Under the pieces are notes generated by a model. That model had not been told where the DNA came from, did not search any database, and saw only the letters and a list, made by a program, of their open reading frames with translations. From Bifidobacterium mizhiense (GTDB lineage: Bacteria > Actinomycetota > Actinomycetes > Actinomycetales > Bifidobacteriaceae): a DNA stretch of 64,000 nt. The position numbers were made by a program, and so were the translations under genes. This document shows, piece after piece, positions 1-64,000 of the stretch. Position 1 is the first letter of the stretch, and every line of letters starts with the position of its first letter. The stretch lies in assembly GCF_020884755.1 (NCBI RefSeq), contig NZ_BPWE01000001.1:496001-560000 (forward strand), read 5' to 3'.

Positions 1-39
1 GTCGGTTCACCATGACTGGAATCCATCAGGCCCGACGGC

Positions 40-543
40 TCAGCGGTCGGCTTCATCCGCATCCTCAGCTGCAGACTCATTAGGAGCAGAGTCCGAACCA
101 TCGGCCTCTTCCTTGTCGTCATGGCGGTATGGATCGGGGTCGCCAGCATAGCTGGCATTGACCCGGGCCTTGGCCATGGCCTCGTCCCGGTGACGGGCTG
201 CAGTCAGCACATCCTCGATCTCGGTCGCCTCGGCAGGCACCTCATCATAGATGAAGCGCAGCGTAGGTGTCAGCCGCAGACCAGCCCGGGCACCGACCAG
301 GGTACGCAGCCGACCGGAGGCCTGCCGCAGGGCTTGCTGGGCGCGTTTGCGTTCCCCAGCCTCATGACCGGACCTACCCAGCTGGGTCCAGTAGATTTTG
401 GCTATCTGCAGGTCGTTGGTGACCCGAACCTCAGTGACGGTGACCCCTGCCAGGCGCTTGTCGTGCATCTGGGACTCCAGCGCAGAAGCCACGACCCGTT
501 GTATCAGGGCCGCTATGCGTACAGCGCGGGGATTTCCAGCCAT
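40..543 (-). CDS. rbfA: Ribosome-binding factor A
   Basis: RbfA is a small KH-like protein that binds the 30S subunit during late 16S rRNA processing and cold adaptation. The product starts MAGNPRAVRIAALIQRVVASALE, the usual RbfA opening, and contains the family segment around LAGVTVTEVRVTNDLQIAKIYWTQLG. The frame is open upstream, but I place the start at the second of two adjacent ATG codons because an AAAGGA ribosome site lies six bases before it. The product is 167 residues; the last 40 or so are acidic and probably disordered. It follows infB on the same strand, the standard nusA-infB-rbfA order. The 39 bases beyond its stop are too short to assign; truB would be expected there. Confidence 0.93.
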   Translation of the reverse strand: MAGNPRAVRIAALIQRVVASALESQMHDKRLAGVTVTEVRVTNDLQIAKIYWTQLGRSGHEAGERKRAQQALRQASGRLRTLVGARAGLRLTPTLRFIYDEVPAEATEIEDVLTAARHRDEAMAKARVNASYAGDPDPYRHDDKEEADGSDSAPNESAAEDADEADR

Positions 544-592
544 CATGATTCCTTTCTCGAACCGTCTATGACCAATCGTCGCATTCATGGAC

Positions 593-659
593 ATCCGCCC
601 CGGCCAGGGAGTACCCAGACCGGGGCGGATCGCCACAGATCCTCCGACATGTAGTCGGA
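593..659 (-). other. Tandem hairpins between infB and rbfA
   Basis: Two perfect inverted repeats fill the spacer between infB and rbfA. The first pairs 593-603 with 620-630 (11 bp, GC-rich); the second pairs 643-648 with 654-659. Neither is followed by a T run on the minus strand, so they look more like mRNA-stabilising or processing hairpins than an intrinsic terminator. Confidence 0.5.
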
Positions 660-672
660 AGGTCGACAGGCT

Positions 673-3441
673 CTACTTGCGCTCCACTTCCTGCATCTCG
701 TAGGTCTCGATGATGTCGCCCACCTCGATGTCGTTGAAGGAGCCCAGGTTGATACCAGCCTCGTAGCCCTCGGACACCTCGTTGACATCGTCCTTGAACC
801 GGCGCAGGGAGGAGATCTCCAGGTCGTTGATGGTGACCACCCCGTTGCGGGCGATGCGAGCCTTGGTGCCCCGCTTGACGGTGCCGTCCTGAACCATGAC
901 ACCCGCGATGTTGCCGAACTTGGAGGAACGGAAGATCTCGCGGATCTCGGAGTGGGAGGTGGTGACCTCCTCGTACTCCGGCTTGAGCATGCCCTTGAGC
1001 GCAGCCTCGATGTCCTCGATGGCGTTGTAGATGACCGAGTAGTACTTGATCTCCACACCCTCGCGGTCGGCCAGATCCTGGACCTGCCGGTTGGGCCTGA
1101 CGTTGAAGCCGATGATAACGGCCTTGTCGACCGTGGCCAGGTTGACATCGTTCTGGGTAATGGCGCCCACGCCCCGGTGGATGACCTGGATCCCGACCTC
1201 GTCGGAGACCTCGATCTTCATCAGGGAGTCCTCCAGGGCCTCGACCGAGCCGGAGGAATCGCCCTTGATGACGATGTTGAGCATGTCCACCTCGGACTTG
1301 GCGAACTGCTCCTTCAGGCTCTCCAGAGAGACCACCTTGCGGCGCTTGGCCAGCTGAGCGGCACGGGCAGAGGCCTCGCGCTTCTCGGCGATCTGTCGAG
1401 CGGTACGATCGTCGGGCGCAACCAGGAAGAGGTCGCCGGCAGTGGGCACCGAGGTAAGCCCCAGCACCTGGACAGGTGTGGAAGGACCGGCGGCATCCAT
1501 CTGCCGACCGTTCTCGTCGAGCATGGCGCGCACACGGCCGTAGGCCGATCCAGCCACGATGGCATCGCCCACGTGCAGGGTCCCCTGCTGGACCAGCACG
1601 GTGGCTACTGCTCCACGGCCCTTGTCCAGACGGGCCTCGACCGTGGCGCCTCGAGCGTCCATGTCGGGGTTGGCCCGAAGGTCAAGGTCAGCGTCGGCAG
1701 TCAACAGGACGGCCTCCAGGAGCTTGTCCACGTTGGTGCCCAGCTTGGCGGAGATGTCGACGAACATGGTGTCGCCGCCGTACTCTTCGGATACCAGACC
1801 GAACTCGGTCAACTGACCGCGCACCTTCTGGGGATTGGCTCCCTCGACATCGATCTTGTTGACAGCCACCACGATGGGTACATGAGCAGCCTGGGCGTGA
1901 TTGATGGCCTCAACGGTCTGAGGCATGACGCCGTCGTCTGCGGCCACCACCAGGATGGCCACATCGGTCAGCTCAGCACCACGGGCACGCATAGCCGTAA
2001 AGGCCTCGTGGCCAGGGGTATCCAGGAAGGTGATCTTGCGATCCTCCCCGTCCAGGGTGACCGTGGCCTGGTAGGCACCGATACGCTGGGTGATGCCACC
2101 GGCCTCCTGGGTGGTCGTATTGGTCTTGCGGATGGTGTCCAGCAGACGGGTCTTGCCGTGGTCGACGTGGCCCATGACCGTAACTACCGGAGGCCTGGGC
2201 TGCAGGTTCGCGTCATCCTGGCCCTCACGTTCTTCGTCCAGGTTGATGTCGAACTGCTGAAGAAGCTCCTTGTCCTCCTCCTCGGCTGAAACGATGCGGA
2301 TCTTCCATCCGATCTCGTCGCCCAGGATTTGGAAGGTGGCCTCATCCAGGGACTGGGTGGCCGTGGCCATCTCGCCAAGGTGGAAGAGCACCGTAACCAG
2401 GGCGGCGGGATTGACGTTGATCTTGTCGGCCAGATCGGCCAGGGTGGCGCCCTGACGCAACTGGACAGTACGACCGTTGCCTGCAGGGATGCGCACGCCG
2501 CCGATGACGGGTGCCTTCATCTCCTGGAATTCATGCCTCTTGGCCATCCGATTCTTGCGGGCCTTGGAGGACTTGCCTCCCTGGCGACCGAAGGCTCCAG
2601 CAGCGCCGCCACGACCGCGACCGCCACGGCCTGAACCGCCGCGGAAACCGCCTGAGGGTGCCGATGAAGCGCCACCGAAACGGCCGCCGCCCTGATGCGT
2701 CTGCTGACCGGGACGGCTATGGCCCCACTGCCCTGGACGGGCGCCCTGCCCGGAACGGCCACCACGACCGTTGCGGAACCCGCCCCGGCCCCTGCGGGAG
2801 TCGTTGACGGTGGGCCTGGCCATGGGGTGTGGCCTGGGGATGTCTGAAGGCATAGGGGCCTTCATCCCCTGCTTGCGGCTGAAAGGATTGTTGCCTGGAC
2901 GAGGCGTGGACGCTCCCGGCCGTGCGCCATGACGCGCTGCTGCAGCGTTGGATCCGCCGGGGCGACCATTGTTGCGCGACCCCTGAGGGCCGGGCCTACC
3001 CATGGCTGAAGGCTTGGGCCCACGGGACTGATTGCGCTGCCCATGCTCATTGCGGTTGCCCTGAGGGGCACCGGGCTTGGGGAAGTGACCACCGGGACGC
3101 TGCTGACCCCGTGGGGCGTCGCCACCCGCCGAGGGCCGACGGTCCTGTCCGGGCTTGGGCGCAGACATGGATTTCTGAGTGCCACCGGACTGCGGGCGGC
3201 CATGCTGACCCTGGCTGCTTCCATGATTGGGACTGCCGGGACGTGCATTTCGTGCAGCGGCCTGACCGGCGTCACCCTGTCCCTTCTGAGGGAAAGCGTT
3301 CTTGAGTCGACGAACCACTGGGGCCTCAACAGTAGAGGATGCGGACTTGACGAACTCGCCCATGTCCTTCAATTTCGCCAGAACAGTCTTGCTGTCTACG
3401 CCAAATTCCTTGGCCAGCTCATACACGCGTGCTTTGGGCAC
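673..3441 (-). CDS. infB: Translation initiation factor IF-2
   Basis: IF-2 is the GTPase that delivers initiator tRNA to the 30S subunit and promotes 50S joining. The 922-residue product has the N-terminal IF2-N helix motif ([26 protein letters not shown]), then about 250 residues rich in Gly, Arg, Pro and Gln, a second IF2-N region, and the G domain. The P-loop GHVDHGKT lies near residue 424, followed by DTPGHEAF and NKID; the C-terminal domains complete a normal IF-2. The start is GTG, preceded by GGAG. The long low-complexity N-terminal region is typical of high-GC Actinobacteria. It sits between nusA and rbfA, but no ylxR-like gene is seen between nusA and infB. Confidence 0.97.
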
Positions 3442-3624
3442 TTACTTTCTCCTTACCGGACCGCGCATATGACCGGCGCGATCACTCTTTGATGACGGCG
3501 AACATATCCTGTCTCATCGTGCGACCATGATCGTGTTACCTCGTCTCTGTGCCGGGGCCGACGGCATGAACCACCGGACTCGGGATACCGGATCCAGCAT
3601 ACTCGCGTCGTCGGATGTTTGCTC

Positions 3625-4683
3625 TCAGGCGTCTTCACCAGCAGCCGAAGTCGATTGCGCCTGCAGCTCACGCAATTTTTGCTGGTGGGCCTCCTCGGAC
3701 TCGATGCCGATCTTCCAGCCGGTCAACTTGGCGGCCAGACGGGCGTTCTGGCCCTCTTTGCCGATGGCCAGGGAGAGCTGGGCGTCCTTGATAAAGGCAA
3801 TGGCCGTGCGGTTGGACTCGCTGACGATCTGCACCTGGCGGACCACGGCCGGGGACAGGGCCGCCGCTACGAATTCAGCAGGATCCTTGGACCAGTCCAC
3901 AATGTCGATCTTCTCGGGTCCCAGATTCTCCATGACGGCACGGACGCGAGCGCCAGCCGGACCGATCAGCGCACCCTTGGGATTGACCCCCTTGGTGTTG
4001 GCACGGACCGCGATCTTGGTCCTGGCCCCGGCCTCACGAGCGATGGCCATGATGGAGACTGCGCCGGAGACCAGCTCAGGCACCTCCCGCTCAAAGAGGC
4101 GACGGACCAGCTCCGGGTGGGAACGCGACACGATGATTTCCGGCCCCTTGAGCCCACGGGAGACATTGACCACGTAGACGCGAATCCGCTGGCCGTGCCG
4201 GTAATGCTCTCCAGGCACCTGCTCGCGGCGGGGCAGAATGGCTTCGACATTGTCTACGGCCACATGCACATTGCCTGGATCGCTGGCATCCTGCTGCACG
4301 ACTCCGGTGATCAGATGGCCCTTCTGACCCGAGAAAGCTCCGAAGACACGCTCGTCATCAGCCTGGCGGAAGAGCTGGCGGATGACCTGGCGGGCCGTGG
4401 AGGCCGCCAACCGATCGAAGTCCTTCGGTGTGTCGTCATATTCCTCGCCCAGGTCATGTCCCGGTTCAGGCTCTTCTGGCGTGGGCTCCCGAGCGATTTC
4501 GTCCTGTGCCCAAATGGTAAAAGTCCCCGCACGTTCGTCCAGCTCCACCCGTGCGTGCTTGGCTGCGTGAGGCGACTTCTGGTAGGCCAGAAGAAGGGCC
4601 TCGCTCAATGCTTGATCCAAGGTCTCGGCATCAATCCCTTGTTCGTGTGCCAGCTGATGAATTTCAGCCAGGTCCAGTTCCAT
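3625..4683 (-). CDS. nusA: Transcription termination/antitermination factor NusA
   Basis: NusA binds RNA polymerase and nascent RNA and modulates pausing, termination and antitermination. The 352-residue product has the N-terminal polymerase-binding domain (MELDLAEIHQLAHEQGIDAETLDQAL), an S1-like region around HYRHGQRIRVYVVNVSRGLKGPEI, and tandem KH domains (GARTKIAVRANTKGVNPKGALIGPAGARVRAVMENL, then AIGKEGQNARLAAKLTGWKIGIES). It lacks the extra C-terminal acidic repeats of enterobacterial NusA, as in other Gram-positives. The usual upstream partner rimP is absent; the neighbour is a divergent lipoprotein gene, so nusA must have its own promoter in the 70-base spacer. Confidence 0.96.
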   Translation of the reverse strand: MELDLAEIHQLAHEQGIDAETLDQALSEALLLAYQKSPHAAKHARVELDERAGTFTIWAQDEIAREPTPEEPEPGHDLGEEYDDTPKDFDRLAASTARQVIRQLFRQADDERVFGAFSGQKGHLITGVVQQDASDPGNVHVAVDNVEAILPRREQVPGEHYRHGQRIRVYVVNVSRGLKGPEIIVSRSHPELVRRLFEREVPELVSGAVSIMAIAREAGARTKIAVRANTKGVNPKGALIGPAGARVRAVMENLGPEKIDIVDWSKDPAEFVAAALSPAVVRQVQIVSESNRTAIAFIKDAQLSLAIGKEGQNARLAAKLTGWKIGIESEEAHQQKLRELQAQSTSAAGEDA

Positions 4684-4823
4684 GTCAAGACCTCCTATGA
4701 AGTTATTCAGACTGCGCTTCTTTTAGTCTGCAATGCCTACTATTCTAGCCTTTCATGCAGACACAGCCGGTTCCTGAATACCACGGGTGGGCGAGTCGTC
4801 GGCCAGCGATCCTGGCACGACGG

Positions 4824-5639
4824 ATGAGAGCCGGTATCGGCGTGCTTCTGCTGGCCGTCACCATTTCAGGATGCGCATCCTCAGCGGTGCATGTCAGTCA
4901 GCACGACCCCGACAATCTCCGCCCCACAGCCTGCGAGCAGGCGTGGACGCAAGCCAGGCAGTCGGAGCGGGTTCAGCAGGATCAGGCAGACAGCCGGGCC
5001 CAGGCCTGGGTCCAAGCGGCCCGCGAGTGCCCTGCTCGCCTGGACGAAGCTACGGTACACGCAGCCCAGGCTTTGACGGCCTCCCAGGACGACGCACAGG
5101 TAAATCGCCAAAAGGCTACGCTCAGGCTGGTCCAGGCTGCACAGCGGTTGGATCCGCTGGCCAAGGCGCTGCCCACCGAATTAGCCGATCAAGCCATCAC
5201 CGGCGAAGACCGTTCCGGATTCGAACTCTCGGTCCTTGCGGCCCGCAAGACGGATGCTGCATGGATGCTGACCTTAGCCGATGCACACACTACTGCGGCG
5301 CAGATTCTGGTCGGTCACACCAAGCACGATCCCCGGCAGGGGGTCTATCCCACCACTGATCTGCTGGCGCACCCTGACGAGTGCACCGATCCCGCCAACG
5401 GAATACAGGCCCCCACTCCTGCCCTGATCGAGATGGATACGGCCCGGACCCTTCTGGCCGTGGGGAGAAAACTGAACGGATCCTCAGGCACGATACGAAC
5501 TGATGTCAACCAGAACGCGAAAAGCCGCCAGGAGGCCACATTTGCCCTGGTTGACATGATCGTAGCCCACTTGTCCATGGCCATGAACCTTGGCTACCCG
5601 ACCACTTCGTCAACCCTGCTGCAGACACCAAAGCGCTGA
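4824..5639 (+). CDS. Putative lipoprotein of unknown function
   Basis: The frame is open from 4755, but residues from 4824 form a textbook lipoprotein signal: MRAGIGVLLLAVTISGC, with Cys17 as the lipidation site (I-S-G-C lipobox). I therefore choose 4824, although the ribosome site is weak. The mature part, about 255 residues, is rich in Ala, Gln, Asp and Arg and looks largely helical. It has two or three cysteines (ACEQAW, ARECPARL, PDECTDP) that could form disulfides outside the membrane. I recognise no family. It is divergent from nusA, stands alone, and occupies the place where rimP would be expected. Likely membrane-anchored on the outer face; function unknown. Confidence 0.75.
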   Translation: MRAGIGVLLLAVTISGCASSAVHVSQHDPDNLRPTACEQAWTQARQSERVQQDQADSRAQAWVQAARECPARLDEATVHAAQALTASQDDAQVNRQKATLRLVQAAQRLDPLAKALPTELADQAITGEDRSGFELSVLAARKTDAAWMLTLADAHTTAAQILVGHTKHDPRQGVYPTTDLLAHPDECTDPANGIQAPTPALIEMDTARTLLAVGRKLNGSSGTIRTDVNQNAKSRQEATFALVDMIVAHLSMAMNLGYPTTSSTLLQTPKR

Positions 5640-5837
5640 CTTCCAAGACGGATCAGCCGCCCGCAGGCCGCTCTGATCGCACCCTCAGGTTTCCTCATCC
5701 GCATATACGAACAAGCCCTGCCAATGCGTGCTCAAGACCTGATCAAACATGAAGATCAATCGCCAAGCACAATAGATTAACCATCACTTACCGTAGATTT
5801 CACGAAACTTTGCGGGTGGCGTTAAAGGTTCAGGCAG

Positions 5838-5846
5838 TGATACTAT
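5838..5846 (+). promoter_or_regulatory. Extended -10 promoter of candidate small RNA
   Basis: The sequence TGATACTAT is an extended -10 element (TGn followed by TACTAT). No good -35 is needed for this class and only a weak one (GTTAAA at 5821) is visible. No gene lies downstream on the plus strand, which suggests a non-coding transcript starting near 5853. Confidence 0.45.
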
Positions 5847-5852
5847 AGAACG

Positions 5853-5962
5853 TGTTCCACAGGAGCATTCCATAGGAACGCGGGGGGTATGAACCCGTGC
5901 AATGCAGGAGGCGACCGGGTGCTGGCCATCGCATCGCCTTCTGCATTGGGCGGTCTTTTTTC
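5853..5962 (+). ncRNA. Candidate small structured RNA (about 110 nt)
   Basis: A transcript from the extended -10 element would run about 110 bases. It could form a short 5' hairpin (GTTCC 5854-5858 with GGAAC near 5875-5879) and a 14-bp stem with one wobble position (5900-5913 with 5934-5947, 20-base loop). The run GGTCTTTTTTC at 5952-5961 follows and resembles an intrinsic terminator tail. It lacks the conserved GGTCAGG/AGGAAGCAG core of SRP RNA and is too short for tmRNA or RNase P. Family unknown; expression is inferred only. Confidence 0.4.
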
Positions 5963-6071
5963 ATTTGCTCAACTCGAAGCTCAGAGCCGTGTCGGGCTGC
6001 TTGTGGTATTACGCGAACATACGACTCGACCGGCAAACCGACAGCCTTTATACGGATGCAGCCCTCCTTGT

Positions 6072-8492
6072 TCAATCTGCTGACAGAACCAGACGCCCGT
6101 TCCGGGAAGCCTTACCCTCGCCCACACCTAGGCAACCGGTGAATTCCCGACCATCGGAGGAAGTGATGGTTACTGCGTTTCCTGAGCGTTCCGCCTGGAA
6201 GACAAGGCTGCTTCCATCTTCCTCGGTTACCGTCGCACTGGCTCTTCCATCGTGAGCCAGGAAGACTGAGACCGTAGAATCGGTTCCATAGGCATATTCT
6301 GTTGAGTCCTGTCCCGGGCGAGTGACCAAAACAGTGCCATCACGCACCCAGAGCGGAACCGTGTCGAAGCCATGCTTTTCGTGCATCCACTGGCCGGACT
6401 GTCGGCAGTCCACCTGCCGGCCTGTGAACCAATCCGTCCATACCCCCTGGGGCAGGTAGTATTCCACATCACCCGTGTAGGAAAAAACCGGCGCCACCAA
6501 AAGCGATGGTCCCAGCATGTACTGGCGGTCGCAATCCAGTGCCGTTCTGTCGTCAGGAAACTCCATGAACATGGAACGCATGACCGGGATCCCCCGCTCA
6601 TGTGCACCAAGTCCGACCTGGTAGAGGTAGGGCATCATGGATATCTTCAACCTGGTGAACTTTCGCAGCACACTCACTGCGGTCTGCTCAGGAGGATTGA
6701 CCACTCCCCTGCGCTGATCCTCCTCATCGAAGAGCCAGGGAACCCGGTAGACAGTGGAGCCATGCAGCCTGGAGTGAGAGGAGAGCAGACCGAATGCTAT
6801 CCAGCGTTTGTAAACGGCAGGGTCGGGTCTTGCTCCCTCAAAACCGCCGATATCGTGGCTCCAGAAACCAAAACCGGAACTTACCAACGACAGGCCAGCC
6901 CGCAAGGTCTGCGCCATGCCGTTGAAGGTGGACTCGCAGTCACCGCCCCAGTGAACAGGTTGCTGCTGGCCTCCCACCGTGGCAGATCGGGCATACAGGC
7001 AAGCCTGCCCTTTTCCGTAGACCTCTTCGATGGCCTTGAAGACGGTCTGATTGTACAGTTGCGTATACCAGTTATGCATGCTCGCGGGATCCGAACCGTC
7101 GAACCAGACCACATCGGCAGGGATGCGCTCGCCGAAATCGGTCTTGATGGCATCTACGCCCTGCTTGAGAAGATGCTTGACGTTCTCTTTGAACCACTTG
7201 CATGCGTCTGGATTAGTGAAATCCACCAACCCCATGCCAGCCTGCCAAAGATCGGTCTGCCATATGTCTCCATTGGGCTTGCGAACCAAGTAGCCCTTGT
7301 CTGCAGCCTGGTCAAAGAGGACACTTTCCTGCCCGATATATGGATTGATCCAGGCGCACACGTGCAGCCCCTTCTCCCGGTGGAGGCGCCCCAGGGTCCC
7401 CTCTATGTCAGGGAAGAAGCGTCGATCCCATTGGAAGTCTGTCCAGTGGAATTCCCTCATCCAATAGCAGTCGTAGTGAAAGACGCTCAGGGGAATATGC
7501 CGTTGAGCCATGCCATCGATCATGGAGGTCACGGTCTCCTCGTCATATTTCGTGGTGAAGGATGTGGTCAGCCAGAGCCCATACGACCAGGCGGGGACCT
7601 TGGCCGGACGACCCACCAATGCCGTGTATCGCTCCAGGATTCGTTCAGGGTTCGGACCGGCGATCAGATAGAAATCCAGAACTTCCCCGGGCACACTGAA
7701 CTGCACGGTCTCCGTGTTTTCTGTGGCCACTTCGAAGGAGACATGCCCGCGGTTGTTGACCAGTACACCGTAGCCCTTGCTGGTCATATAGAAGGGAATG
7801 TCCTTATACCCTTGTTCGCTGGCTGTGCCGCCATCTTCGTTCCAGATGTCTATGCTCTGCCCGTTCTTCAGATAGGGGCCAAATCTTTCGCCGAAGCCGT
7901 AGACCCTCTCCCCGACTGTCAGCCCAAGTTGCATGGCAGTGAAGACCGGAGACTCATCATAAGCTCTGGCCGTGGGCGCGACGCCGAACTCACCCACCGG
8001 TTGCGTACTTACGGCGGCGTCGGGAGCCAGAGCGAACCTTGCCAAAGACTTGCCCCTGGCATGGGTGAGTTCCTTGCCCTCGCAGGCAAAGGCCATGTCG
8101 AAAACAGGACCCTTGGTCATGGTCAGGCTCAGATTGCCCGAGGTCAGAGTCACCGAAGCCCCATCCTCTCCGACCTCGCCGTCGCCAGCGCCTTGAGCGG
8201 TAGCCTTGACGAATCCGGAATCAGGATCCTGCTCGTGCACAGGGAAGCCCGGACAGGTCCTGGTCCCCTTCCAATGGGTTGCCTGCACCCGGATGACCCC
8301 TTCAGCCGGCGAGGTGGCATGGATCCGGAAGGTCGGCAGGTTCAGAGTGTCGGCCCTGCCGGTCACGACCCTGGTCGTAGCCAGGACATCGATGCTCCTC
8401 CCATCAGGTCCTACCGATAATTCATAGGGAGAACGTGCGTAGAGAGCCTCGACGCCGGGCCGGGTCAGCCAATATCCATTGGTGAACTTCAT
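6072..8492 (-). CDS. GH31 alpha-xylosidase (YicI-like)
   Basis: This 806-residue glycoside hydrolase family 31 enzyme most resembles YicI-type alpha-xylosidases, which release xylose from the non-reducing end of xyloglucan fragments such as isoprimeverose. The order is an N-terminal beta-sandwich, a TIM barrel, and C-terminal beta domains. The nucleophile is Asp452 in IKTDFGERIP and the likely acid/base is Asp518 in VHWGGDCES. The YicI-specific stretches HYDCYWMREF, WFDGSDPASMHN and GFGFWSHDIGGFEG are all present; the Cys342 after HYD matches the position linked to xylose preference. No signal peptide is seen, so it is cytoplasmic. The start is one base from the permease stop, with AGGAG inside that gene, so it is the last gene of the sugar operon. 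Plain alpha-glucosidase activity is the alternative. Confidence 0.9.
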   Translation of the reverse strand: MKFTNGYWLTRPGVEALYARSPYELSVGPDGRSIDVLATTRVVTGRADTLNLPTFRIHATSPAEGVIRVQATHWKGTRTCPGFPVHEQDPDSGFVKATAQGAGDGEVGEDGASVTLTSGNLSLTMTKGPVFDMAFACEGKELTHARGKSLARFALAPDAAVSTQPVGEFGVAPTARAYDESPVFTAMQLGLTVGERVYGFGERFGPYLKNGQSIDIWNEDGGTASEQGYKDIPFYMTSKGYGVLVNNRGHVSFEVATENTETVQFSVPGEVLDFYLIAGPNPERILERYTALVGRPAKVPAWSYGLWLTTSFTTKYDEETVTSMIDGMAQRHIPLSVFHYDCYWMREFHWTDFQWDRRFFPDIEGTLGRLHREKGLHVCAWINPYIGQESVLFDQAADKGYLVRKPNGDIWQTDLWQAGMGLVDFTNPDACKWFKENVKHLLKQGVDAIKTDFGERIPADVVWFDGSDPASMHNWYTQLYNQTVFKAIEEVYGKGQACLYARSATVGGQQQPVHWGGDCESTFNGMAQTLRAGLSLVSSGFGFWSHDIGGFEGARPDPAVYKRWIAFGLLSSHSRLHGSTVYRVPWLFDEEDQRRGVVNPPEQTAVSVLRKFTRLKISMMPYLYQVGLGAHERGIPVMRSMFMEFPDDRTALDCDRQYMLGPSLLVAPVFSYTGDVEYYLPQGVWTDWFTGRQVDCRQSGQWMHEKHGFDTVPLWVRDGTVLVTRPGQDSTEYAYGTDSTVSVFLAHDGRASATVTEEDGSSLVFQAERSGNAVTITSSDGREFTGCLGVGEGKASRNGRLVLSAD

Positions 8493-8493
8493 G

Positions 8494-9351
8494 TTATTTC
8501 ACAGCTCCTGTAGTAATGCCCTTGGAAAGGGTTCTTTGGAAGATCAGATAGAAGATCAGCGTAGGTACGATGCTGATCAGCGAGGCCGCAGCCGTGGTGG
8601 TCACATCCATCAACCTGTCTCCGGTCAGCGACGCGATAGCAATGGGCACCGTCTGCTTGGAATTATCGATCAGGAAGGCCATGGGAATCATGTACTCATT
8701 CCAGGTCCAGATGAAGAAGAAGACCAGCATGACGCTCAGCGTGGGCTTGGAGATGGGGAAGACAATGTCTTTGAGAATCCTCCACCGGCTGGCCCCGTCG
8801 ATTGTGGCAGCTTCCAAAATGGCCTTGGGGAAGGTTCCGTAGACGCTGGAGAGAAGATAGGTGCCGAACGCGCTCTGAATGACTGTGAATATGATGACGA
8901 TCGACCATTGTGAGTTGTATAGGCCCATGGCCTTGAACATGATATAGAGCGGATAGAGCAGAGCTTCCTGCGGCATCATGTTGGCCAGCATAATCAGCAG
9001 GACGATCCAGCGCCTGCCCTTGACGCGGCCGATGCCCAGAGCGAAGGAGTTGAGCACCGACAGCCCGACAGCCAGAAATGACACCAGTGCACAAATCCAT
9101 ACGCTGTTCCAGACTTTCTGGGGGAATCGAACTCTGGTCCAGAATTTCACCAGTCCAACGGCGCTGAATTCGTGCGGCCAGGAAAGAGGACCTGAGGCGT
9201 TGTAGTCCGCCGTGGTTTTGAAGGCGTTCAGCAGAAGAACAAAAAACGGAAAGAGCATGATCAGTCCGCCGACGATCAGCAAGGCCAGAATCAGCCAATC
9301 TCCTGTCGTCCGATTCTTCCGTGCCTTGGGAATCTTGCTTACAGCTGTCAT
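8494..9351 (-). CDS. Sugar ABC transporter permease (MalG-like)
   Basis: Inner-membrane permease of a carbohydrate-uptake ABC importer of the CUT1 type. The 285 residues hold about six membrane segments, starting with LILALLIVGGLIMLFPFFVLLL. The ATPase-docking EAA loop is EAATIDGASRWRILKDIVFP, residues 180-199. It lies four bases after the first permease, with AGGAG overlapping that stop region. The locus has no ATPase gene; as in other Gram-positive CUT1 loci a shared MsiK-type ATPase elsewhere would energise it. Substrate inferred from the adjacent alpha-xylosidase. Confidence 0.92.
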   Translation of the reverse strand: MTAVSKIPKARKNRTTGDWLILALLIVGGLIMLFPFFVLLLNAFKTTADYNASGPLSWPHEFSAVGLVKFWTRVRFPQKVWNSVWICALVSFLAVGLSVLNSFALGIGRVKGRRWIVLLIMLANMMPQEALLYPLYIMFKAMGLYNSQWSIVIIFTVIQSAFGTYLLSSVYGTFPKAILEAATIDGASRWRILKDIVFPISKPTLSVMLVFFFIWTWNEYMIPMAFLIDNSKQTVPIAIASLTGDRLMDVTTTAAASLISIVPTLIFYLIFQRTLSKGITTGAVK

Positions 9352-9355
9352 GATG

Positions 9356-10324
9356 TTACTCCTCGTCCTCTTGCTCGACCCGCTGCTGGACGTTGGTGAA
9401 AACGACAGAGATCACGATGATCACGATGGTCAGAGCCGTGGATATGGCGGCGCCATAGCCGACCTGTTGAGATTGGAAGAACTGCGTGTACGAATAGTAT
9501 GAGGGCACGATGGTGCTGTCGCCCGGCCCTCCCTTGGTCAGCATGTACACCGGAGCGAAAACCTTCAAGGCTGCAATGGTGCAGGTCAGGGCTACCACGA
9601 AGATTTCCGGCTTGATTGCCGGCAGGGTAATGACTTTGAACCGTTGCCACCAATTGGCCCCGTCCAGACTCGCCGCTTCGTAGAGCTCAGGATCGACACG
9701 CTGCAGACCGGACATGAATATGACCAGGGGATAACCCAGCTGGATCCAAATCATGATGATCATCAGGAATATCAAGGCGGTATCGGGCGATCCCAGCCAG
9801 TTATGCTGAAAACGTCCCAGTCCCAGCCCTTTGAGTATGGCATTGAGAGCGCCGTTTTCGGGTCGGAAGATCCAGCCCATGACCAGAGCCGCCACCGAGA
9901 TAGGCAGAAGCTGAGGGAAGTAGTAAACAGCGCGCATGGTTGAAGCGGTCTTGGCTCCGAACCGTTTTTGGACCACATCGAAGACCAGCGAGGCCAGAAT
10001 CAGGCCGATCAGAATGGGGATAACGACCATGGCCACGATCATCCAGATGGAGTTGCGGAAAGAAGCCCAGAATGTAGCATCCCTGATCAGCCGCGACCAG
10101 TTGTCAATCCCGATCCACCGCGGAGGCCGTATCCCGCGGTAGTTGGTAAAGCTTAAATAAATGTTCCAGATTGCCGGCACGATGATGATCCATAAAAGAA
10201 CCAACAACCCCGGTATCAGATACCACCAGAATCGATTTGAGGGATTGCCCGGTATCCTGGACATCCCGCGTTCCTCATCGGTCTTGGCAGCGACCGGTGC
10301 AGGATTTGCACTTCGAGATCCCAT
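9356..10324 (-). CDS. Sugar ABC transporter permease (MalF-like)
   Basis: First permease of the CUT1-type importer, 322 residues. A hydrophilic N-terminus of about 30 residues precedes the first membrane segment (FWWYLIPGLLVLLWIIIVPAI). The EAA loop is EAASLDGANWWQRFKVITLP from residue 216. The start has AGGAG nine bases upstream. It is separated from the solute-binding protein gene by 112 bases holding two hairpins, and is followed closely by the second permease. Confidence 0.92.
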   Translation of the reverse strand: MGSRSANPAPVAAKTDEERGMSRIPGNPSNRFWWYLIPGLLVLLWIIIVPAIWNIYLSFTNYRGIRPPRWIGIDNWSRLIRDATFWASFRNSIWMIVAMVVIPILIGLILASLVFDVVQKRFGAKTASTMRAVYYFPQLLPISVAALVMGWIFRPENGALNAILKGLGLGRFQHNWLGSPDTALIFLMIIMIWIQLGYPLVIFMSGLQRVDPELYEAASLDGANWWQRFKVITLPAIKPEIFVVALTCTIAALKVFAPVYMLTKGGPGDSTIVPSYYSYTQFFQSQQVGYGAAISTALTIVIIVISVVFTNVQQRVEQEDEE

Positions 10325-10363
10325 TGTTCGTTTCTCCTCAGCCTGAAAATGTGTCTATCAGGG

Positions 10364-10425
10364 CCCGCTGCAGATGGCAGCGGGATGGAAGCCGGCGAGG
10401 CCGTATCAAGAGCGCACCCGCCGGC
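10364..10425 (-). other. Two intercistronic hairpins after the binding-protein gene
   Basis: CCCGCTGC at 10364-10371 pairs with GCAGCGGG at 10377-10384 (8 bp, 5-base loop). GCCGGCG at 10391-10397 pairs with CGCCGGC at 10419-10425. Neither has a T tract on the minus strand. Such hairpins between a binding-protein gene and its permeases commonly stabilise the upstream message and lower expression of the permeases; that role is inferred here. Confidence 0.5.
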
Positions 10426-10436
10426 CTATGGTTTGA

Positions 10437-11750
10437 CTACTTTTTCAGCCCCGATGTCTCGACGCCTTTGTCATATTTGCCCTGAAGCTCCGTCAGCACG
10501 GCCTTGGTGTCCTTGGTCCCGTTGACCAATTCCTGTAGACCCGCGTTGAGCTCGTCATAGAAGGTTGAGGTAGGCCAGTCCGGATAGTAGCCCAGACGAT
10601 CATCCTTGATGACCTGGTTGAAACCGGCGATCAGCTCCTTGCTCTTGGGATCGCTTATCTGTGCAGGATCTGCTGCAATGGGCAATCCGCCGGAGTTGCC
10701 CATCAGGTTCTGATTCTCTTTGCTCAGCGTTATGTCGATAAACTTCGCTGCAGCGTCCTTTTTCTTGGAACGCTCGGGAATCACCCAGATGTTGCCCGAT
10801 CCACCGGGGATCTTCTTGGTTTCAGGGAAGAGGCCGACCTCCCAATTGACATTGGGAATATCGCTTTGGAAACGTCCGAACCACCAAGAACCCGAGAACA
10901 GCATGGGATAGGTCCCCTTCATGAAGTTCTGTCCTGCATCCTCGGCTTTGAGACCCGTCGAGTCCTTGCTGATGTAACCCTTGTTGACCCAGTCCTTGAT
11001 CGTGTCAGTCGCATAGGTCATGGCCGGGCCTTGCCAGTCCACCTTCCCGTCGTAGCGCTGATAGGCGTCGATCAAGCGCTGGTCGGCTTTTTGCAGGACC
11101 AACTGCCACCAGAGATGTTGGAGCGGGTATTCAGCCACGCCCTCGGACAAGGCTGTGACGCCGTTGTCCTTGAACTTTTGCATGGCCTGCTCCAATTCGG
11201 GCATGGTCTTCGGTATGGCGATGCCATACTTGTCGAACATGTCCTTGTTGTAGTACATCATCACCTCCTCGCCATAGGTGGTGATGCCGTACCAGTCGCC
11301 GGATCCCATGACGCCCTTCTCGTCATACCGGCCCGGGACCGCCAAGGATCCAGTGATCTTCTTGTTCCACTGGTATTTCTTGACATAGTCATTGAGGTTG
11401 GACAGCAGACCCTGGCTTGAGAGCAGGCCCGCAGTGGCGTTGCCTTTGTTGTATTCCATCACATCTGGGGCGTCATCAGAGTTGAGGATCTGGCTGGCGT
11501 TTTGTCTGATTTGCTCGAAGGTCTTCTTCTCGAAGTTGACCTTGATACCGGTCTTCTTCTGAAAATCAGCAATGGCCTGCTTCCAGGCCTTGCCCTGGGC
11601 GCCGTTATCCTCCTCGTAATACCAGATCTTGATGGAATCAGGATGCTCCTCTTGGGCGCTGTCACTGCCGCCGCATCCGGATAAGGCCATGATGCCCGCC
11701 AGACTTGCCACAGCCGTAACAGCTGCCATGATTCTCCGGGGAAACTTCAT
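10437..11750 (-). CDS. Sugar ABC transporter solute-binding lipoprotein
   Basis: Extracellular substrate receptor of the CUT1 importer, 437 residues. It has a lipoprotein signal (MKFPRRIMAAVTAVASLAGIMALSGC, Cys26) and a mature region typical of family-1 solute-binding proteins: SIKIWYYEEDN at the start, DAPDVMEYNKGNA, WYGITTYGEEVMMYYNKDMF and MLFSGSWWFGRF. The cluster of aromatic residues would suit sugar stacking. It is the first gene of the operon after the LacI regulator. The ligand is probably a xylose-capped oligosaccharide given the downstream alpha-xylosidase; this is inference from context. Confidence 0.92.
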   Translation of the reverse strand: MKFPRRIMAAVTAVASLAGIMALSGCGGSDSAQEEHPDSIKIWYYEEDNGAQGKAWKQAIADFQKKTGIKVNFEKKTFEQIRQNASQILNSDDAPDVMEYNKGNATAGLLSSQGLLSNLNDYVKKYQWNKKITGSLAVPGRYDEKGVMGSGDWYGITTYGEEVMMYYNKDMFDKYGIAIPKTMPELEQAMQKFKDNGVTALSEGVAEYPLQHLWWQLVLQKADQRLIDAYQRYDGKVDWQGPAMTYATDTIKDWVNKGYISKDSTGLKAEDAGQNFMKGTYPMLFSGSWWFGRFQSDIPNVNWEVGLFPETKKIPGGSGNIWVIPERSKKKDAAAKFIDITLSKENQNLMGNSGGLPIAADPAQISDPKSKELIAGFNQVIKDDRLGYYPDWPTSTFYDELNAGLQELVNGTKDTKAVLTELQGKYDKGVETSGLKK

Positions 11751-11929
11751 CGCTCCTCTTTTCCTAGCTTCATCGCTTGACGATTCTCCTTATTGGACAA
11801 CCATTTGTTAATTTAATGATTTGACTATAATTGACATAGTATTTCGATGTTTTTCGATAACCTATGACGCTACATGAAACCCGGTTTTATCCCCTGTGCG
11901 ACGGTGCACAGAACATCAGTTTAAGGTTC
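11751..11929 (-). promoter_or_regulatory. Control region between lacI-type gene and sugar operon
   Basis: This AT-rich 179-base spacer should hold the operon promoter. Two elements stand out: an 18-base inverted repeat CTGTGC-N6-GCACAG at 11894-11911, and two direct repeats of TTTCGAT ten bases apart near 11841-11857 (plus-strand reading). Either could be the LacI-family operator. A TACTAT-like -10 can be drawn on the minus strand just downstream of the direct repeats, but no clear -35 is seen. Confidence 0.4.
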
Positions 11930-12958
11930 TCAGCTATGTAGCCGGACCGGCCCAACAGATCCCCTGCGTTTGTAGTCGGAACGGATCAGCTCCACTGTTC
12001 CCGGTTTTTCCCCAACGCTTTCCAAACACTCCATCAACATATCCACCCCGCGAGAGCATGTTTCATGAGGTCTCATGGGAATCTCATCAAGAGGACGTTC
12101 CAGAACGGAGGCATTGCCGAAAGTACTTAATGCCAGCATGGAAACATCCTTTGGAATCGAAAGTCCACGTCTTGACAGCGCAACAATGACGTTGTTCATG
12201 TGACTGATGCTGGTCTGAGCCATGATCGCCGTGATCTCAGGGTCCAGCCGAAAAGCCTGATCAATCAACTGACTGACATGCCTGGCATCGTCGCCGGTGG
12301 AATACAGGAAAGTCGTCTTTATCCCCAGCACCTGGGCTCTGTCGATGGCAGCTTTTTTGGTTCGAACCAGGAAGTTGGAACCTTGCTCATAGGACTGGCT
12401 GTTGGATCCGACCATGAGCATATGCCGATGACCCATTCGATAGAACTCATCGACAGCTCGTCGGCCCATGGCATGAAAATCCACGTCAACGGAAATCAAA
12501 TTGGACGGATCTCTGGCATATCCAATGGAGACATAGGGCACCAAGGAGGTATGTGCCTGGGCCACACGTGGATCCTCCATGGTCACATCCAAGAGGAGGA
12601 CGCCATCAATCATGCCGCTGTATGACATTCGAAGGAGTTCGTCCGTATCGTTCTCATCCATCAGAAGCACCACGTTGTAGTGGTAGTGTCTGGCCCTGGC
12701 CACCACGGCGAAGAAAAAGGTGGCATAGTTCGAATAGTCGGTATAGGGATGCATGGGTGAGCTCAGCACGATCAGGTGGGTCCTGCGGTCCCTGCGGAGT
12801 ATGGCGGCTCCGGAACCGGGGTGGTAATCCAATTGCTGGACTGCCTTGAGAACCCTGATCTTCGTTGTATCGCTTACAGGCCGCTTGCCCGAGAATACAT
12901 AAGAAACGGTACTTATGGAAACTCCCGCCAGAGCAGCCACATCCTTGATACCGGCCAA
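11930..12958 (-). CDS. LacI-family transcriptional regulator
   Basis: A 342-residue regulator with the LacI helix-turn-helix at the N-terminus (IKDVAALAGVSISTVSYVFSGKRPVS) followed by a periplasmic-binding-protein-like effector domain. It likely represses the adjacent sugar operon until the sugar or a metabolite binds. The start is TTG, chosen because AGGAGG lies four bases upstream and the reading MAGIKDVAALAG is the family opening. It lies directly upstream of the binding-protein gene on the same strand, the common arrangement for a local regulator. Confidence 0.93.
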   Translation of the reverse strand: MAGIKDVAALAGVSISTVSYVFSGKRPVSDTTKIRVLKAVQQLDYHPGSGAAILRRDRRTHLIVLSSPMHPYTDYSNYATFFFAVVARARHYHYNVVLLMDENDTDELLRMSYSGMIDGVLLLDVTMEDPRVAQAHTSLVPYVSIGYARDPSNLISVDVDFHAMGRRAVDEFYRMGHRHMLMVGSNSQSYEQGSNFLVRTKKAAIDRAQVLGIKTTFLYSTGDDARHVSQLIDQAFRLDPEITAIMAQTSISHMNNVIVALSRRGLSIPKDVSMLALSTFGNASVLERPLDEIPMRPHETCSRGVDMLMECLESVGEKPGTVELIRSDYKRRGSVGPVRLHS

Positions 12959-13054
12959 AGAACCTCCTTCAGCAGGAAAACATGAGCCCCTTTATCTTAA
13001 GGTTTAGTCTTGCACACCAAGGCTCATGCACATACCCTCACCAGACAGTATATG

Positions 13055-13078
13055 AAAAAAGGCCCCGACCGTCGGGCC
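13055..13078 (-). terminator. Intrinsic terminator of tRNA-Ser(CGA)
   Basis: GC-rich hairpin at 13061-13078 (GGCCCGA/TCGGGCC type stem) followed on the minus strand by six T residues (13055-13060), 15 bases after the tRNA 3' end. Confidence 0.8.
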
Positions 13079-13092
13079 GGGACCAATGGGGG

Positions 13093-13178
13093 CGGTTGAG
13101 GCGAGATTCGAACTCGCGGAGGGAGTTGCCCTCACACGCTTTCGAGGCGTGCTCCTTAGACCGCTCGGACACTCAACC
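13093..13178 (-). tRNA. tRNA-Ser (CGA)
   Basis: The minus strand folds as a class II tRNA with a 7-bp acceptor (GGTTGAG with CTCAACC), a long variable arm, GTTCGAATC in the T arm, and the anticodon loop CTCGAAA giving anticodon CGA. The CCA end is not encoded in full. It is followed by its own terminator. Confidence 0.93.
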
Positions 13179-13286
13179 ATGGTCGTTGCCCGACACTGCC
13201 GAACAACAACTTTTCTATTATGCCACAGAGTCCCTACCTGGCAAGCGGCGTGGCGCAGTTAACAGTTACCATGAACAGTCAGAGAG

Positions 13287-14228
13287 TCATAGTGTACGGC
13301 GAGCCCGGATGGCCTGCGCCCGTTCAGCCAGCTGGTCATCAGGTGGGTAGGCCACATGCTCCAGGGTCAGGCCCCGGGCATCTATGGGACCGGTGGAACC
13401 TTCGCGCAGTGGGTGGGCTACCTTGTCGGCAAACCATTGCACGGACCGGCGTCCCAGGCCCACCTGAATGCAGGCTGCGACCAGTGAGCGGACCATATTA
13501 TGGGCAAATGCATCAGCTACGATCCGAAAAACGGTCAGCCCGGATTCCATGAAAGCCGGAAGGTATCCGACGGCGCTCTGATCCGGAGCAGTACCGAACA
13601 GATTCGCAGTCGTAACCAGATCCCAGTGTGCGGCCAGGATCTTGCGGATGGTCGTGCCGCCGGGGTTTGGCCTGGCGAAAGACCCAAAGTCATGCAGCCC
13701 GATGCACTCCGCTGCAGCCTCGTTCATAGCTCGCAGATCCAGGCTTCCCTCCAGATTCAGCACAAAGCCTCGCATGCGAGGATCCCCTGGCTGGCCTCCC
13801 TGGCTGACCCGATACAGATAGGTGCGTTCCAGGGCAGAAAAACGGGCATCGAAACCCGCTGGGGCCAATCTGAGACCGAGCAGGACGATGTCAGCAGGCA
13901 GCAGGTGCCGGAGGCGGCGTTCCAGGGCCTCAACACCATCGACCTCCATATGGCCCCTGCAGGAATCGAGCACAATATCGGGAATGTCCAGGTGAGCAAC
14001 CTGGTGGGAAGCGTGAACCCCGGTGTCGGTCCTGCCAGCCACGATCAGTCTTGGTTCCCAGACGTCGTGGTTATGAGGAACTCCGCCTTGTGAGCCGCGG
14101 GCTCCGGTGATCAGAGACAGGGCCTGCTCGATGCAACCTTGGACCGTGCGAAGCCCTGGCTGCCGGGCCCAACCATGGAAGCCACCGCCGTCGTAGGCCA
14201 GATCCATGCGCAGCCTGACAAGGGACAT
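13287..14228 (-). CDS. truA: tRNA pseudouridine(38-40) synthase TruA
   Basis: TruA makes pseudouridine at positions 38-40 of many tRNAs. The product contains RLRMDLAYDGGGFHGWARQPGLRTVQG and the catalytic motif AGRTDTGVHASHQVAHLD with the active-site Asp. I place the start at the ATG with AGGAGG five bases upstream (MSLVRLRMDLAYDG); an ATG seven codons earlier at 14249 also has a good ribosome site and cannot be excluded. There is a variable insert near residues 35-45. It closes the alpha-operon end of the ribosomal cluster, after rplQ, the usual Actinobacterial order. Confidence 0.94.
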   Translation of the reverse strand: MSLVRLRMDLAYDGGGFHGWARQPGLRTVQGCIEQALSLITGARGSQGGVPHNHDVWEPRLIVAGRTDTGVHASHQVAHLDIPDIVLDSCRGHMEVDGVEALERRLRHLLPADIVLLGLRLAPAGFDARFSALERTYLYRVSQGGQPGDPRMRGFVLNLEGSLDLRAMNEAAAECIGLHDFGSFARPNPGGTTIRKILAAHWDLVTTANLFGTAPDQSAVGYLPAFMESGLTVFRIVADAFAHNMVRSLVAACIQVGLGRRSVQWFADKVAHPLREGSTGPIDARGLTLEHVAYPPDDQLAERAQAIRARRTL

Positions 14229-14327
14229 CTTCCCCTCCTGACCTTCCATCAAGACCTCCCTGGCAGCAATGACAAACGGGGCCGGAGAGCCATGCTCCCC
14301 GACCCCGTCATCGAATGCAATAACCGA

Positions 14328-14972
14328 TTACTCGGCAGACTTCTCGGCATCCTCAGCCACGTCGGCATCTTCCTCAGCCTGGGCTTCGGCCTGATCCGCC
14401 TTGTCGGCGGTCTGTTCCAGATCCTCAGCGGCCTGGTCAGCCTGGGCCACGTCCTGATCGGACTCATTGGCCTCGACAGCCTGGTCGACGGCATCCTTGG
14501 CAGCGCCTTCGGCGACAGCGGCATCGGTGGCTGCTGCCACCTCGGCATTTTCGTCCTTGGCGGCCACCTTGGCTGCGGACTCAGCCTCCTTGACCACGGC
14601 CTTCTTGGCCGACAGGGGCTCGGTGACCAGCTCGATCACGGCCTGTGGGGAGTTGTCTCCACGGCGGGGCGCGATCTTGGTGATGCGGGTGTAGCCACCT
14701 TCACGCTGCTGCATCTGCTCGGCGATCTGCGTGAACAGGATGTGGACCACAGACTTGTCACGGATGACACGCATGACACGACGGCGGGCAGGCAGATCCC
14801 CACGCTTGGCGAAGGTGATCAGCCGCTCAGCCAGGGGACGCAGGCGCTTGGCCTTGGGCAGAGTGGTCGTGATACGGCCGTTGGCAAAGAGGCTGGTGGC
14901 CATGTTGGCCAGCATCAGCCGCTCGTGTGCCGGGCTGGAGGCCAGACGTGGGCCCTTGCTAGGTTTTGGCAT
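14328..14972 (-). CDS. rplQ: 50S ribosomal protein L17
   Basis: L17 sits near the polypeptide exit tunnel of the large subunit. The first 120 residues are a normal bacterial L17 ([29 protein letters not shown], then [16 protein letters not shown]). The remaining 90 or so residues form a low-complexity tail of Ala, Glu, Asp and Gln, making the protein 214 residues against about 120-130 in most bacteria. Such acidic tails occur in other Actinobacteria. It directly follows rpoA. Confidence 0.96.
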
Positions 14973-15096
14973 TGGATTATCTCCTTACGGCCGGGAGGAC
15001 AGGTGGGCATACGCCCGAACATCCGACTTCCCGGAATTGCTGTCAGCAGGCAAAGGAACCCTTCCCCTCGCCCGCTCATACGAAGGCTGCAGCCTC

Positions 15097-16092
15097 TCAC
15101 TCGTCGTCAGGCGAGAAGAAGGTGCCCCCCTCGAGATTATTGGTGTCGAAGCCCAGCGGGGAGGCCTTCAGCGACAGCCCCATGCCCTCAAGCTTCTCCT
15201 TGACCTCGTCGATGGACTTCATGCCGAAGTTGCGAATGTCCAGCAGATCCTGCTCGGTGTGCGAGACCAGCTCGCCGATGGTGTGGATTCCCTCGCGCTT
15301 GAGGCAGTTGTAGGAACGCTGCGTCAGGTTCAGATCCTCAATCGGCACAGACATCTGCGGATCGGCTTCTTCCACCACAGGCTCGGGTCCGACCTCCACG
15401 CCCTCAGCCTGGGTGTTGAGCTCGCGGCAGAGACCGAAGAGTTCAACCAGGGTCGACCCGGCGGATGCCACCGCGTCACGCGGCGAGATTGCCGGCTTGG
15501 TCTCCACATCCAGGATCAACTTGTCAAAATCCGTGCGCTGCTCGACACGGGTGGCCTCGACCTTGTAGCTGACCTTGAGTACTGGAGAGTAGATGGAATC
15601 GACCGGGATGCGGCCAATCTCATCGTTGTCCTGCTTGTTGAGCTGGGCCTGGACGTATCCACGCCCACGCTCCACCGTAAACTCGATCTCCAACTCGCCA
15701 TCCTCGGCCAGGGTCGCGATATGCAGATCAGGATTGGCCACGGTGACACCGGCCGGCGGGGTGATGTCCCCGGCGGTGGCTTCGCCCTTGCCGCTCTTGC
15801 GCAAATACATGACCACAGGCTCGTCGTACTCGCTGGTCAGCACGATGCCCTTGATGTTGAGCAGGATCTCAGTGACGTCCTCCTCCACACCAGGCAGCGT
15901 GGTGAACTCGTGCAGGGCACCCGAGATGCGGACCGAGGTCACAGCCGCACCGGGTATGGAGCTCAGCAGGGTACGACGCAGGGAGTTGCCCAGGGTGTAC
16001 CCGAATCCGGGCTCCAGCGGCTCGATGGTGAAACGGGAGCGCTGGGCATTGACGACTTCTTCAGTAAGAGTCGGACGCTGTGCAATAAGCAC
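15097..16092 (-). CDS. rpoA: RNA polymerase alpha subunit
   Basis: RpoA starts assembly of RNA polymerase and contacts UP elements and activators. The 331-residue product has the N-terminal dimerisation domain ([30 protein letters not shown]) and the C-terminal DNA-binding domain ([48 protein letters not shown]). The frame is open from 16131, but I take the GTG start giving [12 protein letters not shown], which agrees with bifidobacterial RpoA and has AAAGGA nine bases upstream. It lies between rpsK and rplQ; rpsD is not part of this cluster. Confidence 0.96.
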
Positions 16093-16167
16093 TGTTGCTA
16101 TCCTTTCAGCTCCAACCGGTGGTGCACTCACCGGTCTTCGCGGGTGGATTCATGGGTTTTTTAGTGC

Positions 16168-16566
16168 TCAGACGCGACGGCGCTTGGGAGGACGAACGCC
16201 ATTGTGTGCCTGTGGGGTCACATCAGAGATGGAACCGACCTCCAGGCCTGCGGACTGCAGGGAGCGGATGGCGGTCTCGCGGCCCGAACCCGGGCCCTTG
16301 ACGAAGACATCCACCTTCTTGACCCCATGCTCCATGGCCTTGCGGGCTGCGGATTCGGCGGCCATGCCCGCTGCGTAAGGAGTGGACTTGCGGGAGCCCT
16401 TGAAGCCTACGTCGCCGCCTGAAGCCCAGGCCACTACAGCACCGGAAGGATCGGTGATGGAGATGATGGTGTTGTTGAATGTTGACTTGATATGCGCCTG
16501 CCCGACCGGAACCGACTTGCGATCCCGACGACGAGGCTTGCGCGCGGCCTGCTTTGCTGCTGCCAT
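16168..16566 (-). CDS. rpsK: 30S ribosomal protein S11
   Basis: S11 lies on the platform of the 30S subunit next to the mRNA exit. The product is 132 residues, the normal length, beginning [39 protein letters not shown] and ending [13 protein letters not shown]-like ([13 protein letters not shown]). The frame extends upstream, but the ATG at 16566 has GAGGA before it and gives the family length. It lies between rpsM and rpoA. Confidence 0.96.
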
Positions 16567-16646
16567 TGATCCTCGTTTCCTTGTCACGAATAACTGATTG
16601 CTAGTGCGATTCATCGGGGACCCTCATCCCCGCTTCGCATTCGGCC

Positions 16647-17024
16647 TTACTTGGTCGCCTTCTTCTTTCCGGCGACGGTGCGCTTGGGTCCCTTACGGGT
16701 GCGGGCGTTGGTCTTGGTCCGCTGACCACGCACGGGCAGACCCCTGCGGTGGCGCTGGCCCTGATAGCAATTGATCTGGATCTTACGGCGAATATCAGCG
16801 TCGATCTCACGACGCAGATCACCCTCGATCTTATAGTTGCCTTCGAGGTAATCACGCAGCGTAATGAGCTGCTCATCCGTGAGATCCTTGACGCGGGTGT
16901 CCGGATTCACTCCGGTCGCGGCAAGTGTTTCCTTGGCGCGGGTACGCCCAACACCGAAAATGTAGGTGAGGGCTATCTCTATGCGCTTCTCGTTGGGGAT
17001 GTCGACTCCGGCAAGACGTGCCAT
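16647..17024 (-). CDS. rpsM: 30S ribosomal protein S13
   Basis: S13 is at the head of the 30S subunit and contacts the P-site tRNA and L5. The 125-residue product opens [34 protein letters not shown] and ends with the basic tail [39 protein letters not shown] precedes the ATG. It follows rpmJ and precedes rpsK. Confidence 0.97.
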
Positions 17025-17157
17025 TGCGATTCCTTTTTTGTTCTACGCAGGTCGTGCACCGAGTCTTCCGGTCTCCCGGCCCGGGCCTGCGCACCCGGGG
17101 TTCAGCCTGTTGGCTGTGACTCAGCGCCTTTGGTGTTCGTTGCCGCTGGGAATCCGC

Positions 17158-17271
17158 TCAGCCCTGGCGCTGCTTATGGCGTGGGTTTTTGCAGATCACC
17201 ATGACGCGGCCGTGACGACGAATCACGCGGCAGTTCTCGCAGATTCTCTTCACACTAGGGCTGACCTTCAT
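17158..17271 (-). CDS. rpmJ: 50S ribosomal protein L36
   Basis: L36 is a tiny zinc-binding protein of the large subunit. This 37-residue frame reads [14 protein letters not shown] followed by [23 protein letters not shown]. Three cysteines and the final His (C-x2-C...C...H) form the zinc site, so it is the zinc-containing form. It sits between infA and rpsM as in other bacteria. Confidence 0.95.
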
Positions 17272-17296
17272 GGTTTTCCTTTGCTTGTGTACCTTG

Positions 17297-17515
17297 TTAC
17301 TTATACCGGTACGTAATCCGTCCGCGGTTCAGATCATAGGGACTCATTTCGAGCACCACCCGATCCTGGGGCAGAATGCGAATGTAGTTCTTACGCATCT
17401 TGCCGGAAATGGTGGCCAGCACCAGGTGCTTGTTCTCGAGCTCGACGCGGAACATCGCATTCGGGAGAGCCTCGACCACACGCCCTTCCACCTCGATCAC
17501 ACCATCTTTTGCCAT
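17297..17515 (-). CDS. infA: Translation initiation factor IF-1
   Basis: IF-1 binds the A site of the 30S subunit during initiation. The 72-residue OB-fold protein reads [30 protein letters not shown] and ends [16 protein letters not shown], the exact family length. The frame runs on upstream, but the ATG at 17515 with AGAAGG before it fits the family. It starts the alpha part of the ribosomal cluster, which is here separated from adk by about 7 kb of other genes. Confidence 0.96.
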
Positions 17516-17620
17516 AAGCCTTCTATCCGATCCTCGGCCGGTTACACAGCGCGTCGAAAGACACGCCAAATGGTAAGTATAGCATGAGTAGACCCAGAAT
17601 TGGGCAATAGCGTGTTGACA

Positions 17621-17644
17621 CGACAAAAGGGCCGTCTGGACGGC
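17621..17644 (-). terminator. Intrinsic terminator after hsp20
   Basis: GCCGT at 17631-17635 pairs with ACGGC at 17640-17644; on the minus strand the stem is followed by CCTTTTG. It lies about 56 bases after the hsp20 stop and isolates that gene from infA. Confidence 0.65.
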
Positions 17645-17699
17645 TGCCGCTCAATCAGTATAGCAGTCATTCAGGCGGTCCGTTACGGATCCGAGTCCC

Positions 17700-18161
17700 T
17701 CAGTCTTCGATGGCGATGTTCTGCGTGTTGTCAGCAGGTTCGATGCTGGTCTTGGGCAGAGTCACCTCCAGGGTGCCGTTGGCATAGTGGGCATGAATGT
17801 CCTCCTGGCGGACCTTGTCACCAACGTAGAAGCTACGGGAGCAGGATCCGGTGTAGCGCTCACGCCGAATCCACCGTCCCTGGTCATCCTTGTCACCCTG
17901 GTCACCGTTCTTCTGGGCGGAGACAATCAGGTAACCGTCCTCCAGACGCAGGCCGATGTCCTTCTTGTCGAAGCCGGGCATGTCGATGGAGAGCTGGTAC
18001 TGTCCATCCTTCTCACGCACATCCGTGTTCATTAAGGGGCTGTTCAGCGCGTTCTTGGCGCCCTGGCCCTGCCGACGCCCGTCACGCCAGTTGTTGAAGA
18101 AGGGATCGTCGAAGAAGTCGCCGAAGATCGAATTGTTCATCAATGCGGGAAACATAGCCAT
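17700..18161 (-). CDS. hsp20: Small heat-shock protein (Hsp20 family)
   Basis: An ATP-independent holdase that binds unfolding proteins under stress. The 153-residue product has a short N-terminal region rich in Phe and Asn (MAMFPALMNNSIFGDFFDDPFF), then an alpha-crystallin domain from DVREKDGQYQLSIDMPGFDKKDIGLRLEDGYLIVSAQ to the conserved NGTLEVTLPK. The start is the ATG at 18161, eight bases after AGGAG; a GTG six bases earlier is too close to that site. A perfect HAIR-type inverted repeat about 150 bases upstream indicates repression by HspR. The gene forms a single-gene unit ending at its own terminator. Confidence 0.93.
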   Translation of the reverse strand: MAMFPALMNNSIFGDFFDDPFFNNWRDGRRQGQGAKNALNSPLMNTDVREKDGQYQLSIDMPGFDKKDIGLRLEDGYLIVSAQKNGDQGDKDDQGRWIRRERYTGSCSRSFYVGDKVRQEDIHAHYANGTLEVTLPKTSIEPADNTQNIAIED

Positions 18162-18307
18162 AATCACATCTCCTGATTCTCTAAGTCATAGTTTCTGCGG
18201 ACCAGAACCCCAGGTGGACATCCTGACCTGTCCTCCCGGGCTCCCTGCCCTTCACTTTGTCCAAACCGCAGGCCCCGAGTTTCATGCCCAATGTTCACCC
18301 AAGGAAT

Positions 18308-18336
18308 AAAAGTTGAGTCTAGAAGACTCAACTTTT
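18308..18336 (-). promoter_or_regulatory. HAIR-type HspR operator upstream of hsp20
   Basis: A perfect 12-bp inverted repeat with a 5-base centre: AAAAGTTGAGTC at 18308-18319 and GACTCAACTTTT at 18325-18336. Its core TTGAGT-N7-ACTCAA matches the HAIR consensus CTTGAGT-N7-ACTCAAG bound by the heat-shock repressor HspR in Actinobacteria, apart from the outermost base pair. On the minus strand TTGAGT could double as a -35 with TATTCC 17 bases later. The rest of the 383-base gap between hsp20 and gdhA holds the gdhA promoter and nothing else I can name. Confidence 0.75.
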
Positions 18337-18420
18337 GACAGTAACCCAGCTTGCTCTTCCTGGTCCTCTCATTCTTCGGGCCTTCAATGACCACATGTCA
18401 GACATTACGGGACAGAATTC

Positions 18421-18449
18421 TTGTGACGTAACTTTGAGGCATTTACCAT
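18421..18449 (+). promoter_or_regulatory. Candidate gdhA promoter
   Basis: TTGTGA at 18421-18426 and TACCAT at 18444-18449 are separated by 17 bases, giving a leader of about 90 bases before gdhA. TAAGAT at 18454 is an alternative -10 without a good -35. Confidence 0.35.
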
Positions 18450-18544
18450 AGGATAAGATTCCGCCAGCCCCCGCAGGCTCTTGAGGGCGGACCCAATCGC
18501 ATGTGGACCGGACGGACCGGCCATTCCTAGTCAAAGGAGCTCAG

Positions 18545-19891
18545 ATGCTCACCAACGAATACATCAAGCGCGTATACCAGCAGGTTGAGAAGCGCGACGG
18601 CGACCAGCCGGAATTCCTGCAGGCTGTTCGCGAAGTTTTCTCCAGCCTGGAACCCGTGGTGGAGCGGCATCCCGAGTATGAGGCCAATGGCGTGCTGGAG
18701 CGTCTGGTCGAGCCCGAACGTGCAGTCAAGTTCCGTGTGGCCTGGACCGACGATCAGGGCCACGTTCAGGTCAACCGCGGCTACCGGTTCCAATTCAATT
18801 CGGCCATCGGCCCCTACAAGGGTGGCCTGCGCTTCCACCCGACCGTGACCGAGTCGGTCATCAAGTTCCTGGGCTTCGAGCAGATTCTGAAGAATTCGCT
18901 GACCGGTCTGCCCATGGGCGGCGCCAAGGGAGGATCCGACTTCGACCCCAAGGGCCGCTCGGATGCCGAGGTCATGCGCTTCTGCCAGGCCTTCATGACC
19001 GAGCTGCAGCGCCACATCGGACAGTTCACCGATGTGCCCGCCGGCGACATCAACGTAGGATCCCGCGAGATCGGCTACTTGTTCGGCCAGTACAAGAGAA
19101 TGCGGGACGAGTACTCGGGTGTTCTGACTGGCAAGGACCTGACCTTCGGCGGCTCCCTGGCCAGGACCGAGGCCACGGGATACGGCCTGTGCTACTACAC
19201 CCAGGAGGCCCTGCAGACACTGCGCAAGGATTCCTTCCAGGGCAAGACCGTCGTCATCTCCGGTTCGGGCAACGTGGCCATCTTCGCCACCGAAAAGGCC
19301 CAACAGCTGGGCGCCAAGGTGGTAACGGCATCCGACTCCAACGGCTACGTTTATGACCCCAATGGGATTGACCTCGACGTGGTCAAGGACATCAAACTGG
19401 GCCACCGCGGCCGAATTCGCGAGTATGCGGACCGCGTGGACTCCGCTGAGTACCACGAGGGCTGCAAGGGCGTCTGGACCGTGCCCTGCGACATCGCCCT
19501 GCCCTGCGCCACACAGAACGAAATCGACGAGGAATCCGCAAAGACCCTGGTCGCCAACGGATGCACCGTGGTCTGCGAGGGCGCCAACATGCCCTCCACC
19601 CCCGAGGCTATCCAGGTCTACCAGGATAACAAGGTGCTCTACGGGCCCGCCAAGGCCGCCAATGCCGGCGGCGTGGCCGTCTCCGGCCTGGAGATGAGCC
19701 AGAACTCCCTGCGCCTGCAGTGGACCTTCGACGAGGTGGATCAGCGACTGAAGGACATCATGACTGGAATCTTCCAGAAGTCCTACCAAGCCTCCAAGGA
19801 ATACGGGCATGAGGGCGACCTGATGCTGGGTGCCAACGTGGCCGGCTTCACCAAGGTGGCCGATGCCATGGTGGCCCAGGGCATCCTCTGA
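18545..19891 (+). CDS. gdhA: NADP-specific glutamate dehydrogenase
   Basis: GdhA joins ammonium to 2-oxoglutarate with NADPH to make glutamate, a main ammonium-assimilation step. The 448-residue product matches the hexameric NADP enzyme: GPYKGGLRFHPTV, then PMGGAKGGSDFDPKGRSDAEVMRFCQAFM with the catalytic Lys, PAGDINVGSREIGYLFGQYKR, and the nucleotide-binding fold VVISGSGNVAIFATEKAQQLGAKVV. I start at the ATG with AAAGGAG upstream (MLTNEYIKRVYQQVEKRDGD). A strong terminator follows immediately, so it is a single-gene unit inserted between infA and adk. Confidence 0.96.
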   Translation: MLTNEYIKRVYQQVEKRDGDQPEFLQAVREVFSSLEPVVERHPEYEANGVLERLVEPERAVKFRVAWTDDQGHVQVNRGYRFQFNSAIGPYKGGLRFHPTVTESVIKFLGFEQILKNSLTGLPMGGAKGGSDFDPKGRSDAEVMRFCQAFMTELQRHIGQFTDVPAGDINVGSREIGYLFGQYKRMRDEYSGVLTGKDLTFGGSLARTEATGYGLCYYTQEALQTLRKDSFQGKTVVISGSGNVAIFATEKAQQLGAKVVTASDSNGYVYDPNGIDLDVVKDIKLGHRGRIREYADRVDSAEYHEGCKGVWTVPCDIALPCATQNEIDEESAKTLVANGCTVVCEGANMPSTPEAIQVYQDNKVLYGPAKAANAGGVAVSGLEMSQNSLRLQWTFDEVDQRLKDIMTGIFQKSYQASKEYGHEGDLMLGANVAGFTKVADAMVAQGIL

Positions 19892-19915
19892 GATCGAACC
19901 TGATTCCTATTCATA

Positions 19916-19958
19916 AAGGGCCTGACCTGCTGAATTTGCAGGTCAGGCCCTTCTTTTC
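19916..19958 (+). terminator. Intrinsic terminator of gdhA
   Basis: A perfect 15-bp stem, 19916-19930 with 19938-19952, 7-base loop, followed by TTCTTTT, 25 bases after the gdhA stop. Confidence 0.92.
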
Positions 19959-20122
19959 ATGGGGATACCAGTAACTCAGAAGGGGATTGAATTTGCCAAG
20001 CCATCAGCTACGTGTAGGGGCGGAAGCATCAGTCACGTGTCGCCCCGCCCCACTGGTTTTGCTTATTGTCGAATCGCAAACTATCGGTGCCTTCTCCCAA
20101 GGTTCGGCAATTCAGGAGAACC

Positions 20123-22135
20123 CTACTCCAGTTCCAGGGCTCCGGTGTAGAGCTGGTAGTACTCGCCGTGCCTGGCTATCAGCTCATCATGATTGCCGCG
20201 CTCGATGATCCGTCCGTGATCCAGAACCATGATCACATCGGAGTTACGGACCGTGGAGAGCCGGTGGGCGATGACGAAGACCGTTCGGCCGCGCATCAAT
20301 GCGTCCATGCCCTGCTGGACCACCTCCTCGGTGCGTGTGTCGATTGAGGAAGTGGCTTCGTCAAGGATCATGGCCGGAGGATCGGCCACAGCCGCCCTGG
20401 CAATGGATATCAGCTGGCGCTGACCCTGGGACAGCCCGCTTCCATCCCCCTCTAGAACGGTCTGGTAGCCCTGGGGAAGCATGCGGATGAAGCTGTCGGC
20501 GTTGGTCATCCTGGCAGCTTCGATGCACTCCTCGTCCGTGGCATCCAGGCGCCCGTAGCGGATGTTGTCCAGGACGGTGCCCGTGAAGAGGTTGACATCC
20601 TGAAGGACGATGCCCAGGGAGCGGCGGAGGTCAGGCTTGCGGATGTTCCTCACATCGATCCCGTCATAGAGGATCTGCCCCTGCTGGATGTCATAGAAAC
20701 GGTTGATGAGGTTGGTGATCGTGGTCTTGCCGGCCCCCGTGGCGCCGACCAAAGCCACCTTCTGCCCGGGCTTGGCAAACCAGGTGATGTCGTGCAGGAC
20801 AGGCTTGCTCGGGTCATACCCGAAGCTGACATCGGTGAATCGGACATCCCCCTGCAGGAGGGTGTATCGGCCATCAGGCGAGGTGATCGCCTGATCCTTG
20901 GCCTTCAGGGCCACATCCCGGGCATCGCCTGGAAGCTTCATGGCGGCCTCCAGCGAGCGCCTGCCGTCGTCATCGGCCTCACGCTTCCAGGCCCAGTGCC
21001 CGGTTTCATGGTCGACGGGGGTCATGGTCCGGCCGTCCGAGGCCAGTTCGACGCTGACCAATCTGACCGTGCCCTGGTCGGACTCGACAGGCTGGTCCAT
21101 CAGATCGAAGATCCTGGAGGCGCCGGCCAGGGCCATCATGACCATGTTGAACTGCATGGAGACCTGGCCGATGGGGTTGATGAAGGAGCGGGAAAGGGTC
21201 AGAAGGGAGACGATGGTTCCCAGGGTCAGCGGCCCTGCCCCGGTCAGCCCCACATTGCCCATGCCGGCGATGCCGGCCAGTCCGCCAACGATGGCCAGGA
21301 TGACATAGAGCAGGTAGCCCATGTTGCCCACGACCGGCATGGTGACGTTGCCGTAGGTGTTGGCCTCGGCCGAAGCCTGGAAGAGCTCCTGGTTCCTCTG
21401 CTCGAAGACCTTGGCGGTGGCATCCTCATGGTTGAAGACCTTGATGACCTTCTGTCCGTTGACGGCCTCTTCCACGAAGGCGTTCACCTGGCCCAGATAG
21501 CGCTGCTGGTGAACGAAGTAGCGACCGCTTCGGGTGACCAGAACCCGGACCACTACAATCAGGACCGCCGCGAAGACCAGGGTTAGAACGGTGAAGGGGA
21601 TGGAGAGCCAGAGCATGGAGATCAGGGCTGCCAAGGCGGACAGGACCGAGGAGACCATCTGCGGGAAGGACTGGGAGATGGCCTGACGGAGGGTATCCGT
21701 GTCGTTGGTGTAGCGGCTCATGGTGTCGCCGTGCTCATGGGTATCGAAGAAGCCGATGGGCAGCTCCTGCTGGTGGGCGAACATCTGGTCGCGGATGGTC
21801 TTCAAAGTGCCCTGCTCCACCTTGACGATCAGCCAGTTCCAGAACCAGGAGCAGAAGGTCCCCACTGCATAGAGGCAGCCCATCAGAATCAGGGTCCTCA
21901 TGAGCGGTCCCCAGTCAGGGTCGGCGGCTCCGACCAGCGGCAGGATGTAATGGTCGATCAGCGGTTGGAGGAAGAAGGCCGATGCCGCCTGGGCCCCGGC
22001 GCTGATGATGATGCAGACCACAATCACCACCAACTGCCAACGGTAGGCCAGCAGGTAGCGCAGGATGCGACGGGTCGTTCCCGGCGCGGCCTTGTCCAGA
22101 CGGGGCTTGCGGTCCTTGAATGATCCGTCACTCAT
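20123..22135 (-). CDS. ABC exporter half-transporter, consensus ATPase site subunit
   Basis: A fused membrane-ATPase half of a type IV (ABCB-like) exporter, 670 residues. The first 340 residues hold six membrane helices; the nucleotide domain has Walker A GATGAGKTT, signature LSQGQRQ (Gln for Gly), Walker B AMILDEATSSID with the catalytic Glu, and H-loop VIAHRLSTV. About 80 charged residues precede the ATPase domain, longer than usual. Its partner gene overlaps it by 8 bases upstream. The combination, one subunit with intact catalytic residues but an altered signature, matches heterodimeric exporters such as TM287/288 and BmrCD. Likely a multidrug or lipid-like substrate exporter; substrate unknown. 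Confidence 0.92.
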   Translation of the reverse strand: MSDGSFKDRKPRLDKAAPGTTRRILRYLLAYRWQLVVIVVCIIISAGAQAASAFFLQPLIDHYILPLVGAADPDWGPLMRTLILMGCLYAVGTFCSWFWNWLIVKVEQGTLKTIRDQMFAHQQELPIGFFDTHEHGDTMSRYTNDTDTLRQAISQSFPQMVSSVLSALAALISMLWLSIPFTVLTLVFAAVLIVVVRVLVTRSGRYFVHQQRYLGQVNAFVEEAVNGQKVIKVFNHEDATAKVFEQRNQELFQASAEANTYGNVTMPVVGNMGYLLYVILAIVGGLAGIAGMGNVGLTGAGPLTLGTIVSLLTLSRSFINPIGQVSMQFNMVMMALAGASRIFDLMDQPVESDQGTVRLVSVELASDGRTMTPVDHETGHWAWKREADDDGRRSLEAAMKLPGDARDVALKAKDQAITSPDGRYTLLQGDVRFTDVSFGYDPSKPVLHDITWFAKPGQKVALVGATGAGKTTITNLINRFYDIQQGQILYDGIDVRNIRKPDLRRSLGIVLQDVNLFTGTVLDNIRYGRLDATDEECIEAARMTNADSFIRMLPQGYQTVLEGDGSGLSQGQRQLISIARAAVADPPAMILDEATSSIDTRTEEVVQQGMDALMRGRTVFVIAHRLSTVRNSDVIMVLDHGRIIERGNHDELIARHGEYYQLYTGALELE

Positions 22136-24011
22136 GGTCCTTGTCCTCCTCGCTCTGGTTCCTGGTCTGTGACTCGTAGATGGATCGGTATTCCTGACAT
22201 GTTCGCAGGAGCTCCTGGTGGGTGCCCTTGTCGAGGATCCTGCCCTCGTCCAGGACCACGATCATGTCGGCGTCCTCCACAGAGGCCAGACGCTGGGAGA
22301 TGATGATCTTGGTGGTGTCGGGGATCTCCTGGCCGAAGGCCCGGCGGATCAGCTGGTCCGTCTTGGTGTCCACGGCGCTGGTAGAGTCATCCAGAATCAG
22401 GATGTCGGGCTTCTTCAGCAGGGCACGCGCTATGCACAGACGCTGTCGCTGGCCGCCAGAGAGGTTGGTACCGCCCTCATCCAGGTAGGTCTGATAGCCA
22501 TCGGGAAACTCCCGCACGAAACCGTCGGCCTGGGCCAGAGTACAGGCGCGCACCAGCTCTTCGTCCGTGGCTTGAGGATTACCCCAGCGCAGGTTCTCGG
22601 CGATGGTCCCGGTGAAAAGGACATTCTTCTGGAGCACCATGGCCACCTGGTCGCGCAGGACGGTCAGGTCGTATTGGCGTACGTCCACGCCGCCCACCTG
22701 GAGGGACCCCTCGGTCACGTCGTAGAGACGGGGTATGAGCTGGACCAGGCTGGATTTGGAGGAGCCGGTCCCGCCCACGATGCCCAGGGTGGAGCCCGAG
22801 GGAACGTCAAGATTGATATGACTCAGAACAGGGCGTTCGGATCGTTCCGAGTAGCGGAAGGTCACATCCTGGAAGCTGATGGACCCGTCGGCCACCTTCA
22901 TGACCGGCTTGGCGGGATCATGCACAGTGCTGACCTCATTCAGCACCTGGCAGATGCGCTCCGCCGAGGCCTGGGAGATGACGACCATGACCACGATCAT
23001 GGAGACCATGTTCATGGCCATCATGATTTGGATGGCATAGGTGACCAGGGCGGTCAGATCGCCTGTGGTCAGTCCTAGGGCCGCATTGTTCCCGGATGCC
23101 ACAATCTGGGAGGCGCCCATCCAGGATATGACCAGCAGAGAGGCATAAATGCAGAAGTTCAGCAATGCCGGGTTCAGGCTCATGATCCGCTCGGCCTTGC
23201 AGAAGGCACGGTAGATAGCCAGGGAGATACCGTTGAATTTGCGCTCCTCGTAGTCCTCCCGGTTATAGGACTTGACCACCCTGATGCCCTGAAGGTTCTC
23301 GTCCACCACATTGTTGAGGTGGTCGTAGGTGTGGAAGACCCGCTCGAAGATGGGATGAACCAGCAGGGACAGACCGATCAGGCCAAAGCCCAGGATGGGG
23401 ATGGCGATCAGGAAGACCAGGGATATGGGCCTGGAGATCCTATAAGAGAAGAGCCAGGCCACGATGACCATGATCGGCGCCCTGACCCCGACCCTGATCA
23501 CCATCTGATAGGCGTTCTGCAGGTTGGTCACATCGGTGGTCAGCCTGGTGATGATGGACCCAGTTGAGAAGCGGTCGATGTTGGTAAAGCTGAAGGACTG
23601 CACTTTGGCGAACAGATCGCTGCGGACATTCTTGGCCAGGCCGGAAGAGGCGATGGCCGCATACCGCCCGGACATGAACCCGGAGAACAGGGAGACGGCC
23701 GAGCAGGCCAGCAATATCAGCCCGAACTTGAAGATGGCCGGCATGGACCTCCCCGAGACCCCTTGGTCAATCAGGGAGGCCATGATGGTCGGGATCACAA
23801 TCTCGAGGACGCTCTCCAGAAAGACGAAGGCCGGAGCCAGAAAACTGGCCTTCCGGTATTCGCGCAGGGAGCGCAGAATGGTTCGGATGGTGTGCTTTGG
23901 ACGCGCTGGTTCCTGCTTATCCGATCTGACCACGGATGCCGTAGAGCCCTTCAAGTAGACCTCTTCTGTTACTGTACTGGTTTCTGTATTTTCCCGGCCA
24001 ATCACCGACAT
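22128..24011 (-). CDS. ABC exporter half-transporter, degenerate ATPase site subunit
   Basis: The 627-residue partner half-transporter, again six membrane helices followed by a nucleotide-binding domain. Walker A is GGTGSSKSS, the signature is canonical (LSGGQRQ), but Walker B reads LILDDSTSAVD, with Asp in place of the catalytic Glu, and the switch His is Gln (IIISQRLASVEDAD). Those two changes mark the degenerate site of heterodimeric exporters. The start has GAGGG seven bases upstream. It is the first gene of a two-gene unit; no regulator of the MarR or TetR type is next to it. Confidence 0.92.
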   Translation of the reverse strand: MSVIGRENTETSTVTEEVYLKGSTASVVRSDKQEPARPKHTIRTILRSLREYRKASFLAPAFVFLESVLEIVIPTIMASLIDQGVSGRSMPAIFKFGLILLACSAVSLFSGFMSGRYAAIASSGLAKNVRSDLFAKVQSFSFTNIDRFSTGSIITRLTTDVTNLQNAYQMVIRVGVRAPIMVIVAWLFSYRISRPISLVFLIAIPILGFGLIGLSLLVHPIFERVFHTYDHLNNVVDENLQGIRVVKSYNREDYEERKFNGISLAIYRAFCKAERIMSLNPALLNFCIYASLLVISWMGASQIVASGNNAALGLTTGDLTALVTYAIQIMMAMNMVSMIVVMVVISQASAERICQVLNEVSTVHDPAKPVMKVADGSISFQDVTFRYSERSERPVLSHINLDVPSGSTLGIVGGTGSSKSSLVQLIPRLYDVTEGSLQVGGVDVRQYDLTVLRDQVAMVLQKNVLFTGTIAENLRWGNPQATDEELVRACTLAQADGFVREFPDGYQTYLDEGGTNLSGGQRQRLCIARALLKKPDILILDDSTSAVDTKTDQLIRRAFGQEIPDTTKIIISQRLASVEDADMIVVLDEGRILDKGTHQELLRTCQEYRSIYESQTRNQSEEDKDHE

Positions 24012-24101
24012 GCAATACCCTCGCCAGAGGGTCTGAATGCACCAAGGCTATCACCCTGTCCGCCAGTGTTGGGCGGACGCGCAGGGATTTCCGCCCTCCA
24101 C

Positions 24102-24142
24102 AAAAAGAAGCTGCCATGCCACTTGGGTCATGCAGCTTCTTT
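24102..24142 (-). terminator. Intrinsic terminator of adk
   Basis: A long stem (AAAGAAGCTGC with GCAGCTTCTTT, one bulge) lies between adk and the ABC exporter; on the minus strand it ends in TTCTTTTTG. It closes the spc-part transcription unit. Confidence 0.85.
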
Positions 24143-24253
24143 GCCTTAGCCGGCCTTATCAGCGTCTTGCGAACCAGCCACTCTTAATTTTGGTTTTTAT
24201 CTGGCAATGTCTGATTCAAGGGGTGACAGGCCTCTCGCCTGGCAGGTGATGAG

Positions 24254-24826
24254 TTAACGCTCGTCAAGCTGAGTGATGATATTCTTGGATATCTGATCGA
24301 CCTCACCCTGGCCGTCCACTGCGATCAGAAGGCCACGAGTCTTATAGGTGTTCAGCAGCGGGGCGGTCTCTTTGGCATAGATATCCAGCCGCTTGGCGAT
24401 GGCCTCGGGGGTATCGTCCGCCCGGCCCTCCTCCTTGGCACGCTTGGCGATGCGCTGCATGAGCACCTCATGGTCGGCATCCAGGGCCACCACAGCTGTC
24501 AGCGGTGTACCGAGCTCTTTGAGCATCTCGTCCAGCGCCTCGACCTGGGATGCCGAACGGGGGTAGCCGTCCAGAATCCAGCCCTGGGCGGCATCATCCA
24601 TGCCCAAGCGGTCCTTGACAATCTTATTGGTCAGCTCGTCTGGAACCAGTTCGCCCTTGTCGGTGTAGGCCTTGGCCTGCTTACCCAGCTCGGTTCCGTT
24701 CTTCAGGTTGTATCGGAAAATGTCACCAGTGGATATGGCCGGAATCCCATAATGTTTACTGAGCAAGGCCGCCTGCGTGCCCTTGCCTACACCTTGAGGT
24801 CCCATGATCAACAGTCGCTGTGCCAT
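24254..24826 (-). CDS. adk: Adenylate kinase
   Basis: Adk interconverts ATP plus AMP and two ADP. The 190-residue product has the P-loop GPQGVGKGTQAALLSKHYGIPAISTGDIFR, DGYPRSASQVEALDEML, and a short lid without zinc cysteines, i.e. the short form. AAAGGA lies before the ATG. It follows secY after about 240 bases containing a hairpin with a T tract, so its expression may be partly uncoupled from secY. Confidence 0.96.
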   Translation of the reverse strand: MAQRLLIMGPQGVGKGTQAALLSKHYGIPAISTGDIFRYNLKNGTELGKQAKAYTDKGELVPDELTNKIVKDRLGMDDAAQGWILDGYPRSASQVEALDEMLKELGTPLTAVVALDADHEVLMQRIAKRAKEEGRADDTPEAIAKRLDIYAKETAPLLNTYKTRGLLIAVDGQGEVDQISKNIITQLDER

Positions 24827-24973
24827 TCCCTATCCTTTGTTTGTTGTTCTTGGTCTACAGTCCTAGGCGGACCAAACCGCGCAGAACCCTCTTTACCGTA
24901 TGCTAGCGTCTGCCCGGTCCAAGAGGTTCAGCGCACTCAAACTCATACGAACTGCCTTCCTGGCGCGGGCCTG

Positions 24974-25021
24974 AAACAAAATGGTCCGGCTCCATGTCAA
25001 CAAGTGACAGGGTCGGACCAT
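24974..25021 (-). terminator. Terminator-like hairpin between secY and adk
   Basis: ATGGTCCG at 24981-24988 pairs with CGGACCAT at 25014-25021, with an inner TGTCA/TGACA stem; on the minus strand TTTTGTTTC follows. It could end or attenuate the ribosomal-secY transcript before adk. Confidence 0.6.
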
Positions 25022-25065
25022 AAGCTGTTTGGATTGATACCACTTGCAGGTGTCTGGCCGAAGGG

Positions 25066-26394
25066 TCAGCCCTCCTTGTGGTCGCCCTCCAGCAGGAAAC
25101 CGGTGTACTGGAACTGCTCGGTCTGCGCCCTGGCCTGACGCAGGGTGTCCAGGCCGACGCCGGCGATAATCAGTATGGTGGTCCCGCCGAAGGGTAGCTT
25201 GGAGTTGATCTTCAGCAGCATGATCAGCACCGTGGGAATCAGGGCCACGAAGAGCAGATAGATGGCTCCAACCGTGTTAAGCCGGTTCATCACGTATGAC
25301 AGGTACCGGCTGGTGGCCCGTCCGGCCCTGATACCCGGGATGAAGCCGCCGTACTCCTTCATATTGTCAGCCGTCTCATCGGGGTTGAAGGTGATGGAGG
25401 TGTAGAAGAAGCAGAAGAAGACGATCATGACCGAATAGAGCACGATGTACCAGACCGAGGTCGTGTTGGCCATGTTGGCGTTGATCCACTTGACCCAGTT
25501 CTGATCGGACTTGCCGAACTGGGCGATAAGGGTGGGAATAGCCAGAATAGAGGAGGCGAAAATAGGGGGAATCACGCCTGACATATTGATCTTGAGCGGC
25601 AGATAGGTGGAGGATCCGCCGTACATCTTGCGGCCGATCATTCTTCTGGTGTACTGGACGGGGATGCGGCGCTGCGCCAGCTCCACGTAGTCAACCAGAA
25701 TCAGGATGACCACCAGAACAGTCACCACAATGCCGAATTTGACCCAGTCACCGTTCTTGCCGTTGGTCCCCCAGCCGATGTTCCAGAGCTGGGGCAGGAA
25801 GCCGGAGCAGATGGAGATGAAGATCAGGACGGACATGCCGTTACCGATGCCCTTGTCGGTGATCAACTCGGCCATCCACATGATCAGACCGGTGCCGCCG
25901 GTCATGATCAGGACCATGACCACCAGATTCCAAACGGAGCTGTCGGGAATGACCTGCTGCTGGCATGCCCCGTTGAAGAGCGCACCGTTGCGGGCTGTAA
26001 CCAGAATGGTCGTGGACTGCAGCACGGCCAGACCGATGGTCAGATACCTGGTATATTCGGTCAGCTTGGCCTCGCCCGACTGACCCTCCTTGTGCAGAGC
26101 CTCGAAGCGAGGAATGACCACGCGCAGCAACTGCACCACGATGGATGCGGTGATGTAGGGCATGATGCCCAGTGCGAAGATGGACAGCTGCAGCAGAGCT
26201 CCGCCCGAGAACAGGTTGACCAGACCGATGAAGTCCTCATTGCCGGCCGTGGTGATGCACTTCTGCACGGAAGGATAATCCACGCCTGGGGTAGGTATGA
26301 ACGACCCAATGCGATAGATGATGATGATGCCAAGAACGAAGAAGATTTTCTTCCTCAGCTCCTTGGTCTTGAAGGCCTGGATTAACGTCCTCAC
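25066..26394 (-). CDS. secY: Preprotein translocase subunit SecY
   Basis: SecY is the channel of the Sec protein-export machinery in the cytoplasmic membrane. The 442-residue product shows about ten membrane segments, the first being KIFFVLGIIIIYRIGSFIPTPGVD, and conserved stretches such as ALGIMPYITASIVVQLL, GNGMSVLIF and NPDETADNMKEYGGFIPGIRAG. It sits between rplO and adk, the classical spc-operon position, with a 185-base spacer from rplO that contains a hairpin. Confidence 0.97.
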   Translation of the reverse strand: MRTLIQAFKTKELRKKIFFVLGIIIIYRIGSFIPTPGVDYPSVQKCITTAGNEDFIGLVNLFSGGALLQLSIFALGIMPYITASIVVQLLRVVIPRFEALHKEGQSGEAKLTEYTRYLTIGLAVLQSTTILVTARNGALFNGACQQQVIPDSSVWNLVVMVLIMTGGTGLIMWMAELITDKGIGNGMSVLIFISICSGFLPQLWNIGWGTNGKNGDWVKFGIVVTVLVVILILVDYVELAQRRIPVQYTRRMIGRKMYGGSSTYLPLKINMSGVIPPIFASSILAIPTLIAQFGKSDQNWVKWINANMANTTSVWYIVLYSVMIVFFCFFYTSITFNPDETADNMKEYGGFIPGIRAGRATSRYLSYVMNRLNTVGAIYLLFVALIPTVLIMLLKINSKLPFGGTTILIIAGVGLDTLRQARAQTEQFQYTGFLLEGDHKEG

Positions 26395-26508
26395 CTAAGT
26401 TCCCTCCCTACGCGACCGCGCGTTGGTCTCGGTGCATCGCACCTTCTTGCTCCGACCAGCTTAACCGATGGTTCCGTCAAATCATGATGGCAACCGGGTC
26501 GGAAACGA

Positions 26509-26548
26509 ATTCCGGCCCCCGCCCGCTTGGAGCGGGGAGGGCCGGAAT
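26509..26548 (-). other. Strong hairpin between rplO and secY
   Basis: ATTCCGGCCC (26509-26518) pairs perfectly with GGGCCGGAAT (26539-26548), with a second CCCGC/GCGGG stem inside. The minus-strand sequence after it (TCGTTTCC) is not a proper T tract, so it may be a processing or partial-termination site that lowers secY relative to the ribosomal genes. Confidence 0.5.
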
Positions 26549-26579
26549 CATCTGCCTTGCGGTCTGTCCCCTGCGAGCA

Positions 26580-27044
26580 TCAGTTCTCGGAGACGGACCC
26601 GCCTGCGGCTTCTATCTTGCTTCTGGCCGAGGCCGAGGCCTTGACGCCCTTGAGGGTGAAAGCGGCCTTGACGTCGCCGTCACCCAGGACCTTGACAGGG
26701 CGGCCCTTGCGAACCGCTCCCTTGTTGACCAGATCCTCGACGGTGACCTCGCCGCCCTTGGGGAAGAGTCCTTCCAGAGCACCCAGGTTGACCACCTGAT
26801 ACTCCTTCTTGAAGGGGCTCCTGAATCCACGCAGCTTGGGCAGCCGCATGTACAGGGGCAGCTGGCCGCCTTCAAAGCCCGGACGGACCTGGTAGCGTGC
26901 CTTGGTGCCCTTGGTGCCACGACCGGAGGTCTTGCCCTTGGACCCCTCACCGCGACCCACACGGATGCGGTCGCGCTTGGCGCCCGGAGCAGGACGCAGA
27001 TCGTGCATCTGCAGGATGGTGGGCTCTTGCTTGTCGCTGGCCAT
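26580..27044 (-). CDS. rplO: 50S ribosomal protein L15
   Basis: L15 is a late-assembly protein of the large subunit. The 154-residue product has the motif [35 protein letters not shown] and [19 protein letters not shown]. It follows rpmD by two bases. Confidence 0.97.
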
Positions 27045-27046
27045 AA

Positions 27047-27232
27047 TCAGTCTGCCTCCTCTACGTTCACCAGGTGGCGGACCTTGTCGGCCATCCCCCG
27101 GTAGACGGGGGTGTCCTCACGCAGGACGGTCTGGCCGATCTTGTGAAGGCCCAGAGACCTGACGTTCTCCTTCTGGCGGTCGGTGGCATGAGCCACGCCC
27201 TTGACCAGGGTGATCTTGATCTGCTTGGTCAT
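27047..27232 (-). CDS. rpmD: 50S ribosomal protein L30
   Basis: L30, 61 residues, reading [36 protein letters not shown]. Its ATG overlaps the rpsE stop by one base (TGATG), pointing to translational coupling; a GTG one codon earlier is the only alternative start. Confidence 0.95.
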
Positions 27233-27993
27233 CACTCACCTGCCTTCGACTGCTCGTCAGCCTTGGCCTTGGCCTCTTCGCGTTCCTTGCGCTCGTCGGC
27301 AATGCCGGCGGCCCGTGCACGCAGGAGGGAGTCGGGGGCGACCTCCTCCAGGGGCAGACCGCGGCGTGCCGCGATCTCCTCGGGCTCCTCCAGCTGCTTC
27401 AGGGCAGCTACAGTGGCCCGCACCATGTTGACGGCCGTGGCCGATCCCATGGACTTGCTCAGGATGTCGGTGATGCCGGCGCACTCCAGGACGGCGCGAA
27501 CCGGACCGCCGGCGATAACGCCGGTTCCTGGGGCTGCAGGCCGCAGGAGGACAGTACCGGCCGCATCGTGGCCGATCACCGGGTGGGTGACGGTGCCGCG
27601 GATGCGGGGAACGGTGAACATATGCTTCTTGGCATCCAGCTGACCCTTGGAGATGGCTGCGGGAACCTCGCGGGACTTGCCGTAGCCAACGCCCACGGTG
27701 CCCTTGCCGTCGCCCACGACCACCAGGGCCGCAAAGCTGAAGGTACGGCCTCCCTTGTGGACCTTGGAGACGCGGTTGATGGTCACGACCCTGTCGAGCA
27801 TGTCGTCACGCTCGTCGCGGTCGCGACGGCCACGACGGCCATCCCTACGGCCGTCACGGGAACCGCCCCGACGACCGCCTCGGCGATCATCGTTCCGGTC
27901 GTTCCGATCCCTTCTGCCACCCTGGCTGGACTGAGCGTTTGTGGAATCTTCAGTCACCTGGGTTGTTTCCTTTGTCGTTTCGTTGTCGCTCAC
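27232..27993 (-). CDS. rpsE: 30S ribosomal protein S5
   Basis: S5 helps decoding accuracy and mRNA unwinding. The core ([54 protein letters not shown]) is normal. It is preceded by about 55 residues rich in Arg, Asp and Gly ([18 protein letters not shown]), giving 253 residues against about 165 in Escherichia coli; such extensions are common in Actinobacteria. The start is GTG, overlapping the rplR stop by four bases. Confidence 0.96.
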
Positions 27994-28361
27994 AGTGCCA
28001 AACCTCCCTCACGGGCGCCTTCCGCAACCGCTGCGACCCTTCCGTGGTACTTGTTGCCACCACGGTCGAAGACCACGGTGGTGATGCCAGCCTTCTTGGC
28101 CTTGGCCGCGATCTGCTCGCCGACCTTGCGGGCGGCCTCGGTCTTGGTGCCCTTGAAGGAGCCGTAGTCCGAAGCCATGGTCGACTCGCTGACCAGGGTG
28201 ACGCCCCTGGTGTCGTCGACAATCTGGGCGATCATATTGCGGTTGGTCCGAGTAACCACCAGACGGGGACGCTCTGCCGTGCCGGAGACGTGCTTGCGCA
28301 GACGGGCATGGCGGCGCAGACGGGCGATCTTCTTGCCTTTGCCTAGTATCGAGACCGTCAT
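27990..28361 (-). CDS. rplR: 50S ribosomal protein L18
   Basis: L18 binds 5S rRNA. The true start is the ATG at 28361 giving 123 residues ([36 protein letters not shown]); the frame remains open far upstream inside rplF, but that part is a shadow. The C-terminus [25 protein letters not shown] is typical. It lies one base after rplF. Confidence 0.96.
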
Positions 28362-28362
28362 A

Positions 28363-28902
28363 TCACTTACCAGCCTTTCCAGCCTTGCGCAGGATGTGCT
28401 CATCGGCGTACTTGATGCCCTTGCCCTTGTAAGGCTCGGGAGCACGCAGGGCGCGGATGTTGGCCGCGGCCTGGCCGACAGCCTGCTTGTCGATGCCGGA
28501 GACGACCACTTCGTTGGCGTTCGGCGTCTCGAAGGTGATGCCCTCCGGGGGGTCGACAGTGATGGTGTGCGAGTAGCCCAGCGAGAACTCCAGGGACTTG
28601 CCCTTGGCGACCACGCGATAGCCGGTGCCGACGATCTGCAGGTGCTTGCTGTAGCCCTTGGAGACGCCTTCAACCATGGAAGCCACGATGGAGCGGCTCA
28701 GTCCGTGCTTGGCCTTGGTGGTGCGGTCCTCGTCGGCGGGGGTCATGATGATTTCGTTGCCCTCAACCTTGCCGGTGATGCCCTCAGGCAGCGTGTATGC
28801 GTCGGAACCCTTGGGGCCCTTGGCGGTGAATTCCTGGCCCTTGAAGGCCACCTCCACACCTGCCGGAACGGCGATGGGGAGCTTACCAATATGCGATGCC
28901 AT
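28363..28902 (-). CDS. rplF: 50S ribosomal protein L6
   Basis: L6 lies near the factor-binding site of the large subunit. The 179-residue product opens [32 protein letters not shown] and ends [29 protein letters not shown], the standard motif. It lies between rpsH and rplR. Confidence 0.97.
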
Positions 28903-28918
28903 GTTCAGCTCTCCTTTC

Positions 28919-29317
28919 TCACCATACGTAGGCGACGATTTCGCCGCCGATGCCCCTGTCGAGGCATTCCTTCTGGGTCATCAGTCCCGAGCTGGTCGAG
29001 ATGATGGCGATTCCCAGCCCGCCCAGGGGCATGGGCAGGGAATCCGACTTGGCGTACCGGCGCAGACCGGGCTTGGAGACGCGCTTGATGCCCTGAATGG
29101 ACTGGCGTCCATCGGGACCGTACTTGAGCGTGATCTCCAGATCCTGCCCGACACGCGCCTCCTTGGCGCGGTAATCGGCGATGAAGCCTTCGCGCTTGAG
29201 AATCTGCGCGATGTTCGCCTTGAACTTGGAGTACGGCATGTCGACTGTTTCATGCTTGGCCGCACTCGCATTACGCAGACGTGTCAGCATGTCTGCGATG
29301 GGATCTGTCATTGTCAT
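28919..29317 (-). CDS. rpsH: 30S ribosomal protein S8
   Basis: S8 binds central 16S rRNA and in Escherichia coli represses the spc operon. The 132-residue product opens [31 protein letters not shown] and ends [24 protein letters not shown]. Confidence 0.97.
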
Positions 29318-29397
29318 GTGGGCTTATGCCCTTCCTCGCCGTGGTTTCCGCCGCCGGGCAGCAATCTGCCTCGACCGCGGACCTTCAGCGTCGATCT

Positions 29398-29583
29398 TTA
29401 CCAACTGGACTTCGTCACACCCGGCAGCTCGCCGCGATGGGCCTTCTCGCGAAGGCAGATGCGGCACAGGCCGAACTTGCGATAGACGGAATGAGGACGA
29501 CCGCAGACCTGGCAGCGCGTGTAGCCACGCACCTTGAACTTCGGCTTGCGTGCCGCCTTGTTTCTCAGAGCGGTTTTTGCCAT
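29398..29583 (-). CDS. rpsZ: 30S ribosomal protein S14 type Z
   Basis: The 61-residue zinc-binding form of S14: [31 protein letters not shown] with CQVC and CRIC pairs forming the zinc site. It occupies the normal S14 position between rplE and rpsH, and lies one base after rplE. Confidence 0.96.
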
Positions 29584-29584
29584 A

Positions 29585-30157
29585 TCAGTTCTCCTTGAAG
29601 GGGAAGCCCAGCTGCTTGAGCAGCGCCCGGGCCTCCTGATCGTTCTTGGTGGAGGTCACCACGGTGATATCCATACCACGCTGGTGATCGATCTGATCAG
29701 GATCGATCTCGTGGAACATGGACTGCTCCGTGAGACCGAAGTTGTAGTTGCCCTGGCCGTCGAACTGACGGTCGCTGATGCCGCGGAAGTCGCGGATACG
29801 GGGCAGAGCCAGGGTCAGCAGTCGATCCAGGAACTCCCACATGCGCACGCCGCGCAGGGTGGCGAAGGCGCCGATGGCCTGTCCCTCACGCAGGTGGAAC
29901 TGCGCCACGGACTTCTTGGCCTTGGTGATCTTGGGCTTCTGGCCTGTGATGGCTGTCAGGTCCTTGACCGCGCCCTCAATCAGCTTGGAGTCGCGTGCCG
30001 CGGCCCCCACGCCCATGGAGACCACAACCTTCTCGATCCTGGGCACCTGCATGGGGTTGGAGAACTTAAACTCCTTCTCCAGCTCGGGCACGATGCTCTC
30101 GCGGTACTGCTGCAGCAAACGAGGGACTGCCGGTGCTTCAACGGTGGTATCGCTCAT
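29585..30157 (-). CDS. rplE: 50S ribosomal protein L5
   Basis: L5 binds 5S rRNA and contacts P-site tRNA. The 190-residue product has [42 protein letters not shown] and GIDPDQI-like [23 protein letters not shown]. Its start overlaps the rplX stop by four bases. Confidence 0.97.
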
Positions 30158-30489
30158 GACAGCTCCTTGCCTGACTTCTTGGCGAAGCGGGTGCGCACGA
30201 CCTTGACCTTGCCGTCACGCGCCTCCTCCTTGATGTTCACGCCGATGCGAGTCGGCTTCTTGGTCTCCGGGTCGATGACCATCACATTGGAGCGATGGAT
30301 GGGAGCCTCGGTCGGGACGATGCCCGACTCCTGACCCTGCTGGGTGGCTCGCACATGCTTCTTGACGATCTGAATACCCTCGACGATCAGACGGTCATTG
30401 GGCAGAATCCGCAGAACCTTGCCCTCCTTGCCGCGATCCTTGCCGCGGATGACCTTGACCTGGTCGCCTGTCTTGATCTTGGCTACCAC
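30154..30489 (-). CDS. rplX: 50S ribosomal protein L24
   Basis: L24 starts large-subunit assembly. The 111-residue product contains the KOW motif [35 protein letters not shown]. It lies one base after rplN and overlaps rplE. Confidence 0.97.
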
Positions 30490-30490
30490 T

Positions 30491-30859
30491 TCAGATCACC
30501 TCCGGTGCCAGGGACACGATCTTCATGAAGCGCTTGTCGCGCAGCTCACGACCAACCGGTCCGAAGATACGAGTACCGCGGGGTTCACGGCCGGTGCCGA
30601 GGATGACCGCCGCGTTCTCGTCGAACTTGATGTAGGAGCCGTCATGACGACGATGCTCCTTGACCGTACGGACGACGACCGCCTTGACGACCTCGCCCTT
30701 CTTGACCGACCCGCCGGGAATGGCATCCTTGACGGTGGCGACAATCACATCGCCAATGCCGGCATAGCGTCGCTTCGACCCGCCGAGCACGCGGATGGCC
30801 AGGATCTCCTTGGCACCCGTGTTGTCGGCGACCTGAAGCCGCGATTCCTGCTGAATCAT
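30491..30859 (-). CDS. rplN: 50S ribosomal protein L14
   Basis: L14, 122 residues, [40 protein letters not shown], ending [24 protein letters not shown]. It forms an intersubunit bridge. It follows rpsQ after about 80 bases. Confidence 0.97.
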
Positions 30860-30938
30860 TGATTCTCCTTAGCCGCGCTGGTTCTCCGCAGACACCCCGC
30901 ACCAGGGCGGGATGAAATGCGGAGCCTGGCCGAACTTG

Positions 30939-31205
30939 TTACTTGGCGCGCTCGACGATGGAGTCGAGACGCCAGCGCTTGGTCTTGCTCAGAGGACGGG
31001 TCTCCATGATACTCACGAAGTCGCCCACATGGGCCTCGTTCTTCTCATCATGGGCCTTGACCTTGCGGTTGCTGCGGACGACCTTGCCGTACAGGGGGTG
31101 GGTCGAACGCTGCTCCAGCTCTACGGTGATGGTCTTGTCCATCTTGTCGGACACGACGTAGCCGCTGCGAACCTTGCGGAAGTTGCGCTCCTGCTTGTCA
31201 GCCAT
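30939..31205 (-). CDS. rpsQ: 30S ribosomal protein S17
   Basis: S17, 88 residues, an OB-fold 16S rRNA binder: [47 protein letters not shown]. It lies two bases after rpmC. Confidence 0.97.
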
Positions 31206-31207
31206 GC

Positions 31208-31471
31208 TTACTTCTCCTCAGCTTTGCTCTCGGCCTTTGCTTCGGCGGGCTCCTGGCTGATGCCCAGCTCGCGCTCACGCAGGACGGTGTACATCCTGGC
31301 GATGTCGTGCTTGACGGCCTTGAGGCGAGAGGTGTTCTCCAGCTGACCGGTGGCCGACTGGAAGCGCAGGTTGAACAGCTCTTCCTTGGACTTCTTCAGG
31401 AAATCCTCGATCTCCGCATTGGTCTTTTCATTCAGATTCTTGATGGAATACTCGGCTGTTCCGACTGACAT
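31208..31471 (-). CDS. rpmC: 50S ribosomal protein L29
   Basis: L29, 87 residues, near the peptide exit. The core [38 protein letters not shown] is typical; a charged 15-residue Ala/Glu/Lys tail extends it. The ATG overlaps the rplP stop by one base. Confidence 0.95.
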
Positions 31472-31890
31472 CAGATGTCACCGCCTTCACGTGCAATAAT
31501 CCGGCACTTCATGGGAAGCTTGTCAGTAGCGCGGCGAAGGGCCTCGCGGGCCACATCCTCGCTCACGCCGCCGATCTCGAAGAGCACCCGGCCGGGACGG
31601 ACGTTGGCCACCCAGAACTCGGGCGCACCCTTGCCGGAACCCATTCGGGATCCCAGAGCGTGCTTGGTCAGGGGGCGATCCGGGAAGACCGTGATCCAGA
31701 CTCGGCCACCACGCTTGATGTACCGAGTCATGGCGATACGGGCCGCCTCGATCTGCCGATTGGTCAGGTAAGCCGGAGCCAGGGCCTGGATGCCGTAATC
31801 GCCGAAAGCGATCTCGTTGCCGCCCTTGGACATGCCCGAACGACCCGGACGATGCTGCTTGCGGTATTTAGTCCTCTTTGGGATAAGCAC
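31471..31890 (-). CDS. rplP: 50S ribosomal protein L16
   Basis: L16, 139 residues, organises the A-site side of the large subunit: [37 protein letters not shown], and [25 protein letters not shown]. The start is GTG with AAGGAG upstream. It follows rpsC by three bases. Confidence 0.97.
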
Positions 31891-31893
31891 GGC

Positions 31894-32739
31894 TCACTCC
31901 TTTGCTTCGGTTGCGACGGGTGCCGAGGCGGTCTGCTCCTGAGTCGCCGCCGGCGGCGTGGCCACACCGCTGTTCTGCTTGGCTGCATCCTGCTCGCGGC
32001 GGGTACGCCCCTCGGAGGGACGGACGCCACGACGAGGACGACGATCGCCGCGCCGACCGGGGCGGTTGTTCTGCTGAGCCTGCTGCTCCTCGAACTGACG
32101 CTCGGTCATATCGCCCTTGTAGATCCAGACCTTGACGCCGATGCGACCGTAGGTGGTCCTGGCCTCGAAGAAGCCATAGTCGATCAGGGCGCGCAGAGTC
32201 TGCAGGGGCACACGACCCTCGCGGTAGAACTCCGAACGGCTCATTTCGGCTCCACCCAGACGGCCGGACAGCTTGATCCTGATGCCCTTGGCGCCGGCCC
32301 GCATGGCATCCTGCTGAGCCTTGCGCATGGCCCGGCGGAAGGTGACGCGGTTGGTCAGCTGCTCAGCGATGCCCTGAGCCACCAGTTGGGCATCGATGGA
32401 GGCGTTCTTGACCTCGAAGATGTTCAGCTGGACCTGCTTGCCGGTGATCTTCTCCAGCTTGGCGCGCACACGCTCGGCTTCGGCTCCGCGACGGCCGATG
32501 ACGATGCCCGGCCGGGCGGTGTGGATGTCGACGCGCACACGGTCACGGGTCCGCTCGATGACGATCTTGGAGACGCCTGCGCGCTCCAGGTCCTTGTTCA
32601 TCTCCTTGCGGATCTTGTCGTCCTCAAGCACGAAGTCGCTGTAACGCTCCCCCGCCTTGTTGGAGTCGGAGTACCACTTGCTGCGGTGCTCCTCGGTGAT
32701 GCCGAGTCGGTACCCAAACGGGTTGATCTTCTGCCCCAT
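31894..32739 (-). CDS. rpsC: 30S ribosomal protein S3
   Basis: S3 lines the mRNA entry channel. The 281-residue product has [25 protein letters not shown], the KH motif ([38 protein letters not shown]), and a C-terminal extension of about 65 residues rich in Gln, Arg and Ala that is probably disordered. It starts at the base where rplV ends. Confidence 0.97.
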
Positions 32740-33098
32740 TATCGGGCTCCTTCCTTGTCGGCCACCACGACGGTGATGTGGCTGGTCCGCTTGTTGATGC
32801 GGGCCGCACGACCCTGGGCGCGGGCGCGGAACCGCTTCAGGGTGGTTCCCTCGTCCACGTAGGTCTCACGAACCATCAGCTCGTTCTCGCGGAAGGGCTG
32901 GTTGGCCTTGTCCGCCTTGACACGCGCGTTGGCGATGGCGCTCTCCAGGCACTTGCGGACCGGAACGGCCGCGTCCTGGGGGGCGAATTTCAGAATGGTC
33001 ACGGCCTCGGTCGCCTGCTTGCCTCGGATGAGGTCGACGACGCGGCGAGCCTTGCGAGGCGTCACGCGAACGTGACGTGCAATTGCCTTAGCTTCCAT
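32739..33098 (-). CDS. rplV: 50S ribosomal protein L22
   Basis: L22, 119 residues, forms part of the exit-tunnel constriction with L4: [40 protein letters not shown] and the extended loop [24 protein letters not shown]. Confidence 0.97.
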
Positions 33099-33119
33099 GT
33101 GTCTCTACTCTCCCTCGCC

Positions 33120-33398
33120 TCAGCGGCGTGCTTTCTTGTCGTCCTTCACGTGACCCCTGAAGGTCCGGGTGGGGGCGAACTCGCCGAGCTTGTGGCCGAC
33201 CATGGCCTCGGTGACGAAGACCGGGACATGCTTGCGGCCATCGTGCACAGCGAAAGTGTGCCCGATGAAGTCCGGGGTGATCATGGAACGACGGGACCAG
33301 GTCTTGATGACGTTCTTGGTGCCCTTCTCGTTCTGCTCGTCGACTTTCTTCTGCAAGTGGGCGTCGACGAATGGGCCCTTCTTGATGCTACGAGTCAT
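33120..33398 (-). CDS. rpsS: 30S ribosomal protein S19
   Basis: S19, 92 residues, at the 30S head next to S13: [40 protein letters not shown] and [32 protein letters not shown]. Confidence 0.97.
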
Positions 33399-33413
33399 CT
33401 TTCCGACACTCCC

Positions 33414-34244
33414 TTACTTGCGGTTCTTACCATTTGGACGACGACGCACGATCATCTTGTTGGAGGCCTTCTTGGGCCTGCGGGTGCGAACCTCGCCCTT
33501 GCCCCAGGGAGACACTGGCGGCTTGCCGCCACGGGTGCGTCCGCCATGCGGGTGGTCGACCGGGTTCATGGATTCACCACGGGTGATAGGCCTGCGTCCC
33601 ATCCAACGGGCACGTCCTGCCTTGCCGAGCTGGACGTTGGCGTGGTCGTTGTTGCCGACTTCGCCCACCGTTGCACGGCAGCGGGAGTCGACGTTGCGAA
33701 TCTCGCCCGAGGGCATACGCAACTGGGCGTAAGCTCCGTCCTTGGCCACCAGCTGGACGGCAGCGCCAGCCGAGCGGGCGATCTTGGCGCCGCCCAGGGG
33801 CCGCAGCTCGATGGCGTGGACGATGGTGCCGGTGGGGATGTTGCGCAGAGGCAGGTTGTTGCCGGGCTTGATGTCGGCCTGGGGACCGGTCTCGATGACA
33901 TCGCCCTGCTTGATGCCCTGCGGCGCGATGATGTAGCGCTTCTCGCCATCTGCAAAGTGCAGAAGGGCAATGCGGGCCGAGCGGTTGGGATCATATTCGA
34001 TCTCAGCCACCTTGGCGGGCACGCCATCCTTGTCCCAACGACGGAAGTCGATGAGACGGTACTGGCGCTTGTGCCCGCCGCCACGGTGGCGGCTGGTGAC
34101 GCGACCATAGGAGTTACGTCCGCCGGTCTTGCTCAGCTTGCGAACCAGCGACTTCTCGGGCTTGGAGCGCGTGATTTCGGCGAAGTCCGAAACCGAGGCG
34201 TTGCGACGGCCCGCGGTCGTCGGCTTGTATGTACGGATAGCCAT
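33414..34244 (-). CDS. rplB: 50S ribosomal protein L2
   Basis: L2, 276 residues, is needed for subunit joining and peptidyl-transferase assembly: [34 protein letters not shown] and the conserved C-terminal [14 protein letters not shown]-like motif, here [25 protein letters not shown]. Confidence 0.97.
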
Positions 34245-34279
34245 AATCTAGTTCTTCCTTAACTTTTCTCGGCTAGCCT

Positions 34280-34582
34280 TCAGTTGTTGGTACCGAAGAC
34301 ATCGATCGACTGGCCCTCGGCCACCTTGACGATGGCGCGCTTCTCGGCGGCGCGACGACCCCAGCCCGTACGGGTCCGGGTCCGCTTGCCCTGCCGATTG
34401 AGGGTGTTGACCGATGTGACCTTCACGTTGAAGATCTGCTCGATGGCCTGCTTGATGGCGACCTTGTTGGCATCAGGGTCCACCACGAATGTGTACTGGC
34501 CGCGGTCCGAGTTGGCGTAGCTCTTCTCGGAGACGACCGGGCGCAGAATGATGTCGTGTGCTGGCTTGTGAATAGCTGCCAT
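34280..34582 (-). CDS. rplW: 50S ribosomal protein L23
   Basis: L23, 100 residues, is the docking site for SRP and trigger factor: [41 protein letters not shown]. The frame is open into rplD, but the ATG at 34582, six bases after the rplD stop, gives the family length. Confidence 0.96.
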
Positions 34583-34587
34583 GAAAA

Positions 34588-35262
34588 TCAGGCCTCCTTG
34601 ACGGTCTCGGACTTGGCGCCGCCCTTGACAGCCAGGAAGGCATCGAAGCCATCCTTGCTGAAGACGACATCCTCGGCCGTGACCACATCGTAGGTGTTGA
34701 GCTGATCGGCGAAGAGGACATGGACGGTGGGCAGGTTCCTGACGGAGAGCCACTCGTTGATGTTCTCGCGGGACAGCACGACGGTGGTGAATCGGTTGTC
34801 GACCAGGGGCAGCAGTGCTGCCTTGGCGGCCTTGGTGGACGGGGTCTCGCCAATGCCGAAGTCGACCACGTGCACGCGTCCGGCGTTGACCCGGTCGGAC
34901 AGGACGTAGCGCAGGGCTGCGGCCTTCATCTTCTTGGGGGTGCGCTGGGAGTAGTCACGCGGCTGCGGGCCGTGGACAATGGCGCCACCGGTCCACTGGG
35001 GAGCACGGATGGAGCCCTGACGAGCACGACCGGTGCCCTTCTGCTTCCAAGGCTTGCGGCCGCCGCCGGAGACGGTGGACCGGGTCTTGACCGAGTGTGT
35101 GCCCTGGCGGGCCGCAGCCAGCTGGGCCACGACCACCTGGTGGATCAGCGGCACATGCGAGCGGACATCCTCCTCGGCGATGCCGAAGATCTGCTCGGGT
35201 GCATCCACGGTCCCGGTGTTCTTGCCCTGGGCGTCGGTGATGTTCAGAGTCAACTTAGCCAT
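34588..35262 (-). CDS. rplD: 50S ribosomal protein L4
   Basis: L4, 224 residues, reaches into the exit tunnel. It has [51 protein letters not shown], the tunnel loop. In some bacteria L4 represses the S10 operon; no evidence for that is visible here beyond the untranslated leader before rpsJ. Confidence 0.97.
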
Positions 35263-35266
35263 GGTT

Positions 35267-35920
35267 TCAGGCTCCCTTCACTGCCGAACGAACCAGGACG
35301 ATGGCGCCGCGGGGCCCGGGCAGGGCACCCTTGATGGCGATGACGCCCTTCTCGGCATCTGCGGAGACGATGGTCAGGTTCTGGACGGTCGAGGTGTCAT
35401 GACCCATACGGCCGGCCATCCGCTTGCCCTTGAGGATGCGGCTGGGCGTGGCGCAGGCGCCCACCGAACCGGGACGGCGCTCGTTCTTGTGCGAGCCGTG
35501 GGTGCGGCGGTAGGACTTGAAGCCCCAACGCTTGATGGTGCCGGCAAAGCCCTTGCCCTTGGTGGTGCCGGTCACATCGACCTCGCTGCCCTCGGGCAGC
35601 AGATCCAGGCCCAGCTCCTGGCCGGGCTGATAGCTGTCGGCATCGGCGGTGCGGACCTCGACCAAGTGGCGACGCGGGGTCACTCCGGCCTTGGCGAAGT
35701 GTCCAGCCAGTGGCTTGGTCACCTTGGTGGGGTCGATCTGTCCGTAGCCGATCTGGATGGCCTGGTAGCCGTCCTTTTCCTGATTCTTGACCGCGGTCAC
35801 CACGTTGGTGGACACATCCACCAGGGTCACCGGGACGAAGAAGCCGTTCTCGTCCCAGACCTGGGACATGCCCAGCTTGCGGCCCAGGAGAGCCTTGTGG
35901 TTCCTCTGCTCTTCAGCCAT
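35267..35920 (-). CDS. rplC: 50S ribosomal protein L3
   Basis: L3, about 217 residues, near the peptidyl-transferase centre: [35 protein letters not shown] and [38 protein letters not shown]. The frame extends 11 codons upstream, but the ATG giving [15 protein letters not shown] with AGGAGG upstream is the likely start. Confidence 0.96.
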
Positions 35921-35936
35921 GCGGTTTCCTCCTCCC

Positions 35937-36245
35937 CTACAGCTTGATCTCAATGTTGACGTCCGCCGGCAGATCGATGTGCATCAGCGAATCCACAGCC
36001 TTGGGCGTGGGATCCACGATGTCGATCAAGCGCTTGTGGGTGCGCATCTCGAAGTGCTCGCGGGAGTCCTTGTACTTATGAGGAGAACGGATGACGACAT
36101 ACACGTTCTTCTCAGTCGGCAGCGGAACGGGGCCAACCACAGTTGCGCCCGCGTTCGTCACCGTCTCGACGATCTTCTTCGCCGATTGGTCGATGACCTC
36201 GTGGTCATAGGACTTTAGCCTGATGCGGATTTTCTGTCCCGCCAT
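35937..36245 (-). CDS. rpsJ: 30S ribosomal protein S10
   Basis: S10 (NusE), 102 residues, works in the 30S head and in antitermination: [47 protein letters not shown], ending [26 protein letters not shown]. It is the first gene of the ribosomal cluster. Confidence 0.97.
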
Positions 36246-36405
36246 TGCCGTCCGCCCTTTCTAGCGATCTATGAACTGATTACCCAGTCTGTTTCGAGGG
36301 CACGGAACGACAGCCACAGGAGACATTCCTCCCGACAGGCCTCAGCCGGATCCATGCGCAGCCGTGGAGAATCCCGTGGGGATGGGACTCCTCGCTGCAC
36401 CCGCT

Positions 36406-36434
36406 ATTGTGATTGACAAAATGCGAGCCCAAAA
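36406..36434 (-). promoter_or_regulatory. Candidate promoter of the S10 ribosomal cluster
   Basis: On the minus strand TTTTGG (36429-36434) and CACAAT (36406-36411) are spaced by 17 bases, giving a leader of about 155 bases before rpsJ. The -35 is poor, so the call is tentative. The rest of the 285-base gap between adhE and rpsJ holds the adhE terminator and the untranslated leader. Confidence 0.35.
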
Positions 36435-36457
36435 CAGGCAACTTTCTTATTAAAGCA

Positions 36458-36513
36458 CGAGGGTTCCCCTAGAAGAATCCGGGCGTGTCGCGCCGCTTCC
36501 AGGGGAACCCTCG
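36458..36513 (-). terminator. Terminator hairpin of adhE
   Basis: A perfect 13-bp stem (36458-36470 with 36501-36513) starts 18 bases after the adhE stop. The tail TGCTTTAATAAG is only moderately T-rich. Confidence 0.7.
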
Positions 36514-36530
36514 CCTCAATTCCGGCCCTG

Positions 36531-39296
36531 TCAGGCCCGCTGGGAGGCCTCCTGGACCACATCCTCGCACTGGCGGGCCACCCTCATCCGGTGGCCCTCC
36601 TCCTGGCTGACCCCATAGTAGGCGGCCACGGCGATGTCCTTCATGTCCTCAATCAGCGGAATGCGGGGGTTGGCTGGCGTGCACTGGTCCTCATAGGCCC
36701 GCATGCCAATCTGATCCAAGGACTGCCAGTAGAGGTCTTCATCCACTCCGGCAGCCTGGAAGGAGGCATCCATGCCCAGGCGCTCGTCCCTGTAGGATTC
36801 CACAGCACGTGCCAGGAGCTCCACCCCCTCCTCGGGAGTAGCGGATTCGATACCCAGCACATGGGCCATCTGCCTGTAGCGCTCCGGGGCCACATACTCG
36901 CTGTACTTGGGCCAGCTGGTCGGCTCCTCCGGGATGCGTCCGTTGTAGCGGATCACATAGGGCAGGAGGATGGAGTTGGCGCGCCCATGGGCCACATGGC
37001 AGAGGGCTCCGATGGTATGCGCCATGCCGTGGCACATGCCCAGGAAGGCCGAGCCGAAGGCCATGCCCGCCATGGTCGCCGCATTGTGCATCTTCTCCTG
37101 GGCGCGTACCTTGACCTCGCCGCCCGCGGTGCCCACGGCAGGCTCCAGGTTGTCCCAGATCAGCTTGGCCGCATGCAGGGCCATGGCGTCGGTGTAGTCG
37201 TTGGCGTAGACCGAGACGAAGGCCTCCATGCAGTGGGTCAGGGCATCGAAGCCCGAGTCGCAGGCAAGCCTCTTGGGCTGGGTACGGGCCAGAACCGGAT
37301 CCACGATGGCCACGCTGGGGGTCAGGGCGTAGTCGGTGATGGGGTACTTGTATCCGGTCTTATGGTCGGTGATGACCGCGAACGGGGTGACCTCCGAACC
37401 TGTGCCCGAGGAGGTGGGAATGCAGACCAGCTTGGCCTTGGTGCCCAGGGGCGGAATCTTGAAGGCCCGCTTGCGGATGTCGAAGAACTTCTCGCGGACA
37501 TCGGCAAAGGAGATCTCCGGATGCTCATAGAGCAGCCACATGATCTTGGCCGCGTCCATGGGACTGCCGCCGCCCACGGCGATGATGGTATCGGGGCCGA
37601 ACTCATCACGCATCATAGTCGCGCCGCGCTCCACCGTCTCGACGCTGGGCTCCGGCTCTACGTAGTCAATGATGCGGAAGGTGACCGGCTCAGGCCGGGC
37701 CCGCAGCTGATCGATGATCTTGTCGACGATTCCCAGCTGCTCCATGACCCTGTCGCAGACGATGACGGCCCGGCGAATGCCGAACATGTCACGCAGATAG
37801 CGGACGGAGTTGGGCTCGAAGTAGGTCTTGGCCGGCACCTTGAACCACTGCATGTTGTTGTTCCTCCGCGCAATCCGCTTGATGTTGATCAGATTGACCG
37901 CCTGGACGTTCCCCGAGACCGAGTTGCCGCCGTAGGACCCGCAGCCCAGGGTCAGGGAGGGGGCGATGGCGTTGTAGATGTCGCCGATGCCGCCCAGGGA
38001 GCTGGGCTGGTTCCAGACAATCCGACAGGCGTGCATGCGCTGGCCGTACTCGCGCACCAGCCTCTCGTCATCGGTATGGATGGCCGCCGTGTGCCCGGCG
38101 CCGTAGCGCAGCATCTGCTCGCAGAGGGTGAAACCTTCCTCCTTATTGCTGGCCTTGAGCACGGCCTGCACCGGAGCCAGCTTCTCCAGGGTCAGGGGTT
38201 CCATGGGGCCGACCTGGTCGCATTGGGCTGCCAGGATGGTCGCATCCTCGGGGATCTCGAAGCCGGCCTGGCGGGCGATGAACTGGGGGGACTTGCCCGG
38301 TACCTCGGAGTTGAGCCTGGGAGCGGGAGCATCAGCACCGGCATGGGCCCGCACGCCGAACATGTACTCCTCCAGCTTGGCCTTCTCCTCAGGGTTGACG
38401 AAGTAGGCCTTGCGCCGCTTCATCTCCTCGACCACCCGGTCATGCACATCCTGATGGGCGATGATGGCCTGCTCTGTGGCGCAGATCATGCCGTAGTCGA
38501 AATGCTTGGACAGGATAAGGTCGTTGACGGCCCGTGGGACGTTGACCCTGCGATCCACATAGGCCGGGGCATTGCCTGCACCTACGCCCAAGGCCGGTTT
38601 TCCCGAGGAGTAGGCGGCCTTGACCATACCGGTACCGCCGGTGGCCAGGATGGTGGCCACGCCGGGGTGCTGCATGAGCGCACCGGTGGCCTCGACCGAG
38701 GGGTGTTCGATCCACTGGATGCAATCCTGCGGTGCGCCTGCCTCGATGGCGGCGTCGCGGACGATCCTTGCCGCCTCCACCGAGCAACGTTGGGCGTAGG
38801 GGTGGAATCCGAAGACAATGGGACAGCGGGTCTTCAGGGCCAGCAGCGATTTGAAGATGGCTGTCGAAGTGGGGTTGGTCACCGGGGTCACGCCAGCCAC
38901 GACTCCAACCGGCTCGGCCACCTCGATGATACCGTCCACATCGTTCTCACTGATGATGCCCACAGTGCGCTGCCTGGCCAGGTAGTTGGTCACATGCTCG
39001 CAGGCGAAGATGTTCTTGGTGGCCTTGTCTTCCACCAGGCCTCGACCGGTCTCCTCGACGGCCATCTGTGCCAGGGGCAGGTGCTGGTTCAGGGCCGCGA
39101 TCGAGGCCTTGGCCACGATCCGATCCACCTGTTCCTGGTCGAGCTCCTCAAAGGCGTGCAAAGCCGACTGCGCTCGGACGACCAGGGCATCCACCTCCCT
39201 GCGGGCCAGCTCAGTGCTGTCGGCCCGGGCGCCTTCCCTGCCGGCTTCTGGCTCCTTCACTTGATGGTCATGCTTCTGCTTCTGCGTTCCAGCCAA
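36531..39296 (-). CDS. adhE: Bifunctional acetaldehyde-CoA/alcohol dehydrogenase
   Basis: AdhE reduces acetyl-CoA to acetaldehyde and then ethanol, regenerating two NAD+, a key redox sink beside the bifid shunt. The N-terminal aldehyde dehydrogenase half contains the catalytic Cys in DYGMICATEQAII and GVAGVTPVTNPTSTAIFK-like VVAGVTPVTNPTSTAIFKSL; the C-terminal half is an iron alcohol dehydrogenase with IIAVGGGSPMDAAKIMWLLYEHP, PTSSGTGSEVTPF and metal-binding GMCHGMAHTIGALCHVAHG. Near the 5' end an ATG at 39314 is followed at once by AGGAGG, which looks like the ribosome site for TTG at 39296 nine bases later; I choose TTG, 921 residues. The gene is alone between a terminator and a Rex-like operator. 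Confidence 0.95.
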   Translation of the reverse strand: MAGTQKQKHDHQVKEPEAGREGARADSTELARREVDALVVRAQSALHAFEELDQEQVDRIVAKASIAALNQHLPLAQMAVEETGRGLVEDKATKNIFACEHVTNYLARQRTVGIISENDVDGIIEVAEPVGVVAGVTPVTNPTSTAIFKSLLALKTRCPIVFGFHPYAQRCSVEAARIVRDAAIEAGAPQDCIQWIEHPSVEATGALMQHPGVATILATGGTGMVKAAYSSGKPALGVGAGNAPAYVDRRVNVPRAVNDLILSKHFDYGMICATEQAIIAHQDVHDRVVEEMKRRKAYFVNPEEKAKLEEYMFGVRAHAGADAPAPRLNSEVPGKSPQFIARQAGFEIPEDATILAAQCDQVGPMEPLTLEKLAPVQAVLKASNKEEGFTLCEQMLRYGAGHTAAIHTDDERLVREYGQRMHACRIVWNQPSSLGGIGDIYNAIAPSLTLGCGSYGGNSVSGNVQAVNLINIKRIARRNNNMQWFKVPAKTYFEPNSVRYLRDMFGIRRAVIVCDRVMEQLGIVDKIIDQLRARPEPVTFRIIDYVEPEPSVETVERGATMMRDEFGPDTIIAVGGGSPMDAAKIMWLLYEHPEISFADVREKFFDIRKRAFKIPPLGTKAKLVCIPTSSGTGSEVTPFAVITDHKTGYKYPITDYALTPSVAIVDPVLARTQPKRLACDSGFDALTHCMEAFVSVYANDYTDAMALHAAKLIWDNLEPAVGTAGGEVKVRAQEKMHNAATMAGMAFGSAFLGMCHGMAHTIGALCHVAHGRANSILLPYVIRYNGRIPEEPTSWPKYSEYVAPERYRQMAHVLGIESATPEEGVELLARAVESYRDERLGMDASFQAAGVDEDLYWQSLDQIGMRAYEDQCTPANPRIPLIEDMKDIAVAAYYGVSQEEGHRMRVARQCEDVVQEASQRA

Positions 39297-39395
39297 GATA
39301 TTGGCCCTCCTCATGTTCCGCGAATACCGATGAGGGCCAGCAGAAAGTCTGAGGCGGTCTCAGACCGCGCCGGTCCACGAAAGGCATCCGTCATA

Positions 39396-39413
39396 ACGTG
39401 ACGAAAGTCACAA
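39396..39413 (-). promoter_or_regulatory. Rex-like (redox) operator upstream of adhE
   Basis: ACGTGA-CGAAAG-TCACAA fits the 18-bp Rex consensus TTGTGA-N6-TCACAA with one half perfect and the other matching GTGA. It lies about 100 bases before the adhE start and just after a TATATT element that could be the -10 on the minus strand. Rex represses adhE in many Gram-positives when NADH is low. A CRP-like protein could also read this site. Confidence 0.5.
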
Positions 39414-39449
39414 TATAGACCAGAGGGGGCACCTTTGAGCCCCAGGATG

Positions 39450-39463
39450 AGCGAACGTTCGCT
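39450..39463. promoter_or_regulatory. 14-bp perfect palindrome upstream of adhE
   Basis: AGCGAACGTTCGCT is a perfect palindrome in the 309-base gap between adhE and rpsI. A looser relative, CGAACG-N10-CGTTCG, lies at 39514-39535. They look like operator sites; the regulator is unknown. Confidence 0.4.
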
Positions 39464-39572
39464 TGAAGCGTGTCGTGTGGGAATTCGTGGTTTTTCTGGT
39501 CATTTTCCGCACCCGAACGTGCACTTTGCCGTTCGCTTCAGAATGGGCCGTCCAGGCGTGAATCCAGGCATG

Positions 39573-39607
39573 AAAAATCCCCAAGGTCCGGGGGAACCTC
39601 GGGGATG
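39573..39607 (-). terminator. Intrinsic terminator of rpsI
   Basis: ATCCCCAAGGT (39578-39588) pairs with ACCTCGGGGAT (39597-39607) apart from one mismatch; on the minus strand it ends in TTTTT. It follows the rpsI stop by 16 bases. Confidence 0.9.
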
Positions 39608-39623
39608 GAAGAAACTGCGGACG

Positions 39624-40115
39624 TCAGCGCTTGGAGAACTGCGGGGCGCGACGGGCCTTGTGCAGACCGGCCTTCTTGCGCTCCACCACGCGGGCGTCAC
39701 GGGTCAGGAACCCGGCCTTCTTCAGGGCAGGACGGTTGGCTTCCCTATCGATGGCGTTCAGGGCACGTGCGACGCCCAGACGGACTGCTCCGGCCTGGCC
39801 GGTCACGCCGCCGCCCTCGACGCGCACAACCACGTCGAACTTGTTCTCGAGCTTGAGCAGCACAATGGGCGAGTTGACCTCGCGCTGGTGCAGCTTGCTG
39901 GGGAAGTACTCCTCCAGGGTGTGCCCGTTGATGCTCCACTTGCCAGAGCCCGGAATCAGACGAACGCGGGCGACTGCCTCCTTGCGGCGGCCGGTGCCAT
40001 AGCCCGGCTCGATGGCGGAGGTGCCGGTACCTGCACCGGCGTTGGTCTCGGAAGTGTAGGAAGCGCTGGTCTCCTCGGCCTCAAGAACCGCGGAGCTGTT
40101 GTTGTTGTCAGCCAT
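39624..40115 (-). CDS. rpsI: 30S ribosomal protein S9
   Basis: S9 reaches the P-site tRNA with its C-terminal tail. The 163-residue product has a 35-residue Ala/Glu/Thr N-terminal extension, then [34 protein letters not shown] and the end [14 protein letters not shown]. It follows rplM, the usual pair. Confidence 0.96.
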
Positions 40116-40135
40116 GGTGATTATCTCCTCTGGTC

Positions 40136-40585
40136 CTACTTGGCCTGCTGGGCGACCTGGTGGATCTTGTACTCAATGGGCTGCTGAGAGGTGTGAGGAT
40201 GTTCCTCGCCTGCGAAGACCCGCAGCCTGGTCAGCTGGACCTTGGCCAGCTTGTTCTTGGGCAGCATGCCCTTGACCGCCGTCGTGATGATGCGCTCGGG
40301 GTTGTGCTCCATCAACTGCCCGTAGGAGTCGCGACGCAGACCGCCAGGACGGCCGGAGTGGGTGTAGAGCACTTTGTCGTTCTTGTTGCCCGTCAGCACC
40401 ATCTTGGACGCATTGATGACGATGACGTTGTTGCCGGAGTCGGCGTAGGGCGCATAGGTGGGCTTGTTCTTGCCGCGCAGCAGATCGGCCACCTGAGCTG
40501 CCAGACGCCCCAGCACCACACCGGAGGCGTCGACGATATACCAGTCATGTGTCAGATCGGCTGGTTTCGGGGTGAAAGTCTTCAC
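40136..40585 (-). CDS. rplM: 50S ribosomal protein L13
   Basis: L13, 149 residues, an early large-subunit assembly protein: [56 protein letters not shown] and MVKGMLPKN-like [29 protein letters not shown]. The start is GTG with AAGG upstream. Confidence 0.96.
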
Positions 40586-40740
40586 GATTCAACCTTTTCC
40601 TTGCATTGTGTTTCGGGCTCTCCGCACCGCATGCTGCCATGCTGGCCGAAAGCCATGTATTCCGTGGGCTCCCTGAAAGTCCTAGACGGCGAGTGGGAAA
40701 AGCGCTTTGAGGACCCCTTAGGGAAACACAACAATCCATT

Positions 40741-40768
40741 ATTGTAACGCCTGAGTGCCGTTCGTCAA
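40741..40768 (-). promoter_or_regulatory. Promoter of rplM-rpsI
   Basis: On the minus strand TTGACG (40763-40768) and TACAAT (40741-40746) are spaced by 16 bases, close to the sigma-A consensus, about 155 bases before rplM. Confidence 0.65.
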
Positions 40769-40789
40769 AATTCGCGTCGGCCCTAAGTT

Positions 40790-41422
40790 TCAGCGCGAGG
40801 CGGCTGCCCGTGCCACCTGCCCATCCGGGTCCTTGCGCAGAGCCTCAAGGGTCGCCTGCCCGGTGTTGGGATTCAGAGCCACTGCCCGGCGGACCATGGC
40901 GGCCAGCACATGGGGGGCATTCTGCTCGTCGCGCGTGCCCAGAGCCCCCAGAAAGTCCAGGGTATCGGCATCGGTACGCTCATCCTGGGCACCCTCCAGG
41001 CGCATCTTCCAGGAGGTCATGGGATTGGTCAGCGCAGCAGCCCTGACTCCGGCGTCCTGGTCCTTGGTGAGCAGACCGGCCAGCCAGTTCTTGTCATCCT
41101 TGTTGGCAGCCACCGCCCGGCGGACGTCTGCGCTGGAATCCTGGGAGAGCTTGACCAGAATGTTGGGGAAGGGCATGGTCTGCGCTAGGTAGACCCTGTC
41201 CTCCACCGGCGTGTGCTCATTGCCAGCCACCGCCTCCAGCAGTGCCGTGAAGCGTGAGAAGGCGGCCTGGTCGGACCTGTCGGGCAGGGGGCTGCGGGCG
41301 AATTCGTGCAGCTCGGCCGTATCTGTGGAGTGCCTGAGCCTTTCATAGAAAACGGTCAGGGCCTCATGGGGCTTGCCGGGTGATGGGGATTCGGTTTCCG
41401 GTTGGTCCTGGGGATTGGTCAT
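40790..41422 (-). CDS. HEAT/variant-leucine-repeat-like protein of unknown function
   Basis: A 210-residue soluble protein with a Pro/Glu/Ser-rich start (MTNPQDQPETESPSPGKPHEAL). From about residue 95 it has repeats of the pattern L-x-x-L-x-x-D-x-x-x-x-V-R-x-A-V-A-x-N (VKLSQDSSADVRRAVAANK, LLTKDQDAGVRAAALTNP, MVRRAVALNPNTGQATLEALRKDPDGQVARAAA). Such alpha-helical repeats make protein-binding surfaces. I recognise no enzyme motif. It is divergent from the YigZ-like gene and ends near the rplM promoter. The ribosome site is weak, so the start is uncertain. Confidence 0.75.
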   Translation of the reverse strand: MTNPQDQPETESPSPGKPHEALTVFYERLRHSTDTAELHEFARSPLPDRSDQAAFSRFTALLEAVAGNEHTPVEDRVYLAQTMPFPNILVKLSQDSSADVRRAVAANKDDKNWLAGLLTKDQDAGVRAAALTNPMTSWKMRLEGAQDERTDADTLDFLGALGTRDEQNAPHVLAAMVRRAVALNPNTGQATLEALRKDPDGQVARAAASR

Positions 41423-41529
41423 GCGGTCAGCTTAGGTCGCCTCCTTGATATCAGACCCGGCCCGAGATCCCCTTTAGCATGGAGATAATGCAAGAACCGA
41501 GGAGACGATAGGCATAGGAGGCAAGCCGA

Positions 41530-42192
41530 TTGCTCACCATACTGGATACGCCGCAGAAGCCGGCTACGGGCTCTCTGACTGAGCGGAAGTCCGAGTTCAT
41601 CGGCCAGGCCTGCCATGTGGAGGATCAGGAGGCAGCCATGGCCTTCGTCCAAGAGGTCCGTGTGCAGCACCCCAAGGCCCGGCACGTCTGCCACTGCGCG
41701 ATCTGGGGACCGGAGGGCCGCACCAGCGAACGCATGAGCGATGACGGGGAGCCCTCCGGGACGGCCGGCAAGCCCATACTTGAGGTCATGCGTCGGCAGG
41801 GGGTGACGGACTGCGTCCTGACGGTGACCCGTTACTTCGGAGGGATCCTTCTCGGGTCAGGGGGGTTGATCCGGGCCTACTCCTCAGCAGCCTCCCTGGC
41901 ACTCAAGGCGGCAAAGCAGGCACGTGTGCTCCCGACCCAGCGATTCACGATCACCGTGGACTATTCGGAGTACGATCCCCTGCGCCGTCTGATCCGCACC
42001 TCCGGGGGGCAGGTGGAGACTGAGGATTTCACTGATCAGGTCCAGCTGACCTACGACCTGGAACCCACCGCGGTGCCAGCCTTCCATGGTCGGCTGGACG
42101 ACCTTCTGCAAGGCCGGGCTCAGCCGCGCGCATTGGGCGAAGGCCGCAGGCTGATCCCCCTGTCCGGAAACCAGGCTTCGTCTGCCTCATGA
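41530..42192 (+). CDS. YigZ/IMPACT family protein
   Basis: A 220-residue member of the YigZ (UPF0029/IMPACT) family, linked to translation control and ribosome-associated regulation; the molecular role is poorly known. Family motifs are KSEFIGQACHV, ARHVCHCAIWG, SDDGEPSGTAGKPILEVM and VTRYFGGILLGSGGLIRAYSSAASLAL. The C-terminal 70 residues form the second ferredoxin-like domain. The start is TTG, eight bases after AGGAGG. A hairpin at 42208-42228 follows the stop. Confidence 0.93.
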   Translation: MLTILDTPQKPATGSLTERKSEFIGQACHVEDQEAAMAFVQEVRVQHPKARHVCHCAIWGPEGRTSERMSDDGEPSGTAGKPILEVMRRQGVTDCVLTVTRYFGGILLGSGGLIRAYSSAASLALKAAKQARVLPTQRFTITVDYSEYDPLRRLIRTSGGQVETEDFTDQVQLTYDLEPTAVPAFHGRLDDLLQGRAQPRALGEGRRLIPLSGNQASSAS

Positions 42193-42207
42193 CTGTCGGG
42201 AGGGTCA

Positions 42208-42228
42208 TGCAACCATTGCTCGGTTGCA
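42208..42228 (+). terminator. Hairpin after the YigZ-like gene
   Basis: TGCAACC pairs with GGTTGCA (7 bp, 7-base loop) 16 bases after the stop. The T tract is poor (GCCTTACT), so termination is only possible. Confidence 0.4.
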
Positions 42229-42360
42229 GCCTTACTCGCCGGACAGGCTCACGCCGCACGCCGTCGCTCTTCCGCCATGTAGACCGCGACCTTCCAGGCC
42301 CGAGCTCCACAAAGGAAATGGGAATAAGCACCTTTGGCAATGAACGCCAGTAATGAATAA

Positions 42361-42395
42361 GACCGGCGATCGTGCAAAATCAGCGATCACCGGTC
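42361..42395 (-). terminator. Terminator of tRNA-Ser(GCT)
   Basis: A 12-bp stem with one G-T pair (42361-42372 with 42384-42395) ends on the minus strand in TTATTCATT, directly after the tRNA. Confidence 0.65.
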
Positions 42396-42401
42396 ATCAG
42401 G

Positions 42402-42488
42402 CGGAGACGAGGAGATTCGAACTCCTGGACCGCTTGCGCAGTCAACACCTTAGCAGGGTGCCCCTTTCGGCCACTCAGGCACGTCTCC
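42402..42488 (-). tRNA. tRNA-Ser (GCT)
   Basis: Class II tRNA on the minus strand: acceptor GGAGACG with CGTCTCC, long variable arm, GTTCGAATC in the T arm, anticodon loop CTGCTAA giving GCT, which reads AGC and AGT. Confidence 0.93.
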
Positions 42489-42714
42489 ATGCAGGCTCCC
42501 GGTTCAGGACCCCAGTCCCAAAGTCTCGAGAACAAAACAATAGAATACCATGCTAGACCGACCTGACTCGCCGGTGCGACAGGGTGCGATGCAGCACAGT
42601 GCGGATTCGTTCATTTTCATGGATAAAAACCATAAATGTGAATCTTTTTCAAGAATTTACGGCTGAGAATAATTTATTGCATGTTCCTCTGGGACCCCCT
42701 TCTATCATGGAGCC

Positions 42715-43986
42715 ATGAGTACCGCACCAAGGCTTGCAGCCGCCAAGAAAGACTGGGGACATGACGAGACCGGCTGCACGGTGCTGCACATTGACATGGA
42801 TGCTTTCTACGCCTCCTGCGAAGTCGCCCGACACCCTCAATTGCAGGGCCGGCCGGTCATCATCGGCACCGGACGGCGTTCGGTGGTCTCTGCGGCCAGC
42901 TATGAAGCCCGGGCTTTCGGCATCAACTCGGCCATGCCTCTGGCACGTGCCGAACGACTGTGTCCTCAAGGGGTCTTCCTCCCGGTCGATATGACCTATT
43001 ACCGGAATATCTCACGTAGGATATTTGATACGGTTTTCTCACGAATTACTGATCAGATCGAGCAAGTCTCAGTAGACGAGTGCTACATGGACGTGTCCGG
43101 GGCACTCATGCGCTGGGGCATGCCCACGGCCATAGCCCGGTGGATTCGAGCCAGCGTGGCCCGCCAATTCCACGTGACCTGCTCGGTGGGCATCGCCACC
43201 AACAAACTGGTAGCCAAGATGGCCTCCACCAACGCCAAGCCCGACGGCATGCTGCTGATTCCCAAGGCCCGACAGGCCGAGTTCGTCCAGCTGATGCCCC
43301 TGCGCGGCATCCCCGGTATCGGACCGGCCCTGGAGAAGCGGCTCAACGCCTGGGCCATCAAGGACGTGGCCGACCTGGCTACCATGAGCGAGCGGGATCT
43401 GACTAGAGCCACAGGTTCGAACCTTACAGCCAGGAAGCTGGCGCAGGCCTCCCACGGTCTGGACGACGATCCTGTCCAGCCGCGAGCGCCAGAGAAGTCC
43501 CTAGGTGCGGAACGCACCTTTCTGCACGACACCACCAGCATGAAGCAGGTCTGCGACCTCCTGCGCGTCTGCAGCAACGAAGTGGCGACCGGACTGCGAT
43601 CGCACGACCTGATCGCCCGAACCATCACCGTCAAACTACGCTTCGATGACCTGCGCTATATGACCAAGGCCCACACCCTGGAGACCCCGGTCAACTCAGC
43701 CAACCGCATCTATCCGCAGGCAGTCGGTCTGCTCAAGGCCATGCTGGGGCTGCCCGATGGTGTGCCCATGGACACACCCCTGCCCAGGCTGATCCGCCTG
43801 GCCGGTGTCAGCGCATCCGGTCTGAGCCGGGTGGAAGACACGCCCATCCAGCCATCCTTGGATGACATCATCCACGAGAGCAAACGCCGCACCGGCAGCG
43901 AGGCCCAGCGCCTGGATCAGGCAGAGGCCACCATGGACTCCATCAGGAGCCGCTACGGCAGGGGCTCAGTCACCATGGGCCTCTAA
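42715..43986 (+). CDS. dinB: DNA polymerase IV (Y family)
   Basis: Error-prone translesion polymerase. The 423-residue product has the palm motifs LHIDMDAFYASCEVARHPQL with the steric-gate Tyr and metal Asp, and SVDECYMDVSG with the catalytic Asp-Glu. The fingers segment ASYEARAFGINSAMPLARAERLCP, the helix-hairpin-helix LRGIPGIGPALEKRL and the little-finger domain follow. No LexA-type box (CGAAC-N4-GTTCG) is visible in the 226 bases upstream, so SOS control is not evident. It is convergent with dapC; their stop codons overlap in CTAA. Confidence 0.96.
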   Translation: MSTAPRLAAAKKDWGHDETGCTVLHIDMDAFYASCEVARHPQLQGRPVIIGTGRRSVVSAASYEARAFGINSAMPLARAERLCPQGVFLPVDMTYYRNISRRIFDTVFSRITDQIEQVSVDECYMDVSGALMRWGMPTAIARWIRASVARQFHVTCSVGIATNKLVAKMASTNAKPDGMLLIPKARQAEFVQLMPLRGIPGIGPALEKRLNAWAIKDVADLATMSERDLTRATGSNLTARKLAQASHGLDDDPVQPRAPEKSLGAERTFLHDTTSMKQVCDLLRVCSNEVATGLRSHDLIARTITVKLRFDDLRYMTKAHTLETPVNSANRIYPQAVGLLKAMLGLPDGVPMDTPLPRLIRLAGVSASGLSRVEDTPIQPSLDDIIHESKRRTGSEAQRLDQAEATMDSIRSRYGRGSVTMGL

Positions 43987-45137
43987 GCCGCACTCCGCAG
44001 ACGTCCCAGGGCCAGTTCCAGCTGCTCGTCAGTGATGGTTGACGAAAATCGCAGATAGTGGCCATCCCCGTAAAACTCCCCGGGACTGGCCAGAATACCC
44101 AGACGGGATAGGTCTGCCACATCGGCCCAACAGTCGCCCGAGCGGGCTTGTGCCCAGATATATAAGCCGCCCTGCGGCATGACGGCATCGTATCCGTATG
44201 ATCTGAGACCTTCAGCCAAGGCATGCAGGCGGCGGGCATAGACTTCGCGCTGGGCCATCACAGCATCGCCATCCTCCAAGGCGGCCCGCATGGCCCGTTG
44301 CACCGGACCCGGCACAATCAGCCCCACCTGCTTGCGGTAGGCGGTCATGGCCTCCACCAGATGAGCATCTCCCGCCACCAAAGCTGCCCTGTATCCGGCC
44401 ATGTTGGACTGCTTGCTCATTGAGTACAGGCAGAGTATCCCGCTGGCATCGCCGCCACAGACTTGGGGCTCCAGGATGCAAGGCGAGGCGGTGATCTGCA
44501 CATCCTGCCCGACCTGGGCGGGTTCTGACCAATCCAGTAGGGCGTAGCACTCGTCACTTAGGACCGTGGCCCCTATCGAACGGGCCGCCCGTACAATCTT
44601 CGCCAGCCCGGCTCGGTCGATGATCCGCCCACTGGGGTTGCCTGGCGAATTGATCCATATTGCTCGCACGCCGGGCAGATTCACCCATGAATCCGTATCA
44701 GTCGGATCGTCCACGGTCGTCACCTGGGCCCCAGCCAGCTGGGTTCCGATGGCATAGGTGGGATAGGATACCGTCGGCTGCACCACCCGGTCCCCCGGTC
44801 CCAGATGCAGAAGGGAGGCCATGAGCGCCACCGCCTCCTTGGACCCGACCGTGGGCACCAGATCCGCGCCAAGAGCATTCAGATCTACCCCCCGGCGACG
44901 ACGGAACCAGTCGGCCGCGGCCTGCCTCAGAGATCCATCACCGGCAGTTTTGGGATAACCTCGTGCCTGACCATCATCCGAAGCGGCAGCCAAGGCATCC
45001 CTGACCGACCTGGGTACAGGGTCCACCGGCGAACCTACCGACAGATCGACCAGACCGCCGGGGCATTGCTCAGCACGCCTCCGGTAGGGGTCAATCCTCG
45101 ACCAGTCATAGGGGGATTCGAAGGAGTGGAAACCCAT
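43983..45137 (-). CDS. dapC: N-succinyldiaminopimelate aminotransferase (DapC type)
   Basis: A fold-type I PLP aminotransferase, 384 residues, most like actinobacterial DapC of the lysine/diaminopimelate pathway, which supplies peptidoglycan. Features are VDLSVGSPVDPVPRSVRDAL, GSKEAVALMASLLHLGPGDRV, INSPGNPSGRII, ATVLSDECYALLDW and the PLP lysine in LYSMSKQSNMAGYRAAL. The frame runs upstream to 45350, but the ATG with AAAGG seven bases before it, giving MGFHSFESPYDW, is the family start. It follows fdxA, with which it is commonly paired in Actinobacteria, but a hairpin lies between them. Confidence 0.9.
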   Translation of the reverse strand: MGFHSFESPYDWSRIDPYRRRAEQCPGGLVDLSVGSPVDPVPRSVRDALAAASDDGQARGYPKTAGDGSLRQAAADWFRRRRGVDLNALGADLVPTVGSKEAVALMASLLHLGPGDRVVQPTVSYPTYAIGTQLAGAQVTTVDDPTDTDSWVNLPGVRAIWINSPGNPSGRIIDRAGLAKIVRAARSIGATVLSDECYALLDWSEPAQVGQDVQITASPCILEPQVCGGDASGILCLYSMSKQSNMAGYRAALVAGDAHLVEAMTAYRKQVGLIVPGPVQRAMRAALEDGDAVMAQREVYARRLHALAEGLRSYGYDAVMPQGGLYIWAQARSGDCWADVADLSRLGILASPGEFYGDGHYLRFSSTITDEQLELALGRLRSAA

Positions 45138-45160
45138 GGTCAGCCTTTCTCGTATGAATA

Positions 45161-45191
45161 AGCCGCGGAGGGATGGATCCCATCCGCGGCT
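45161..45191 (-). terminator. Hairpin between fdxA and dapC
   Basis: AGCCGCGGA (45161-45169) pairs with TCCGCGGCT (45183-45191) on the minus strand and is followed by TATTCAT. Partial termination after fdxA is plausible. Confidence 0.5.
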
Positions 45192-45207
45192 CGTCAGCCT
45201 GAATTGA

Positions 45208-45525
45208 CTACTTGTTTGGGGGCAGGGCTGCCACACCCTCCGGATCATGATCGTAGGGGCCGACCGCAGCAGCGCCGCCGGCATCCCCCACCTGGGCGAA
45301 GAAATCAGTCGCCGCATCCTTGTACCAGGTCCACTCCTCGGGCAGATCATCCTCGTAGAAGATGGCCTCCACCGGGCAGACCGGCTCGCAGGCGCCGCAG
45401 TCCACGCACTCGTTGGGGTTGATGTAGAGCGAACGGACGCCCTCGTAGATGCAGTCCACCGGGCATTCGTCCACGCAGGCCTTGTCCTTGACGTCCACGC
45501 AGGGCTGAGCGATGACGTAGGTCAT
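45208..45525 (-). CDS. fdxA: Seven-iron-type ferredoxin
   Basis: A 105-residue electron carrier. Cysteines 9, 17, 21 and 25 (C-x7-C-x3-C-x3-C) and 40, 43, 46 and 50 (C-x2-C-x2-C-x3-C) match seven-iron ferredoxins carrying one 3Fe-4S and one 4Fe-4S cluster. The text [29 protein letters not shown] is the Actinobacterial FdxA/FdxC opening. Possible partners include pyruvate or other low-potential oxidoreductases, none nearby. Confidence 0.94.
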
Positions 45526-45582
45526 GGGTTACCTCCTGAGTATGCGAGTATTCACTCTACACTGCAGCGCCGACGCTCCAGG

Positions 45583-47106
45583 TCAGTCCAGACCGGCCTG
45601 GGTGGCCTTGGATATCTTCCCGCTGAGCTGATGACGACCGAGCAGGGAGTGCCAGTAGGAATAGCCGAAGTAAATGGCCAGGCCTGCAGCCAGCCAGACC
45701 ACGAATCGAATCCAGGTCAGCACGGTCAGGTTGAGCATGAGCCAGAGGCAGGCCAGAGCGATCAGAATGGGCACCCAAGGGTTGCCGGGCATCTTGAAGG
45801 ACCGGGGCAGGTCAGGCCGGCGCTTGCGCATGATGGGCAGGGAGATGGCCACCAGAAGGAATGCCGAAAGCGTGCCGATGTTGACCATGTCGGACAGGAC
45901 GTCTATGGGGAAGCAGGATGCCACCACGGCAACTACGATGCCACCCAGGATCTGAATGCGGGCCGGCGTGCCATGGCGGCCGGTGCGGGACAAGGCACGC
46001 GGAAGAAGCCCGTCGCGGCTCATGGCGAAGACAATGCGGGTCAGCCCCAGCAGGAGCACCATGACCACGGTGGTCAGCCCCACCACGATGCCGAAGGAGA
46101 TGATCTTGGCAGCCCAGGGAGCCCCCACCATCTCGAAGCCGGTGGCCAGTGAGGGGTTCTTGGCCTTGGCAAGATCCTTGTAGGAGACCATGCCGGTGGT
46201 GACGATGGCGACCAGGATGTACAGGGTGATGACGATCAGCATGCCCAGGCCGATTCCGCGGGGAATGGTCTTGTGGGGCTCCTTGGCCTCCTCGGAGGTG
46301 GTGGCGACGATATCGAAACCTACGAAAGCGAAGAAGACCAGTGCCGCGCCTGAGAGGATGCCAGGGATACCGTAGATGGTGGGCTGCATGCCTGAAACCC
46401 ACTGCCAAAGGGGCTGGCCCATGATCCCTGGCACGCTGGCACCCGGAACGGCCGAGGCCGGCTCGGAAGGCGGGATGAAGGGCCGGTAGTTGTCCAATTT
46501 GACGTAGAAGAAGCCCACCACGATGACGAAGACCACAATGCCGATCTTGAGGACGGTCAGGGCGCCGTCGAACCGGGCTGAAAGCTTGGTGCCCAGGACC
46601 AGGAGAACCGTGAAGAGGGTGACGACCGCCAACGGGGCCAGGTCCACATCCAGGCTACCCAGATGGAAGCTGGAGCTGAAGGAGGTACCGCCCATCAGGT
46701 GGATGAAGTCGTTCAGGTAGACGCCCCAGTACTTGGAGATCACCGATGCGGCCATGAGCATCTCAAGAATCAGGTCCCATCCGATGATCCAGGCCACAAG
46801 TTCGCCCATGGTGTTGTAGGTGAAGGTGTAGGCCGAGCCTGAAACCGGGATCATGGAGGCGAACTCCGCGTAACACATGACGGCCGCAGCACAGACGATG
46901 CCTGCTATGACGAAGGAGATGATGACGGCCGGACCCGCATGGAAGGCCGCTGCCTGGGCTCCCACCGAGAAGATGCCGGCGCCCACGGCCACTGCGACGG
47001 CCATGATGGCCAGGTCCCAGGTGGTCAGCGTCCGCTTGAGCGACCTGCCCTCCTCCCCGGTCTCTGCCAGGGTCTGTTCAACCGATTTCTTCCTGAATAA
47101 CTCCAT
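45583..47106 (-). CDS. APC-family amino acid permease
   Basis: A 507-residue membrane transporter of the amino acid-polyamine-cation superfamily, closest in layout to the cationic amino acid transporters (CAT/YfnA). About 12 to 14 membrane segments are seen, with GAGIFSVGAQAA in the first, YAEFASMIPVSGSAYTFTYNTMGEL, and AFVGFDIVATTSEEAKEPHKTIPRGIGLGMLIV. A GGGAG precedes the ATG. Substrate not determinable; arginine, lysine or a branched-chain amino acid are possible. It lies between murB and fdxA without obvious linkage. Confidence 0.9.
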   Translation of the reverse strand: MELFRKKSVEQTLAETGEEGRSLKRTLTTWDLAIMAVAVAVGAGIFSVGAQAAAFHAGPAVIISFVIAGIVCAAAVMCYAEFASMIPVSGSAYTFTYNTMGELVAWIIGWDLILEMLMAASVISKYWGVYLNDFIHLMGGTSFSSSFHLGSLDVDLAPLAVVTLFTVLLVLGTKLSARFDGALTVLKIGIVVFVIVVGFFYVKLDNYRPFIPPSEPASAVPGASVPGIMGQPLWQWVSGMQPTIYGIPGILSGAALVFFAFVGFDIVATTSEEAKEPHKTIPRGIGLGMLIVITLYILVAIVTTGMVSYKDLAKAKNPSLATGFEMVGAPWAAKIISFGIVVGLTTVVMVLLLGLTRIVFAMSRDGLLPRALSRTGRHGTPARIQILGGIVVAVVASCFPIDVLSDMVNIGTLSAFLLVAISLPIMRKRRPDLPRSFKMPGNPWVPILIALACLWLMLNLTVLTWIRFVVWLAAGLAIYFGYSYWHSLLGRHQLSGKISKATQAGLD

Positions 47107-47199
47107 CTTGCTCCCGACTCACGAGTCCCGCTCCGGCCAGTAATCATAGGATATGATGCCGTACAAAACCGAAATACGCTCATCAGGTGAAAGCAGGAG

Positions 47200-48429
47200 C
47201 TACCAAGCCAGGTCGATGCCTGGGGTAACGGGCTCGGGAATCAGGCGGATGCCGAAGGTGGAATCCACGCCTTTCTGGATGGCACGGGCCAGGGCCACCA
47301 TGTCATCGGAGCCGGCACCTCCGCGGTTGGTCAAAGCCAGTGTGTGCACGTCGGACAGGGCGGCAGCCGACGCCTCCTCCAAGGCGAATCCCTTGTGGAA
47401 GCCTGAATGATCGATCAGCCAAGCCGCTGAGGTCTTGACCAACGCCGAGTCTTCGACAGGATAGCGCGGGGCATCCACCGGTAGGGCATCCGCGGCCTCA
47501 GGGCTGATGATCGGATTGGTGAAGAAACTCCCGCAGCTGTGGCGGTCAAGTAGCACCCGCTCGCCCCTGGGGCCGTGAAGGTCATCCTGGACTGCCTCCA
47601 GAGCTTCTTCCAGGTCGGAGGTTCGACGGCAGGATCCCATCCAATCGGTCAGGTACCGGTAGGGATCCTCCAGCATCCCTTTGCCTGCTCTGACGGTCAG
47701 AACCGCCCGGCGGATCCGCTCCAGGGGAAGGGTTGCCCCGACCTCCACACCCAAGGCCTTAGCCAGCTGGGCGGAACCCACCTGAGCGGCGGACCCATGT
47801 CGCAGGACCAGGGTGACCGAAAGGACCACGTAGCGCGGCGTGGGGAAGAACCGTGCGTCGGGCACAGCCGGCGCCTGATACATGGTCTGCTTGAGCAGGG
47901 AGGTCCTGTATCCGAAATCTAGATCTGAGGCTCGCAGATAGGCAGTGACCTTGTCCTGGCGGTCCCAGACCTCGACCGAGTCGACCAGGCGGCCGACCTC
48001 CTGGCCGTAGGCGCCGATGTTCTGGACCACCGAGGCCCCGACAGTCCCGGGGATGCCGGATAGGCCCTCTACCCCGATCAGGTGCATGCGCACGCAGTAG
48101 GAGACCAGATCATCCCAGTTGGTCCCAGCCGTTGCGTTGATGTGAACAACAGGAGCACCACCTTCAGGCGGAGCCACCTCGTCGGGCACGCTGATGTCCT
48201 GACGGGTGTCACGCACAACCACGCCAGGAAAATCCTGGTCGGAGGCCAGCAGGTTGGATCCCCCGCCGATCAGGCAGAGGGGCAACCCCTTGGAATCCGC
48301 GTCCTCCACAGCCTCGATCATGCCCACACGGCTTTGGGGCTGAACGAAGGCGGCCATGCTCCCGCCCACACCCACAGTGGTGATATCGGCAAAGGTCGGA
48401 ATGGTGTCTCTGGAGGATACGTCAGACAT
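47200..48429 (-). CDS. murB: UDP-N-acetylenolpyruvoylglucosamine reductase
   Basis: MurB reduces UDP-GlcNAc-enolpyruvate to UDP-MurNAc in peptidoglycan synthesis. The product (409 residues) has FAD motifs ADITTVGVGGSMAAFVQP, LCLIGGGSNLLASDQDFPGVVV and GLSGIPGTVGASVVQNIGAYGQEV, and the catalytic Ser region DRHSCGSFFTNPII. I use the ATG giving MSDVSSRDTIPTF; a GTG three codons earlier is possible, and no clear ribosome site is seen for either, so the message may be leaderless. Confidence 0.94.
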   Translation of the reverse strand: MSDVSSRDTIPTFADITTVGVGGSMAAFVQPQSRVGMIEAVEDADSKGLPLCLIGGGSNLLASDQDFPGVVVRDTRQDISVPDEVAPPEGGAPVVHINATAGTNWDDLVSYCVRMHLIGVEGLSGIPGTVGASVVQNIGAYGQEVGRLVDSVEVWDRQDKVTAYLRASDLDFGYRTSLLKQTMYQAPAVPDARFFPTPRYVVLSVTLVLRHGSAAQVGSAQLAKALGVEVGATLPLERIRRAVLTVRAGKGMLEDPYRYLTDWMGSCRRTSDLEEALEAVQDDLHGPRGERVLLDRHSCGSFFTNPIISPEAADALPVDAPRYPVEDSALVKTSAAWLIDHSGFHKGFALEEASAAALSDVHTLALTNRGGAGSDDMVALARAIQKGVDSTFGIRLIPEPVTPGIDLAW

Positions 48430-48821
48430 GCAATTCACTGTATCATCGTCCCCTTATGAGGGCCTCTCCCGAGCAGGAGCCATGCCAGACCTGAAATGCC
48501 CCCTGTCTCCCTTGGCGATCATCAATCGGTCATACTCGGATAGCAAAGCAAGGGCATCAAGGTGACTGCGAAGTCCTGTCTGACCCCCTATTAGCTTTTC
48601 CTATAGCTTTCGCAAGACCCGCGCAGGGTCAGGGGACGATTAGCGGCGATAGATATTACCTATATGTCAGGTCGTTGACGGGCCTGCTTCCTGGGGGTTT
48701 TATGTGACAAGAGCTTTGGGAAGGGGAATCTCCAAAGCCCTGTTTCCGGACGAAGGGCACCGGAACCACCTGGACACCTGACCGGGCGTCCATAGGACAC
48801 ATACCAGGAAATGAGCATGCA
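48430..48821 (+). other. Intergenic region with a structured leader
   Basis: The 392 bases between the divergent murB and the UroD-like gene have no protein gene. Near the 3' end three hairpins can be drawn in a row: GCTTTGG/CCAAAGC (48713-48719 with 48732-48738), TTCCGG/CCGGAA (48744-48749 with 48760-48765) and GGAC/GTCC (48772-48775 with 48788-48791). They suggest a structured 5' leader for the plus-strand cassette. I could not match a known SAM, SAH, cobalamin or T-box consensus. Confidence 0.45.
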
Positions 48822-49886
48822 ATGACAGAAGACAGAAGAACCCAGTTCCATCAGACAGCCCATGGCCAGACAAGCCGCCCCTGGCTGACCTCTGCCTGGC
48901 AGCACCACATCGGACACGAGTACGGTGCTGAGAATTTTGCCGCAGCCACCTTGGACTTCGTTCGCAAGTGGGATTGGGACTGGGTCAAGATCAACCCGAG
49001 GGCCATCTACTACGCCGAGGTCTGGGACGCAGTCTACGACAAGGATCACTATGACTGGCTGATCCCGCGCACCGTCCGCACGGCCATCCAGGAGGCAGGG
49101 GATATCGCCCGCATCGACTATCGCGACCCTGAAACCAACAAGGTGCTCCAAGAGCAGATCCAAGCTGCCAGAGGCATCCGAGACGGCCTTGAGGACCGAG
49201 CAGTCATCGACACGGTCTTCTCCCCACTCTCAGTCCTCCTTCAGTTGGCCGATCTCCCCCTCTATCCCGAGGGGCAGGGCTCCGCGCAGGAGGATGACAG
49301 GGGTCTGAACAGACAGACGCTGATCTTCGACCAGCCCGAGGCGGCCAAGTCGGCGCTGGACAAGATCGCCCGGACCCTTGCCGACTACGCAGCTCTGCTG
49401 GTCAGCCCCAAGGAGCAGGGCGGGGCTGGTCTGGACGGCATCTTCTTCGCCGAGACGGGTCTGGCCAGCCATGGCTACTTCAACCAGGCGCAGCTGGAGG
49501 AATGGGCCAAGCCTTATGACCGGATCGTGATCCAAGCGGTCAGACAGGCCAATCCGGAAGCCCTGGACCTGGTGCATACTTGCCGGGAGGATGCCCATCC
49601 CGAAGAATTCACCGACCTGAATCCCGATTTTCTCCACTGGGACCAGTTCCGCCCAGGCAATCCTGAAATCAGTACCGACTTTCCAGCGGTACCCGTGGGA
49701 GGAGCCGACTTCGAACTCTTCAACCCAGGCGGCGATGTAAACCAGATCCGCCAGGAATTGGATCAGACCATCCAGGCCCGTCAAGGCCGTCCCTTCCTCC
49801 TGGCGCCCTCATGCACCATCCCGACGCCCGCCGACGAGGAGGCCCTGCGCCTTCTGAGCGGAACCCGGGCCCCCAAGCAAGTCTGA
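48822..49886 (+). CDS. Uroporphyrinogen decarboxylase-like protein (putative zinc methyltransferase)
   Basis: A 354-residue TIM-barrel protein of the UroD/MtaA/CmuA group. It is unlikely to be a haem enzyme: no other haem genes are near. His252 and Cys254 (LVHTCRED) and Cys331 (APSCTIPTP) are at the positions of the zinc ligands of MtaA-type corrinoid methyltransferases (His-X-Cys ... Cys), which activate a thiol for methyl transfer. The N-terminal WDWVKINPRAIYYAEVWDA is another family segment. It is the first gene of a cassette with a branched-chain-type ABC importer and MetY. A role in methylating homocysteine or in demethylating an imported compound is inference. AGGA lies 12 bases before the chosen ATG. 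Confidence 0.85.
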   Translation: MTEDRRTQFHQTAHGQTSRPWLTSAWQHHIGHEYGAENFAAATLDFVRKWDWDWVKINPRAIYYAEVWDAVYDKDHYDWLIPRTVRTAIQEAGDIARIDYRDPETNKVLQEQIQAARGIRDGLEDRAVIDTVFSPLSVLLQLADLPLYPEGQGSAQEDDRGLNRQTLIFDQPEAAKSALDKIARTLADYAALLVSPKEQGGAGLDGIFFAETGLASHGYFNQAQLEEWAKPYDRIVIQAVRQANPEALDLVHTCREDAHPEEFTDLNPDFLHWDQFRPGNPEISTDFPAVPVGGADFELFNPGGDVNQIRQELDQTIQARQGRPFLLAPSCTIPTPADEEALRLLSGTRAPKQV

Positions 49887-49936
49887 AACCACAAACAACC
49901 CACCGACATCAACCGTCAAACTCCAAGGGAGACATC

Positions 49937-51127
49937 ATGGTCATCACATCAAAGCAGCACCGGCAGCATCGTGGCACCATCAGGGCAATGGCTGCCCTCA
50001 TGACCACCATGGCCATGGCCGGGGCGCTGTCGGCCTGCGGATTGGGAGGCGACAAGGGCTCCTCCGCAGGATCGTCAGACCATGTGACCATCGCTGCCAT
50101 CTACCCTAAGACCGGTCTCTACGCCGAGTACGGAAAGATGTTCCAGCAGGGCTTCGACCTGGCCAAGGACCAGGTCAACAAGAAGGGCGGAATACAGGGC
50201 AAGCGCCTGGACATCGACTACTACGACACCCAATCAGATGCCAAACAGGATGCCGCCGTCGCCCCAAAGATCGCCTCCGACAAGTCGGTCATCGCCGTTG
50301 TGGGCGACTACTCCTCGCCGGCCTCCTCAGCCGCATCGCCTATTTTCCAACAGGCCGGGCTGGTCCATTACGGCTTCAACAACTCCTCGCCGACCTTCAC
50401 GAATTCGGGTGATCATGTATGGACACCTCAAATATCGCAGAAGACCTACCAGGAAGCCAACGCTGAAGCGGTGTCCAAGCGAGCCAAGAAGATCTCCGTC
50501 GTCTATATAGAAAACGACTGGGGGAAGGAATCCTTCCAGTACTTCAAGGAGGCTGCGGAACGGCTCGGGGTGCAGATCGTCTACCAGTCCTCCTATCTGC
50601 CCGATTCCACGGACCTGACTCCAATACTGATCCCGGCCAAGAATGCCGCCCCCGAGGCCGTGGTGGACATCGGTTACGGACCAGATGGGGCGCTGATCGC
50701 CAACACCCTGCGGGACAAACTGGACTATAAGGGACCCTTCTTCGGCGGTCAGGAGACCAAGGAGTTCCTCTCCCTGACCGGAGCGAACGCCCAAGGGGCC
50801 ATTATCACCGGCGTCTTTTCGGCAACAGGCACCAAGGATGCGAAAGCCAAAGCCTTCGTCAAGAGCTTTGAGGACCGGTATCACACCGTCCCCGGCAACT
50901 TCGAAATCACTGCCTACCAGGCCATCAAGGACCTGGCCTACGCGGGCGAGAAGACCAGCCCCACCAGGGAGGGCATACAGGAGGCCCTAAGCAAGGTCAA
51001 GGACTTCCCGCTCTACCAAGGCCAGGGAGGGACTTTCCGGTTCAACACCAAGACCCGCCGGGCGGATACGATCAAGCCCATCCTCCTCCAGGTGGATCAG
51101 GGCAAATTCAAACAGATCGAGGAGTGA
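49937..51127 (+). CDS. Branched-chain-type ABC transporter substrate-binding lipoprotein
   Basis: A 396-residue periplasmic-binding-protein-fold receptor of the LivJ/LivK family. It has a lipoprotein signal ending LSAC (Cys at residue 34 or so of the mature start), then VTIAAIYPKTGLYAEYGKMFQQGFDLAKDQVN, VIAVVGDYSSPASSAASPIFQQAG and VDIGYGPDGALIANTL. I start at the ATG with AAGGGAG upstream (MVITSKQHRQHRG). It follows the UroD-like gene by 50 bases. Such receptors bind amino acids, amides or small organic acids; the cassette suggests a sulfur or methylated compound. Confidence 0.92.
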   Translation: MVITSKQHRQHRGTIRAMAALMTTMAMAGALSACGLGGDKGSSAGSSDHVTIAAIYPKTGLYAEYGKMFQQGFDLAKDQVNKKGGIQGKRLDIDYYDTQSDAKQDAAVAPKIASDKSVIAVVGDYSSPASSAASPIFQQAGLVHYGFNNSSPTFTNSGDHVWTPQISQKTYQEANAEAVSKRAKKISVVYIENDWGKESFQYFKEAAERLGVQIVYQSSYLPDSTDLTPILIPAKNAAPEAVVDIGYGPDGALIANTLRDKLDYKGPFFGGQETKEFLSLTGANAQGAIITGVFSATGTKDAKAKAFVKSFEDRYHTVPGNFEITAYQAIKDLAYAGEKTSPTREGIQEALSKVKDFPLYQGQGGTFRFNTKTRRADTIKPILLQVDQGKFKQIEE

Positions 51128-51136
51128 GCAGCGATC

Positions 51137-52957
51137 ATGGTCGAGACGCTCTTTTCCGGACTCATCCACGGCGGCGTATACGCCCTGGCCGCCGTGGGTA
51201 TGTCCCTGGTCTTCGGAGTGACCAATGTGGCCAACTTCGCACAGGGGTCGCTGGTAGCGGTCGGCATGATGACAGGATGGTGGGTGGGCTCCACCCTCGG
51301 TTGGGGGCTCATCCCCACCATCCTGGCCGTCGTCCTGGTCACAGGCCTGGTCGGTCTGGTCACCAATCTCCTGGTCATCATCCCCCTGGAGGGCCGGCAG
51401 CCAATTGCAGCCCTCCTGGGCACCGTTGGCCTAGGACAGGTCCTGGATAACGGGATGCAGCTGATCTTCGGCTCTCAGACCAGGGCCTTCCCCCAGCTGT
51501 TGCCCACCCACAACCTGCATGCGCTGGGCATCAGCTTCGGCACCTCCGACCTGGTCATGGGTCTGGTCGCCCTGGCCAGCATGGCTGCGCTCTGGGCCTT
51601 CCTGACCTACGGCAGGACCGGACAGGCCATCAGGGCCACCTCCCAGGATTCCCAGGCCGCATTGCAGATGGGAGTACCGGTCACCTCCATTCGCACCATA
51701 GCCTTCGTTATCGGCTCGGTCCTGGCTGGTATCGCCGGAATTTTCATCGGTCTGTTCAAGACGAACATCAACCCCATGGACGGCAACGCCATCGGCATGA
51801 CGGCCTTTGTGGCCGCCGCCATCGGCGGGCTGGGCTCCATCCCCGGAGCCATCATCGGTGGCCTGGTGCTGGGTTTGGCCGAGGCCGTCGGCGTAGGACT
51901 CTTCGGCGATGGTGTGCATGACCTGATCACCTTCGGCACCCTCCTGCTGGTTCTGATCCTCAAACCTTCAGGATTCCTGGGCCGCAAGGCAGACATGGGC
52001 AAGGAGCCCATGACCGGAACCCTCCCGGAAGCCGCCAGACCCATCCGACTGCCACTTTGGGCCAACCTCGGCCTTGCGGCAGCCGCTCTGGCCACCCCAT
52101 TCATTTTCTCCGACCATCTGGCCGGCATCGGGACCCAGGTTGCCATCTACGCCATTGCCGCAGTGGGCCTGACGCTGATCTCGGGCTCGGCCGGGCAGAC
52201 CATCCTGGGGTTGGCGGGACCTGTGGCCGTGGGAGCCTACGCTTCGGCTCTGTTAACCATGCGTCTGCATTGGCCCTTCACGCTCTCCCTGCTGGGCGCG
52301 GCCGTCATCGCGGCCTTGGCCGCATCCCTGCTGACATTCCCGGTATGGAAGCTCAGTGGCCACTATGTGGCTATCGCCACCATAGGGGTGGGAGCAGTCA
52401 TGGTCGCCATCATCCGCATCTGGGAACCTCTGACCAGGGGCTCGCTAGGTCTGCAGGGCATTCCGCTACCGACCTTCCTTGGCAAGCCGCTCTACACCCA
52501 GCAGATGCAGTACCTACTGGACCTGATCGTTCTTCTACTAGTCCTCGCAGTGATCTCTCGGATCAGGTCCTCACACTTGGGTCACGTCTTCGAAGCCATC
52601 GGCGAGGACGGACAAGCTGCCTGGTCCCTGGGGATCAGGACAGGGGCCTACAAGGCGCTGGCCTACGCCCTGGCATGCGGTGCTACGGGTATCGCAGGCG
52701 CCCTGCTGGCGCACCAGTACACCTATATCGACCCGACCCTCTTCAACCCGACCATGTCGACCCTGATTCTGACCATCATCGTCCTGGGTGGCATGAAATC
52801 CCCGACCGGAGCCGTGATCGGCTCCCTGATCCTGGTAGGGGCCCCTGAACTGCTGCGCATCCTGCCCGAGGTGAGAATCATGGCCTACGGACTCGTCCTG
52901 ATCATCTTCATCATCTGCAGACCACAGGGTCTGTTCTCAACCAAAAGGAGGGCATGA
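51137..52957 (+). CDS. Fused LivH-LivM permease of branched-chain-type ABC importer
   Basis: A 606-residue protein joining both membrane subunits that are normally separate. The first 280 residues are LivH-like (MVETLFSGLIHGGVYALAAVGMSLVFGVTNVANFAQGS, then AFVAAAIGGLGSIPGAIIGGLVLG). After a linker (LKPSGFLGRKADMGKEPMTG) a LivM-like half begins (GIGTQVAIYAIAAVGLTLISGSAGQTILG, VLGGMKSPTGAVIGSLI). The frame is open throughout with no sign of a sequencing artefact. It lies nine bases after the receptor gene and overlaps the ATPase gene by four bases. Confidence 0.93.
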   Translation: MVETLFSGLIHGGVYALAAVGMSLVFGVTNVANFAQGSLVAVGMMTGWWVGSTLGWGLIPTILAVVLVTGLVGLVTNLLVIIPLEGRQPIAALLGTVGLGQVLDNGMQLIFGSQTRAFPQLLPTHNLHALGISFGTSDLVMGLVALASMAALWAFLTYGRTGQAIRATSQDSQAALQMGVPVTSIRTIAFVIGSVLAGIAGIFIGLFKTNINPMDGNAIGMTAFVAAAIGGLGSIPGAIIGGLVLGLAEAVGVGLFGDGVHDLITFGTLLLVLILKPSGFLGRKADMGKEPMTGTLPEAARPIRLPLWANLGLAAAALATPFIFSDHLAGIGTQVAIYAIAAVGLTLISGSAGQTILGLAGPVAVGAYASALLTMRLHWPFTLSLLGAAVIAALAASLLTFPVWKLSGHYVAIATIGVGAVMVAIIRIWEPLTRGSLGLQGIPLPTFLGKPLYTQQMQYLLDLIVLLLVLAVISRIRSSHLGHVFEAIGEDGQAAWSLGIRTGAYKALAYALACGATGIAGALLAHQYTYIDPTLFNPTMSTLILTIIVLGGMKSPTGAVIGSLILVGAPELLRILPEVRIMAYGLVLIIFIICRPQGLFSTKRRA

Positions 52958-54735
52958 TGACGGGCAGCCGGCACAATCCCGAACCTGTACGCGACAGTCC
53001 CGATCAGCCCCTGCTCAGCGTGCGCAATCTGAGCAAGAGCTTCCAGGGACTGCAGGCAGTGGCCGACGTGAACATGGATCTGGCATCCGGCCAGGTGATA
53101 GGCATTATCGGCCCCAACGGATCAGGCAAGTCCACGACCATCAACCTGATCTGCGGCTTTCTCAAGCCCGACTCGGGCCAGATCAGCCTTAAGGGACGCA
53201 CCGTGACCGGCCTACCCGCTACGGACATGGCCGAGCAGGGGGTGTCCCGCACCTTCCAGAACGGCAGGGTCTTTCCGACCATGAGCGTTGAGGAGAATGT
53301 AGCTGTAGGGTTCCATAGACGCCTGGAAGCCCGCAGACCCTTTCGCCGCCTGGAGCGGTGGCCCATCCTGCGATGGATCCCCCTGCTGACGCAGACCTGG
53401 CTGACGCTGGTGCCCGGTCCCGCCTGCCGGAGGGAGGCGGTCGTCGAGCGCAAGGCCGTCCAGTCCGAAATTGACAGATTCAGCGAGCGCCTGGAGGAAC
53501 ATCGCACCCAGGCCGCCTACACACTCTCCTACGCCAACCGACGACGCACCGAGATAGCCAGAGCCCACGTCAGCTCCCCCGACATCCTGGTTTTGGACGA
53601 GCCCACGGCAGGAATGAACCAGTCGGAGACCGCCGAGGTGCTGCAGCAGCTCCTGGAACTCAAGGCCCAGGGCCAGACCATGCTCCTGGTAGAGCACAAG
53701 ATTGACCTGATCGAAGCACTGTGCGACCAGGTCATCGCCATGGACGGCGGCAGGATCATCGCCTCCGGACCTCCCAAGCAGGTCAGTGCCGATCCCCGCG
53801 TCATCACCGCATACCTGGGCGACCGCAGACCCCGCAACGATGCCCCCATGAACGGGCAGGCAGATGTTCTGGCCCGGCAGAACGCCCTGGCTCCGGCCAC
53901 CGTTGTAGAACCGATCGATGGCCAGGATTCCGACAGCACAGGAACCAAGCTAAAAACCAAAGCTGAGTCGTCTGATGACGATGGGGGGAAGCCAACCACC
54001 GAAGGGGACCGAACCTTGCTTTCCCTGGATGCCGTCAATGTGAGCTATGGCCCGGTCAAGGCCCTGGACCATGTCAGTCTTCGCGTTCCCCAAGGCGGCA
54101 TCGTCTCCCTTCTGGGCGGGAATGCTTCGGGCAAGTCCACAACCATGAAGACCATCCTGGGCCTGTTGGCCCCAAAGGAGGGGACCATCCATTTGGATGG
54201 ACGGGAAATCACCCACACCCCCACCAAGGATCGGGTCCGTTCCGGAATCGCCTCGGTGCCTGAGGCGAGAAGGGTCTTCGCCGCCATGAGCGTGGAAGAG
54301 AACCTGCGCATGGGTGCCTACACCCAAAGGGAACGCAGTCAGATTGAGCAGGATCTGGAAGCTATATATGAGCGCTTCCCCCGCCTGGCCGAACGTCGTG
54401 GGCAGCAGGCCGGCACCCTTTCAGGAGGCGAGCAGCAGATGCTGGCCTTCGGCAGGGCCCTGATGAGCCATCCCCGGTTGATATGCATGGACGAGCCGAC
54501 CATGGGTCTCTCCCCCAAGCTGGTCGACCAGGTGCTTGAGCAGATCGCCTCCCTTCGGGATCAACTGGGCATCTCCATCCTTCTGGTCGAGCAGCAGGCC
54601 GAGCTGGCCCTGTCCATCGCCGACTACGGGTACGTGCTGCAGAACGGCCTGATCCGTCTGGAGGGGCCCGCCAGACAGCTCTTGAATGATGAACGTGTCC
54701 GCCAGGCATACCTGGGCAAGGCAACCTCCCGATAG
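52954..54735 (+). CDS. Fused LivG-LivF ATPase of branched-chain-type ABC importer
   Basis: A 593-residue protein with two ABC ATPase domains in one chain. Domain 1 (LivG-like) has Walker A GPNGSGKST at residues 53-61, an insert of basic residues, the unusual signature LSYANRRRTEIARA, and Walker B ILVLDEPTAG. A charged linker of about 60 residues leads to domain 2 (LivF-like) with Walker A GGNASGKST near residue 387, signature LSGGEQQ and Walker B ICMDEPTMGL. With the fused permease it forms a two-chain transporter core. The ATG overlaps the permease stop (ATGATGA). Confidence 0.93.
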   Translation: MMTGSRHNPEPVRDSPDQPLLSVRNLSKSFQGLQAVADVNMDLASGQVIGIIGPNGSGKSTTINLICGFLKPDSGQISLKGRTVTGLPATDMAEQGVSRTFQNGRVFPTMSVEENVAVGFHRRLEARRPFRRLERWPILRWIPLLTQTWLTLVPGPACRREAVVERKAVQSEIDRFSERLEEHRTQAAYTLSYANRRRTEIARAHVSSPDILVLDEPTAGMNQSETAEVLQQLLELKAQGQTMLLVEHKIDLIEALCDQVIAMDGGRIIASGPPKQVSADPRVITAYLGDRRPRNDAPMNGQADVLARQNALAPATVVEPIDGQDSDSTGTKLKTKAESSDDDGGKPTTEGDRTLLSLDAVNVSYGPVKALDHVSLRVPQGGIVSLLGGNASGKSTTMKTILGLLAPKEGTIHLDGREITHTPTKDRVRSGIASVPEARRVFAAMSVEENLRMGAYTQRERSQIEQDLEAIYERFPRLAERRGQQAGTLSGGEQQMLAFGRALMSHPRLICMDEPTMGLSPKLVDQVLEQIASLRDQLGISILLVEQQAELALSIADYGYVLQNGLIRLEGPARQLLNDERVRQAYLGKATSR

Positions 54736-54773
54736 CGGGCAATAAGGAACACCTATGAGCGGAGCCTTGCCCG
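54736..54773 (+). other. Hairpin enclosing a ribosome site upstream of metY
   Basis: CGGGCAA (54736-54742) pairs with TTGCCCG (54767-54773). The loop contains AAGGA and an ATG at 54755 that opens a 16-codon frame (MSGALPETQKEDSMVG) ending at 54805. It may adjust expression of metY or end part of the transcript; no T tract follows. Confidence 0.35.
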
Positions 54774-54847
54774 AGACCCAGAAAGAAGATTCGATGGTGG
54801 GCTAGTGAAGGATTCACGACCGGACATAAGCAGAGGAAGACACCCGC

Positions 54848-56179
54848 ATGAGCAAAGGATTTGCAACAAAAGCCGTCCATGACGGCTATGACTGTCAAAG
54901 CCAGGGCGAAGGCGCGTCCAGCGTCCCCATCTATCAGTCGGCGGCTTTTGACATGGTCACCGCCGACCGGGGAGATGCCCTGGCCGCCGGCGAAATTCAA
55001 GGGTTCTCTTACTCGCGCCTGGCCAACCCCACGGTCAAGGTCCTGGAGGAGCGTCTTGCCAGTCTGGAGGGTGGCAAGGGGGCTGTGGCCATGGCTTCAG
55101 GGATGGCCGCCGTGTCATCCGCCCTCATGTGCGCAGCCGAAGGTGGCGGGAGGCTGATCTCCCCTGTCGATCTTTATGGAACCTCCGTGGATACCATGAA
55201 GACCTTCTTTCCCAACTTCGGCATTGAAACGGATTTTGTGGACGACATCAACGACCTTGACGCGGTGGAATCTCTGATCCAGGACAACACCAGGGCCATC
55301 TTCGCTGAGTCCGTAGCCAATCCGTCCACGGCCATAGCCGACATCCCCGGCCTGGCCGACCTGGCCCATCGGCATGGGCTGGCCCTGATCATCGACAATA
55401 CGGTGCCCACGCCCTACCTGCTCAACCCGATCGACTTCGGTGCCGACATCGTCGTCCATTCGACTACCAAGGGGATCAGCGGCCATGGCAACTCCCTGGG
55501 CGGGGTCATCGTGGACGCAGGACGGTTCGACTGGGGCAACGGCCGCTTCCCACAGATGAGCCAGCCCGAACTGATCATCAGCGACGAGCGGCACGGGTCC
55601 ATGGTCAGCTTTCTGGATGCCTTCGGCAAGATGGCCTTTCTCCGCAGGGTCCATACCAAGTACCTACATACCTTCGGAGCGGTCATGAGCCCCTTCACCG
55701 CCTACCTGCAGCTGACCGGCCTTGAGACTCTGCCCCAGCGGGTCGCCACCGAGGTGAAGACGGCGACAATTCTGGCCCGCCACCTGCTGACCATTCCCCA
55801 GGTGGAGCAGGTCAACTATTCGGGCATTCCCGAGGGTCGGCACCAAGGGGATGCAGACCAGCAGGACCGCCTGGCCTCGACCCTGCTGCCCAAGGGCGTC
55901 GGCACGATCCTGTCTTTCAAAGTCCAGGGAGGCTACGAGCAGGTCAAGCGCATTGTGGACTCGGTGCATCTCATGAGCTATATGCCTAACATCGGCGACT
56001 GTCGCACCCTGATTGTGGACCCGGCCAGGATCACCCACAGGGAGGTTCCAGAACCCTACCGCCTCAGCGCCGGTGTGGGCGACGACCTGATTCGAATCTC
56101 CGTAGGCCTGGAGAACCCGGACGACCTAATCGCCGATCTGGATCAGGCATTTGCGACCGCCTACCAGGGCACTTTCTAA
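54848..56179 (+). CDS. metY: O-acetylhomoserine sulfhydrylase (MetY-like)
   Basis: A 443-residue PLP enzyme of the Cys/Met metabolism family. Its length and the motifs ATKAVHDGYDCQSQGEGASSVPIYQSAAF, SYSRLANPTVKVLEERLASLEGG, VVHSTTKGISGHGNSLGGVIVDAGRFDWGNGRF (PLP Lys in TTKG) and LPKGVGTILSFKVQGGYEQVKRIVDSVHL match O-acetylhomoserine sulfhydrylase rather than cystathionine synthase or lyase, which are shorter and lack the GRFDW insert. It would form homocysteine from O-acetylhomoserine and sulfide. It is 112 bases after the ABC ATPase gene on the same strand. Methionine gamma-lyase is the main alternative. Confidence 0.88.
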   Translation: MSKGFATKAVHDGYDCQSQGEGASSVPIYQSAAFDMVTADRGDALAAGEIQGFSYSRLANPTVKVLEERLASLEGGKGAVAMASGMAAVSSALMCAAEGGGRLISPVDLYGTSVDTMKTFFPNFGIETDFVDDINDLDAVESLIQDNTRAIFAESVANPSTAIADIPGLADLAHRHGLALIIDNTVPTPYLLNPIDFGADIVVHSTTKGISGHGNSLGGVIVDAGRFDWGNGRFPQMSQPELIISDERHGSMVSFLDAFGKMAFLRRVHTKYLHTFGAVMSPFTAYLQLTGLETLPQRVATEVKTATILARHLLTIPQVEQVNYSGIPEGRHQGDADQQDRLASTLLPKGVGTILSFKVQGGYEQVKRIVDSVHLMSYMPNIGDCRTLIVDPARITHREVPEPYRLSAGVGDDLIRISVGLENPDDLIADLDQAFATAYQGTF

Positions 56180-56283
56180 GGCTGAGTCCCCTACATCACC
56201 AAACCCGTTCTGCTCCCAGCAGTATCTTCAAACAATGCGGAACAGGCATATAGGCAGATTTGCATAAAGAAAAACCTGTGTAT

Positions 56284-56313
56284 AAAAAAGGACCCGACCA
56301 TTTGGTCGGGTCC
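56284..56313 (-). terminator. Intrinsic terminator of rpmG
   Basis: A perfect 10-11 bp stem at 56290-56313 (GGACCCGACC/GGTCGGGTCC) ends on the minus strand in TTTTTT, 27 bases after the rpmG stop. Confidence 0.93.
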
Positions 56314-56339
56314 TGATGAAGCCAAAAGACAGGAAGAAC

Positions 56340-56507
56340 TCAGCGGGTCTCCCGGTGCAGGGTATGCTTGCCGCAACGGGGGCAGAACTTCTTGAGCTCC
56401 AGACGGTCAGGAGTGTTACGACGGTTCTTGGTCGTAATGTAATTACGCTCCTTGCACACGGTGCACGCCAGCGTAATGCCAGGACGGATATCTGCGGCTT
56501 TTGCCAT
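56340..56507 (-). CDS. rpmG: 50S ribosomal protein L33
   Basis: A 55-residue L33: [18 protein letters not shown], then [41 protein letters not shown] and CPRC make a zinc ribbon, so it is the zinc-containing type. AGGTGA precedes the ATG. It follows tRNA-Met by 46 bases and probably shares the tRNA transcript. Confidence 0.95.
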
Positions 56508-56553
56508 GGTTCACCTCTATAGTCGTTGCACGACCGACGTATGTCGGCCACAG

Positions 56554-56627
56554 TAGCGAGGAAGAGACTCGAACTCTTGACCTTACGATTATGAGTCGTA
56601 CGCTCTAGCCAGCTGAGCTACCCCGCC
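56554..56627 (-). tRNA. tRNA-Met (CAT)
   Basis: Class I tRNA on the minus strand: acceptor GGCGGGG with CCTCGCT (two G-T pairs), D arm TAGCTCAGCTGGCTAGAGC, anticodon loop CTCATAA giving CAT, T arm with GTTCGAGTC. The first acceptor pair is G-T rather than the open pair of initiator tRNA, and the anticodon stem lacks three G-C pairs, so it is an elongator tRNA. Confidence 0.92.
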
Positions 56628-56631
56628 AGAG

Positions 56632-56703
56632 AGCCTCGGGTGAGAATCGGACTCACGACCTCTTCCTTACCAAGGAAGTGCTCTGCCACTGAGCTACCGA
56701 GGC
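56632..56703 (-). tRNA. tRNA-Thr (GGT)
   Basis: Acceptor GCCTCGG with CCGAGGC, anticodon loop TTGGTAA giving GGT, T arm GAGTCCGATTCTC. It lies five bases before tRNA-Met on the minus strand. Confidence 0.93.
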
Positions 56704-56704
56704 G

Positions 56705-56786
56705 TGGCGGATAGAGGATTCGAACCTCTGAAGCATTACGCGGCTGATTTACAGTCAGCTCCCTTTGACCGCTTGGGAAATCCGCC
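56705..56786 (-). tRNA. tRNA-Tyr (GTA)
   Basis: Acceptor GGCGGAT with ATCCGCC, long variable arm, anticodon loop CTGTAAA giving GTA, T arm with GTTCGAATC. It is first in the Tyr-Thr-Met-rpmG unit. Confidence 0.93.
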
Positions 56787-56831
56787 ATGTCGCACTAGAA
56801 CCGGAGCTCCGTACGGCAACTTGCCTATAAT

Positions 56832-56855
56832 GACATGTTTTTCTGTTTTCCGCAA
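56832..56855 (-). promoter_or_regulatory. Candidate promoter of the tRNA-rpmG unit
   Basis: On the minus strand TTGCGG (56850-56855) is followed after about 18 bases by ATTATA, roughly 40 bases before tRNA-Tyr. Confidence 0.4.
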
Positions 56856-56895
56856 GTCCCGCTCCAACGTCGTGTCTTCCGCGTCAGAGCGGGAC
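56856..56895 (-). terminator. Terminator-like hairpin after nrdF
   Basis: GTCCCGCTC (56856-56864) pairs with GAGCGGGAC (56887-56895) just after the nrdF stop. The tail has few T residues, so efficiency is uncertain. Confidence 0.5.
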
Positions 56896-56902
56896 AGACA
56901 GG

Positions 56903-57958
<1,056 letters not shown>

Positions 57959-58068
57959 TCAGTCTACCGCATGGACGGACCCGGCCTGTGGATGTGGATA
58001 CCAAAGGGCCGGCGCCGCCCTCAAAGACGGCACCGACCTGGGATTGCATATGCCTTGGGGCAGACGCC

Positions 58069-60264
58069 TTAGAGCATGCAGCTGACGCAGCCCTCGACCT
58101 CGGTGCCCTCCAGCGCCTGCTGGCGGATCCTGATGTAGTAGAGGGTCTTGATCCCCTTGCGCCAGGCGTAGATTTGAGCCTTGTTCAGGTCGCGGGTGGT
58201 GGCCGTGTCAGGGAAGAAGAGGGTCAGCGAGAGCCCCTGATCCACATGCTGGGTGGCCTCGGCGTAGGTGTCCACGATCTTCTTCCAGCCAATCTCGTAG
58301 GCATCCTCGAAGTAGTCCAGGTTCTCGTTGGTCATGTAGGGAGCCGGGTAGTAGACGCGCCCGATCTTGCCCTCCTTGCGGATCTCGATCTTGGAGGCAA
58401 TCGGGTGTATGGAGCTGGTGGAGTGGTTGATGTAGGAGATGGACCCGGTCGGAGGAACGGCCTGGAGGTTCTGGTTGTAGATGCCGTCCTTGAGGATGGC
58501 CGCCTGGAGTTCCTTCCAGTCCTCAACCGTGGGGATGTGGACCTGGTACTGGTCGAAGAGGTCCTTGATCCGCTGGGTCCTGGGCTCCAGGGAACGGCTG
58601 CCCTCGGTGTACTTGTCGAAGTAGTTCCCCTGGCCTGCCGGCTTGGCGTAGTCGGACTTGGCGAATGAGGCGAAGGCCTTCCCCCGCTCCACGGCCAGGG
58701 CATGGGAGGCCCTGTAGGCGTGGTAGGCCACGGTCATGAAGTACATGTCCGTGAAGTCCAGCCCCTCCTCGGATCCGTAGTGGATGCCCTCGCGTGCGAG
58801 GAAGCCATGGAGGTTCATCTGACCCAGGCCGATGGCATGGCCCTCATCGTTGCCCCGCTTGATGGAGGGAACAGCCTCGATGTTGGTGTGGTCGGAGACG
58901 GAGGTCAGTGCCCGCACCGAGGTTTCGACCGTGTCGGCCAGGCCGCCGTCCATGGCCTTGGCGATGTTCAGGGACCCCAGGTTGCATGAGATGTCGCGGC
59001 CGATATGCTCATAGTTCAGGTTCTCGGAGTAGGTGCTGGGCTCCTGGACCTGCAGGATCTCCGAGCAGAGGTTGGACATGGTGATCCGGCCGTCGATGGG
59101 GTTGGCCTTGTTGACCGTGTCCTCGAAGAGGATGTAGGGGTAACCGGACTCGAACTGGATCTCGGCCAGGGTCATGAAGAAGTCGCGGGCGTCGATGTAC
59201 TTCTTGTGGATCCGCTTGTCCTTGACCATCTCCTCGTAGTGCTCGGTGATGGAGATGTCAGCAAAGGGCTTGCCGTAGACCCGCTCCACGTCGTAGGGCG
59301 AGAAGAGAGCCATGGGCTCCTTGCGCTTGGCCAGCTCGAAGGTGATATCGGGGATGACCACGCCCAGGGCCAGGGACTTGATGCGAATCTTCTCATCCGC
59401 GTTCTCCCGCTTGGTATCCAGGAAGCGCATGATGTCGGGGTGGTGGGCTGACAGGTAGACGGCGCCGGCACCCTGGCGGGCACCCAGCTGGTTGGCATAG
59501 GAGAAGGAATCCTCCAGGAGCTTCATGACCGGGACCACGCCGCTGGACTGGTTCTCGATGTGCTTGATGGGTGCACCCATCTCGCGCAGGTTGCTGAGCA
59601 GCAGGGCCACGCCGCCGCCCCTCTTGGACAGCTGCAGGGCGGCGTTGACGCCGCGGGAGATGGACTCCATGTTGTCCTCGATGCGCACCAGGAAGCATGA
59701 GACCGGCTCACCGCGCTGGGCCTTGCCCAGGTTCAGGAAGGTGGGGGTGGCGGGCTGGAAGCGGCCGGAGATGATCTCATCCGTGTACTTCATGGCGGCC
59801 TGCTCGTCCCCGTCGGCCAGCTCCAGGGCCACGGCCACGCAGCGCTGGGGGAAGTCCTCCAGGTAGCGCTTGCCGTCGAAGGTCTTCAGCGCATAGGAGG
59901 TATAGAACTTGAAGGCACCCAGGAAGGTCTCGAATTCGAAACCGCTCTCGGCTGCATGCTGATAGATCTTGTCCAGGAACTCCGGTGTGTAACGATCAAA
60001 AACCTTCCGGTCGTAGTACTCGTGATCCAGGAGGTAGGCAATCCTCTCAGCCGTGGAGGGGAAGGTCATGGTGTTGGGCCGCACGTGCCGGTCCATGTAC
60101 TGGCGCTCGGCTTCATGGTCCTTGTCAAACTGAATCCTGCCGTCCTTGTCGTACAGGTTCAGCATGGCGTTCAGGGCATGGTAGTCGTGAGCCGGATCGA
60201 AGGTCTCCTCATCCTCGGATGCGGTCCTATCCAGGGCCAGGGACGTGTCCTCGTTTGCTCCCAT
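58069..60264 (-). CDS. nrdE: Ribonucleotide reductase class Ib large subunit NrdE
   Basis: The catalytic alpha subunit, 731 residues, which reduces ribonucleoside diphosphates. It has the active-site cysteines in [15 protein letters not shown] and [11 protein letters not shown], the radical-site NLCSEILQ, conserved [17 protein letters not shown], and the C-terminal redox pair EGCVSCML. The N-terminus lacks the long ATP-cone of class Ia. The frame starts at an ATG at 60279, but AAAGGA lies just inside it, six bases before the ATG giving MGANEDTSL, which I take as the start. It is the only large subunit in the window and follows nrdI by about 50 bases. Confidence 0.96.
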
Positions 60265-60315
60265 CGGGTGTCCTTTCATGAGTATTGCTGTGATAGTGCG
60301 TGTAATGAAATTGGC

Positions 60316-60813
60316 TCAGGACTCGGGGTGGTTGCGGAAGAAATCCACAACCCCGCGGCGGACCTTCTCCTGGTCCTCCTTGGTGCCCATGAGCTCGAAA
60401 TAGTAGAGGAAGGGCACATTGCACTTGCGGGAAATGATGTCCCCCGCCATGCAGAAGGCCTCCCCGAAGTTGGTGTTGCCCGAGGCGATGACCCCGCGGA
60501 TGCCGGCCCGGTTGGCCGGGTCGTTCAGAAAGCGCTTGATTTGCGGCATGACCGCCTTCTTGGCTGATCCGCCCCCATAGGTGGGAACGATCAGGATGTA
60601 GGGCTGCCGGATGTTGAGCGGCGGATCCTTGGGTCTCAGAGGGATACGGAAGACGTCAATCCCCTCGTCATCCAAATGGCAGTTGGCAATGAACCGGGCG
60701 GTGTTGCGCGAGGCCGACGAGAAGTAGACCACAGCCCCCAGGCGCTGACCCTGGGCGGCGAACTCGGGAGCGCTGAGCTCCGAATCAGTTCCGGCGGTCT
60801 GCTGTTGCTCCAT
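60316..60813 (-). CDS. nrdI: Flavodoxin-like NrdI (first copy)
   Basis: NrdI is an FMN protein that supplies superoxide or peroxide to build the NrdF cofactor. The 165-residue product has [28 protein letters not shown] and GVIASGNTNFGEAFCMAGDIISRKCNVPFLYYFELMGT, the FMN-binding loops of NrdI. About 25 non-conserved residues lead it. It is first in the nrdI-nrdE-nrdF unit, preceded by degenerate NrdR-like boxes. No nrdH glutaredoxin-like gene is in the window. Confidence 0.95.
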   Translation of the reverse strand: MEQQQTAGTDSELSAPEFAAQGQRLGAVVYFSSASRNTARFIANCHLDDEGIDVFRIPLRPKDPPLNIRQPYILIVPTYGGGSAKKAVMPQIKRFLNDPANRAGIRGVIASGNTNFGEAFCMAGDIISRKCNVPFLYYFELMGTKEDQEKVRRGVVDFFRNHPES

Positions 60814-60904
60814 GCTTCCTCCTGATCAGGCCATCCAGAGCCTGTCTTGACGGTGATGCCCGCCCTGAGGACGGACCGATCAGAACCCGCCCAGCGCGAG
60901 CCTG

Positions 60905-60954
60905 AACTACTATATGTGCTGTTGATATCGGAAACGGTGAGCATATCTAGGGTT
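60905..60954 (-). promoter_or_regulatory. Degenerate paired NrdR-like boxes upstream of nrdI-nrdE-nrdF
   Basis: Two AT-rich elements, ACTACTATATGTGCT near 60906-60920 and GAGCATATCTAGGG near 60939-60952, have centres about 33 bases apart. The spacing and the ACACTATATATTGTGT-like text resemble NrdR boxes, but the match is weaker than at the second unit. Confidence 0.5.
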
Positions 60955-60988
60955 TTCTGTGCCCAATATCACACCGGTTCCGATTCGT

Positions 60989-62053
60989 TCAGAAGTCCCA
61001 GTCGTCGTCGTCCGTGGACTCGGAGTGCCCCATGACGTAGGAGGAGCCCGAACCCGAGAAGAAATCGTGGTTCTCGTTGGCCGATGGCGACAGGGCCGCC
61101 AGGATCTCCGAACTGACATCAGTCTGGTCGGCTGCGAACCGGGCCGGGTAGCCCAGGTTCATCAGTGCCTTGTTGGCATTGTAGCGAACGAAGGCGAAGA
61201 CATCATCGACGAAGGGGAAGCCGTCATATATCTGCCCGGAGTAGACCATCTCCAGGTCGTAGAGCTTGTCCAGCAAATCGTTGGTGAACTTCTCCAGCAT
61301 GGCCTGGTCGGCCTGGGTCCTCTCCTCCAGACCCCGCTGATACTTGTAGCCCGAGTAATAGCCATGGATGGCCTTGTCGCGCAGGATCAGCCGAATCATG
61401 TCGGCCGTGTTCATCAGCTTGGCATGGCTGGAGAAGTAAAGAGGCAGGTAGAAGCCCGCGTAAAGCATGAGGGAGGAGAGCATGGTGGAGGCCACCTTGC
61501 GCTTCAGGGGATCCTCACTGACGTACTCGTGCAGGACCGTGTGGACGCGCTCCTGGAGGACGTCGTTGGCCACAGCCCAGCGGTAGGCCTTGTCGATCTC
61601 CTCACTGGAGCAGAGGGTGGAGAAGACCGAGGAGTAGGAGCGGGCGTGGACCGACTGCATGAAGGCGATATTGGTATAGATGGCCTGCTCCTGCTCGGTG
61701 CGGGCGTGATCGATCTGCACCAGCTCGCCGATGGTGGCCTGGGTGGTGTCCAGCATGGTCAGTCCGGTGAAGACGCGGACGGTGGTCTGACGCTCATGAT
61801 CGGTCAGGGTATTCCAGGATGGGATGTCATTGGACAGCGGCACCTTTTCGGGCAGCCAGAAGTTGGAGACCAGGCGGTTCCAGACCTCCAGATCCTTCTC
61901 GTCGGTGATGTTGTTCCAGTTGACCGGACGGATCCTGGCCTCAGGGGTGACACGGTACTGGGGCGGGGTGATGGACTTGCGCATCATCTCGTCGTCGGCA
62001 TAGACACCGGCCTCTGACTTGGTGCTCTCTTTGGTGCTTTCCTGCTGGCTCAT
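60989..62053 (-). CDS. nrdF2: Ribonucleotide reductase small subunit with QSK substitutions (class Ie-like)
   Basis: A 354-residue NrdF in which three metal-binding glutamates are replaced. Aligned with the canonical copy in this window: Asp102 kept (GLTMLDTTQ), Gln133 for Glu ([10 protein letters not shown]), Ser193 for Glu ([10 protein letters not shown]), Lys227 for Glu (RDKAIHGYY); His136, His230 and Tyr140 are kept. This is the QSK pattern of class Ie small subunits, which hold no metal and use a DOPA radical made from the tyrosine with NrdI. The C-terminal [13 protein letters not shown]...DDDDWDF matches the canonical copy, so it can dock to the same NrdE. The 23-residue N-terminal extension is unusual. 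Its ATG overlaps the second nrdI stop (ATGA). Confidence 0.93.
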
Positions 62054-62538
62054 GACAAAACCGCCTTTCGTGAATCAGTCGACTGCTGCTGGAGCTGCAC
62101 TCCCATTCCGGCCAGAATGGCTCTGACCGCCTGAACATCCTCCGAGGTGCCCAGCAGCTCGAAGCGATAGAGCTCAGGGACACCGCACCGGCGGGCTATC
62201 AGCGGGCCGGCCGCACAATAGGCGCTGCCAAAATTCCGGTTACCCGAGGTGACGACCCCGCGAATCAGTCCGCGGTTGACCGGATTGTTCAGGAAGTGGA
62301 TGACCTGCTTGGGCACGGCCCCCTTGGCTGACCCACCACCATAGGTGGGCACCAGCAGAAGGTAGGGCGCATCCATAACGGGCATGGGCTGGCGCCGCTC
62401 GTACAAGGGGATGCGGATGGGCTCCTCCACGCCCAGCCGCTGCACAAAGCGGTGGGTGTTGTTGGAGACGCTGGAGAAATACACCAGCCTGGAGGCACCA
62501 TCGGGAGGATCGTGCCGATCCATATCTGCTGAAGACAT
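62050..62538 (-). CDS. nrdI2: Flavodoxin-like NrdI (second copy)
   Basis: A second NrdI, 162 residues from the ATG at 62538 ([14 protein letters not shown]), with AAGGAG upstream; the frame stays open earlier but that would cross the NrdR boxes. Conserved pieces are [30 protein letters not shown] and [28 protein letters not shown]. The overlap with nrdF2 indicates coupled translation and a dedicated pair: NrdI is needed to convert the tyrosine of class Ie subunits to DOPA. Confidence 0.94.
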
Positions 62539-62560
62539 AGGGACTGCTGCTCCTTGGTAA

Positions 62561-62606
62561 ACACTATATATTGGATTGACTTGGCCAGCCAACCACAATA
62601 TATAGG
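62561..62606 (-). promoter_or_regulatory. Paired NrdR boxes upstream of nrdI2-nrdF2
   Basis: ACACTATATATTGG (62561-62574) and CCACAATATATAGG (62593-62606) are near-palindromic copies of the NrdR box consensus, with centres about three helical turns apart, directly upstream of nrdI2. NrdR represses RNR genes when dATP is high. Confidence 0.75.
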
Positions 62607-62716
62607 TTTATCCAAGACGACACAAGTTCACAGAAGCAAAACCACCTCCGCTGTGAGATTCCATACAAGGACAGAGACGGCAAGCATTTGCCTTTACACT
62701 CGCACCATGGCGGCCG

Positions 62717-63841
62717 TCAGTCAGAGATTGGCCCCTGTGGCAGACCCTGTCGCCGCAGGTCGGCGCAAACCTCCAGGACACGGTCGTTGGCCTCCCGCTC
62801 CCCCACAGTGATGCGGATGCCCTCACCAGGGAAGGTTCTGACCGACAGGCCTGCATCACGGAAACGCTGATCAGCCTGCGTGGCGGCCTGGCCCAGAGGC
62901 AGCCAGTAGTAGTTGGCTCGAGGTTGGGGGATATTCCACCCCTGCTCCTGCAAACCAGCCAGGATTCTAGCCCGCTCCTGCTTGAGTGCCTGGACCCGTT
63001 CGGCCAGGCGGTCCTGTGCGTCCAGGCTGGCCATTGCCGCCGTCTGGGCCACATCGGAGACGCCGAAGGGCAGGGCCACCTTGTTCATGCCGGCAATGAT
63101 CGGCTCGGCAGCCACGGCGTATCCGATCCGCAGCCCCGCCAGTCCGTAGGCCTTGGAGAAGGTCCGGGCCACTATCACATTGGGATGCTCGCGCATGAGC
63201 GACAATCCGTCGGCGCGGTCAGGGTCGTCGTTGAACTGTATATAGGCCTCGTCAAAGAGCACCGGCAGGTCGGCGGGCAGAGCCTGCAGCAGACGTTCGG
63301 CCTGGTCGCGGTCGACGTTGGTCGCAGTCGGATTGTTGGGATTGTTGACGATGACCAGTCTGGTGTGGTCGTTGACCGCGGCGATCATGGCATCGATGTC
63401 ATGCCGCCCCTCTTTATCCAAGGGCACGGGCACACCTGTGGCTCCAGCCGAGGTGACGATGATGGGATAGGCTTCGAAACTGCGCCAGGGATAGACCACC
63501 TGGTCGCCATGGCCGGCCACCAGGTCAACCAGCTGGGTAATGACCTCAGTGGACCCGCATCCCAGCTGGATGCATGCGGGATCCACCCCGTGCAGCTGGG
63601 CCAGCCGCTCTACCAGAGAGGTGCCACGCATATCCGGATAACGGTTCAGATGGCCCAAGGCCTGTTCGGAGACGGTCTGGACCACGCCGGGCAGGGGCGG
63701 ATAGGGGTTCTCGTTGCTGGAGATCTTGTAGCTGGTCAACCCGGGAACGGCTGGTGCCGGACTGCCCTGCCGGTATCCGGGAAGGGAATCAATGCTGGCG
63801 CGATGACGATAGTACATGGGCACCATGCTAGTGGCCGCCAT
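62717..63841 (-). CDS. Histidinol-phosphate / aromatic aminotransferase (HisC/Pat)
   Basis: A 374-residue fold-type I PLP aminotransferase of the HisC branch. Motifs are KISSNENPYPPLP, GCGSTEVITQLVDLVAGHGDQVVYPWRSFEAYPI, NNPNNPTATNV, LFDEAYIQF and the PLP lysine in ARTFSKAYGLAGLRIGYAVA. No other his genes are near, and Actinobacteria often have a second HisC-like enzyme (Pat) for phenylalanine or tyrosine, so I leave the symbol open. AGGAG precedes the ATG. It is separated from nrdI2 by the NrdR boxes. Confidence 0.88.
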   Translation of the reverse strand: MAATSMVPMYYRHRASIDSLPGYRQGSPAPAVPGLTSYKISSNENPYPPLPGVVQTVSEQALGHLNRYPDMRGTSLVERLAQLHGVDPACIQLGCGSTEVITQLVDLVAGHGDQVVYPWRSFEAYPIIVTSAGATGVPVPLDKEGRHDIDAMIAAVNDHTRLVIVNNPNNPTATNVDRDQAERLLQALPADLPVLFDEAYIQFNDDPDRADGLSLMREHPNVIVARTFSKAYGLAGLRIGYAVAAEPIIAGMNKVALPFGVSDVAQTAAMASLDAQDRLAERVQALKQERARILAGLQEQGWNIPQPRANYYWLPLGQAATQADQRFRDAGLSVRTFPGEGIRITVGEREANDRVLEVCADLRRQGLPQGPISD

Positions 63842-63890
63842 ATGCTCCTGCAGTGTCTGTTCCGCTGCACGGTCCTCCCGAGACGCGAAT

Positions 63891-63921
63891 GGCCCCCGGT
63901 CCTTACGCAGGACCAGGGGCC
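63891..63921 (-). terminator. Hairpin after groES
   Basis: GGCCCCcGGTCCT pairs with AGGACCaGGGGCC (63891-63921), about 16 bases after the groES stop. No T tract follows, so it may be a weak terminator. Confidence 0.5.
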
Positions 63922-63936
63922 AATATCACCGCCTCT

Positions 63937-64000
63937 TTACTTGAGGATGGCCAGAACGTCGCGCGCGGACACGATCAGGTAGTCCTCGCCGCCGTAGTTG
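63937..64000 (-). CDS. groS: Co-chaperonin GroES, C-terminal end (partial)
   Basis: The last 20 codons of a minus-strand gene cut by the window edge read NYGGEDYLIVSARDVLAILK, the standard C-terminus of GroES, the lid of the GroEL chaperonin. Confidence 0.85.
   Translation of the reverse strand, partial: NYGGEDYLIVSARDVLAILK

Follow-up and report, generated by a model that had tools for sequence, protein, structure and literature searches.

The nrd locus of a 2.09 Mb Bifidobacterium genome (G000) poses the question why a bacterium that encodes an ordinary metal-dependent radical subunit of ribonucleotide reductase also encodes, close beside it, a second one in which three of the four carboxylate metal ligands are replaced. 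We analysed a stretch of 64,000 nucleotides around this locus (the window, 64 kb). The unusual gene, nrdF-QSK (60989..62053, minus strand), starts with ATG, ends with ...DDDDWDF-stop and encodes a class Ie small subunit (R2e) of 354 amino acids. Proteins that are 98-99% identical occur in the bee-gut species B. choladohabitans, B. mellis and B. apousia, the closest named relatives. Ligand glutamates are replaced by Gln133 (codon CAG, 61655..61657), Ser193 (TCC, 61475..61477) and Lys227 (AAG, 61373..61375), while Asp102, both histidines (H136 and H230) and the radical tyrosine Tyr140 (61634..61636) are retained, all read on the minus strand. A preliminary description of this DNA had reported the same codons and residues and had placed the three substitutions at the metal site. 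The alignment with a solved structure confirms this: residues 16-354 match residues 26-364 of PDB entry 8rag over 339 residues without a gap (phmmer against the PDB). With an offset of +10, Q133, S193, K227, D102, H136, Y140 and H230 fall on Q143, S203, K237, D112, H146, Y150 and H240 of 8RAG, whose roles have been named (PMC11846895). Tyr140 is the counterpart of Y150, which is hydroxylated to DOPA in the homologue.

This homologue, the R2e-QSK of Gardnerella (Bifidobacterium) vaginalis (PDB 8RAG/8RAH), is metal-free, DOPA-modified and active with NrdI. Its tyrosine is converted to DOPA only in the presence of NrdI, and together with NrdE it reduces CDP only in the DOPA form and with reduced NrdI; the radical itself was not seen spectroscopically (PMC11846895). 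The window protein shares with it 78-79% sequence identity, all residues at the ligand positions, the tyrosine for DOPA, the long N-terminus, the R1 tail and an NrdI partner. Since the homologue is metal-free, forms DOPA with NrdI and supports CDP reduction, the same chemistry is the best reading for nrdF-QSK, and we infer a metal-free state and a DOPA radical by analogy. The retained aspartate and histidines might instead let the site take up some metal in vivo, either one ion or an unusual metal, so that the protein would work as a metal enzyme. We consider this very improbable, as the G. vaginalis protein contains only trace Mn/Fe, its crystal structures are without metal and the Lys237 ammonium group fills the Mn1 place in 8RAG (PMC11846895).

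Does the wider NrdF family support a metal-free class assignment? In a comparison set of 108 NrdF sequences (52 QSK, 56 with metal ligands), the three ligand columns read Q,S,K in 52/52 proteins of the QSK clade and E,E,E in 56/56 of the others. Mixed types do not occur in this set, so the combination found in the window protein is not due to chance. In the tree of these sequences, a single branch with a support of 100 separates all QSK proteins, and those of the Bifidobacteriaceae form one clade, again with a support of 100. The QSK/EEE state changes only once; with the direction of change taken from published work, the window protein belongs to a clade derived from class Ib (PMC11846895). 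Beyond the three ligand columns, 21 more positions split the two classes, each in at least 90% of the members, and at all 24 the window protein sides with the QSK class. An AlphaFold2 model (pLDDT 84.7) predicts an R2 (ferritin-like) fold near that of the solved R2e-QSK. Its top PDB matches in Foldseek are 8rag and 8rah (78% identity, TM 0.72 and 0.78), with a high overall rmsd of 12.8 Å at TM 0.72-0.79, possibly reflecting a shifted N-terminal extension. Thus sequence, clade, class-diagnostic residues and predicted fold agree on class Ie of the QSK type, as had been proposed.

The window protein therefore represents a known type and not a new kind of enzyme, and the preliminary description overrated its newness, as a bifidobacterial R2e-QSK was already characterised in 2025 (PMC11846895). 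That description had also attributed both VPK and QSK changes to Mycoplasma and Aerococcus. The known Mesoplasma, Aerococcus and Streptococcus proteins are of the VPK type, and QSK is confined to Actinomycetota (PMC11846895). The host genome belongs to this phylum, and the QSK loci that we found come from actinobacterial records. R2e-VPK proteins (Mesoplasma florum 6GP2/8BT3, Aerococcus urinae 6EBO) are likewise metal-free R2s with a lysine at the same position and share about 50% identity with nrdF-QSK (Foldseek alignment). However, they have Val/Pro where the window protein has Gln/Ser, come from Bacillota and are encoded in the gene order nrdFIE. Class Ib R2b proteins (M. tuberculosis NrdF2, C. 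ammoniagenes R2F and nrdF_b of the window) have the fold, the NrdI and NrdE partners and the R1-binding tail in common with nrdF-QSK, but form the sister clade of the QSK proteins and keep all four Mn/Fe carboxylate ligands. In spite of this difference nrdF-QSK scores above the cut-off of the NCBIfam class Ib models, so that automatic annotation will call it class 1b. Indeed, NCBIfam places all five nrd genes of the locus in class Ib or in class I at large, so that routine annotation would miss a class Ie NrdF.

On the minus strand, the locus reads, from 5' to 3', a hisC-like gene (62717-63841), nrdI_q, nrdF-QSK, nrdI_b, nrdE, nrdF_b and three tRNA genes. The gene nrdI_q (62050..62538; NCBIfam nrdI, 148.7 bits) encodes the NrdI flavoprotein paired with nrdF-QSK and overlaps the start of the latter by 4 bases. 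Its ATG at 62538 is preceded by an AAGGAG ribosome site, whereas the start of the longest open reading frame, a TTG at 62598, would extend the coding sequence across the promoter and NrdR boxes described below and is therefore unlikely. The operon that follows consists of the native nrdI_b (60316..60813), nrdE for the R1 catalytic subunit (58069..60279) and nrdF_b (56903..57898), an ordinary class Ib (Mn/Fe) R2 with the site residues D,E,H,Y,E,E,H. The immediate downstream neighbours of nrdF_b, likewise on the minus strand, are consecutive tRNA genes for Met, Thr and Tyr (56553-56786). The genome further holds nrdD (anaerobic class III), nrdR and a distant nrdH about 104 kb away. In Gardnerella, QSK is the sole class I R2 and lies within nrdHIEF; in the window, by contrast, it has its own nrdI and adjoins a complete nrdI-nrdE-nrdF(EEE) operon. 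This arrangement, nrdI-nrdF(QSK) followed by nrdI-nrdE-nrdF(EEE) with a single nrdE, is what is new here.

As this nrdE is the only one in the genome, the metal-free and the metal-dependent R2 are probably served by, and compete for, one R1. The C-terminal R1-binding tail of nrdF-QSK, with its Tyr339, is intact and nearly identical to that of nrdF_b. In line with this, where a QSK gene lacks an nrdE of its own, competition of two R2s for one NrdE has been suggested as a general feature (PMC11846895). The retained E,E,E NrdF also bears on the suggestion that the locus allows DNA precursor synthesis independent of manganese and iron: the cell, which keeps a normal metal-dependent R2, is not wholly metal-independent.

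Taken together, we are confident that nrdF-QSK is a class Ie R2 that acts metal-free through an NrdI-dependent DOPA radical, alongside Mn/Fe R2b on one NrdE. The R2e protein would bind neither Mn nor Fe. Reduced NrdI, most likely the one encoded just upstream by nrdI_q, would deliver an O2-derived oxidant into the site, where Tyr140 would be hydroxylated to DOPA, and re-oxidation of NrdI would yield the DOPA radical. We further infer that this radical would pass over the usual R2-R1 pathway, including Tyr339 of the tail, to the single NrdE and drive ribonucleotide reduction. Mn/Fe R2b would be made from the adjacent nrdI-nrdE-nrdF operon, with NrdE common to both R2s, and NrdR would limit both transcription units in response to the dNTP/ATP state. 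The cell would probably benefit by being able to make dNTPs in the presence of O2 during a shortage of Mn/Fe or after damage to the metal R2. For the bee-gut group to which the window belongs, a predicted respiratory metabolism has been described (PMC3447821).

NrdR control is suggested by a pair of predicted boxes upstream of nrdI_q (62561..62576, ACACTATATATTGGAT; 62593..62608, CCACAATATATAGGTT; both unstranded). Their 16-bp spacer falls inside the range of 14-17 bp over which NrdR binds box pairs (PMC12051234). The boxes score 18.5 and 18.0 of 20, and the pair (62561-62608) far exceeds all others in the 64 kb window with 36.2 of 40, compared with 26.5 for the best pair in 10 Markov-1 windows; these scores depend on box weights that we set ourselves after the generally known NrdR consensus. 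A putative sigma-70-like promoter, TTGGCT-18-TATAGT (62563..62592, minus strand), identified by consensus match only, overlaps the boxes. Upstream of nrdI_b, a degenerate predicted pair with a 15-bp spacer (60907..60953, unstranded; score 28.2) ranks third in the window, and its place is conserved in L004, L005, L092 and L132. Box pairs recur in relatives, also upstream of orphan nrdF-QSK genes.

The tree groups nrdI_q with NrdI proteins that other actinobacteria encode in their QSK systems (support 91/88), which suggests that it may have entered from outside the family together with nrdF-QSK; an AU test does not reject grouping with the native bifidobacterial NrdI (p 0.18 for the careful tree, 0.53 for the quick tree). 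Across the Bifidobacteriaceae, R2 replacement appears in graded stages. The arrangement of the window, nrdI-F(QSK)-nrdI-E-F(EEE), is shared by most of its species group. G014 (L121:4900-5982) and G015 (L122:5044-6126) have F(QSK)-nrdI-E-F(EEE) without nrdI_q, and offer a natural experiment on whether both R2s are served by the native NrdI. In G015, a frame change near residue 44, either real or a sequencing error, splits nrdE. In G018, an intact nrdI-E-F(EEE) operon lies downstream of nrdF-QSK fragments (L126:5506-5936; residues 28-74 and 257-354, frame broken), a remnant that marks a recent loss of the metal-free R2. An orphan nrdF-QSK lies far from nrdI-E-F(EEE) in G016, G023 and G024 and about 12-15 kb from it in G041. 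This suggests that the native NrdI and NrdE can serve R2e-QSK, since the sole nrdE and its nrdI lie elsewhere. Finally, the nrdF of the native nrdI-E-F operon is itself QSK in Gardnerella, B. thermophilum and B. boum, and the accompanying NrdE and NrdI are of the family's native type. The native bifidobacterial NrdI must therefore be capable of serving R2e-QSK, as the Gardnerella work shows. As a separate observation, nrdE and nrdF(EEE) lie about 15 kb apart in G005 and G006 (L118, L119), unlike in their relatives.

The fragments in G018, the missing partner nrdI_q in G014 and G015 and the complete absence of nrdF-QSK from 8/27 genomes of the genus could also mean that the gene was acquired, is now being lost and matters little to bee-gut Bifidobacterium. 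We regard this as unlikely: the frame is intact in 18/27 genomes, near-consensus NrdR boxes are retained and purifying selection is strong, with a dN/dS of 0.035-0.091 in comparisons of the window gene with four relatives from its group (0-0.04 for nrdF_b and 0.10-0.16 for nrdI_q in the same comparison). What the eight absences and the one remnant do indicate is that nrdF-QSK is dispensable where R2b exists. A link between QSK and lost manganese uptake was rejected, as the Nramp Mn transporter is present in 27/27 genomes. Together with Sod, which is equally universal, it occurs whether QSK is present or not, and the genomes thus give no sign of lowered Mn use. Neither Sod nor cytochrome bd shows a clear pattern with QSK among the 27 genomes; the only genomes that lack cytochrome bd, G016, G023 and G024, all carry QSK.

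In the species group of the window, QSK always occurs together with a normal R2b. Such company might point to a catalytically silent R2 paralogue that aids or regulates R2b or NrdE, perhaps as part of a mixed dimer; yeast Rnr4 is a described example. Silent R2s may exist in the family. A genus search revealed a divergent NrdF of 501 aa in G007 (L131:3766-5268, minus strand), and NrdF-X, the conserved R2-like family to which it belongs, also occurs in G064, G121-G124, G126, G127 and G129-G133 (loci L137-L147, L148-L155, L165 and L166), but not in the genome of the window. Its ligand sites read E (for D), E, H, Y, E or Q, I (for E) and S (for H), so that two or three metal ligands are lost, and its tail keeps the NrdE-binding DDDWDF but has no tyrosine. 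Most copies contain a long low-complexity insert. In contrast, nrdF-QSK has Tyr339 in the tail, Asp226, Tyr140 and all class Ie residues. Moreover, Gardnerella, B. thermophilum and B. boum encode QSK as the nrdF of the nrdI-E-F operon, and activity has been shown for the Gardnerella protein (PMC11846895). Among the R2s of the NrdF-X clade itself, only the orphan QSK protein retains an intact radical path. A silent role for nrdF-QSK is thus quite improbable, and we retain the reading as an active metal-free R2.

Apart from G007, each NrdF-X genome has one nrdE and one orphan nrdF of the QSK kind, with QSK read directly in G064, G127, G129, G131, G132 and G133; no NrdF of the E,E,E type turned up in these genomes. 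G128 has QSK and nrdI-E without NrdF-X. The tree joins NrdF-X with native bifidobacterial R2b (support 99/94), and an AU test does not exclude a place on the QSK side (p 0.21). In G129, G131, G133 and G064, NrdF-X directly follows nrdI-nrdE, which is the ancestral nrdF position and favours descent from native R2b; the other copies lie 1-13 kb downstream of nrdE. With a dN/dS of 0.17-0.29, NrdF-X is under purifying selection, but under weaker constraint than working R2s. We read NrdF-X as a putative former R2b freed by the metal-free subunit, which would now be either a non-catalytic NrdE-binding protein or a slow relic. Perhaps it acts together with the metal-free enzyme or regulates it. A broader scenario, which we put forward only tentatively, is that R2e displaces R2b stepwise in Bifidobacteriaceae, with the window at the stage of NrdE sharing and R2b of a sister lineage turned into a selected, non-catalytic, NrdE-binding NrdF-X.

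The QSK class forms an evolutionary bridge from Mn/Fe to metal-free ribonucleotide reductases, and the specific value of the material described here lies in the pairing of two R2s with one NrdE and in the series of replacement stages. The locus provides a genetically separable pair, a metal R2 and a metal-free R2 on one NrdE, each with its own NrdI gene. It could directly test when the cell uses metal-free radical chemistry and whether the NrdI proteins are interchangeable, and the stages seen across the family would reveal the steps by which an essential metalloenzyme is replaced.

In G007, a C-terminal nrdE fragment (L131:6410-7009; residues 542-736, 85% identical) lies near NrdF-X, with a short-chain dehydrogenase gene in between. 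NrdF-X of G132 adjoins the same dehydrogenase, so that the G007 stretch looks like a transfer from a G132-like relative. The stretch is present at both contig ends, which is probably assembly redundancy of a circular chromosome.
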